A DNA stretch of 31,151 nucleotides, taken from IMG/VR virus record IMGVR_UViG_3300045934_000099, positions 1 to 31,151 of that record; one strand, 5' to 3'. A model generated the notes under the pieces. That model saw only the letters and a program-made list of their open reading frames with translations. It ran no database searches and was not told the origin of the DNA. This stretch comes from a virus. The stretch's first letter is position 1. The number at the start of each line of letters is the position of its first letter. The translations under genes were made by a program, and so were the position numbers. This document shows positions 1 to 31,151 of the stretch, piece after piece.

Positions 1-32
1 GCTCCCACGCCGCGCGGCAGGCCCGCGAATAC

Positions 33-149
33 CTACCCGCGCATCACCGCCCGCAAACGTGCGTACAGACCCTCGCCGCGCAGCGCGTCGATGCCAATCC
101 AGCCGCGGCGCAGGCGGAACGCCCGCCACCAGGTGCGCAGCGTCTTCAC
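33..149 (-). CDS. Small basic microprotein, function unknown (38 aa)
   Basis: A 38-residue product opening with a GTG whose first bases overlap the stop of the preceding microprotein gene (stop and start share the string GGTGA). It is rich in Arg, Trp and Leu and has no clear membrane helix, so it is likely a small basic cytoplasmic or membrane-surface peptide. The frame stays open upstream to another possible start at 233, but that extension would lie wholly over the neighbouring membrane microprotein and has atypical Arg/Gly-rich composition, so the short form is preferred. It is the last gene of the leftward early operon visible before the window edge. No family is recognised; evidence for translation is only the tight stop-start coupling. 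Confidence 0.45.
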   Translation of the reverse strand: MKTLRTWWRAFRLRRGWIGIDALRGEGLYARLRAVMRG

Positions 150-253
150 CGGCTCAACTCCACGTAGGCCGCCGCGACATACGCCACACCCGAGAGCGCC
201 GCGCCGAGCACCGACGCGCATAGCACGAACCACAGGAAGTCCGCCGTCTTCAC
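146..253 (-). CDS. Membrane microprotein (35 aa, one transmembrane helix)
   Basis: GTG-started 35-residue product. Residues of about 5-30 form one hydrophobic stretch (FLWFVLCASVLGAALSGVAY followed by VAAAY), enough for a single transmembrane helix, with a charged Lys at the N terminus and Glu/Arg at the C terminus. The start overlaps the stop of the upstream 30-aa gene (GTGA) and its own stop overlaps the next start, so it belongs to a translationally coupled chain. No family is recognised. Early-operon membrane microproteins of temperate phages include superinfection-exclusion and host-takeover peptides, but nothing in this one identifies the job. Confidence 0.55.
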   Translation of the reverse strand: MKTADFLWFVLCASVLGAALSGVAYVAAAYVELSR

Positions 254-342
254 CGCGACACCTTGCCGATCAGGGCATGGCCGATGAGGGACAGCAGCAG
301 CGTCGTGACGACCGCGGCCAGGAGCGTGAGCACGTCAGCCAT
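250..342 (-). CDS. Membrane microprotein (30 aa, one transmembrane helix)
   Basis: ATG-started 30-residue peptide, nearly all hydrophobic from residue 4 to 27 (LTLLAAVVTTLLLSLIGHAL is the core), ending in the basic tail GKVSR: a single-pass inner-membrane microprotein with a probable cytoplasmic positive C terminus. Its ATG overlaps the TGA of the upstream HTH gene (TGATG) and its TGA overlaps the GTG of the following gene. The conserved stop-start spacing on both sides is the main evidence that it is expressed. No homologous family is recognised. Confidence 0.55.
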   Translation of the reverse strand: MADVLTLLAAVVTTLLLSLIGHALIGKVSR

Positions 343-599
343 CACCGGAACGGGTTGTCCGTCTGGTCGAATTGCTGGTCGGCGTCGAAGGCGCGCGCGA
401 CCGAGTCACGCACCTTCTGCGTGACCAGGCGTGACCGATCGATGTAGCGATCGAGGTCGTCAGGGTCCACGCGGATCGACTTCGGGCCGAGCGCGATCTT
501 CGTGAGCGTGCCGGCGCGGAAGAGACCGTTGAGCTGCGTGCGGCCGATCGCGAGCTGCGCGCACACCTGCTTCACGGTGAGCAGCGGGCGAGTGCTCAC
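342..599 (-). CDS. Excisionase-like / helix-turn-helix DNA-binding protein (85 aa)
   Basis: An 85-aa protein with the layout of the HTH_17 / excisionase-like winged-helix family. The opening (PLLTVKQVCAQLAIGRTQLN) gives the first helix-turn-helix. It is followed by a basic beta-wing segment with IRVDPDDLDRYID, the stretch where these proteins usually show IR.s.eLe.yi. The start is GTG. A role as recombination directionality factor (Xis) for the integrase at 2457-3734, or as an early transcription regulator, is inferred from family and size. The gene is embedded in the early leftward operon and overlaps microprotein genes on both sides, so it would be made on induction, when excision is needed. 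Confidence 0.7.
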   Translation of the reverse strand: MSTRPLLTVKQVCAQLAIGRTQLNGLFRAGTLTKIALGPKSIRVDPDDLDRYIDRSRLVTQKVRDSVARAFDADQQFDQTDNPFR

Positions 600-709
600 C
601 GCGACCTCCGGATCTGCCAGAGACGCAGCGCCGAATAGACGCCGATCACGCCGACGCCAATCACCGCCCAGAACACCACCTCGAAGACCACGTCGAAGAT
701 CAGTCGCAT
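596..709 (-). CDS. Membrane microprotein (37 aa, one transmembrane helix)
   Basis: ATG-started 37-residue product. Residues of about 4-29 are strongly hydrophobic (core LIFDVVFEVVFWAVIGVGVI), and the C-terminal tail LRLWQIRRSR is basic, so a single membrane helix with a cytoplasmic C terminus is expected. The start overlaps the upstream stop (TGATG) and the stop overlaps the GTG of the HTH gene (CGGTGAGC). No family is recognised. It is the third membrane microprotein in under 600 bp of this early operon. Confidence 0.55.
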   Translation of the reverse strand: MRLIFDVVFEVVFWAVIGVGVIGVYSALRLWQIRRSR

Positions 710-1107
710 CACCGCACCAGGAGGCCGAGCGTCCCGATCGCCTGCTGCACCTGGGCGAGGACGGAGCGACCGAGACCGAAGTGCGCGTCGAGTTCGCGAA
801 TCAACGCGAGGTGGAACTGCGGGGGGAGCATGAGGAGCTGCACGAGCGATGGCGCCTTCTCACCGGTCGTCATCTTGTCGACAAGCGACCGACTCACGCC
901 GAACAGGTACGCGGCTTCGTCGCGCGTGATGCGCGCGGACTCAAGGGCGTTACTGAAGATTGTCGCGGCGAGCGCCGCCGCATCCGCCCGGTCCGGCGTC
1001 CTGACCGTCTCTTCTCTCGGGTCCGATTTTCGGACCGTCGCCTTCAGCGGGTCCGGACTTCGGACTTCCCCTAACCCCGGATGAGCCTGATTCTGTGAGG
1101 GCTTCAT
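709..1107 (-). CDS. Early-operon regulator-like protein with repeat-containing N terminus (132 aa)
   Basis: A 132-aa protein in the second position of the leftward early operon. Its ATG overlaps the stop of the Cro-like gene (TGATG). Residues of about 15-45 are a low-complexity linker built from three 10-residue repeats (VRSPDPLKAT, VRKSDPREET, VRTPDRADAA). The rest resembles an HTH domain (ITRDEAAYLFGVSRSLVDKM, then TTGEKAPSLVQLL) followed by a helical C-terminal part. Position and HTH suggest a transcriptional or replication regulator; cII-like or replication roles are possible but not shown. The repeats at protein level are produced by three DNA dyads spaced exactly 30 bp apart (separate entry), so this gene may carry its own binding sites, much as some phage replication genes carry the origin. 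Confidence 0.6.
   Translation of the reverse strand: MKPSQNQAHPGLGEVRSPDPLKATVRKSDPREETVRTPDRADAAALAATIFSNALESARITRDEAAYLFGVSRSLVDKMTTGEKAPSLVQLLMLPPQFHLALIRELDAHFGLGRSVLAQVQQAIGTLGLLVR
991..1065. repeat. Three phased 15-bp dyads, 30-bp period (iteron- or operator-like)
   Basis: Three near-identical imperfect palindromes lie at 991-1005, 1021-1035 and 1051-1065. The second is GTCCGATTTTCGGAC and the third GTCCGGACTTCGGAC; the first has one mismatch in its right arm (ends CTGAC). The start-to-start spacing is exactly 30 bp twice, close to three helical turns, so all three would face the same side of the helix. Flanks are also similar (each preceded by G, first two followed by CGTC). They sit inside the N-terminal coding part of the 132-aa gene and fix its 10-residue protein repeats. 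Candidate roles are an array for a replication initiator (iterons) or a regulator. Confidence 0.6.
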
Positions 1108-1325
1108 GCGACCGCCGAGGCATCAATGAGGTAACGGCGGACGGATCGACCCAGCGCCTTCGACAGCTTCTTGGCCGTCCTCGGTGTCTGGTATTCGCCG
1201 CGCAGGAACCGAGTCACGGTTGACACCGCACAATCCGCCCGGTGAGCCATGTCCGTGGATTGCCAGCCACGCTCGGCCATGTCTCGCTGCATCAGATCGA
1301 CGTCGAACGTAAATGCTCGCTGCAC
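1104..1325 (-). CDS. Cro-like repressor, XRE-type HTH (73 aa)
   Basis: A 73-residue single-domain helix-turn-helix protein and the first gene of the leftward early operon. The HTH core is STDMAHRADCAVSTVTRFLR, followed by GEYQTPRTAKKLSKALG, the usual XRE/Cro arrangement in which recognition helix residues follow the AVSTVTRFL turn. Size and divergent position relative to the repressor at 1420-1920 fit a Cro-type antagonist binding the shared operator region. The start taken is GTG at 1325; an internal ATG at residue 12 (MQRDMAERGW) is possible. No Shine-Dalgarno is visible before either start, and the promoter-like elements at 1336-1365 would place the transcript start only a few bases upstream of the GTG, hinting at a leaderless message. 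Confidence 0.75.
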   Translation of the reverse strand: MQRAFTFDVDLMQRDMAERGWQSTDMAHRADCAVSTVTRFLRGEYQTPRTAKKLSKALGRSVRRYLIDASAVA

Positions 1326-1335
1326 TGTAGCGAGG

Positions 1336-1365
1336 AGACTACGCGCAGTGTCGTTACACTGTCAA
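1336..1365 (-). promoter_or_regulatory. Probable early leftward promoter
   Basis: On the minus strand a consensus -35 hexamer TTGACA (1365-1360) is followed, after 18 bp, by TAGTCT (1341-1336), a weak -10 candidate. The predicted start, near 1329, is 4-5 nt upstream of the GTG of the Cro-like gene. The -35 overlaps the palindromic operator at 1346-1361, so repressor binding there would occlude RNA polymerase, as at lambda-type early promoters. The -10 match is poor, so the exact hexamer is uncertain. Confidence 0.45.
1346..1361. promoter_or_regulatory. Palindromic operator candidate in the divergent control region
   Basis: CAGTGT-CGTT-ACACTG is a perfect 6-bp inverted repeat with a 4-bp spacer, located in the 94-bp gap between the divergent Cro-like and repressor genes and overlapping the TTGACA element. 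A related half site (CACTG) occurs at 1323-1327 beside the Cro-like start, and a second, unrelated palindrome GCAAA-GT-TTTGC lies at 1368-1379. This is the expected place and geometry for binding by two XRE dimers. A weak rightward -10 (TACGAT, 1408-1413) would start transcription at about the repressor GTG itself. Confidence 0.6.
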
Positions 1366-1419
1366 CAGCAAAGTTTTGCAGGACGTTGCGCTGTCGCGAT
1401 TCGCCGCTACGATCACGCC

Positions 1420-1920
1420 GTGGCGCCGTCGCCCCAGCACCGTCCGGTCATTCTCCCGAATCTCGCTAAGTACTTGATTGAACTGAGGAACCTGAAAACG
1501 TGGAATCAATCACAGGCCGCCAACATTGCGCGGCGGAAGCGCCTGCCCGTGACCTACACGGCCATCAGGTGGATCGAGGAAGGGAAAAATCAGAACCCTG
1601 ATCCGGAGTTACTCCGCGGCCTGGCGAGTTTGTATGACACGACGTACGAGGACCTCGCGAGTCGGTTTCTCGTCGAGCGTTATGGAATTGACCTTCTCCG
1701 TCACGACGGCGTTGAACGATCGACGGCCTCACAGGGAGGTACCGCCGATGTCCCAGCTTCGGCTCGTCGCATCGCAGGACTCGAACAAGAACTCGAAGAT
1801 CTCAAAGCTAAATGGGGTGAAGTTCAAGCCCTTGCGAAGTCGCTCTTTGACGTTGCCGTCCGTGGCCGAGAAGGCCGCGCGGTTGCACGCACTCAGACCA
1901 GTCGCCGCCGAACTCGTTGA
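1420..1920 (+). CDS. XRE-family phage repressor (CI-like, no peptidase domain; 166 aa)
   Basis: First gene of the rightward lysogeny operon. Residues of about 11-80 form an XRE helix-turn-helix domain (LAKYLIELRNLKTWNQSQAA through TAIRWIEEGKN to LLRGLASLYDTTYEDLASRF). Residues of about 105-140 form a probable coiled coil (RIAGLEQELEDLKAKWGEVQ) that could give dimerisation. There is no S24 peptidase domain, so induction would not be by LexA-type self-cleavage. The GTG at 1420 is chosen because the upstream extension (to 1249) crosses the control region and the divergent gene. No Shine-Dalgarno precedes it, so a leaderless transcript, as for lambda cI from its maintenance promoter, is plausible. 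The last 173 bp overlap a second gene in another frame. Confidence 0.75.
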   Translation: MAPSPQHRPVILPNLAKYLIELRNLKTWNQSQAANIARRKRLPVTYTAIRWIEEGKNQNPDPELLRGLASLYDTTYEDLASRFLVERYGIDLLRHDGVERSTASQGGTADVPASARRIAGLEQELEDLKAKWGEVQALAKSLFDVAVRGREGRAVARTQTSRRRTR

Positions 1921-1957
1921 AGAACTTATAAATGATTTATTGAAGGAGGTTTCGTGA
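1748..1957 (+). CDS. Small protein overlapping the repressor C terminus out of frame (69 aa)
   Basis: A 69-aa reading frame beginning with ATG at 1748, preceded at 7 nt by AGGGAGGT, a near-perfect Shine-Dalgarno, although this lies inside the repressor gene. It is read in the +1 frame relative to the repressor over 173 bp and continues 37 bp beyond it; its TGA overlaps the ATG of the secreted protein (TGATG). The product is basic in the middle and ends in an amphipathic helix (LRPVAAELVEELINDLLKEV). No family is recognised. Both overlapping frames look protein-like, so this is probably a true nested gene pair; a repressor/overlap frameshift fusion is a less likely alternative. Confidence 0.6.
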   Translation: MSQLRLVASQDSNKNSKISKLNGVKFKPLRSRSLTLPSVAEKAARLHALRPVAAELVEELINDLLKEVS

Positions 1958-2457
1958 TGCGACTCCCCCGACTCGCCATGGTCGCTGGCGTGGTCCTGAT
2001 TGCCACCGACGTCTCCGCCCAGAATCTCATCATCGTTTTGAGGGTCGGGCCGACGATGGCCTCTTTTGGCGAGCCGCTCAACGGGAACGTGACGATCACG
2101 TTGCGCTCTGGCACGCGTATCACGGTGCCACTCAGTGACATCGACTTGGAACTTACGAAGAGCACGCAGACGTTTTCTAGGTCCACCGGTAAGGACGACA
2201 CGGAGTCCTCGTCTGACGCGACCGCGCAGATCAACGCCCAATGCGCCAAGATGTTCGAAACGAACTTCACGATGCAGGCCGCGTGTCGTACGCAGCAACA
2301 GGATGCCTATCGAGCTCTCACGGCCCGACAGATGGCGAGCGGAGATCGTGCGACCATTCGACGGGAATGCCTCAAGATGTTCCCACAAAATTTCACGATG
2401 CGGAACGCCTGTGAGCAGCAGCAACTCGACGCGCTCAAGACGCTCGGACGTGAGTAG
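1957..2457 (+). CDS. Secreted protein with duplicated Cys-repeat module; candidate lysogenic-conversion factor
   Basis: A 166-aa protein with a signal peptide (RLAMVAGVVLIATDVSA, predicted cut after residue 21 before Gln-Asn), so periplasmic or secreted. Residues of about 22-70 are beta-rich (VTITLRSGTRITVPLSDIDL); residues of about 70-90 are a Ser/Thr/Asp linker. Two copies of a roughly 30-residue module follow: C96-KMF-NFTM-AC110-QQ-DA and C138-KMF-NFTM-AC152-QQ-DA, 42 residues apart, each with two Cys that could pair. Start: ATG at 1957, six bases after AAGGAGGT; GTG at 1954 is an alternative. It lies between repressor and integrase with 1-bp overlaps on both sides and so is likely expressed in the lysogen. 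A function in superinfection exclusion or host fitness is inference. Confidence 0.7.
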   Translation: MRLPRLAMVAGVVLIATDVSAQNLIIVLRVGPTMASFGEPLNGNVTITLRSGTRITVPLSDIDLELTKSTQTFSRSTGKDDTESSSDATAQINAQCAKMFETNFTMQAACRTQQQDAYRALTARQMASGDRATIRRECLKMFPQNFTMRNACEQQQLDALKTLGRE

Positions 2458-3734
2458 TGACCACGTTCAGACACCCGCGTGGCAAGACGTTTCGCTACGA
2501 CTTCTGGTGGGACGGCCGCCGTCACACCGGCACGACGGGGCAGCTGTCAAAGCAAGACGCGGACATCGTCGAAGGGAAGATCATGGAGCGCGTGCGCCAG
2601 GACGCGCACGGCATCGCGCCCTTCGATCGCACGCAGACGCCGAGCTTTTCCTCCTGGGCCTTCGAGCATCTGAAGTACGTCCGGAAGAAGGGGAGGGTGC
2701 GACGGCTCGACGTCGTCCAAGACACGCTGCGCCTCGTGCTGCAGTTTTTCGGCAAGCGTCCGGCGACACTCCCGGACCCGACGAAGGCGAAGCCGCAGTG
2801 GCGCAAGTCCGTCGCCGCCGCTCGCGCGCGCGCCGAGTCGGCGCCGTATCACGACCTCCGGCTCGCAGATCCGATCACGCATCCGGACTGGATCGAACGC
2901 TTCGAAGACTGGATGACGTCGCTGACGTTGAGCGGCCCGCGGAAGAATCACTATCGCAGCGCGATGAGCATGATGTACCGCACCGCGCTCCTGCCGGCGT
3001 TCCGCGCAAAGACGAAGGTCAGCGTGAATCCGTTTCGCGACATTGAGCGCGACGTCGTGCCGGAGCGTGATGCCGTACTGACGGTGGAGCAGCTGCGCGC
3101 CTGGATCGCCGCCGCGGCGCCGCACGCGCGCCTGGCGATGGCGATCGCCGTCTACGCCCCAGAGCTCCGGCTGGAGTCGATCCTCGATCTGCAGTGGAAG
3201 GTGCACCTCAATCCCGAGTTGACACGGATCGTCGTGAAACGGCATAAGACGGCCGCGGCGACGCAACGGCCGCAGATCATCCCGGTGTCGCCGGAGCTCC
3301 ACGAGATCCTGACGTGGGCGAGGAAGACGCATCCTCGCCGCAAGTATGTCGTCGCCTATTTCGGCGAGCGCGTGCACCGTCTCGAAACGACGCTCAGCGC
3401 CGCGGCGACGCGTGCCAGTGCCACGCTCCCCAAGGCGCACCGGTTTCACTACGGCGTGAAGCGCGGCGTGACGTTCCACTCGATCCGGCACTCGATGGCC
3501 ACGATGCTGGCCGAGTGGGGCGAAGGCGACGCGGTCCGACAACTCGTGATGGGACACCTGTCACCAGCGACCACGAAGAAGTACACGCACCTCGCCGCGC
3601 TCGCGAAAACCGCACCCCTCGAGCGGCTCGGATCGAAGGTGCAATTAGTGGACGCTGTACAGGGAAAAGTACAGGACCACGCCGCGAAAACCCGCGCGAA
3701 CCCGAACAAATCCGGGGCCCAGCTACGTGCGTAA
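2457..3734 (+). CDS. int: Tyrosine integrase (425 aa)
   Basis: Site-specific recombinase that would integrate the phage at the tRNA-Lys site beside it. The N terminus (about 1-60) resembles an arm-binding domain, residues of about 60-200 the core-binding helical domain, and about 205-390 the catalytic domain. All catalytic positions are visible: R238 (ELRLESILDL), K264 (VKRHKT), H341-x-x-R344 (HSIRHS), H367 (VMGHLS) and nucleophile Y376 (TKKYTHL). The GTG start shares one base with the stop of the secreted-protein gene, completing a four-gene rightward operon. The C-terminal 50 residues are low complexity because the DNA there also carries two arm-type repeats of attP (GTACAGGGA). Full length, no lesion. 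Confidence 0.95.
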   Translation: MTTFRHPRGKTFRYDFWWDGRRHTGTTGQLSKQDADIVEGKIMERVRQDAHGIAPFDRTQTPSFSSWAFEHLKYVRKKGRVRRLDVVQDTLRLVLQFFGKRPATLPDPTKAKPQWRKSVAAARARAESAPYHDLRLADPITHPDWIERFEDWMTSLTLSGPRKNHYRSAMSMMYRTALLPAFRAKTKVSVNPFRDIERDVVPERDAVLTVEQLRAWIAAAAPHARLAMAIAVYAPELRLESILDLQWKVHLNPELTRIVVKRHKTAAATQRPQIIPVSPELHEILTWARKTHPRRKYVVAYFGERVHRLETTLSAAATRASATLPKAHRFHYGVKRGVTFHSIRHSMATMLAEWGEGDAVRQLVMGHLSPATTKKYTHLAALAKTAPLERLGSKVQLVDAVQGKVQDHAAKTRANPNKSGAQLRA

Positions 3735-3926
3735 TCCCCGCACGCATTCTTCGCAACTGGTTGAGACGGGAAGAGTTGCACAATCTGCGGGGGCGAAACT
3801 CTTAATCTGCGGGTTGGGGGTTCGATTCCCCCCCGGCTCACCACGTAATTCCTTAGACAATCCTCACAATTCATTGGCAGTACAGGGACTCATTTCTGCC
3901 GGTGGTACAGGGACAACTACAGGGAC
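3657..3926 (+). other. attP: Phage attachment site attP with arm-type integrase repeats
   Basis: The core is the tRNA-Lys 3' half at 3798-3843. Direct repeats of consensus GTACAGGGAC flank it. On the int side are 3657-3665 and 3669-3676 (GTACAGGA), 12 bp apart, inside the integrase gene. On the other side are 3880-3889, 3905-3914 and 3918-3926 (TACAGGGAC), spaced about 25 and 12 bp, with a partial copy at 4001-4007. Phage genes continue beyond both arms, so this is an intact attP and not attL or attR. An AAGAGTT (3771-3777) / AACTCTT (3797-3803) inverted repeat spans the left core border. Apart from these sites, 3735-4013 holds no gene. Confidence 0.75.
3798..3843 (+). other. tRNA-Lys(CTT) 3' half (core of attP, not a full tRNA)
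   Basis: The bases match tRNA positions from the anticodon loop to the end: loop CTCTTAA with anticodon CTT at 3801-3803, 3' anticodon strand TCTGC, five-base variable loop, T stem GGGGG/CCCCC around TTCGATT, acceptor strand CCGGCTC, discriminator A and encoded CCA ending at 3843. Nothing upstream pairs with the acceptor or anticodon strands, so the gene is a 3' fragment. Such a fragment in attP restores the host tRNA after integration; the host target is therefore inferred to be tRNA-Lys(CTT). Confidence 0.85.
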
Positions 3927-4013
3927 CGACACCGGTCGGACCGCATCCTGGCCTGACGTTTGCCCGTCGTTCCGTTCGGCCGCGATCGAGCGACCTCATT
4001 CAGGGACGACATC

Positions 4014-4202
4014 ATGACCATGACCATCAGGATCGGCGAGGAGACCTGCCACGTCACCGAGACCGAGCTCCGCGATCTCATCCTCAGATTCGAAGTGCGC
4101 AGCGACGGGACGGCGAGGCAGTACCTCGTCGACGGCGTCGAGGTCACCGAGGCCGTCTACCGGCGCGAGTTCGAGAAGGCGACCACGCGACAGGTCGCGT
4201 AG
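4014..4202 (+). CDS. Small conserved-type phage protein, function unknown (62 aa)
   Basis: A 62-aa acidic protein immediately beyond the attP right arm, on the integrase strand and convergent with the late genes. It reads as a short alpha/beta fold: TIRIGEETCHVTETELRDLI, then RFEVRSDGTARQYLVDGVEV, then TEAVYRREFEK. The motif with a Tyr-(hydrophobic)-Val-Asp-Gly-Val-Glu-Val turn followed by an Arg/Glu helix is common in small phage proteins of unknown role. ATG at 4014 is chosen as the first Met after the repeat region; a second ATG at 4020 is equally possible. The ribosome-binding sequence (AGGGA) is weak. Transcription could come from read-through of int. Confidence 0.5.
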   Translation: MTMTIRIGEETCHVTETELRDLILRFEVRSDGTARQYLVDGVEVTEAVYRREFEKATTRQVA

Positions 4203-4228
4203 CATTAGGACTGATACACGTCCAGGCC

Positions 4229-4369
4229 TCAGCGGACCGGGATCGCCTGCAGGAGTGCGATCAGGCAGAGCAGGAGCACCGCGACCCAGAGCGGCGCCTT
4301 GCCGAGCGCCGACGCGATCGCCACGACGAAGGCCGCCAGCGCCAACAGACCGACTATCGTTAGAGCCAT
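4229..4369 (-). CDS. Small two-helix membrane protein (46 aa)
   Basis: A 46-aa, almost entirely hydrophobic protein started by ATG at 4369 with AAGGGGG five bases upstream. Two hydrophobic segments (IVGLLALAAFVVAIASALG and LWVAVLLLCLIALLQAI) are separated by a short turn containing Lys and Pro, so a hairpin of two membrane helices is expected. It overlaps the stop of the preceding 59-aa gene by 10 bp. It is the last minus-strand gene of the late block before attP. Small two-helix proteins at this position can be holins or membrane accessory proteins of lysis, but no family signature is visible. Confidence 0.55.
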   Translation of the reverse strand: MALTIVGLLALAAFVVAIASALGKAPLWVAVLLLCLIALLQAIPVR

Positions 4370-4539
4370 CGTTCCCCCTTGATCTCGAGAATCCGAGCGT
4401 CCTCGCCGGCGTCCTCGAGCGCCCGGCGCGCGATCTGCCTGAGCCGCTCGACGTCGATCCCCGGCACATCGCGGATCGTCACCAGCGCCAGACGGAGCCG
4501 TCGGTTCTGCTCGACGATCGCCTCGAGGAAGTTACTCAT
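4360..4539 (-). CDS. Small helical protein, function unknown (59 aa)
   Basis: A 59-aa charged, helical protein. The first half (NFLEAIVEQNRRLRLALVTI) and second half (DVERLRQIARRALEDAGE) form two amphipathic helices around a VPGID turn. The ATG at 4539 is preferred; the frame is open further upstream to 4692, but that extension runs through a large inverted repeat and has shadow-like Arg/Pro composition. No strong Shine-Dalgarno is visible. It is coupled to the downstream two-helix membrane gene by a 10-bp overlap. The function is unknown. Confidence 0.5.
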   Translation of the reverse strand: MSNFLEAIVEQNRRLRLALVTIRDVPGIDVERLRQIARRALEDAGEDARILEIKGERWL

Positions 4540-4564
4540 CCGGTAACCACACACAGGACGTGCA

Positions 4565-4662
4565 GTGATCGCCGGCCGTTCGTGATCGGCCGTCCGCCTC
4601 CACCGACCCGGGGGAGCCAGTGGTCCCAGTGGCCGACGCCCACCAGCCACGCCGGCGATCAC
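4565..4662. repeat. 12-bp perfect inverted repeat downstream of the beta-helix gene
   Basis: GTGATCGCCGGC at 4565-4576 is perfectly inverted as GCCGGCGATCAC at 4651-4662, 74 bp apart; the right arm includes the stop codon of the beta-helix gene. The enclosed DNA is itself GC-rich with smaller inverted segments (GTGATCGGCCG near 4582). It occupies most of the 119-bp gap before the 59-aa gene. It could fold as a long RNA stem that ends or stabilises the late transcript; there is no T-tract. Confidence 0.5.
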
Positions 4663-6272
4663 TTCCTGTCGTGCGCATCTCGTGTGAGCCAAAAGATCCC
4701 AGCGAGCAGCGACAGTGCCACCGCGGCATACGACCCGTAGAACGTGACAGCGATCAGGTCCGTCACTCGAGCGACGATGCCTGGCGGCGCCGTTCCGCCG
4801 GTCGCGTTCTCGACGTCCATCCCCTGCCCGTGCCAGGTCGCCTTCGACATTGTCTGATTGAGCCAGAGGAAATCGCCGCCGCGGGTATAGCCGTTGTTCG
4901 TGTAGCGGTTGTTCGCCTGCGGCCTGAAGGCGTCGAGGTTCGCGCTATCGATCACCCCAGTACGCCCGGTGCCGGCGGCCGGCTCGGTCGTGTAGGTGAT
5001 CACATTACCGTGCACCAGCAGATTGATCAGCGTCCACGGTCCGTACTCGCCGGCGCCCCGATGATCGTTGAGTCCGGTGATCCCCTGGAAGTTGTCCTCG
5101 AGCGTGTTCTCGTAGACCTCGACGTTCCGCGAGCTCGTGACCTCGATGCCCGCACTCGTCGTCCACCACGGGTAGTCGCGCGACAGGCCGTTCCGCTTGA
5201 GCGTGTTCTTCCGAATGACGGCGTCGTAGCTGATCTCGTGAAAGATGCCTGATCGCGCGTTCTCGAAGGCGACGTTCTGCTCGTAGAGCGTGCCGATGTT
5301 ATTGATGTCCGTCCAGAGGCCTGGCCCGTCGTTGTGATGGGATCGGTTGTTCCGGACGATCAGATTCGTCGTCCACACCCATTTCGATCCGCCGGCGCCC
5401 CAGTAGGAGTTATAGCCGCAGGTCCCATCCGAGCCGTTTGCGCTCCACCTCGTGACCGTCGCGCCCGCGGCGATGTTGTTGTACGCGATCTCGTTGCCCT
5501 CGATCAGAATGTCCGACCCTGCGCCGGTGAACCCGAACCCGCAGTTATGGTGCACGAGGTTATTGATCGCCGACGTCCTCGAGTCGGTGCCGATGCCGCC
5601 GCCGTGATTCCACCGGACGATCGAATTCCGCACTGACCAGTCGACGCCGCCAGACGCCGACGCGCCGATGCTGAGTGCACTCGTCCCACTCGCCGCCGCG
5701 TATTTCTCGACGATCAGCCGGTCGACTGTGACGCGCGACGCCGCGCTCAGGTGGAAGAGATTCGGCGTCACGCTCGTCTCGACGACGCGGCCCGATGGAT
5801 CGTCGCCGACGTAGATCCGATCGGCCGCGTAGTCGAAGAACCACGTCCCGGCGCCCACCTGCCCGCGCGAGGCGACGTGTTTCTTCATCACGTTATCGAA
5901 GAACAGATCCTCGGGGTAGTCGCACCGCGGATGCGTCGACCAGCAGACGCCGCCGAGGCGTTGTCCTTGCTGCGTCTGCCCGGTGACGAACCACGCGCTC
6001 CCGTCACGCTGCCAGCCGTCGAGGACCTTCGCGCCGGAGACGATCGCGAGCAGGATGCCGCCCTGCGTCTCACCGAGGAAGGTGTCCCCGGTACGCGCCG
6101 TGATCTGCTGCATCCGATGGACGCCGGCCTTGATCACGAACGTCGAGCCCGCCGGCGCCTTGTTGATGATCGGCTGCCACGCCTGCCCCGGCGGGATCTC
6201 GACCATCGTCTGTGCGTATGCGGACACAGGGAGCAGCGACAGCAGACCCGCGATCAGTAGTCGACGCATCAT
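4659..6272 (-). CDS. Membrane-anchored right-handed parallel beta-helix protein (537 aa)
   Basis: A 537-aa protein with an N-terminal signal peptide (RRLLIAGLLSLLPVSAYA, cut after about residue 20, before Gln) and a C-terminal membrane helix (about 511-530, YGSYAAVALSLLAGIFWL) ending in a charged tail. Between them lies a right-handed parallel beta-helix of the pectate-lyase/NosD type, shown by many short coils such as NLVHHNCGFGF, ILIEGNEIAYNN, LIVRNNRSHHNDGPG, AVIRKNTLKRNG and VEVYENTLEDN. ATG at 6272 follows AAGGGG. It should be exported and stay anchored by its C terminus, unlike virion tailspikes, which lack signal peptides. A carbohydrate-binding or polysaccharide-cleaving activity is possible; no catalytic residues are identified. 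It sits at the end of the tail-fibre block. Confidence 0.7.
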   Translation of the reverse strand: MMRRLLIAGLLSLLPVSAYAQTMVEIPPGQAWQPIINKAPAGSTFVIKAGVHRMQQITARTGDTFLGETQGGILLAIVSGAKVLDGWQRDGSAWFVTGQTQQGQRLGGVCWSTHPRCDYPEDLFFDNVMKKHVASRGQVGAGTWFFDYAADRIYVGDDPSGRVVETSVTPNLFHLSAASRVTVDRLIVEKYAAASGTSALSIGASASGGVDWSVRNSIVRWNHGGGIGTDSRTSAINNLVHHNCGFGFTGAGSDILIEGNEIAYNNIAAGATVTRWSANGSDGTCGYNSYWGAGGSKWVWTTNLIVRNNRSHHNDGPGLWTDINNIGTLYEQNVAFENARSGIFHEISYDAVIRKNTLKRNGLSRDYPWWTTSAGIEVTSSRNVEVYENTLEDNFQGITGLNDHRGAGEYGPWTLINLLVHGNVITYTTEPAAGTGRTGVIDSANLDAFRPQANNRYTNNGYTRGGDFLWLNQTMSKATWHGQGMDVENATGGTAPPGIVARVTDLIAVTFYGSYAAVALSLLAGIFWLTRDAHDRK

Positions 6273-6283
6273 GGGGATCCCCT

Positions 6284-6613
6284 TTATGGCTCGATGCTGC
6301 TGTCTCTCGGCGGAATGCACCGGCGCCGTTGCTCGACGTCCGTCGCTGTGTTGAAACACATCGACTGTAGGTAGTGCAGGATCAGCGCGTTCGTCCGGCC
6401 GGTCTGATCGATGTGACTCGTGATCGCGCCCTTCAGGAACATATATTCCTGGGCGTGGCCCTCGAGCTGCGCTTTCATCTCACGGTTCTGGGTATAGAGG
6501 GTCGTCGCCATCCAATAGACGAGGCCCATCGCGATAATCGACGTCACGCCGAGTTGCACTGCCGCCTTCAACCACACCGGTGTACCGCTGCCGTCGAGTC
6601 CGTTGCCGCTCAT
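6284..6613 (-). CDS. Small membrane protein, possible holin or spanin-type accessory (109 aa)
   Basis: A 109-aa protein with one transmembrane helix (about residues 15-40, LKAAVQLGVTSIIAMGLVYW) followed by a charged helical segment (TQNREMKAQLEGHAQEYMFL) and a C-terminal part with two Cys. This N-in, helix-out topology resembles phage proteins annotated as holin-like or Rz-like, but no lysis signature is decisive. ATG at 6613 is chosen with AGGGGC upstream; GTG at 6616 is one codon earlier. It lies just downstream of the fibre genes and 11 bp upstream of the beta-helix gene, a common place for lysis functions. Confidence 0.5.
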   Translation of the reverse strand: MSGNGLDGSGTPVWLKAAVQLGVTSIIAMGLVYWMATTLYTQNREMKAQLEGHAQEYMFLKGAITSHIDQTGRTNALILHYLQSMCFNTATDVEQRRRCIPPRDSSIEP

Positions 6614-6649
6614 CACTGCCCCTTGTACAGTCCTTGCGTGTCCGTCGCC

Positions 6650-7912
6650 CTATCCACCGACCGACGCGAACCCGGTCTCGACTCCCGTCTCCTCGCCCGG
6701 ACTGCCTTCGGATCCTGGACTGCCCTCGCTCCCTGCGCCATCGTCGATGAACTGACAGCACGCGAACCGGAAGCCGAGGCCCGTCGGCGATCCGATCGGC
6801 ACCGTCTCGACGTTGATGAGATCGCCCGGCGCGAAACTGACGAACCCGGTATCGGAGCCGCTCGAGTTCGTGCCGATCACGCCCGCCGAGAGACTCGTCG
6901 CCGCGCCATTCTTGCGGAGCGTGAAGCCGTAGCCCTTGCCCGCCCCTGGCGCCTCCGTGACGCTGACCGCGAGGAATCTCAACTCGAAGGCCACGCCGAC
7001 CGTCGCCTGATGATCGGCCTCCGTCGTCGACCATTGCGTCCACGAGTCGCCGAAGCCGTGATAATTCGTGGTCGATCCTCCGTCCGTGGCATCAGGGGGC
7101 GACGCGTGGAAGTTCGAGTTCCCGACGATGTCCGCGACTAAGGCGACGCCGTAGCGTGGGCGGCGATTCGTGGTGAGGCCGGACGGCACGGCGCGGAGCT
7201 GAAACTCGTCGAGCGGATCGCAGGAGAGCGAGAACGTCGACGAGCCAGACGTCGCCGGCGCCGTGATGACGAGCGTCGTGTCGACGGTCCCGCCGGACCC
7301 GTCCTGGACGACGCCGTTCTTGAGAATGTTGAACGTGTACGTCCCGGTGCCAGAGCTCGCATTGAGCGACACATCCAGCCGCGTGAACGTGCCCGCCACA
7401 GCGACGATCGACGCCTCATCGGACCATCCGCCGCCGGCATTCGTCCCGCCGAGCAGCGCCGTCGTGCGCGTCGTGGTCATGTCCTGCGGTTGTGACCCGC
7501 CGTAGATCGACGTCCCTGCCACATCGCTATCGAACTCGAGCGAGACCGACGGCGACATCAGCGCCGGCGGATTCAGGAACGGCGGACGGAACTCGAGCGC
7601 AATCAGATCGCCCGCCGCGACCGTGACCTCGTCGGCCGTGTTCTCCTCGTCAGTGTCACTATTGCTGATCGTGACCATCAAGGCCGTGTCGGCCCCGTTG
7701 ACGCGCAGCGTCACTTCCCAGCTTTTCCCAGACCCAGGCGCCGCCGAGACCACGACGCGCAAGTTCCTGAAGGTCCCAGGCGCCGAGACGACCATCGTGT
7801 GATCCGCCTCGTCGCCGTCGAAGGCGTTCTGCGACTGCATCGGATGGCAGTACGTCGGATCGAGCTGCGACGGCTGCCCATTCGATTTCCAGACGGCGAT
7901 CTGCTTCGACAT
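6650..7912 (-). CDS. Tail-fibre-type protein with repeated beta-sandwich domains (420 aa)
   Basis: A virion protein built from at least three related beta-sandwich modules. Each has the pattern aromatic/aliphatic-L-x-V-x-V-(linker)-G-K/T-(F/V)-T-L-R-K/V-N-G: near residues 48-80 (FRNLRVVVSAAPGSGKSWEV, TLRVNGA), near 175-205 (FTRLDVSLNASSGTGTYTFN, ILKNG) and near 310-345 (LRFLAVSVTEAPGAGKGYGF, TLRKNGA). The C-terminal 25 residues are a flexible Gly/Ser/Glu tail with SEGSPGSEGSPG. A related module ends the adjacent 317-aa fibre protein. Position after the tail-tip genes and the modular beta structure point to host-surface binding. The ATG directly abuts the upstream stop codon. Confidence 0.65.
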   Translation of the reverse strand: MSKQIAVWKSNGQPSQLDPTYCHPMQSQNAFDGDEADHTMVVSAPGTFRNLRVVVSAAPGSGKSWEVTLRVNGADTALMVTISNSDTDEENTADEVTVAAGDLIALEFRPPFLNPPALMSPSVSLEFDSDVAGTSIYGGSQPQDMTTTRTTALLGGTNAGGGWSDEASIVAVAGTFTRLDVSLNASSGTGTYTFNILKNGVVQDGSGGTVDTTLVITAPATSGSSTFSLSCDPLDEFQLRAVPSGLTTNRRPRYGVALVADIVGNSNFHASPPDATDGGSTTNYHGFGDSWTQWSTTEADHQATVGVAFELRFLAVSVTEAPGAGKGYGFTLRKNGAATSLSAGVIGTNSSGSDTGFVSFAPGDLINVETVPIGSPTGLGFRFACCQFIDDGAGSEGSPGSEGSPGEETGVETGFASVGG

Positions 7913-8866
7913 CTACGTCCGCTCCACCGTCAACTGCAGCTCGAAGAACTCGATCCCCGAGCAGGAGAGGACATTGATCGAGAAGCGATCCCCGCCGGCG
8001 ACCGACACGTCCGCCCAGTCGCCGAGGTTCGTGTCCTCGGCCTCGTCGTCGGCGATCAGCGCCGGGTTATTCCCAGACGTGACCGAGGCGCCGTTCTTCC
8101 GGACGTTGACCTCGAGACTCCCGGCCACCGGCGACCGCAGGTTCCAGGCCGTGATCGTGCCGTCGTAGGTGTCGATCGGGATCAGGGCCGTGTAGTTCTT
8201 GACGCCGGTCGTGACGTCCGTGCCCTGTCCGTCGGCCGTGAACTTGATCGGGTAGAGCGTGCCCGAGATGGACCCGCCAGGACTGCCGCCGCCGGCCGGT
8301 CCCCAGGTCCCGTCGCCGTGCAGGACGTCATCGGGATCGCCGCTGTAGCCCCCGAGCTGCGTAATGTCGATTTCGTCGTCGCCGCCTTCCTCGTGCGTCT
8401 CGGCGTGCGGGGGAAGGTCGCCGGGACTGGCCCCGGCCCCGGTCTCGGCCTCGAGCGTGTCGAGCGTCACGTAGGGATTCGACGCGCTCGGCGTCCCGGT
8501 CCCGACGAGCGCCGCCTTCTGGTCGTCCGTCGGCCGATTCGCGTCGGCGTGGCGATGATCGCCGCGGGAGTATGCCGTCGAGGCGCCGGCGACGCCGGTC
8601 CCATCGAGCGCCGCGACCGTGTCCGACGGCGTGCCGGGCGTGCCCTCGAGTTGATTCGAGCCGTTGATCGTGATCGTGACGCCGTCGACCCGCACGGCGA
8701 GGGGATCGCCGTCGGTGCCGTCGCCGTCGAGCGCCCCGGCTGCGTCGACCGCGGTCGGGAAGAACATCTCCTCCAGCTGGTCGATCAACTCGATCACCCT
8801 GCGCCGCAGCATCAGGATTTCGTGCAGCCGAACCCGGAAGCGCCCCTCGGGCCCCGTCTGTGCCAT
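7913..8866 (-). CDS. Tail fibre protein (317 aa)
   Basis: A 317-aa fibre. The N-terminal helix (LHEILMLRRRVIELIDQLEE) probably attaches and trimerises at the tail tip. The middle has two hallmarks of phage fibres: GVAGASTAYSRGDHRHAD and a HAETHEEGGDDEIDITQLGG stretch. The C-terminal domain (about 210-317) is a beta-sandwich with LEVNVRKNGASVT, matching the modules in the next gene. The ATG overlaps the stop of the tail-tip gene by one base (TGATG). It is virion-associated, with receptor binding inferred. Late-operon expression. Confidence 0.75.
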   Translation of the reverse strand: MAQTGPEGRFRVRLHEILMLRRRVIELIDQLEEMFFPTAVDAAGALDGDGTDGDPLAVRVDGVTITINGSNQLEGTPGTPSDTVAALDGTGVAGASTAYSRGDHRHADANRPTDDQKAALVGTGTPSASNPYVTLDTLEAETGAGASPGDLPPHAETHEEGGDDEIDITQLGGYSGDPDDVLHGDGTWGPAGGGSPGGSISGTLYPIKFTADGQGTDVTTGVKNYTALIPIDTYDGTITAWNLRSPVAGSLEVNVRKNGASVTSGNNPALIADDEAEDTNLGDWADVSVAGGDRFSINVLSCSGIEFFELQLTVERT

Positions 8867-10575
8867 CAGGCCGGCGACCCGTCGTCAGGCGCGTCAAAGT
8901 CGATCAGGTCCTCGCAGTCGAAGGCGACGATCCGGACCTTCCGCGTCCCTGGGTTGACCTGGATCCTCTCGATCTGGGCGAGTCGGATCTGATCCGGCTC
9001 GCCGATCGCGGCATGATGCGTATACCGGATGTAGTCGCCGAGCTCCCGGTACCCCGGCGAGTCCAGCGTCACCGGATCCGGCCCGACCGTCCCGTCGAAG
9101 GCGATCCGCCAGCGCGGATAGGCGCGGACGCGCCCCTCGAGCACCGCCAGGTGATTGATGTGCGTGATCCCCGGTGCGAAGGGGTAGTCGCGCGTGTCGC
9201 CCGGGATCTCGATCCCGTAGTCGGCGAGCGACTGATCGTGGCGATTGATCACGTTCGTCTTCCATTGGCCGGAGACGTGCTCGTAGTCGCCGCGCGCCGG
9301 GAGAATGTTGCAGTGATCCTGCCAGCCAACGTCGCCCGGCTGGAAACTGTCGCGCAGGATCTCGTAGGCGCCGGTATAGAGGACGGCCGCATCCTTGATC
9401 GCCTGCGTCGGATGCAGGAGCGCGATCCGCATCTGCCCGTACCGGGTGATCCCGAATTGCGCCCGGCATGACCGGTTCCACTCGGCGATCCACCGTTTCG
9501 CGCTCGAGCGGTCGCCGGCGCGCGCGCCGATGATGGCCGCGCCGATGTACCCGTCGTCGAGGCAGGTGAAGGCGATCGCGCTCCCGTCGTCGAACGACTG
9601 CTCGTCGACCATCAGGATCGGCGTGTCCTCGAACTGGATATTCCACTCGGGATTTGTCAGCCACGCGCCGGACTGGTACGACGCCTGCCCTCGATGACAC
9701 ACGAAGTTGATCAGGAAATGCTTGTACTGCTCGAACCGGTCCGTGATGACCTCGCCGGAGCCGTCGCCGTTCGGCTCGATGCCGTCGACCGCGATCGCGA
9801 TCTCGTGGTCGCCGCGCGCGGTCTCGTCGGCGAGCTCGTCACCGACCGGCGCGCGGAGCAGCGTATAGCGCCGTGTGTCGCCGAAGGTGTCGGAGACGAA
9901 GTCCTCGAAGTCGCCAGGCCCCGGAATGATGAAGGCCCCGGTGGTCTCCTCGCCGTCGATGTAGAGCGGCCCGGTATTCGCGCACGCGTGCCCGGCGATC
10001 AGCCAAATATGTTGGCCGCCCATGATCCCGAGGTACATCGGCTCGTAGACGAATCCGGCACCGACAGGGGGCGTCTCGTCCGGGATCCGCAGGTGCCGGC
10101 CGTAGATGATCGGCTCCGGCATTTCGCGATCGAGGACCTCGGCGACCTCGTCCATCTGCTCGAGGAAGCCGTCCTTGATCATCCGCCACGGGATCATCGC
10201 GGAGTCGGTCAGCAGCCGCGACGAGACGAAGTCGGAGAGCGTGAAGTCCCAGGTCAGGCCGTCGCCTGGCTGTGCGCTCACGATCACGCCGTTGAAGACC
10301 GTGTAGGGCGCACCGAGCGCGGCGCGATTGATCCGATTCGTCATCCGGACCGTCAGCGGCTGCGTCCAGATGCGCTCGGTCGTGCTCGCGAACCGCTGCC
10401 GGATCGAGCGGTCGTAATCCGACACCTTGAGATTGAACTGCGAGCCCGTCCAGTCGCCGGTGAAGCGTGAGGACATCGCGCGTTCCGCGGTGCCCCACTG
10501 CATGACGCGGCCTTCCTTGAACCCGCCGTAATACGACTCGGGATCCGCGAGATCGAGATCGGAGTAGATGAACAT
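8866..10575 (-). CDS. Tail tip / baseplate hub-like protein (569 aa)
   Basis: A 569-aa protein placed between the distal tail genes and the fibres. The N-terminal region (about 1-120) reads like the beta-rich hub domain of siphophage tail-associated proteins, measuring a surface path (FIYSDLDLADPESYYGGFKE; WDFTLSDFVSSRLL). The C terminus again resembles that domain, with a repeated strand pattern (LAQIERIQVNPGTRKVRIVA). The large middle part is unrecognised, with several Cys and His. No lysozyme or peptidase motif is seen. It is coupled to the fibre gene by a TGATG overlap and separated from the preceding gene by one base. Function from context: the tail-tip structural hub on which the fibres mount. 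Confidence 0.6.
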   Translation of the reverse strand: MFIYSDLDLADPESYYGGFKEGRVMQWGTAERAMSSRFTGDWTGSQFNLKVSDYDRSIRQRFASTTERIWTQPLTVRMTNRINRAALGAPYTVFNGVIVSAQPGDGLTWDFTLSDFVSSRLLTDSAMIPWRMIKDGFLEQMDEVAEVLDREMPEPIIYGRHLRIPDETPPVGAGFVYEPMYLGIMGGQHIWLIAGHACANTGPLYIDGEETTGAFIIPGPGDFEDFVSDTFGDTRRYTLLRAPVGDELADETARGDHEIAIAVDGIEPNGDGSGEVITDRFEQYKHFLINFVCHRGQASYQSGAWLTNPEWNIQFEDTPILMVDEQSFDDGSAIAFTCLDDGYIGAAIIGARAGDRSSAKRWIAEWNRSCRAQFGITRYGQMRIALLHPTQAIKDAAVLYTGAYEILRDSFQPGDVGWQDHCNILPARGDYEHVSGQWKTNVINRHDQSLADYGIEIPGDTRDYPFAPGITHINHLAVLEGRVRAYPRWRIAFDGTVGPDPVTLDSPGYRELGDYIRYTHHAAIGEPDQIRLAQIERIQVNPGTRKVRIVAFDCEDLIDFDAPDDGSPA

Positions 10576-10576
10576 G

Positions 10577-11968
10577 CTAGTCGTCGGCCTCCGGCCATTC
10601 GATCCACGAGATCGGCCCGATGGCGCCGGTCGGCACCGGTTCCGGATCGCCGACGCTGCCGCTGCCCTCCGACGCCTCGCTCGGCACCTCCGTGAAGAGC
10701 AGCGTCACCATCGTGCAGGACGTCGACGGCCCGAAGAGTTGCTGGGTATTCGCCTCCATGTTCCGGCCTTGCGTGAACATGGACGTATCGAAGAACGCGA
10801 CCTCGGATCCGTCGGCGAGCAGGACGAGCGCGAACCGCGCCGTATCGTCGTCGGGCGTATAGAACCAGACGTTGATGTGATCGGACCCGCCGCCGGGCGG
10901 CCGCCCCAGGTGATTGATCTGCCGGCTCGCGTGTGCGTAGGTGTACGAGTGCAGGAGCGTGCCGCCGCTCGAGATGTGGAGCAGCACGTCTTCGGCGTCG
11001 TCCTCGTTCCGCGCCCAGGTGACGACGGAGCCGTCCGGGAGCTCGAGGATCTCGGCCGGCCAGAAGTTTGCCGTCACCGCGAGGCCGCCGACGTCGGTCG
11101 CGAGTCCCGCGTAGGTGTAGAAGTCCGGATCGGCCTCGTCGTTGACCAGATCCCAGCGGTGGATCACGTTATCGCTGGCGTCGAAGAGCGTCAGGTAGTC
11201 CGTCGCGTCGACGTAGTAGAGGACCGTCCCGTCCGCCGAGACGCCGATCGCTGTCGCCTGCGGAATCGTGGCGACGAGCGTCACCGCGCCCGCGGTCGTG
11301 ATGCGATAGACGTTGCCCGTCGTCGGCTCGTGTGCATAGAAGTCGGTATCGGAGCCCGTGATCGAGACCGGGATCGGGAAGTCCGAAAACGTCTGCGACG
11401 TCGAGTCGACATAGGCGCCGGTATTGTCGAAGACGGCCAGCGTCCCCGACGCCGCGCGCCGACCGAAGCGATCCTGCCAGATCGACTCGCCCGTCGGCAG
11501 CGACCCGCCGATCTCGCCCGCCGGCATCCGCAGATACCCGACGACGGTCCCGTCCATCTGCATCACGGTCGCCGGAAACAGCCCGGTATCGTCATTGATG
11601 ACGATCGCGTCCTCCGGCACCGTGAACCCGTCGAGCGGCCGCGTGTCGGCGTGGAAGGTAAAGTCGAAGTTCGAGGCGCCGCCCCCGAACTTCCGCACCT
11701 GCAGGTAGTAGGTCCCCGACTCGAGCGGGAAGTTCCAGGCGTTATTGTTGGCGTTATTGATCGTCCGGACGAGCGTCGATCCGTCGTCCTCGAAGAGGTC
11801 ATACCGCGGCGTGAAGGTCCCCCCGATCTCCGTGAAGAACCCGGCGACGGCATCGGACGCGAGGACGAGACGGAACCATCGCTCGTTCGCGACGTTAAAG
11901 GCCGCCTGCGTCACGACGGCCGCGAAGGGGATCGTATCGATGTCGACGTAACTGGCAGGGGGAGGCAT
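10577..11968 (-). CDS. Beta-propeller-like tail protein (463 aa)
   Basis: A 463-aa beta-rich protein. Residues of about 20-120 form a sandwich resembling bacterial pre-peptidase/CBM-like modules (FRLVLASDAVAG..., SGTYYLQVRKFGG). Residues of about 130-400 contain repeated short blades typical of propellers (DGTVVGYLRMPAG, TLAVFDNTGAYV, NVYRITTAGAVTLV, GTVLYYVDATDYLTLF, LPDGSVVTWARN). The C-terminal acidic linker EASEGSGSVGDPEP recalls the Ser/Glu/Gly tail of the 420-aa fibre. Start and stop abut both neighbours. Position in the tail-tip block suggests a peripheral virion component, perhaps host recognition; the precise role is unknown. Confidence 0.6.
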   Translation of the reverse strand: MPPPASYVDIDTIPFAAVVTQAAFNVANERWFRLVLASDAVAGFFTEIGGTFTPRYDLFEDDGSTLVRTINNANNNAWNFPLESGTYYLQVRKFGGGASNFDFTFHADTRPLDGFTVPEDAIVINDDTGLFPATVMQMDGTVVGYLRMPAGEIGGSLPTGESIWQDRFGRRAASGTLAVFDNTGAYVDSTSQTFSDFPIPVSITGSDTDFYAHEPTTGNVYRITTAGAVTLVATIPQATAIGVSADGTVLYYVDATDYLTLFDASDNVIHRWDLVNDEADPDFYTYAGLATDVGGLAVTANFWPAEILELPDGSVVTWARNEDDAEDVLLHISSGGTLLHSYTYAHASRQINHLGRPPGGGSDHINVWFYTPDDDTARFALVLLADGSEVAFFDTSMFTQGRNMEANTQQLFGPSTSCTMVTLLFTEVPSEASEGSGSVGDPEPVPTGAIGPISWIEWPEADD

Positions 11969-12151
11969 CTACTGGCCGCGCCCTCGCTCGCGTCGTGCCT
12001 GTCGCGTCTCTGTGATCTTGCGGCGCGCGATCCGGAGTTGCTCCTTGAAGGCGCGATCCTCCCCCTCAGGCGTCCCGTCGAGCAGCGCCAACACGGCGGC
12101 CCGTTCGGCCTTCGTCAGTCTCGCCCGGCCGGCGGTGCTATTCCGACTCAC
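11969..12151 (-). CDS. Small basic helical protein in the tail-tip block (60 aa)
   Basis: A 60-aa protein rich in Arg, Lys and Ala with two helical segments (ARLTKAERAAVLALLDGT and AFKEQLRIARRKITETRQ) and a basic C terminus. GTG start at 12151 overlaps the stop of the upstream tail gene by four bases; its stop directly precedes the ATG of the propeller-like gene. No family is recognised. Size and charge could fit an assembly factor. Confidence 0.5.
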   Translation of the reverse strand: MSRNSTAGRARLTKAERAAVLALLDGTPEGEDRAFKEQLRIARRKITETRQARRERGRGQ

Positions 12152-12939
12152 GGCCAGGGGAGACCGCGCGACAACTCGCGCACGCGAAACGGGAAGCTAT
12201 TGAAGTTGATCGTCTCGCGCGTCCGACTCCATCGTGACTCCTCGAATCGCACGAGCCACGCGTCGTTGACGTCCTCATCGGGAATCAGGAGCCACGGCAG
12301 GATCCGGCCTCGCGCAGATCGGGCGAGCGAGATCAAACTCGTCGCCTCAGCGTCGCGGACCTTCAGCTCGCCGGCGAACGCACGACGACGGCCCGGGAGG
12401 TCGTACATCGTCTCGACGCCGAGCTCGGTCGGATGCTCGATCAGGCTGAAGTCCTCCATCTCTTCTTCGCCCCATCGGACGTCCGTCTCGAGCTGCCGGA
12501 GTGTCCCGATGAGGAGCAGTCGTCCGACGACGACGTCGAGACTGTTGGCCTCGTTGATCGAGAGCGTGAAACTCGACGCCGTCAACGGCGTGTCGAATTC
12601 GACCCAGGCGTTGACCGTCTCGGGCGTCACGTTTGCGATCCCGCCCTCGATGTGCGGCGGGATGATGATCGGCTCGCCGTTGATCGTGACGTCGAGACCG
12701 GCGTCGAGGTCGTGATAGATGAGCGCGGCCGCTTCGACCGTCACCGGCGCATCGAACGACACCGTCCACGACCCGGAGCTGGAAACCAGCTTCGCCGGAC
12801 GGCTCGGGAGGTTCAGGTGCCCGGTATTCGCGAGCGCGACGAGGTTCCCGGCCGGATATTCCGGATCCTCGGCACTCGCCGACACACTGCTCGACAGTCC
12901 CGCGTAATCGTCCGACGGGAGCGCGTAGCGTCCGAACAT
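12148..12939 (-). CDS. Distal tail / tail-tip protein (263 aa)
   Basis: A 263-aa beta-rich protein directly downstream of the tape measure, the usual place of the first tail-tip component. The N-terminal half has a jelly-roll look (LVSSSGSWTVSFDAPVTVEA; NAWVEFDTPLTASSFTLSIN), as in discoidin-like domains. The C-terminal half has the pattern METMYDLPGRRRAFAGELKV through ILPWLLIPDEDVNDAWLVRF, seen in phage proteins that bind the tail end. One base separates it from the tape-measure stop. A function in joining tail tube to tip complex is inferred from position. Confidence 0.65.
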   Translation of the reverse strand: MFGRYALPSDDYAGLSSSVSASAEDPEYPAGNLVALANTGHLNLPSRPAKLVSSSGSWTVSFDAPVTVEAAALIYHDLDAGLDVTINGEPIIIPPHIEGGIANVTPETVNAWVEFDTPLTASSFTLSINEANSLDVVVGRLLLIGTLRQLETDVRWGEEEMEDFSLIEHPTELGVETMYDLPGRRRAFAGELKVRDAEATSLISLARSARGRILPWLLIPDEDVNDAWLVRFEESRWSRTRETINFNSFPFRVRELSRGLPWP

Positions 12940-12940
12940 C

Positions 12941-15877
12941 TCAGGCCTCGAGCGCCCGCCGTTGCGCCGTGTTCAGGCCGTCGGTGTTCAGGAGCATCGC
13001 CATCTTGAGTTCGCGAATGAGCGCCGGCATGGCGCGCTTCACGTCGGCGCCGTCCCAGGCGACGATCGTGGGGGCGAACGTGACGACCGTCTGCATCTTG
13101 TCGAGCGGCGCCACGATCTCACCTGACGATCCGCCGTGCAGGATTGCCGGCGTCACGACGCCCGGCGGAATGAATCCGCCTCGTGCGAACGACTGCACCT
13201 CCGTGCCGGTGCGCCGGAGCAGCGTCACGACGTCGGCCTGCGCCTTTTCCCAGAGCTTGACCGTGTCGGCCTTTTGCAGTGCCGCGAACAACGGCCCGCC
13301 GCCTTCGCCTTGCCCGAGCGCGACGAGCCGCGAGGCGAGGTTCCAGCCCGCCCCGCCGACACCTTTCTTGCTCGGGTCGCCGAACTGCGAGAAAAACTTA
13401 TCGCGGCGAGGATTGACCGTCATGCCTTCCTCACCGCCGGCGAACTTCCCGCGCGCGAACCCGACGAGCGCCCCGATGCCGGCGCCGATCGCCGTGCCGA
13501 TCCCCGGGAGGATCATCGTGCCGATCCCGGCGCCGGTCATTGCGCCGCCGAGCGTCGACGAGCCCGTCGACTTCGCTTTGGCGAACATGATCGCGCCGCC
13601 GATCGCCAGAGCGGCGCCGCCGCCGTACTGCCCCCACTGCGCCGCCGACAGCCCGCCGAACCCGCCGCCACCGCCTCCGCTGAGCGCGTCGATCCTGGCA
13701 TTCATGGCGGCACCGCTCCCGAGCCCACCGCCGCCACCGCCACCTAACCCGAACAACCGGTTCACGCCTTGGTTTATGAGGTTCCCGCCGATGCCGCCGC
13801 CACCGCCGCCGCCGCCGAAGATCCCGCCGCCGCCGCCGCCGAATCCGCCGCCGCCGCCGCCGATGAACCGATCCGCGAGGCCTCGCATCACGGAATCCGC
13901 GACGCCGCTCACCAGATTCGCGGCCCACGACGGCATGTACTTATCGAGCCATCCGGTGAGCATCGACGAGACGCGGCGTAGCATGTCCTGCACCGTCGAG
14001 CTCACGGCGTCGGACATGCTCCGGAACATATCCTGCACGATCGACGTCTGCCGCTCCGTTGGGCCGACCATGAGATCGTCGAGGCGCCCGAACTCATAGC
14101 CGATCCCGCTGACCATGTCCGGCACGTAGGACTGGCCGACAACCTTGACGTACATGTCACGGAAGAACCCGGTGACCGCGGCGACCTTCTGACGGATCGA
14201 CTCGACGATCGCGTTGAACTTGTCGACGAGCCACGTCTTCACCGCGGTATACACGGTTTGCGCGATCGCGGCGATCGTGTCCCAGTGCTTGAACGCGAGC
14301 GCGACCTGACCGATCGGCCCGAGTAGCAGCAGCAACAGGTCCGGAACCTTCGTCAAGTTCTGGACGACGAACTGCCACGCGCCCTGGAAGAACGCGACGA
14401 TCTGATCCCAGTACTTCCACGCGAGGACGATCGCCGTCACGCCGGCAGCGATCAGCCCGACCGGACCGAGCCACGGCAGGATCATCGTGAAGGCCGCGGT
14501 GAGCCCGCCCGTAATGAACGTCGCGACCGCCGTCATCGCCGCCGTGACGCCGGCGAATCCGCCGAGGCCGATCAGCGCGGCCAGGCCCATCGCCAGTTGT
14601 CCGCCGATCAGCAGGAGCGGACCGATCGCCGCCACGAGTCCCGCCAAGCCGATCGCCATGAGTTGCATCGGCATCGGCATCGCCGCGAACGACTGCGCGA
14701 GGAATTCGATCACCGGCATGATCGCGCCGAGGATATTCAGAAAGGCCGTGAGGACCGGCAGCAGCGCCGTGCCGAGCGTGATCCCGATGTCCGTGAGGCG
14801 ATTCCAGAAGATCGTCAGCTGCGATTGAAACGTGACGAACCGCTTCTCGGCCTCGGCCGACAGTGCGGTGTTCTGCTGCCACGCCGTGTTCGCCGTCTGC
14901 AGCGATAGGCCGACCATATCGCTCGCCCCGGCGAGTCGACGGAGCAGATCGGACTGCCGGATCTCCGTGAAGCCGAGCGCGTCGAGTGTCGCGTTGAGGT
15001 CGCCCCCACTCTGTTTGATTCGACCGAGTCCGCCGATGAACGCCGTCACCGCGCCGGCTGCGTCCGTCTGGAAGAGCGTCGCGAACTGCTGCGTCGACAT
15101 TCCGGCGACTTGCGCGAACCGCGCGAGCTCTGCGCCGCCTGCGGTGATGGCCTGCGAGATGCTGAGCACGACACGCGAGAACGCCGAGCCGCCAGCCTCT
15201 GCCTCCATGCCGACATTGGCGATCGCCGACGAGAACCCGAGGACCTGCGCCTGCGTCATCCCGACGGTATTGCCGGCTGACGCGATCCGTGTCGCGAGCG
15301 CGAGGATCTCGGCTTCGGTCGACGCCCCTTTGTTCCCGAGGTCGACGAGCGTCGAGGCAAACTCCTCCGTGAACTTCCCGGACGCGCCGAAGATGTTCTG
15401 GATCTTGGCGATGCTCTCGGCGGCCTGGTCGGAGGTGACGTTCGTGGTAACGCCGAGCTTCGCCATCACTTCCGCGAACTCGATCACGTCTTCCTTCGGA
15501 ATGCCGAGCGCCCCGGCCGCCTCGCCGAGTCGGTTGAGCTCGTGGACGCTGACCGGGATCTCCTTCGACAGGCCGCGGAACTGTGCCGACATCGCGGCGA
15601 ACTCCGCCTCGGACGCGTCGACGGTTTTGCGGACGCCGGCGAAACTCGACTCGAAGTCGATCGCCGATTTCGTGGCGGCACCGAACGCCGCGACGATCGG
15701 CAAGGTGACGGCGGCCGTCAACGTCCCGCCGATCTGCGTCAGATTCCCGCCGATGCTGCGGAGCTGGCCTTCGAACTTCTTCGCCGACCCGGCAGACTCC
15801 CGCATCCCGCTCTGGAACTGCGCGGTATCGAGCGTCAGCAGCGCCCGCAGGACGCCTACGGTGATGTTAGTCGCCAC
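12941..15877 (-). CDS. Tail tape measure protein with long polyglycine segment (978 aa)
   Basis: Sets tail length and is ejected with the DNA. The N terminus (1-330) matches the phage tail tape measure family core: SGMRESAGSAKKFEGQLRSI, then FESSFAGVRKTVDASEAEFA, and GLSKEIPVSVHELNRLGEAA. Residues of about 360-500 hold several hydrophobic helices (LLPVLTAFLNILGAIMPVIE). Residues of about 672-741 are dominated by runs of 4-8 Gly, coded by imperfect GGC repeats, an unusual feature. A small-residue, glycine-zipper-like segment follows (GIGTMILPGIGTAIGAGIGA). By the rule of about 0.15 nm per residue, a tail near 147 nm is expected. GTG at 15877, preceded by AAGG, overlaps the chaperone T-frame end by 11 bp. 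Confidence 0.92.
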   Translation of the reverse strand: MATNITVGVLRALLTLDTAQFQSGMRESAGSAKKFEGQLRSIGGNLTQIGGTLTAAVTLPIVAAFGAATKSAIDFESSFAGVRKTVDASEAEFAAMSAQFRGLSKEIPVSVHELNRLGEAAGALGIPKEDVIEFAEVMAKLGVTTNVTSDQAAESIAKIQNIFGASGKFTEEFASTLVDLGNKGASTEAEILALATRIASAGNTVGMTQAQVLGFSSAIANVGMEAEAGGSAFSRVVLSISQAITAGGAELARFAQVAGMSTQQFATLFQTDAAGAVTAFIGGLGRIKQSGGDLNATLDALGFTEIRQSDLLRRLAGASDMVGLSLQTANTAWQQNTALSAEAEKRFVTFQSQLTIFWNRLTDIGITLGTALLPVLTAFLNILGAIMPVIEFLAQSFAAMPMPMQLMAIGLAGLVAAIGPLLLIGGQLAMGLAALIGLGGFAGVTAAMTAVATFITGGLTAAFTMILPWLGPVGLIAAGVTAIVLAWKYWDQIVAFFQGAWQFVVQNLTKVPDLLLLLLGPIGQVALAFKHWDTIAAIAQTVYTAVKTWLVDKFNAIVESIRQKVAAVTGFFRDMYVKVVGQSYVPDMVSGIGYEFGRLDDLMVGPTERQTSIVQDMFRSMSDAVSSTVQDMLRRVSSMLTGWLDKYMPSWAANLVSGVADSVMRGLADRFIGGGGGGFGGGGGGIFGGGGGGGGIGGNLINQGVNRLFGLGGGGGGGLGSGAAMNARIDALSGGGGGGFGGLSAAQWGQYGGGAALAIGGAIMFAKAKSTGSSTLGGAMTGAGIGTMILPGIGTAIGAGIGALVGFARGKFAGGEEGMTVNPRRDKFFSQFGDPSKKGVGGAGWNLASRLVALGQGEGGGPLFAALQKADTVKLWEKAQADVVTLLRRTGTEVQSFARGGFIPPGVVTPAILHGGSSGEIVAPLDKMQTVVTFAPTIVAWDGADVKRAMPALIRELKMAMLLNTDGLNTAQRRALEA

Positions 15878-16609
15878 GCGGCGGCGCCTTCTTCAGCGGG
15901 AACCCGGTACGCGCCGAGAGCACCGCCAGTGCCCCGCGCATCTCGCCGACGGTCTGATGCTTCTTTTCCTGATCAGGGATCAACAGCTTCTCCAGCTTCG
16001 GTAGCGTGATCTTGATCTGCGTTTTCTTCCCGACCTTGCGTTCCGTCTTCTTCGTCAGGGCCTTGATGTTCTCGATCTGCCACGCGTGAAAGATCGCCGC
16101 GTTCATCTGGTCGATCCGTCGCAGCCGCGCCGCCTCGATCTCGTGCGTGACTTCGATCGCCGACAAGTCCCAGAAGGCATCGCCCCCGCTCAGGCCGACG
16201 CGCCGGGCGTTGACGTAGAGCTGCCCGAAGTCGACGTCTGAGCCGTCTGAGGGTTTCCATTACCCTCGCTCGCATCCTTCACACCGAGCAGCGCCTTGAA
16301 CGCCTCGGCGAACTTCACGATCCCGCCGCCGTCGTCGACGACGTCCCCGGCCTTGTCCGGCGTCGTCACCTCGTCGGCGTGATGTTTCTGCAGGAGCATG
16401 AAGGCGAGCTCCTTGATCGTGTCGAAGTCCATCTTGTCGAGCCCAGCCACGATCTCGCCCATCGGCTTGCCCTTGAACTTCTTCTGCAGCGCCGCGCCGG
16501 CGTTGAGACTGAGCTTCAAGATGTAATTGCGCTCGATGTCGCCTCCGGCGTTGCGTACCGGGAAGTCGACCTCGCCGCGATGCGGATTCGCTTCGTTCGT
16601 CGTTGCCAC
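15867..16609 (-). CDS. Tail assembly chaperone GT fusion, made by -1 frameshift (about 247 aa)
   Basis: Formed by reading gene G from 16609 to the slippery heptamer at 16256-16250, then slipping -1 into the T frame, which stays open to the TAA at 15867: 120 plus about 127 residues. The T part begins SDGSDVDFGQLYVNARRVGL and continues FWDLSAIEVTHEIEAARLRR, typical of T domains. There is no credible independent start for T. In this phage class the G and GT proteins coat the tape measure before tail tube assembly, and the GT:G ratio set by frameshifting matters. Position between major tail protein and tape measure is exactly canonical. Confidence 0.85.
16190..16609 (-). CDS. Tail assembly chaperone G protein (139 aa, unshifted product)
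   Basis: Unshifted product, 139 aa, started by GTG at 16609 with AAGGA nine bases upstream. A compact helical domain (YILKLSLNAGAALQKKFKGK, then FDTIKELAFMLLQKHHADE, then GIVKFAEAFKALLGV) resembles tail assembly chaperones that follow the major tail protein. After the frameshift site it ends in a Thr/Ser-rich tail of about 19 residues that differs from T. This abundant form and the rarer GT form act together on the tape measure; neither is in the mature virion. Confidence 0.8.
   Translation of the reverse strand: MATTNEANPHRGEVDFPVRNAGGDIERNYILKLSLNAGAALQKKFKGKPMGEIVAGLDKMDFDTIKELAFMLLQKHHADEVTTPDKAGDVVDDGGGIVKFAEAFKALLGVKDASEGNGNPQTAQTSTSGSSTSTPGASA
16250..16256 (-). promoter_or_regulatory. 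-1 ribosomal frameshift slippery site A-AAC-CCT
   Basis: The minus-strand sequence is A-AAC-CCT in the G frame, a perfect X-XXY-YYZ heptamer. After slipping, AAA-CCC are read and the T frame follows. In the -1 frame a TAA stop occurs two codons before the shifted AAA (16262-16260), so the shift can only take place at or after this point; the heptamer is the only such site in the short bounded window before the G stop. The shift joins G and T of the tail chaperone. Confidence 0.85.
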
Positions 16610-16619
16610 GTCAGTCCGT

Positions 16620-16687
16620 CCTTTTCAGTCGCCCCATGAAAAGGCGGACGACGCGCCGCCAGGCCTGAGGACCGACGACGCGCCGCC
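16620..16687. repeat. Inverted repeat plus 14-bp direct repeat between major tail protein and gene G
   Basis: In the 100-bp gap, CCTTTTCA (16620-16627) and TGAAAAGG (16637-16644) form a perfect 8-bp inverted repeat with a 9-bp loop just upstream of the G start. GACGACGCGCCGCC occurs twice, at 16647-16660 and 16674-16687. Together with the hairpin at 16692-16719 this gap is packed with structure, which suggests control of relative expression between the abundant tube protein and the chaperones. Confidence 0.5.
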
Positions 16688-16691
16688 CACG

Positions 16692-16719
16692 ATTGCCGTA
16701 GTGGGCGAACTACGGCAAT
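16692..16719 (-). terminator. Perfect 11-bp hairpin over the major tail protein stop codon
   Basis: ATTGCCGTAGT (16692-16702) and ACTACGGCAAT (16709-16719) are perfect inverted arms with a 6-base loop; the TAG of the major tail protein lies in the stem. There is no T-tract on either side, so it is probably an attenuating or RNA-stabilising hairpin rather than a full intrinsic terminator. A position directly after the tube gene fits the need for an excess of that protein. Confidence 0.55.
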
Positions 16720-17216
16720 GCTTCGTCGTACGCTTCCGTCGGCTGGAATCCGGCCGTGAAGTTGATCTTGTCCTCGGTCGTGATCTCCCCTGGTTGGAAC
16801 TGGGAGACATACCCGCGGAACGGCCACTCGATCGACGGCGAGCCGTCGGCGAAGAGGACGATTTTGAAGTTGCGGATCTGGCGATCGCGCCACATCGAGA
16901 TCAGGCCACCAGTCGCGAACGACCCGGATCCGCCGCCGTCGTTGTTCTGGCTCTCCTCGAGTGGCAGCCAGATCCCCTCGACCTCGAAGGCGCCAGAGTC
17001 GCGCATCCCCGGCATATGTTCCTTGTGCGCGTCAGGGCTTCTGAGGTGCGTCCGGTCGATGTCCTCCGTCGACATCTCGCCCGGCGTGATCGTGACGAGT
17101 GTGGCGACGGCTTCGAACCCTTCGGTCGGTGTTGCACCGTCGCCCACCATGAGCTGCGCGCCGTAGCCGTGGATCGCGGCGTCGGCTGCGTAGAATTGAT
17201 CGGTCCGATTTGCCAT
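16710..17216 (-). CDS. Major tail (tube) protein (168 aa)
   Basis: A 168-aa protein between the tail terminator gene and the chaperones, the place of the major tail subunit. The sequence has the family pattern: YGAQLMVGDGATPTEGFEAV, then TLVTITPGEMSTEDIDRTHL with a SPDAHKEHMPGMRDSGAFEV segment, and a final FRGYVSQFQPGEITTEDKIN strand in front of FTAGFQPT. This is the beta-sandwich fold that polymerises as hexameric rings into the tail tube. ATG at 17216 is preceded by AGAGGAG, one of the best ribosome sites in the window, as expected for a high-copy protein. A hairpin overlaps its stop. Confidence 0.88.
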   Translation of the reverse strand: MANRTDQFYAADAAIHGYGAQLMVGDGATPTEGFEAVATLVTITPGEMSTEDIDRTHLRSPDAHKEHMPGMRDSGAFEVEGIWLPLEESQNNDGGGSGSFATGGLISMWRDRQIRNFKIVLFADGSPSIEWPFRGYVSQFQPGEITTEDKINFTAGFQPTEAYDEALP

Positions 17217-17243
17217 TGCTGCTCGCTCCTCTGATGTGTGCCG

Positions 17244-17678
17244 TCAGGCGATCCGCTTCCAATCGACGAAGAAGTCCTGCCTACACCGAACCTCTTTGCG
17301 TTCTTCCGAGTCGTACTCGGTTCGACGATCCGCCCGACGGATGGCGAGCACCCGTACATCGCCGATGTCCCCTGTGAATCCTGCGAGCCCGCCGCCCGCG
17401 TCGTCCCCGTGAATGCTTTCCCCGATCGACATCGCGATCCGATACGGATCGCCGCCGTCGGCCTCGGCCGCGTAGGTGTCGACCTGAATCCGCGACCGAT
17501 AGATCCCGATCCCTCCGCGGAGGTGGAGCAGCGACTGCTCGCCGCTCACCATCTGCACGCGCACGGCCGGCAGTGGCGCGAGGTCCGGCAGCTTCAACTG
17601 ATAGACCCGATCGTCGACGACATCCGTCACCGCCGTGATCTCGAGGATCCGTTCGCGCACGGCTTCCTCCGGACTCAT
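17244..17678 (-). CDS. Tail terminator / tail completion protein, DUF3168-like (144 aa)
   Basis: A 144-aa protein with the pattern of DUF3168 tail terminators: EAVRERILEITAVTDVVDDR, VYQLKLPDLAPLPAVRVQMV, a strand with YRSRIQVDTYAAEADGG, and the C-terminal FFVDWKRIA. These proteins cap the tail tube and connect it to the head completion proteins (lambda gpU role). Its start overlaps the stop of the gp10-like gene by four bases, and it lies 27 bp upstream of the major tail gene. Confidence 0.82.
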   Translation of the reverse strand: MSPEEAVRERILEITAVTDVVDDRVYQLKLPDLAPLPAVRVQMVSGEQSLLHLRGGIGIYRSRIQVDTYAAEADGGDPYRIAMSIGESIHGDDAGGGLAGFTGDIGDVRVLAIRRADRRTEYDSEERKEVRCRQDFFVDWKRIA

Positions 17679-18154
17679 CGCCCGCCCCTCGGGATCGTCG
17701 TGCCCTCAGACTCCCACTCCAGGCCGAGCTCCTCGACGGGCCCTTCCCGGCTGATGCTCCTCGAGACGCCCCTGGCCGCGAGTTCACGCCAACAGGCCGC
17801 CCCCAGGATCTGCAGCGACTGCTCGTGCGTCTGGTCGAACGCCGGCCGCGCGAACGGCTGCGCCGCCATCTGCTTCGTGCCGAACTCCAGGAACGATCCG
17901 TAGAAGCCGAACTTGCTCGGCCCGACCGCGACCGCCGATTCCTGGGCATCCTCGCCACGCGCGCGGCTGATCACGATGGTGTCCCGGAGGTCCGGCTTGC
18001 CCGGTTCGTGCGGCGCGAGCGACGACATCCGACGCCGCATCGGCTCCGCGGCCTCGACGAGACATTCATGCGCGATCCGGCGGGAGATGCGCGTCGACAG
18101 TTTCCGCAGTGCCGCGGCGAGCTCCGCGCCGCCCTCAAACCGAACTGTGACCAT
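17675..18154 (-). CDS. HK97 gp10-like head-tail joining / tail completion protein (159 aa)
   Basis: A 159-aa protein of the HK97-gp10-like type: FEGGAELAAALRKLSTRISR, a helix with ECLVEAAEPMRRRMSSLAPH, a basic-aromatic strand with IGVGPSKFGFYGSF-like pattern (here AVGPSKFGFYGSFLEFGTKQ), and AQPFARPAFDQT. The FLEFGT...PFARPA signature is diagnostic. ATG at 18154 is chosen because the frame upstream runs over the next gene in shadow composition; it overlaps the 78-aa gene by 20 bp. The protein acts at the neck in joining the tail to the filled head. Confidence 0.85.
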   Translation of the reverse strand: MVTVRFEGGAELAAALRKLSTRISRRIAHECLVEAAEPMRRRMSSLAPHEPGKPDLRDTIVISRARGEDAQESAVAVGPSKFGFYGSFLEFGTKQMAAQPFARPAFDQTHEQSLQILGAACWRELAARGVSRSISREGPVEELGLEWESEGTTIPRGGR

Positions 18155-18371
18155 CCGCCTCGACCTCGTTCCCTGAATCCTTCGCGCCGCCATTGATGAA
18201 CAGTCGGAACGTCGCCGTCCCGTTCGGTTGCTCGTAGACCTGCCCCTGGTCCTCGATCCGGTGCATCCCTTCCTCGAACACGAACGAGACCGTTTTCCCG
18301 AGGGCCGCCTTCTCGAGGCCCTCCGCGATCTTTTTGATCGTTGACTTGTCACAGCGCTCGACCGTGATCAC
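18135..18371 (-). CDS. Small head-tail region protein, function unknown (78 aa)
   Basis: A 78-aa protein, GTG start at 18371 overlapping the adaptor stop by three bases with GGGAGAA upstream. It begins ITVERCDKSTIKKIAEGLEK and has a beta-strand segment KTVSFVFEEGMHRIEDQGQV, then GTATFRLFING. The C terminus is polar and overlaps the gp10-like gene by 20 bp. No family is recognised; position within the head-tail joining genes suggests an accessory of neck assembly. Confidence 0.6.
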   Translation of the reverse strand: MITVERCDKSTIKKIAEGLEKAALGKTVSFVFEEGMHRIEDQGQVYEQPNGTATFRLFINGGAKDSGNEVEADGHSSV

Positions 18372-18745
18372 CCCATTCTCCCGATCGTCAGATATTCCAC
18401 GCCGTGATGCATGCCGATCAGCGACGCGGCGATGATGTCGTAGGTCCGGCCGGCGAAGACGAAGCGCCGTTCCTTCACGATGTTGATCCGCTCCGGATCC
18501 ATGTCCGTCCGGTAGTGCCCCTCGAAGCGTGTCTGGAACGGCGCCGACGCTTGCCCGGCTTCTACTTTGATGTACCCGCTGATGTCTTGCTTCGAGCACC
18601 AGTAGATGTCGATCAACGTCTCCCAGGCTTCCGTCGGGAATCCGGAGTCCTCCGTCGCGTCGGTGACAAACTGCACGAGCACCGGACGATCGCGCCGCCC
18701 GGATCCCGCCGCCTTCGGGTTATACGGCGTGTTCCAGGTAGGCAT
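18368..18745 (-). CDS. Head-tail adaptor / stopper, phage H-T join family (125 aa)
   Basis: A 125-aa protein with the pattern of the HK97 gp9 / SPP1 gp16 head-tail adaptors: RDRPVLVQFVTDATEDSGFP, EAWETLIDIYWCSKQDISGY, then TDMDPERINIVKERRFVFAG and TYDIIAASLIGMHHGVEYLT. It closes the portal channel and receives the tail. ATG at 18745 lies three bases after GGAGGCGGG. The start overlaps the terminal 26 bp of the first cassette gene, so the carbohydrate cassette is fused seamlessly into the head-completion operon. Confidence 0.82.
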   Translation of the reverse strand: MPTWNTPYNPKAAGSGRRDRPVLVQFVTDATEDSGFPTEAWETLIDIYWCSKQDISGYIKVEAGQASAPFQTRFEGHYRTDMDPERINIVKERRFVFAGRTYDIIAASLIGMHHGVEYLTIGRMG

Positions 18746-19460
18746 CCCGCCTCCAATGTGCCCGCACCCACGGCAGCGCCTGCGCCTGCGACGACCACGG
18801 ATCGATCGCGCCGTGAAACACGACGACGCGCGCATTCGACGGCAGCACGTTCCGCCGTTTCTGGATCCAGTTTCGGAAGCTATAGACGCCGTCTTCGCGC
18901 GTCCACTTCGCCTCGCCCCTCCCGAGGCGATAGGAGATCCAGCCCTGATCCGATCCCCAACACTTTGCCAGGAGCGACCGCCGCGGCGACGACGCCGGAT
19001 CGAAGTCGGTCCACACCTGCGGACGGCTGCCGGTCGTGAGCAGCATCATCGAGCCGTTGTAGTGGCTGCCCGGCTGCGGATTCGTGTCGCCCCAGAAGAC
19101 GACGTCTTCCGTCCGATTCCAGAGCGGGGACAGGTCTCGGCAGATCACGAGGTCGAGGTCGAGCGACACGACCCGATCGCCGAACCACTGCGCCGCGTCC
19201 GGATGAAACAGACGGAGGCGCCGGTAGCAGCTCGGGTGCTTCCCGCCGTGCGGACTGGGCACCGTCGCGAAGTCGTTCCACGCTGGCAGGATCTCGATGT
19301 CGGGATCGATGCCGACGGCGTCGTCGGTGACGCACACGAACCGGTGCGGGTGCGAGTAGTGGCGACGCACCATCGCGCGCAGGACGTTCACCGTCTCCGG
19401 CCCGAACGTCGAGCGGTAGCCCGTCCGCGGCGCCCATTTCCAGCAGACGACCGTCAGCAC
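18720..19460 (-). CDS. Phage glycosyltransferase, GT-A fold (GT8-like; 246 aa)
   Basis: A 246-aa predicted glycosyltransferase: VVCWKWAPRTGY near the N terminus, HRFVCVTDD (40-47), PSCYRRLRLFHPDAAQWFGD, and the metal/nucleotide-binding DLD in VVSLDLDLVICRDLSPLW (101-103). It continues HYNGSMMLLTTGSRPQVWTD and WISYRLGRGE. This is the common phage GT-A family, resembling GT8, that probably transfers a sugar from a nucleotide donor. GTG at 19460 overlaps the upstream glycosyltransferase stop by seven bases. It is last in the seven-gene cassette and ends inside the adaptor gene. The acceptor (capsid, tail or host glycan) is unknown. Confidence 0.75.
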   Translation of the reverse strand: MLTVVCWKWAPRTGYRSTFGPETVNVLRAMVRRHYSHPHRFVCVTDDAVGIDPDIEILPAWNDFATVPSPHGGKHPSCYRRLRLFHPDAAQWFGDRVVSLDLDLVICRDLSPLWNRTEDVVFWGDTNPQPGSHYNGSMMLLTTGSRPQVWTDFDPASSPRRSLLAKCWGSDQGWISYRLGRGEAKWTREDGVYSFRNWIQKRRNVLPSNARVVVFHGAIDPWSSQAQALPWVRAHWRRDAYLEHAV

Positions 19461-20197
19461 GCCTGCGGCACCTCGACCGGCGGGAGGACCGTCACCTGAT
19501 GCGACCACGGGAACGTCAGCCGGAGCGGCCGCCACTCTTTGAGCGCCCCGCGCTCGGCGCGGATCTTCGCGACGTTGACCTTGTCGCCTTGTTCCTTCCG
19601 GCCGTAGGTCGTCGTCGACGCGTCCGCGATCACGTCGCGCGGCACACGGATCAGCGGCTCCGGCAGCATCTCGACGCGCGCCGTCGCCTGCACGCGATCG
19701 CGGAATTCGCCGTCGGTCCCGTAGTAGCCCGAGAACCGCTCGTCGTAGCCGCCGATCGCGTCGAACATGCCGCGTGTCAGCAGCCACGAATTCGGATGCG
19801 GTTTGTACGGCGTCGCGTATGGCGCGTCGACTCGCGAGAACCGGTAGACCGTCGCCGGGTCGAGCTCGCCGTAGACCAGGCGTCGCAGCGTCCCTTCCGG
19901 CAGCAGGTGATCGATGTCGGTGAGCAGGACCCATGACGTGCGCGCCTGGTCGACCCCGAGGTTCCGACAGGCGAGCCAGTTCCACCGGACGTCGACCTCG
20001 ATCCGATACAGGCGGAACGAGGCGATCCCGGTCGGCTCGATGCACTTCTTCGCGACGTGCTCCGGCGATCCGTCGTCGACGACGATCGCGTGGAACCGCG
20101 ATTTGAGATCGCACGGATACGCGCGCCAGGTCCGAAAGTGCTCGAGCAGCATCCCGGCATTCCTGTAGTACGGCAGGATCAGCGTGAGCTCCCTCAT
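19454..20197 (-). CDS. GT2-type glycosyltransferase (247 aa)
   Basis: A 247-aa family-2-like glycosyltransferase. ILPYYRNAGMLLEHFRTW begins the Rossmann-like half; the donor-binding motif is VVDDGSPEH (D41-D42). NWLACRNLG (74-81) and LLTDIDHLLP (TDIDH 93-97, the metal-binding D-x-D) follow. GGYDERFSGYYGTDGEF (about 147-163) holds the typical acceptor/catalytic acidic cluster. No membrane segment is present, so it is cytoplasmic. ATG at 20197 overlaps the methyltransferase-like stop by four bases. A role in building a glycan with its neighbours is inferred. Confidence 0.82.
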   Translation of the reverse strand: MRELTLILPYYRNAGMLLEHFRTWRAYPCDLKSRFHAIVVDDGSPEHVAKKCIEPTGIASFRLYRIEVDVRWNWLACRNLGVDQARTSWVLLTDIDHLLPEGTLRRLVYGELDPATVYRFSRVDAPYATPYKPHPNSWLLTRGMFDAIGGYDERFSGYYGTDGEFRDRVQATARVEMLPEPLIRVPRDVIADASTTTYGRKEQGDKVNVAKIRAERGALKEWRPLRLTFPWSHQVTVLPPVEVPQAC

Positions 20198-20742
20198 GCC
20201 GCCCTCCGCACCCAGACGCCGATCCCGGGCCCGTCCGGATACTTGCTCGCGTACGGTTCGATCACTGGGAGGTCGAGCGCCCGCCCATAGGTCGCCCGGA
20301 ACCCTTCGGCGTGGCTATGAAAGTCCGCGCCACACGAGGCGTCGAGATCGTGCACGCCGACGACGGCGACGTGCGGATACATGAAGGCTGCGTCCTTCAG
20401 CGCGATCGCGATCGCGTCCTTCGGTCCATCGATCAGCAACCCGATCGTCTGACGCCGGGCTTCGGCGAGCACCCGCGGCAGGATCTCTTGGACGTCGCCG
20501 GCGATGAAGTGCACGCGCTCCGGCGCCTCGATCTCGAAGTCCCGGTCGATCGAGATCACCGGCCCGCCGAACGTCGCGGCGAGCAGGCGCGTCGACATGC
20601 CGTACTTGACGCCCGACTCCACGACCAGCGTCACCCCGGCATTGAGACAGCACGACAGGAAGAGATAGATCTCGGAATACCAGACGCCCTTCCGGACGTA
20701 GGGGATCGTGTGCGCACGCACGGCGAAGGCCTCGGCCGTCAT
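20194..20742 (-). CDS. Class I SAM-dependent methyltransferase-like protein (182 aa)
   Basis: A 182-aa Rossmann protein with VVESGVKYGMSTRLLAATFG (42-51 as the glycine-loop motif I), followed by VISIDRDFE (the acidic residue expected to bind SAM ribose). Then come FIAGDVQEILPRVL and LLIDGPKDAIAIALKDAAFM, the class I order, and VGVHDLD. This most resembles methyltransferases acting on sugars (CmcI/Methyltransf_24-like), but the catalytic substrate side is unknown and it may be an inactive relative. ATG at 20742 overlaps the GT-D gene stop by four bases. Methylation of a phage-borne sugar is the contextual inference. Confidence 0.65.
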   Translation of the reverse strand: MTAEAFAVRAHTIPYVRKGVWYSEIYLFLSCCLNAGVTLVVESGVKYGMSTRLLAATFGGPVISIDRDFEIEAPERVHFIAGDVQEILPRVLAEARRQTIGLLIDGPKDAIAIALKDAAFMYPHVAVVGVHDLDASCGADFHSHAEGFRATYGRALDLPVIEPYASKYPDGPGIGVWVRRAA

Positions 20743-21461
20743 GCCGTCGCCACCTTCGTAAAGCCGTCCGGCTGCCGAATGTCCTTCGGGAGCCACATCG
20801 GCTCGCCGCGACGATGCTTGCGGAGGAACCCGCCGATGTGCCCGAGGTCGACCGCGTGCACGCCCTTCGCGCACAGATCGTTCGCGATCACGGTCGCCGT
20901 CGCACCAAGGCAGATCAGGACGCGCGCCGTCGGGACGCCGATCTCGTCCATCAGCCGCGGGTACTCCGTCCACGCGTGCTGTTCAGGCCCGATCACCTCT
21001 CGGATACGTGTCGCGCCGACGAGGTCCGTCGGCCGGAGCGACTTATCACTGCCGCGGACGAGGACGATGTCCCGCCCGACCCAGAGCGTCTCGAGCAGCG
21101 CCCAATAGTCTGGCGTGTTGATCCACGGCGCCGAGTCCGGCCGCGTGATGAACGAGCTCGCGTACGCACGCCCCGGCCGCAGGAGTCGGCAGCCGCGCTC
21201 GAGATGCTTGTTCCATCCGGTCCGCTTCGGCGTCTCGATGCTCGGGTGAATGTTCGGCACGCCGACGAGGCAGTCGCCAGAGTCGAAGAGGATCTGCCGC
21301 AGACGCGTACTCAGCGCCGGATCGTGCGTCTGCGTCTTCATCGCATAGCCGGCCGCCATCGCGAACTCGCCGTCGCCGTAGCGCGCGATCGACTGACCCG
21401 CACAGATCGCCTGCAGCGTCTCGAGCTCGCCGAGGACGTGTGGATACGCTGACGCCTTCAC
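20739..21461 (-). CDS. GT-D / DUF1792-type glycosyltransferase (240 aa)
   Basis: A 240-aa protein with the signature of the DUF1792 glycosyltransferase fold (GT-D): SIARYGDGEFAM at residues 24-35, where the D-x-E binds metal and donor. Next are LSTRLRQILFDSGDCLVGVP and VLVRGSDKSLRPTDL, then VLICLGATATVIANDLCAKG in the second lobe, where the family has a conserved Gly-rich loop. Members of this fold are known to add glucose to bacterial glycoproteins. GTG at 21461 overlaps the upstream gene by four bases. Cytoplasmic. Confidence 0.8.
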   Translation of the reverse strand: MKASAYPHVLGELETLQAICAGQSIARYGDGEFAMAAGYAMKTQTHDPALSTRLRQILFDSGDCLVGVPNIHPSIETPKRTGWNKHLERGCRLLRPGRAYASSFITRPDSAPWINTPDYWALLETLWVGRDIVLVRGSDKSLRPTDLVGATRIREVIGPEQHAWTEYPRLMDEIGVPTARVLICLGATATVIANDLCAKGVHAVDLGHIGGFLRKHRRGEPMWLPKDIRQPDGFTKVATA

Positions 21462-22138
21462 GCGGCCCCCCACGCTGGCACCGAGCGGCCGCGCCAGTTC
21501 TCCCATCCGGCCTGCGGACCGAGATGCAGCAGCGACAGCCCCTCGAAGTAGTCCCACCGCTTGCGGTAATAGAGCTCGATGAAGTTCGTGTCGTACTTGC
21601 CGGCGGTCGGATAGGAGCCGAACCGGCGACCTTTCACCCAGCGCCAGGCGTTGAAGTAGCCGACCGGCCGCCCGCCCGAGTTCTTCATCCGCGGAAACCG
21701 ATCGAGCGAGCCGTCCGCCTGGAATGTGGTGAAGTCCTTCGCCGTCAGGCAGTGATACCGCCACGCCCCGTACAGGATCGTCGGGAGAATGTGCTTGTCC
21801 TGCGGCCACGCGCCGACCGGGTAGCAGTCGACATTGATGTTCACGACGACTTCCCCGTATTCGGGCGGGTCGATCAGTTCATCCACCAACCCGAGACAGA
21901 CATCCATCCCGTACGCCGCGTTGAAGGTCGGAGTCCCGCCGACGTGACACGTCTCGTCGAGCCGCGTCCACGCGTCGGTGACGATGGGCGTCACCCCGTG
22001 CGCGACCGCGAGCTCGATCGAGGGATCGCCAGGCGCCGTGGCGACCGACAGCGTCCCCGGAGGCAGGATCGCCTTCCACGCCGGCAGCGTCACCGCCAGG
22101 AAATCGGCGTAGTTGACCGACACGATGATCGCCCTCAC
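21458..22138 (-). CDS. Glycosyltransferase-like protein (226 aa)
   Basis: A 226-aa GT-A-like protein: IIVSVNYADFLAVTLPAW opens the nucleotide-binding half, IELAVAHGVTPIVTDAWTRL and FNAAYGMDVCLGLVDELI follow, then VVVNINVDCYPVG (about 98-109) at the place where GT-A enzymes have D-x-D. The C-terminal third (YDTNFIELYYRKRWDYFEGL) has many aromatics. No canonical D-x-D is present, so activity is not certain. GTG at 22138 overlaps the radical SAM stop (GTGA). Cytoplasmic, part of the cassette. Confidence 0.6.
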   Translation of the reverse strand: MRAIIVSVNYADFLAVTLPAWKAILPPGTLSVATAPGDPSIELAVAHGVTPIVTDAWTRLDETCHVGGTPTFNAAYGMDVCLGLVDELIDPPEYGEVVVNINVDCYPVGAWPQDKHILPTILYGAWRYHCLTAKDFTTFQADGSLDRFPRMKNSGGRPVGYFNAWRWVKGRRFGSYPTAGKYDTNFIELYYRKRWDYFEGLSLLHLGPQAGWENWRGRSVPAWGAA

Positions 22139-23205
22139 ACGAAGGCCTCGTGTGCGCGCGGCGCGTAGACCTGCGACAACTGCTGATTCATCAGGTGCAG
22201 GCGACACATCACGCGGCAGTCGGAGAGGTCCGTCCGCTGCCCGGGATGCCGCGCCCAGATGTCGGCGAACGACTCCGTCCGCAGATCGCCGAGCAGCGAG
22301 TCCGGGATGCCGCGCCGTTGCGGACACAGCCAGACGCGGCCGTCCGGCGTGATCGTCGCGTTGAACCGCACGCCGTAGCAGGTCGAATACGTCCGGCCGT
22401 TCCAGTCCAGATACTCCATGAACCGCTCGACGTCGCACTCGACGTCTGGTTCTTTGGCGATCGCGACGAGCGTCTCGAAGGCCTCGGCGATCCACGACCG
22501 GTCGCCGGTGCACGTCGCCGGCGCGTCGGGGGAGGTCTCGATCGTCGGCCGGAGCGTCGTATACGTCGCGCCGAGCTGCCGCGCCAGATAGACCATCGTC
22601 TCGGCCTTGCGCCAGTTGCCCGCGTGCAGCAGGAACGACACGCCGACCGTCGTCAGCTTCGGCTCGGCGAGCCACCGGATCCCGTCGACCGCTCGCCAGA
22701 AGCGATCCGTCGGGACGCCTTTCTCGTGGTGATAGGTGACCGGATCGGCACAGTCGAGGGAGACCACGACCCAGGTCGCCGCCTCGGCGAGTGTGCGCGC
22801 CGACTCCGGACGCAAGAGACCGCCGAGCGTGTACATGCCTTGCTCGAGGCCCAGGCTCGCCGCGTGTTGCACGATCTCCGGCCACTGGCTATGTGTGGTC
22901 GGCTCGCCGCCGCCGGTCCACACGACGCCCCTGACGCCGGCCGCGGCCATCTGCTCGAGCGCGCGACGGACGAGCGTCGTGTCCGCGTAGTCGCCGACGT
23001 CCTCGAACGCCATCGGGAGACGGCGATCGCGCATCACCCAGGGCCCGCGCGTATGGGTATGGGCGAAGTGACAGGACTGGCAGCCGAGGACGCACCGATT
23101 CGAGAGATCCCACTCGACGGTCACCGGCGCCGCCTTCTGGCCGTGCTGCCAGGCCGCCATCCGGTCGAGATGCGAGAACACCTTCGACGGCGTGATGAAC
23201 CTCAC
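22135..23205 (-). CDS. Radical SAM protein with C-terminal Cys cluster (SPASM/twitch-like; 356 aa)
   Basis: A 356-aa radical SAM enzyme. The iron-sulphur motif is C38-VLG-C42-QS-C45 followed by His; the SAM-binding loop is WTGGGEPTTH (96-105); further barrel strands include VVVSLDC (146-152) and VGVSFLLHAGN (187-197). A second Cys set, C276, C294, C330 and C334 (TCYGVRFNATITPDGRVWLC and DLSDCRVMC), looks like a SPASM or twitch auxiliary cluster, typical of enzymes that modify peptides or sugars. GTG start at 23205, four-base overlap with the DUF115-like gene. It is the only redox enzyme of the cassette and could make an unusual sugar or alter a peptide acceptor; the substrate is unknown. Confidence 0.88.
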   Translation of the reverse strand: MRFITPSKVFSHLDRMAAWQHGQKAAPVTVEWDLSNRCVLGCQSCHFAHTHTRGPWVMRDRRLPMAFEDVGDYADTTLVRRALEQMAAAGVRGVVWTGGGEPTTHSQWPEIVQHAASLGLEQGMYTLGGLLRPESARTLAEAATWVVVSLDCADPVTYHHEKGVPTDRFWRAVDGIRWLAEPKLTTVGVSFLLHAGNWRKAETMVYLARQLGATYTTLRPTIETSPDAPATCTGDRSWIAEAFETLVAIAKEPDVECDVERFMEYLDWNGRTYSTCYGVRFNATITPDGRVWLCPQRRGIPDSLLGDLRTESFADIWARHPGQRTDLSDCRVMCRLHLMNQQLSQVYAPRAHEAFV

Positions 23206-23831
23206 GCGGCCGCGACCTCGACGCGGAGCGCTTCCTCGAGCGGCAGCAACGGGAAACAGACGAGCGCGGTCTTCCGGGTGCAGTTGACGATCTCGATCCC
23301 GCGCGCCTGCAATGGCTCGACGAGCGTCGCGAACGCGCGCAGACAGGACGCAAACGGCGCCCCGGTGCGATCCGGATGCTCGCCGAAGAAGTGCTGCCGG
23401 CCGCCGCTCATGTCGTAGCCGAGCAGGATGATCCGCCGCGCCCCTTTGTGCACGGCCAGATTGATCGCCTGGTAACCGCTGTTCCGCCCCGTCCGGAGGC
23501 CGGTCGGATTCGTCTCGAGGCCGTTCGCGCCGGTGTTCCGCAGGATCTTGACGCCCGGCCACCGCGCCGACGGCCTCTGCATCGCCCACTTTTCGCCGGC
23601 GAAGGCCTGCGCGCCATCGTGCCACCTCCACCACTTCGCGTCGCACGCATAGAGCGCGTCTGCCCACGGCGCGAGACGGTACGCGTCATTCACCGCGATC
23701 ACCTTCGCGCGTCCGCGGACGGCGTCGACGTCGGCCTGCGTCAGGCTTGGACCGCTGCCGATGCACACGACCGTCGATCCCGGCCAGTCTCGCTCGACGC
23801 GCGCCGCTCGAGGAACGATGGGCGCCTTCAT
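23202..23831 (-). CDS. DUF115/Maf-like sugar-related protein (209 aa)
   Basis: A 209-aa protein with TVVCIGSGPSLTQADVDAVR at the N terminus (GSGPSL 25-30), then KVIAVNDAYRLAPWADALYA and CDAKWW. Later NSGYQAINLAVHKGARRIIL and LGYDMSG follow. This layout matches DUF115/MptE-like proteins, which include the motility-accessory Maf proteins that transfer nonulosonic acids to flagellin, but phage members are mostly uncharacterised. ATG at 23831 overlaps the connector stop, making it the first cassette gene after the head-tail connector. Glycosyl transfer is inferred, not shown. Confidence 0.65.
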   Translation of the reverse strand: MKAPIVPRAARVERDWPGSTVVCIGSGPSLTQADVDAVRGRAKVIAVNDAYRLAPWADALYACDAKWWRWHDGAQAFAGEKWAMQRPSARWPGVKILRNTGANGLETNPTGLRTGRNSGYQAINLAVHKGARRIILLGYDMSGGRQHFFGEHPDRTGAPFASCLRAFATLVEPLQARGIEIVNCTRKTALVCFPLLPLEEALRVEVAAA

Positions 23832-24172
23832 GCGATCGTCGGATCCCGCATTCCGGACAGCAGGAGCACGATGTCAGGCGTCAGCGGACCTTCGACGGCG
23901 CCAGGCGTCTGCGCATCGTCGCCGCGGAACTTCCACAGGTTCCCGAGCACCTTCAAGATCGCCGCGGACGCGAGCGCGTATTCCGGATCCGTCGCCGGAT
24001 CCGTGTCCTCGCTCCAATCGGCATACTCATGCCGTTTGATGTGCATGAGGACGATCGCTGTCGCCTGGTGGAGCTTCAACTGCACGTCCGACTCGTAGGG
24101 ATTCGGCGAGCCGTCCCCGTCGAGGTTCAGGTGCAGATGCGCCATCGCGGTGTCGAGTGACACGATCGCCAT
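23828..24172 (-). CDS. Head-tail connector protein, HK97 gp6-like (114 aa)
   Basis: A 114-aa helical protein of the phage connector type: SLDTAMAHLHLNLDGDGSPN, then VQLKLHQATAIVLMHIKRHE, then PEYALASAAILKVLGNLWKF. This is the usual early-region alpha-helical head-tail connector that forms a ring below the portal. The ATG at 24172 abuts the stop of the collagen-like gene, and its stop overlaps the first cassette gene. In most HK97-like phages the next gene would be the adaptor; here the seven-gene sugar cassette is interposed. Confidence 0.8.
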   Translation of the reverse strand: MAIVSLDTAMAHLHLNLDGDGSPNPYESDVQLKLHQATAIVLMHIKRHEYADWSEDTDPATDPEYALASAAILKVLGNLWKFRGDDAQTPGAVEGPLTPDIVLLLSGMRDPTIA

Positions 24173-24946
24173 TTAGTACCCCTTCGGACCTCGCTCGCCC
24201 TGGTCGCCCTTCGGCCCGCGATCGCCCGTCTCGCCCTTCGCGCCGCGCTCGCCCTGCCGGCCACGCTGCGAGGACAACTGCCAACACCGCGAGGCCTCGA
24301 GCCGTTGTCCGGGCTTGATCCCCTTGCTCGCCGCGAGCGCCGTCCACGTCGACCCGCCGTCGCTCACCTGATCGCCGCGCTCGTACGGCGTCTCATTCGT
24401 CCAGACGCCGCGGTAAATCGTCACCGGGAAGACGACCGTGACTTCCTTCACGCGCTCGCCCCTCATGTACCGGTGCGTCAGCGTTCGCTCGCCGTCGTAC
24501 ACGACGTCCAGGTCATCGAACCCGAGCCCGTCTTCGCCGCGGTCGCCGGTGTCGCCCTTCTCGCCCCGATCGCCTCGCTCACCTCGATCACCCTGCGGAC
24601 CTCTGTCCCCGACAGGCCCCGTCACGCCGGGCAACCCGTCTCGGCCGGCGATCCCTTGATCGCCTTTCTCGCCTCGGTCGCCTCGATCGCCGGTGTCGCC
24701 CTTGATCCCTTGATCGCCTCTTTCCCCTTGCACCCCTGGATCGCCTTTGCCGCCCGTCTCGCCTCGTTCTCCGGGCGGTCCCGGCGGCCCAGGCGGCCCC
24801 GGCACCGGCGCGACGGCCTTCAATTCCGAGATCGCGTTCGTCAGGATCGCGATCTTCGTGTCTCGTATCGCGATCTCTGCGGCGACATATTCCCGAATGA
24901 CTGGCGCGATCGCTCTGATCACCGCGGCCCGATCCTCGGACGTCAT
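24173..24946 (-). CDS. Collagen-like fibre protein with carbohydrate-binding-like insert (257 aa)
   Basis: A 257-aa protein in the portal-connector gap. Residues of about 1-47 form a helix likely to nucleate a trimer (VREYVAAEIAI-like; DTKIAILTNAISELK). Residues 50-142 are uninterrupted Gly-X-Y collagen-like repeats (GPPGPPGPPGERGETGGKGD is typical). Residues of about 143-227 are a globular insert whose VTIYRGVWTNETPYERGDQV plus GGSTWTAL and CWQL match small chitin/cellulose-binding modules. Residues 229-257 return to Gly-X-Y repeats. ATG overlaps the portal stop by four bases. Such proteins are usually fibres; here it might be a head or neck fibre that binds surface glycans. Confidence 0.8.
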   Translation of the reverse strand: MTSEDRAAVIRAIAPVIREYVAAEIAIRDTKIAILTNAISELKAVAPVPGPPGPPGPPGERGETGGKGDPGVQGERGDQGIKGDTGDRGDRGEKGDQGIAGRDGLPGVTGPVGDRGPQGDRGERGDRGEKGDTGDRGEDGLGFDDLDVVYDGERTLTHRYMRGERVKEVTVVFPVTIYRGVWTNETPYERGDQVSDGGSTWTALAASKGIKPGQRLEASRCWQLSSQRGRQGERGAKGETGDRGPKGDQGERGPKGY

Positions 24947-26367
24947 GCGGCGAGCCCGAGTTCTTTCCTCAACATCTCCACCATGTCGCGCTCCTGTGCC
25001 GCGGTGTCGTCGCTCGCCCCTGACGACTGCGGCGCCGGTGCCGGTGTACTGCTGCTCTTGCTCGCGAACGGATCGTCCTGCGCGTCGCGTTTCGCGAGCG
25101 CCTCGAGCGAGAAGTTCTGCTGCTGCAGGTATGGCGAATCACCGCCCGTGACGGGCCCGAGGCCGAAGAACTTCCGCCGCGCCTCGTTCGGCGACATGCC
25201 GCCCTTCAGCGACTCCGACGCCGTCCGGACGAGCGTCGCCGTATCCATACGCATCAGGTCGTCGAGATCGAACTCCGTCCCCCACTCCTGCGGCGCCCCG
25301 GCCTTCGCCATGCCGAGGCCTTCGTCAAGGCAGATCTCGATCGCCTCGAGATAAATCTGCAGGCATTGGGAGTAGTACTGCTGATCGAGCGCCTCGACGG
25401 AGTTCGTATTCGGATACGGGCCGATCCCGATCTTGTACGGCGGGACTTTGTAGGCCGTGCAGATCTTCAGCGACGTCGACTGGTCCTGCTCGATCAGCTG
25501 CGAGTCGACGGCGTTGACCGACATTTTTTCGAACTTCAGCCCGTCGCCGAGGATCGCGACCTTCCCGACGTTGGCGCCGGTGAAGTTTTCCTCCCAGTAC
25601 TTTTTCAGCCGCTTGGCCGTGTCGTCGTTGATGAACCCAGGCGCCGTCAGCACGCCCCCGGGATTCGAGCCGCTCGAGAAGAAGACGGTCGAGTTCTCCT
25701 GGATCCGGATCCCCTGCATCGCCGCCAGGCCGCACGCGTAGATCGGTGCGATGCCGACGAGCGGATGGAACAGCGTGTTCATCCGGTCGTGGATCACCTC
25801 GGTCGCCGGCGCGACGATCTGCGCGCCTTCGAGGGTTGGGATCTGCTCGAGTGCCGGCGCCGACAGGTTGTCGGTCTTCAGTTCGTAAAAGACGTCGCCG
25901 TTTGGCGCGACGAGCGGACGGCAGCGGAGCGGGTCGAGGACATACATTCCGTCGACGACGCTGCGGTTATCGCGCGACTTCAGGACGTAGGTGTTCCCGC
26001 GGGTATTCTTCGAGAGCACCCACGACTCATAGAACTGGATCCGGTTTTGATAGTGGTTCGGCTTGCGGATCACCGACCCATACGCGACGTTCTCGGCCTC
26101 GACCCAGAGCCCCGGCATCCGCTGCTGCACCAGCTTGAGCCGCATCTTCGCGACGTCGGACGCGATCAGCGTCGCGCAGGCGAACAGCGCCGGATGCGAG
26201 AGCACCGTCGTGACGTCGATCGTGACGTTCTGCTGCCAGGCGCCGGCGTAGGGTTCCCGGATGAGCGGCCACCAGCCGCCCTGGCTATTGACCGAGGACA
26301 GGTTCTGCGGAGCGGCTTTGTAGAAGAAGAAGTCTCGGACCCGACCGACGAAGGCCTTGAACGTCAC
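24943..26367 (-). CDS. Portal protein, HK97 family (474 aa)
   Basis: Dodecameric ring at the capsid vertex for DNA entry and exit. Signature segments include TTVLSHPALFACATLIASDV, then YGSVIRKPNHYQNRIQFYES and WVLSKNTRGNTYVLKSRDN. These are followed by VIHDRMNTLFHPLVGIAPIY, then SSGSNPGGVLTAPGFINDDT and YKVPPYKIGIG with NSVEALDQQYYSQCLQIYLE, all typical of the family. The last 50 residues are a flexible Ser/Pro/Ala linker plus helix. ATG overlaps the 78-aa gene stop (TGATG). Length is normal. Confidence 0.93.
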   Translation of the reverse strand: MTFKAFVGRVRDFFFYKAAPQNLSSVNSQGGWWPLIREPYAGAWQQNVTIDVTTVLSHPALFACATLIASDVAKMRLKLVQQRMPGLWVEAENVAYGSVIRKPNHYQNRIQFYESWVLSKNTRGNTYVLKSRDNRSVVDGMYVLDPLRCRPLVAPNGDVFYELKTDNLSAPALEQIPTLEGAQIVAPATEVIHDRMNTLFHPLVGIAPIYACGLAAMQGIRIQENSTVFFSSGSNPGGVLTAPGFINDDTAKRLKKYWEENFTGANVGKVAILGDGLKFEKMSVNAVDSQLIEQDQSTSLKICTAYKVPPYKIGIGPYPNTNSVEALDQQYYSQCLQIYLEAIEICLDEGLGMAKAGAPQEWGTEFDLDDLMRMDTATLVRTASESLKGGMSPNEARRKFFGLGPVTGGDSPYLQQQNFSLEALAKRDAQDDPFASKSSSTPAPAPQSSGASDDTAAQERDMVEMLRKELGLAA

Positions 26368-26600
26368 GCCTTCGGCTCCGCGACGAGGTCGCGTCGCCTG
26401 TATGTGCGCTTGCGCTTGCGTGTCGGTGTGTCAGGCGCCGGATCGACCGCGACATCGTCGGCGGCCGTCGCGACTCGCGCCTGCTTGCGTGCTTTGAGCA
26501 CGATCCGCTCGACCGGCGTCGCGTCGAATCGTTCGCCGGCCTTCGCCGTGCGTGTGCGGAAGGAAAAGTCGACGAGCGCGACCATCGGAGTCAGGTGCAT
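26364..26600 (-). CDS. Small basic protein between capsid and portal genes (78 aa)
   Basis: A 78-aa protein rich in Arg, Lys and Asp. The N-terminal half (MVALVDFSFRTRTAKAGERF, then DATPVERIVLKARKQA) could be a short fold and the C-terminal half is basic and polar (KRKRTYRRR). ATG at 26600 is used; an in-frame ATG at residue 6 is also possible. It follows the hairpin downstream of the capsid gene and overlaps the portal start (TGATG). No family is recognised; a small DNA- or capsid-associated accessory is possible. Confidence 0.5.
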   Translation of the reverse strand: MHLTPMVALVDFSFRTRTAKAGERFDATPVERIVLKARKQARVATAADDVAVDPAPDTPTRKRKRTYRRRDLVAEPKA

Positions 26601-26612
26601 AGATCACAACAC

Positions 26613-26644
26613 GGCCGGACCAGGCTCGCCCGCCTGACCCGGCC
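26613..26644 (-). terminator. 13-bp stem-loop after the protease-capsid gene
   Basis: On the transcribed strand GGCCGGGTCAGGC is followed by loop GGGCGA and then GCCTGGTCCGGCC. This makes 13 continuous pairs, two of them G-U, ending 22 nt after the capsid stop codon. No T-tract follows, so it is more likely an RNA-stabilising or partial attenuating hairpin that favours the abundant capsid message over the portal. Its loop is complementary to the loop of the hairpin after the major tail gene. Confidence 0.6.
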
Positions 26645-26665
26645 CCCAAACGATCCGAAACGACG

Positions 26666-28633
26666 CTACGCCGGGCTGCCTACGCTGCCCCAGTTCACGT
26701 CGTCCATGTACGACACGGCTTCGGCGCGCCGCTTCTTCCAGTTGATGTAGCGCTCCGCCTTGATGCCGAGCAAGTTGTTCTGCCACAGCGACACGAGCGA
26801 CGCGCCGGTCGGCTGACTTTGCGTGAACCCGGTGTCGAGCATCTCGAGTGCGGCCTCGCGGCTCACGTCGATCGAGACTTGCCCGTCGTCGGACAGGAAG
26901 ACCTCGCGCGCGTTGACCGCGATCAGCAGGTTCCCGTGTGTCCCTTCGTCCGCCGCATACTGCGACGTGATGACCGGGATCCCGAGCAGACGACCGCCGC
27001 CGACTTCGAGGTCCGGGAATTCCCGCTGCCCGAGGTCGTTGACCATGATCGACGCGGCGAGTGCCAGCGTCTCCGGCATGATCAGCACGAGACCGGTCAC
27101 CCGCTGGTTATTGAGAATGAACTGCTCGAGCAGGTTCTGAATGTCCGAGCGGATGTTATCCGCCGACGTGCCCGCAGACGAAAGTGGCGTGACGCCGTTC
27201 GTGATCGACGCCGGCGAGACGTCCGCCGAGACCGCGACATCGGGATCGATGAAGTCGGTATCGATCTTCTCGACGATCGTCTCCGACAGGGCATCGCGGA
27301 CGAGACCTTCCGCGCCGGGCACCGAGAACCGCGCGAGCTCGTCGGAGATGACCGAGATCGCGGCGATCTTCGCCCACGTGAGCGTGGTCGGCGCAAAGTG
27401 GAACTTCGTGAGCGGCTTCGGCTTCGCCTGGCCGACCCAGTTCGCCGTCCCGCCCGTCGTCTGGCCGACGATGCGCACATTGAACGGGACGTTCCGCAGC
27501 GCCGGAATGCCGCCGGTCCCGAACTTCCCGACGATCGTCATCGGACGCAGATACTCGATGAACTCGCTCGCGAGGTTCGTCGGATCGACGAGCGCCGTCG
27601 CCCAGTCCGTGTCGGTGGTCGTGCCAGCCGCGACGGTGCCACGCTGGTACTGCGGCCGGAGGTATTCCTGCACGCGCGTGTCGCTCGGGAAGAGTCCCTT
27701 CGCCACCTCGTACGCGTTGACGTGATTGATGTACGCGTTGATCTTGCAGATGACCGCGCGCGCGAGCTGATACCCGGGCGGCAGGTTCTCTTTGAACGTG
27801 ATCACGCGCGACGTCTGCGTCGACCGCGCCGTCGAGGCCTCCTCGGGAGTCCCCCCTTTGACGACGACCGCCGACTCGCGAGTCACACGATCGAGCGTCT
27901 CGAGACGCGCGAGCTGATCGTCGATCGCCTTGATCTCGTCGGTCAGCGTGGCGAATGCTTCCTGCCCGGCCGCGTCGAGTGTCGCGCCGTCGTCCTCGCC
28001 CATGAGTTCATTCATGCGCGCGACTTTGGCCGCCTTCTCGGCGACGCAGACCTGCTTCCGTTCCGCGATCGTTTTCTTCATCGGTCCAGTCCTTCGAGAT
28101 GTGTCCGAGGCACCGGACGAGGAAGAGCCGCGAGCGTTTCGCGCAGGCATGGCGAATTGCTCGGCGACGATGCTTTTGATCGTTTGAATCGACGCCGACG
28201 CGTTCGCCGGCACCGTAACGAGTGAGAGTTCGAGGATCTCGGTCTTCGTGAACCGGAGGCCGCCGGTCTTGAGGAGCTCGACGCCGTCCTCGAGCGCGTT
28301 GAACCCGATCGAGACGCCGCGGATCAGGCCGGCCTTCAGCGACTGCCAGGCTTCCTCGACGCGGTCTCTCAGCGTGCCCGGCTCGTTGATCCGCGGCAGG
28401 CTCGCCGTAAACTCGATGCCTTTTTTCGTGGGCGTATCGAAGACCGCCGTCCCGACCGGCTTGTCGGCCTTGTGGAACAGCAACAGTGGGAGGGGATTCT
28501 TGAAGATGGCGCCGAGCGGCTCGACGATGTCGCCGATCCGGTCAGCTTCGGGCGTCGTCGCGACGCCGCGGATGATGCGCTGATCCTCGTCGATCGACTT
28601 GACCGTGAGAACGGAAAACGCCCGACTGAGCAT
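26666..28633 (-). CDS. Prohead protease - scaffold - major capsid protein fusion (655 aa)
   Basis: One 655-aa frame encodes two usually separate proteins. Residues of about 1-165 are an HK97-type prohead serine protease: RIIRGVATTPEADRIGDIVE, then H54 in LLLFHKADKPVGT, S108 in LIRGVSIGF and the ELSLVTVPANASAS strand (135-148). Residues of about 185-285 are helical and scaffold-like (delta domain). Residues of about 290-655 are the HK97-fold major capsid protein (NVRIVGQTTGGTANWVGQAK, then WAKIAAISVISDELARF and LLGIPVITSQYAADEGTHGN). The protease presumably frees itself and trims the scaffold. An internal Shine-Dalgarno and ATG at 28081 (M185) may make the capsid alone. Confidence 0.88.
   Translation of the reverse strand: MLSRAFSVLTVKSIDEDQRIIRGVATTPEADRIGDIVEPLGAIFKNPLPLLLFHKADKPVGTAVFDTPTKKGIEFTASLPRINEPGTLRDRVEEAWQSLKAGLIRGVSIGFNALEDGVELLKTGGLRFTKTEILELSLVTVPANASASIQTIKSIVAEQFAMPARNARGSSSSGASDTSRRTGPMKKTIAERKQVCVAEKAAKVARMNELMGEDDGATLDAAGQEAFATLTDEIKAIDDQLARLETLDRVTRESAVVVKGGTPEEASTARSTQTSRVITFKENLPPGYQLARAVICKINAYINHVNAYEVAKGLFPSDTRVQEYLRPQYQRGTVAAGTTTDTDWATALVDPTNLASEFIEYLRPMTIVGKFGTGGIPALRNVPFNVRIVGQTTGGTANWVGQAKPKPLTKFHFAPTTLTWAKIAAISVISDELARFSVPGAEGLVRDALSETIVEKIDTDFIDPDVAVSADVSPASITNGVTPLSSAGTSADNIRSDIQNLLEQFILNNQRVTGLVLIMPETLALAASIMVNDLGQREFPDLEVGGGRLLGIPVITSQYAADEGTHGNLLIAVNAREVFLSDDGQVSIDVSREAALEMLDTGFTQSQPTGASLVSLWQNNLLGIKAERYINWKKRRAEAVSYMDDVNWGSVGSPA
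28079..28095 (-). promoter_or_regulatory. Internal ribosome-binding site and ATG for a capsid-only product
   Basis: Within the fusion, GAAGGA (28095-28090) precedes ATG (28081-28079) by eight bases, the spacing of a normal start. The product would begin at M185 with KKTIAERKQVC and include scaffold and capsid (471 aa) without the protease. This would give the large capsid excess over protease that HK97-like assembly requires. Inferred from sequence. Confidence 0.55.
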
Positions 28634-28696
28634 GGGGATCGCCGTCCATGCTCAGCCGCTTGGACTACGCGGTGATTTTTGTAGTTAGGAAAATGG

Positions 28697-28927
28697 CTAC
28701 TTCAACCCGGGAGACTTGACCGCCGCGCGCCGTTTTTGGACGACTCGATGCGCGGTATCCACTAGGTCTCGAAGGACTTGAGACACACTCGTCGATCGTT
28801 CGTCGGCGAGTCGCACGAGGAAGTCGTGTTGTGTCTCCGGGATCCACGTGGACACGCTGGATCCCTGCTCCTTCGCCTTCGGTCGTCCACGGCCACGCGA
28901 CACGATCACGAGCTGCGGTTCACCCAT
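28697..28927 (-). CDS. Ribbon-helix-helix-like small protein (76 aa)
   Basis: A 76-aa basic protein. After a Lys/Arg-rich start (GRGRPKAKEQG), it reads SSVSTWIPETQHDFLVRLAD then ERSTSVSQVLRDLVDTAHRV. A short strand followed by two helices with a Ser-Val-Ser-Gln turn is the shape of Arc/CopG ribbon-helix-helix DNA-binding proteins, here a probable dimeric regulator. ATG at 28927 follows the terminase stop by three bases. A 63-bp gap before the protease-capsid gene holds no clear promoter or gene. Autoregulation of the late operon is possible but speculative. Confidence 0.6.
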   Translation of the reverse strand: MGEPQLVIVSRGRGRPKAKEQGSSVSTWIPETQHDFLVRLADERSTSVSQVLRDLVDTAHRVVQKRRAAVKSPGLK

Positions 28928-28930
28928 GCG

Positions 28931-30667
28931 TCACCGCCCCGAAAATATGAGCGCCTGATACTGCGGCGCCGGCTCCTGCAGCATCAGCGACTTGAGCGCC
29001 ATCAAATTCGCCACGCACCCGTCGATGTGTTTACTCGCCTTCTTCGGCTTGACCGGCCGAATCCTGCCGGCGTCGTCTCGTTTGACCGCGACGTTCTCGA
29101 CGTGATTCCTCATCACACGGTTGCCGTCGTGATGCGCCCGGCCTGATTTTTCGAGCGCTTCGAAAATCTGCGCCGGCTCGCTCATGTGTGTGTAGTTCTG
29201 AAGGACTTCGACGACCTTCAGCCCTGCGCGATCCCGGAGTTGAGTCGCCAGGTCCGTCGCGAACGCCGGGTCGTATCCGATCAGCGCTTGCTTCAAGAGT
29301 GGAAACCTCGGGACGATCTTTGTCGTGATGTCCCGATAAATGCGCGAGTAGTCGATGATCGCGCCCCCGGTCGCAGTTACCAAACCGTCCTTCACCCAGA
29401 GCGAATACGGAACGCCGTCGTCCTTCTCGTGCTGTCGCATGGTCTCTTCAGGAATCCAGAAGAACGGAAGGACGAACGTCTCGAAATTGAGATCGATCGA
29501 CTTCGGACCGGCCTCCTCGCCTTCCACATCGAGCCGGACAGCGTCCGAGATGAAACGGCGGAACAGGACCACGAACGCCGCGAGGTCCCACTTCTGCGCG
29601 AGGTCGAGACCGGCCGCGCACTCGAGACCGACGAGCAGGGAATCGTCGAACGACATTCGGCAGGCGTCGTGCCAATCGACGGGGATCCACGCCGTCGCCT
29701 GATTGACCCATCGGTTGAGGTGATACCGAAGGAAGTCGTTGCGCTTCCTCGGCTCCGCCTTCGCCTCCATCGCCATCAAGGCGAGCTTGTCGACGCGAAT
29801 GGTGACGCCTAACCCTGGATTGACACGACTCCAGACGACCGGATCCCATGGATCGTCTTTCGGTGTCGCTTCGAAGATCACCGGCAGATGATGCTCGTCG
29901 GGAACCGTCCCGCTCAGCACCTTCAGCGCATACTCCCGCTCTTCGTAGCAAATCGACTCGTCATCGTCGCCGGCCGTCGTGATCAGCAGAATCAACGGCT
30001 GCCGCCTGGCGACGATGCCGCGTGTCAGAACTTCGAAGAGTTCCCGGTTCGGCTGCGCGTGCAGTTCGTCGATGATGAGGCAGTGGATGTTCGGCCCGTG
30101 CTTCGTCGCCGCGTCCGCTGAGAGCACCTGGAAGAACGCCGTTGGGTCATCCGCTCGGACAATCTGGTTCTTGTAGAGGACGAGCCGCTTCTTCAGCGCC
30201 GGCGACGCCTCAACCATCGCCGACGCCGCACGGAACAGGATCCTCGCCTGCTCCCGGTCAGCGGCCGCGACATAGACCTCGGCGCCAGGTTCGTTATCGG
30301 CCAGGAGCATGTAGAGCGCCAGGCCGGCGATGAGTTGCGTCTTCCCGTTCTTCTTTGGGATTTGGATGTACGACTTCGTGAACCGTCGAAGGCCAGTCTC
30401 GACGTCAACCCATCCAAACAACGGACGCAGGATCAGCTGCGCTTGGTAGTCCAGAAGATCGAACCGCTTCCCCGCGACCTCCCCCTTCGAATGGCTACAG
30501 AACCGAGGGAAGAAGTCGCACGCACGCCCGGCCAACACCGGATCGAACCGGTATCGACCCCCGCACGAATCCACCGCGATCGTGACACCAGACCACCGCT
30601 CATGTGGAGGCTCGCCGACGCCCCACCAGCACTCAGGCGCCGCGACTGAAGAAGGCGTCATCGTCAT
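28931..30667 (-). CDS. terL: Terminase large subunit (578 aa)
   Basis: DNA-packaging motor and nuclease of the HK97-type terminase family. The ATPase domain shows the Walker A variant IPKKNGKTQLIAG (103-115) and Walker B CLIIDELH (196-203), with coupling region ITTAGDDDESICYEEREYAL. The nuclease half has acidic residues in GLDLAQKWDLAAF and IGYDPAFATDL and ends at KASKHIDGCVANLMALKSLM. ATG at 30667 is used; a second ATG lies two codons in. It overlaps the small subunit gene by 35 bp. Full length. Confidence 0.95.
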   Translation of the reverse strand: MTMTPSSVAAPECWWGVGEPPHERWSGVTIAVDSCGGRYRFDPVLAGRACDFFPRFCSHSKGEVAGKRFDLLDYQAQLILRPLFGWVDVETGLRRFTKSYIQIPKKNGKTQLIAGLALYMLLADNEPGAEVYVAAADREQARILFRAASAMVEASPALKKRLVLYKNQIVRADDPTAFFQVLSADAATKHGPNIHCLIIDELHAQPNRELFEVLTRGIVARRQPLILLITTAGDDDESICYEEREYALKVLSGTVPDEHHLPVIFEATPKDDPWDPVVWSRVNPGLGVTIRVDKLALMAMEAKAEPRKRNDFLRYHLNRWVNQATAWIPVDWHDACRMSFDDSLLVGLECAAGLDLAQKWDLAAFVVLFRRFISDAVRLDVEGEEAGPKSIDLNFETFVLPFFWIPEETMRQHEKDDGVPYSLWVKDGLVTATGGAIIDYSRIYRDITTKIVPRFPLLKQALIGYDPAFATDLATQLRDRAGLKVVEVLQNYTHMSEPAQIFEALEKSGRAHHDGNRVMRNHVENVAVKRDDAGRIRPVKPKKASKHIDGCVANLMALKSLMLQEPAPQYQALIFSGR

Positions 30668-31067
30668 CCTGTTTCGGCACCGCTGCCGGCTCTACCAGCG
30701 GGCGTCCGCTAGCAGTCAAGAGGAAGTCTTTCTCGTACTCCCGGATCTGCTTCAGCAGGCCCCGGTGATTGGGACCGCCGACGCCAGAACTCCTCGATTC
30801 GTTTCGTTCCAGGACGACCGTTTTGCAATACCTCTCAAACGCGAGGGCCGTGGCCTTCGTCAGCGTCCGAGCACTGAACGCATGCGGCGCCTGCTTTAAC
30901 CAGACCGCCCGCTCGTCCATAGTCAGATCGTCTGGTGCGTCGAACTCCTCGATCGGACTGGCCGGATTCGTCGTCGGGACAGACGGATGCCTGACGACGT
31001 CGGCCTGTGGCGTCCTTGGACTTCGTTTCTTCCGGCCCGATCCGTGACGCTTACCGCCCCAAGGCAT
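30633..31067 (-). CDS. terS: Terminase small subunit, P27-like (144 aa)
   Basis: A 144-aa DNA-recognition subunit that directs packaging. A basic N terminus (PWGGKRHGSGRKKRSPRT) is followed by FDAPDDLTMDERAVWLKQAP, then LTKATALAFERYCKTVVLER and the C-terminal GLLKQIREYEKDFLLTASGR, the layout of P27-family small terminases. ATG at 31067 is preferred; the frame continues to a TTG at 31106 but no good ribosome site is seen for either. It is the first gene of the leftward late operon within the window and overlaps terL by 35 bp. Confidence 0.82.
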   Translation of the reverse strand: MPWGGKRHGSGRKKRSPRTPQADVVRHPSVPTTNPASPIEEFDAPDDLTMDERAVWLKQAPHAFSARTLTKATALAFERYCKTVVLERNESRSSGVGGPNHRGLLKQIREYEKDFLLTASGRPLVEPAAVPKQDDDDAFFSRGA

Positions 31068-31151
31068 TGTAAAAATTGGACATCTTGAAAAGTGGGACGG
31101 TTTCAAGTGTGAAAACGTGGGGCCCCAGATTAGCTTTCAAGCACGCAGAGC
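31068..31151 (-). promoter_or_regulatory. Region upstream of the terminase genes, possible late promoter or packaging site
   Basis: The last 84 bp contain no gene. They are AT-richer than the rest and carry the repeated heptamer CTTGAAA in the minus orientation, an inverted TTGAAA/TTTCAA pair (10-bp spacer) and a GGGGCCCC palindrome. A late promoter or a packaging recognition site upstream of terS is the expected function, but no -10/-35 pair or cos site can be assigned. The window edge cuts it off. Confidence 0.3.

Follow-up and report, generated by a model that had tools for sequence, protein, structure and literature searches.

Why does an environmental tailed phage carry seven genes of largely carbohydrate-active families inside its head-completion operon, and what would their products modify? 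The stretch analysed here (the window) comprises the 31,151 nucleotides of the IMG/VR record IMGVR_UViG_3300045934_000099. Virion glycosylation by phages is already known and has been reported for some cultured phages. We read the block as a modular phage glycosylation cassette, co-expressed with the head-completion genes, that would place an unusual short glycan onto a virion protein, and give this reading a probability of about 0.55. The cassette genes (G1 to G7), their flanks and one further neighbour are:

23828..24172, minus strand, flank: gp6-like head-tail adaptor (Ad1); PHROG 40, 5.8e-5
23202..23831, minus strand, G1: DUF115/MptE-like; PHROG 4603 ("alpha-2,3-sialyltransferase"), 5.4e-48
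22135..23205, minus strand, G2: radical SAM/SPASM enzyme; Pfam models over cut-off
21458..22138, minus strand, G3: orphan, possible GT-A fold; weak model, Foldseek
20739..21461, minus strand, G4: GT-D (former DUF1792) glycosyltransferase; PF08759, 1.9e-28
20194..20742, minus strand, G5: methyltransferase-like; PF13578, 2.1e-3, below cut-off
19454..20197, minus strand, G6: family-2 glycosyltransferase; PF10111, 1.6e-9, and PF00535, 1e-7
18720..19460, minus strand, G7: GT8-like glycosyltransferase, GTG start at 19460; PHROG 1962, 2.2e-11
18368..18745, minus strand, flank: head-completion/head-closure protein Hc1; PF05521 (Phage_HCP), 5.4e-11, and PHROG 25
24173..24946, minus strand, context: collagen-like protein; PF01391, 4e-20, and CBM_5_12, 0.036, below cut-off

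A check of the ORF coordinates places the seven minus-strand genes at 18720-23831, as first described, and the matches of the flanks to PHROG 40 and to Phage_HCP/PHROG 25 bear out their position between a connector and a head-completion gene. The genes are indeed joined by overlaps of 4-7 bp, six of 4 bp (23828-23831, 23202-23205, 22135-22138, 21458-21461, 20739-20742 and 20194-20197) and one of 7 bp between G6 and G7 (19454-19460); an overlap of 26 bp between G7 and the head-completion gene (18720-18745) is missing from the earlier note. The GC content of the block (about 66-70%) lies inside the 58-70% range of the remaining window, so its composition gives no sign of recent foreign origin, and a foreign island was rejected on these grounds.

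Family searches with Pfam, PHROGs and NCBIfam profiles assign the seven products mostly to carbohydrate-active families, as anticipated, with a strength that differs from gene to gene. G4 is a member of GT-D (PF08759, 100.2 bits over a cut-off of 27) and also matches TIGR03728 (7.5e-29), below that model's cut-off. G6 exceeds the cut-offs of two GT2 models of Pfam, and G7 matches a PHROG annotated "glycosyltransferase", with Pfam GT8 only at E=0.28. G1 reaches 27.3 bits against MptE-like/DUF115 (PF01973), a Maf-type family, below the cut-off of 34.6; a sequence search against solved structures returned nothing meaningful for it, and it is likely a glycosyltransferase. The assignments of G5, which matches Methyltransf_24 below cut-off, and of G3, which has no match within the limits applied to Pfam, PHROGs and NCBIfam, are weak. 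The Foldseek rows of G3 are mostly GT-A enzymes (best E 2.8e-3, none at 0.001 or better), and a glycosyltransferase of GT-A fold is possible, from a model (pLDDT 54.6) too weak for naming the protein by its structure.

G2 belongs to the radical SAM superfamily, with 54.1 bits over a cut-off of 29.5 for Radical_SAM (PF04055, 2.8e-14) and 28.6 bits over a cut-off of 21.5 for SPASM (PF13186, 1.7e-6). Its CxxxCxxC motif consists of C38, C42 and C45, and its SPASM/twitch-like C-terminus, with C276, C294, C330 and C334, is predicted to bind a cluster; all seven cysteines are conserved throughout an alignment of 41 selected full-length sequences. Every match to an NCBIfam equivalog is far below cut-off (BlsE TIGR04466, 26.8 bits vs 400), PHROGs contain nothing useful (best E 0.029), and the sequence search against solved structures gave weak matches only (BlsE 7e-4, PqqE 2.6e-3). 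The structure model is confident (pLDDT 93.6). Two radical SAM enzymes acting on sugars, BlsE (25.0) and DesII (23.6), top the VIA Z scores, with the peptide enzymes SkfB (23.2, tied with DesII), SuiB (21.4) and anSME (20.5) next, and Foldseek ranks SuiB first. The modelled fold thus favours sugar chemistry by a small margin, with peptide maturases close behind. G2 shares the fold of BlsE and DesII but differs from them by low identity (16% and 14%) and, for BlsE, by its score under the curated cut-off.

Members of the G2 family (at least 35% identity) occur at no fewer than 45 phage loci, a count based on the best 80 of 113 relatives; two further lists of relatives hold the best 80 each. The window and its sister phage L005, nearly identical along much of the locus, are counted separately, and merging them gives 44 loci. 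Near-identical loci were removed before the count (L002, L003, L004, L007-L011, L035, L039, L040, L047, L049, L060, L065, L067, L075, L081 and repeat copies), and the 45 stand apart from cellular and annotated-record loci (L015, L020, L096-L101) and from L041, L045 and L078, where gene calling lacks the enzyme. A GT, defined as a family whose representatives match a Pfam or PHROGs glycosyltransferase model, is present within three genes of G2 at 39 of the 45 loci, and any GT-like gene at 43; all 45 possess a GT or GT-like, DUF115, methyltransferase, epimerase or second radical SAM gene within three genes. GTs make up 62 of the 248 genes within three genes of G2 vs 4 of the 198 at distances above six genes (p=2e-13), a comparison in which GT families partly defined from G2-near genes favour near over far and the genes are not independent. 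Structural genes were detected with HMMs within six genes of G2 at 30 of the 45 loci; for the other 15, ten proteins from ten loci were tested, and eight match PHROGs for head, packaging or connector functions, one only weakly and one at a distance of seven genes. This linkage of GTs to virion genes is as expected of a phage virion glycosylation system. More distant relatives (below 35% identity), counted apart at 13 loci of which L089 and L095 overlap, have a GT at one locus and, with HMMs, a structural gene at none.

The composition of the cassettes varies greatly among loci. A related cassette, L011, contains an NAD-epimerase (Pfam 4.7e-56), a G1-type gene often stands first, and the gene pairs G3-GTD and GT2-GT8 recur. 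Of the self-contained system proposed in the earlier note, the mostly carbohydrate-active block stands, but it is not unique, being one of many reshuffled cassettes that are often DUF115-led. The radical SAM step, described there as unusual, is absent from 51 of 51 distinct DUF115 groups (a set without the previously collected loci, several of which carry the gene), but is present in several other DUF115 cassettes and at the 45 or more loci above.

No member of the G2 family was found in 599 cellular genomes (398 of one phylum and 201 of another), of which the best 5 or 10 candidates each were scored: the top scores are 165.6 bits in the 398 genomes and 172.4 bits in the 201, vs 377-559 bits within the 35% family. 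Eight of the 19 places matched in the 398 genomes became loci. Eleven distinct cellular relatives have called neighbours (L288 and L101 gave none to examine). Eight of these adjoin genes for RmlC, RmlD, epimerases and GT2 enzymes, or transketolase halves, or NodU-type carbamoyltransferases; the other three (L096, L283 and L287) have no such neighbours within the stretch examined. Between glycan and peptide, the two products first considered, the cellular neighbours and the small margin in fold favour a sugar. The cassette leaves no room for a precursor-peptide gene, though the enzyme might act directly on a virion protein; a peptide is the possible second answer.

For the proposed glycosylation cassette, the position of the genes points to the virion as target. 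We infer co-expression, a sugar substrate for G2 and the following chemistry. G2, probably with one auxiliary cluster, would dehydrogenate, deaminate, epimerise or decarboxylate a sugar, and its substrate is probably either a nucleotide sugar or one that has been attached before. The GT-D, GT2 and GT8-like enzymes, and perhaps G3, would perform successive sugar transfers, and the methyltransferase-like G5 would decorate the glycan. The first link between protein and sugar may be formed by the DUF115-like G1, for which Maf is the analogue. More tentatively, and with rather more doubt than belief, we suggest that tailed phages may keep a radical SAM family of their own, absent from cells, which would make a radical-modified virion sugar and move between GT cassettes; if so, swapping cassettes could re-dress the particle surface. 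The results point to a phage-side radical enzyme family and to a swappable system that is widespread among tailed phages of the environment. If confirmed, these would offer new sugar-modifying chemistry, a sequence marker for glycosylated phage particles and a direct way into the question of why particles need a glycan.

SPASM-type enzymes often modify peptides, and G2 might instead introduce a cross-link or a dehydrogenated or epimerised residue into a virion polypeptide, on which the GTs then build. Such a role would suit the Z scores of SkfB, SuiB and anSME, the Foldseek rank of SuiB and the arrangement at eight of the 45 loci, where Neck1/gp10 and the major tail protein are the closest structural genes on the two sides. 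It is nevertheless BlsE that tops the Z list, and nucleotide-sugar, transketolase or carbamoyltransferase genes that adjoin most cellular relatives; the four C-terminal cysteines of G2 differ from the longer set of sactipeptide maturases, and the missing gap for a precursor weighs in the same direction, so that we regard a polypeptide substrate as unlikely. Rather unlikely, too, is that the products alter the LPS or capsule of the host envelope, either late during infection or in the lysogenic state, so that rival phages are blocked and the virion is left untouched. Phage GTs often change the O-antigen. In pelagimyophages (PMC7029224), a region near tail fibres holds GTs and has also gained radical SAM cassettes, and it was interpreted as modifying host LPS; these host-recognition clusters resemble the present locus in that GTs lie amid structural genes and radical SAM cassettes have joined them, and differ in belonging to myophages, in the vicinity of tail fibres and in the authors' LPS reading. 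Here, however, the cassette overlaps head-completion genes by 4 bp and its relatives lie near morphogenesis genes at most loci, and among the seven proteins there is no Pfam match to a flippase, polymerase or GtrA/GtrB. No protein has more than a single hydrophobic window reaching 1.6, a weak point because a probable membrane protein of this phage likewise escaped the hydropathy test; the test was set aside as non-discriminating.

A permissive insertion site that has gathered accessory genes serving no shared product would account for an optional region whose composition differs widely among loci, but hardly for the glycan-related nature of nearly all identified gene types, the strong partnership of G2 and GTs and the subsets (G3-GTD, GT2-GT8) that recur together; we hold this to be improbable. 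GTs and radical SAM enzymes also occur in DNA hypermodification, a subject in phages reportedly treated by Pyle in 2024, and the GTs might act on phage DNA bases. A thymidylate-synthase-family nucleotide hydroxymethylase, the marker of such a pathway, is present in none of 13 records (possibly fragments, one being a longer, near-identical record of this phage), the ten Pfam families among 29 other proteins of that longer record include none for DNA base modification, and the cassette sits in a morphogenesis operon. Modification of DNA is accordingly very improbable, and the pathway was rejected.

Among named systems, Tetraselmis viridis virus S20 (NC_020840) shares the DUF115-like (34-36% identity), GT-D (48%), GT2 (49%) and GT8-like (53%) genes and an annotated methyltransferase, and its block precedes head closure Hc1 as here, the GT8-like gene immediately. 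It differs in the lack of a radical SAM match in an 18-kb stretch and in identities of 34-53% overall; no functional test of its block was found. D3 (orf7, 39% identity to G1), PAJU2 (gp10, 36%) and P7 (hdmB, 32%, annotated "head morphogenesis") likewise possess the DUF115-like gene in the head-completion/head-morphogenesis region, but with one or few partner genes, and the stretches examined carry no radical SAM annotation. The podovirus ctQWt234 (MW202801) contains a radical SAM enzyme (29% identity, only 204 bits against the G2 family profile) and GTs between capsid and phage stabilisation gene; it differs by PhyH and NodB-like annotations, besides a methyltransferase, and has no DUF115 or GT-D match. 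Virion glycosylation in the mycobacteriophage Che8 and relatives was reportedly treated by Freeman in 2023. In these phages, phage GTs glycosylate capsid and tail proteins (PMC11256854, PMC12619734), as proposed here, with no radical SAM enzyme in the portions of text available; according to the same portions, the GT genes of Maravista lie near the 3' genome end, unlike the present cassette. The available part of a study of Tasman Sea phages (PMC7150976) lists radical SAM and glycosyltransferase genes among those enriched. A search of titles, abstract openings and passages of the open-access literature yielded no description of a radical SAM enzyme in a virion-glycosylation cassette.

Among phages whose capsid gene is related, the region is optional. 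Readable from portal to gp10/tail genes are 25 of 66 portal-bearing loci, 13 with cassette genes and 12 without, a split that includes the DUF115 genes of L236 and L247 missed by gene calling; L226 and L236 are nearly identical over 3.6 kb. Twelve unreadable loci of the panel also carry a DUF115 gene. At 11 of the 12 loci without a cassette, adaptor, head closure and gp10 form a cluster that includes no more than a single unassigned gene (113-127 aa), and none of 14 cassette families was detected in the slot of any of the 12 when all six frames were searched. The adjacency first described as normal was tested on these 25 loci, of which 13 are filled. Related blocks at the same or neighbouring places contradict an absence from all related phages, which had been considered at the outset. 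The collagen-like neighbour has a relative at 25 of 25 panel loci, with or without a cassette, and its repeat length is independent of the cassette (p=0.52); as a glycan acceptor it is possible but unsupported, and it was dropped as a candidate. One locus counted as empty, L279, contains three unassigned genes in the slot.

The virus record of 31,151 bases carries on its minus strand, in this order, a terminase, a fused protease-capsid protein, a portal, a collagen-like protein, a gp6-like adaptor, seven cassette genes, a head-completion protein, a gp10-like protein and tail genes. The names of the capsid, portal and tail genes are in part putative and in part come from matches to phage PAJU2.

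24173-24946 (-): collagen-like protein, between portal and adaptor
18720-23831 (-): cassette of seven genes (DUF115-like, radical SAM/SPASM, orphan, GT-D, methyltransferase-like, GT2, GT8-like)
22135-23205 (-): G2, the radical SAM enzyme of the cassette

Cassette junctions are 4-bp overlaps, except one of 7 bp, and the cassette end overlaps the head-completion gene by 26 bp. The coordinates and gene types that the earlier note had given for the cassette are borne out, with assignment strength varying from gene to gene. The cassette is real, not ordinary, and belongs to a wider pattern.

IMG/VR was searched with a capsid-protein alignment, independently of the cassette, and genes were called in the best 80 loci, 25 of which have a legible stretch from portal to gp10/tail. 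Cassette-type genes occupy the slot in 13 of these 25 readable loci from the best 80 and are lacking in 12, where scanning the slot in six frames with 14 cassette families gave no matches either. In 11 of the 12 empty loci adaptor, head-closure and gp10 genes are grouped, accompanied by no more than one unassigned gene (113-127 aa). Some filled loci have the cassette after the head-closure gene instead of before it. The collagen-like protein has a relative in all 25 readable loci; PAJU2 gp07 falls into its cluster but has no long repeats.

Tetraselmis viridis virus S20 possesses a related gene block upstream of head closure, as in the window, and phages D3, PAJU2 and P7 contain DUF115-like genes within their head regions. 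In a DUF115-alignment search, the best 80 of 588 relatives yielded 51 distinct newly fetched groups, in which a glycosyltransferase (GT)-type gene (39/51), a portal or collagen-like gene (45/51) or a member of the second radical SAM cluster (5/51) lies near the DUF115 gene, and a G2-family gene in none. Between loci gene order is reshuffled, with small gene sets recurring.

Cysteines C38, C42, C45, C276, C294, C330 and C334 of G2 are invariant across 41 chosen full-length sequences. From the best 80 of 113 viral-contig relatives, 45 loci at ≥35% identity were counted: a GT is present within three genes of G2 in 39, any GT-like gene near it in 43, at least one GT, GT-like, DUF115, methyltransferase, epimerase or second radical SAM gene in all 45, and a structural gene within six genes in 30 according to our own HMMs. 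Ten proteins were taken from ten of the other 15 loci, and eight match head, packaging or connector families. GTs comprise 62 of 248 genes near G2 vs 4 of 198 farther off, a comparison biased by some GT families having been defined from near genes. The enzyme is located between gp10 and the major tail protein in eight loci and adjoins capsid or adaptor genes in others. A second radical SAM gene occurs within three genes of G2 in seven of the 45 loci (L056, L057, L058, L059, L062, L064, L068); the single one tested, of L068, resembles B12-binding-type enzymes, though it scores below cut-off with the models for HpnJ and BchE. Another viral radical SAM group, more distant (loci L088-L095, ~20% identity), lies with a GT-looking gene, as judged by eye, and also with a transketolase/E1-like gene (Pfam E1_dh 1.8e-20, L091), somewhat like some cellular relatives.

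The G2 family is viral and not cellular as far as searched, the profile search covering two phyla, with soil hosts maybe poorly represented. Among 84,980 species' genomes, a scan that needs a short peptide pattern and may miss some found six relatives, all at ≤29% identity. With a profile of 31 phage members, the top score was 165.6 bits among 398 genomes from one phylum and 172.4 bits among 201 from another; called cellular proteins reach at most 188 bits (archaeal contig L096), vs 377-559 bits for the 35% family.

The predicted structure of G2 is confident (pLDDT 93.6, pTM 0.92).

VIA-align comparison of the G2 model
BlsE: Z 25.0, rmsd 3.4, 292 aligned
DesII: Z 23.6, rmsd 4.0, 326 aligned
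SkfB: Z 23.2, rmsd 3.6, 289 aligned
SuiB: Z 21.4
anSME: Z 20.5

DesII and SkfB are tied, and SuiB is Foldseek's first match. On the predicted model the lead of sugar enzymes over the others is small. Neighbours of the cellular relatives are more informative on function than fold ranking. A sugar is favoured as the substrate of G2 because eight of 11 distinct cellular relatives with called neighbours have sugar-type ones: RmlD, epimerase, GT2 and RmlC (L099, L100), RmlC (L098), transketolase halves (L282, L284, L285) and NodU-type carbamoyltransferases (L097, L286). For five of these eight the neighbours were identified with Pfam, and for L100, L282 and L285 by 67-92% identity to the Pfam-named proteins. 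L096, L283 and L287 have no sugar-type neighbour within the stretch examined.

Gene position and overlaps favour the virion as candidate target of the cassette. Virion glycosylation has been reported in mycobacteriophages (Freeman 2023, as cited in PMC11256854 and PMC12619734). PMC7029224 interprets pelagimyophage GTs, in a region also gaining radical SAM cassettes, as modifying LPS, which counts against the virion as target. Phage virion glycosylation is already known; the new element is the phage-side radical SAM family.

Two G2 relatives contain an in-frame intein directly before the third Cys of CxxxCxxC, one in L005, a sister phage nearly identical to that of the window, the other in L053, whose enzyme is 55% identical to G2. 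Each intein also encloses another long frame in a different register, across which the intein frame remains open.

L005 9113-10006: intein (Intein_splicing 3.6e-10, over cut-off), same allele in L004
L005 9387-9971 (+): second frame
L053 6777-8006: intein (Intein_splicing 1.1e-7, below cut-off)
L053 6799-7941 (+): second frame

NCBIfam includes an intein-containing radical SAM family (NF038136), and inteins in such enzymes are therefore not unheard of. The second frames possess a CxCGC finger and repeated 'NPM' motifs, without significant matches in Pfam or NCBIfam; they read like putative homing endonucleases. It would be unusual for an endonuclease to overlap an intein in a different reading frame. 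L005 shares its capsid (100% identity), portal and major tail protein (99%) with the window, and its large terminase (1672-3261) is quite unlike the window's (26-29% pieces), a sharp module swap. Just past the CxxxCxxC motif, two further relatives, in loci L056 (~5990-6005) and L077 (~8133-8145), have an insertion of 8-9 nt that brings in an in-frame stop, and contig L076 starts exactly at that point.
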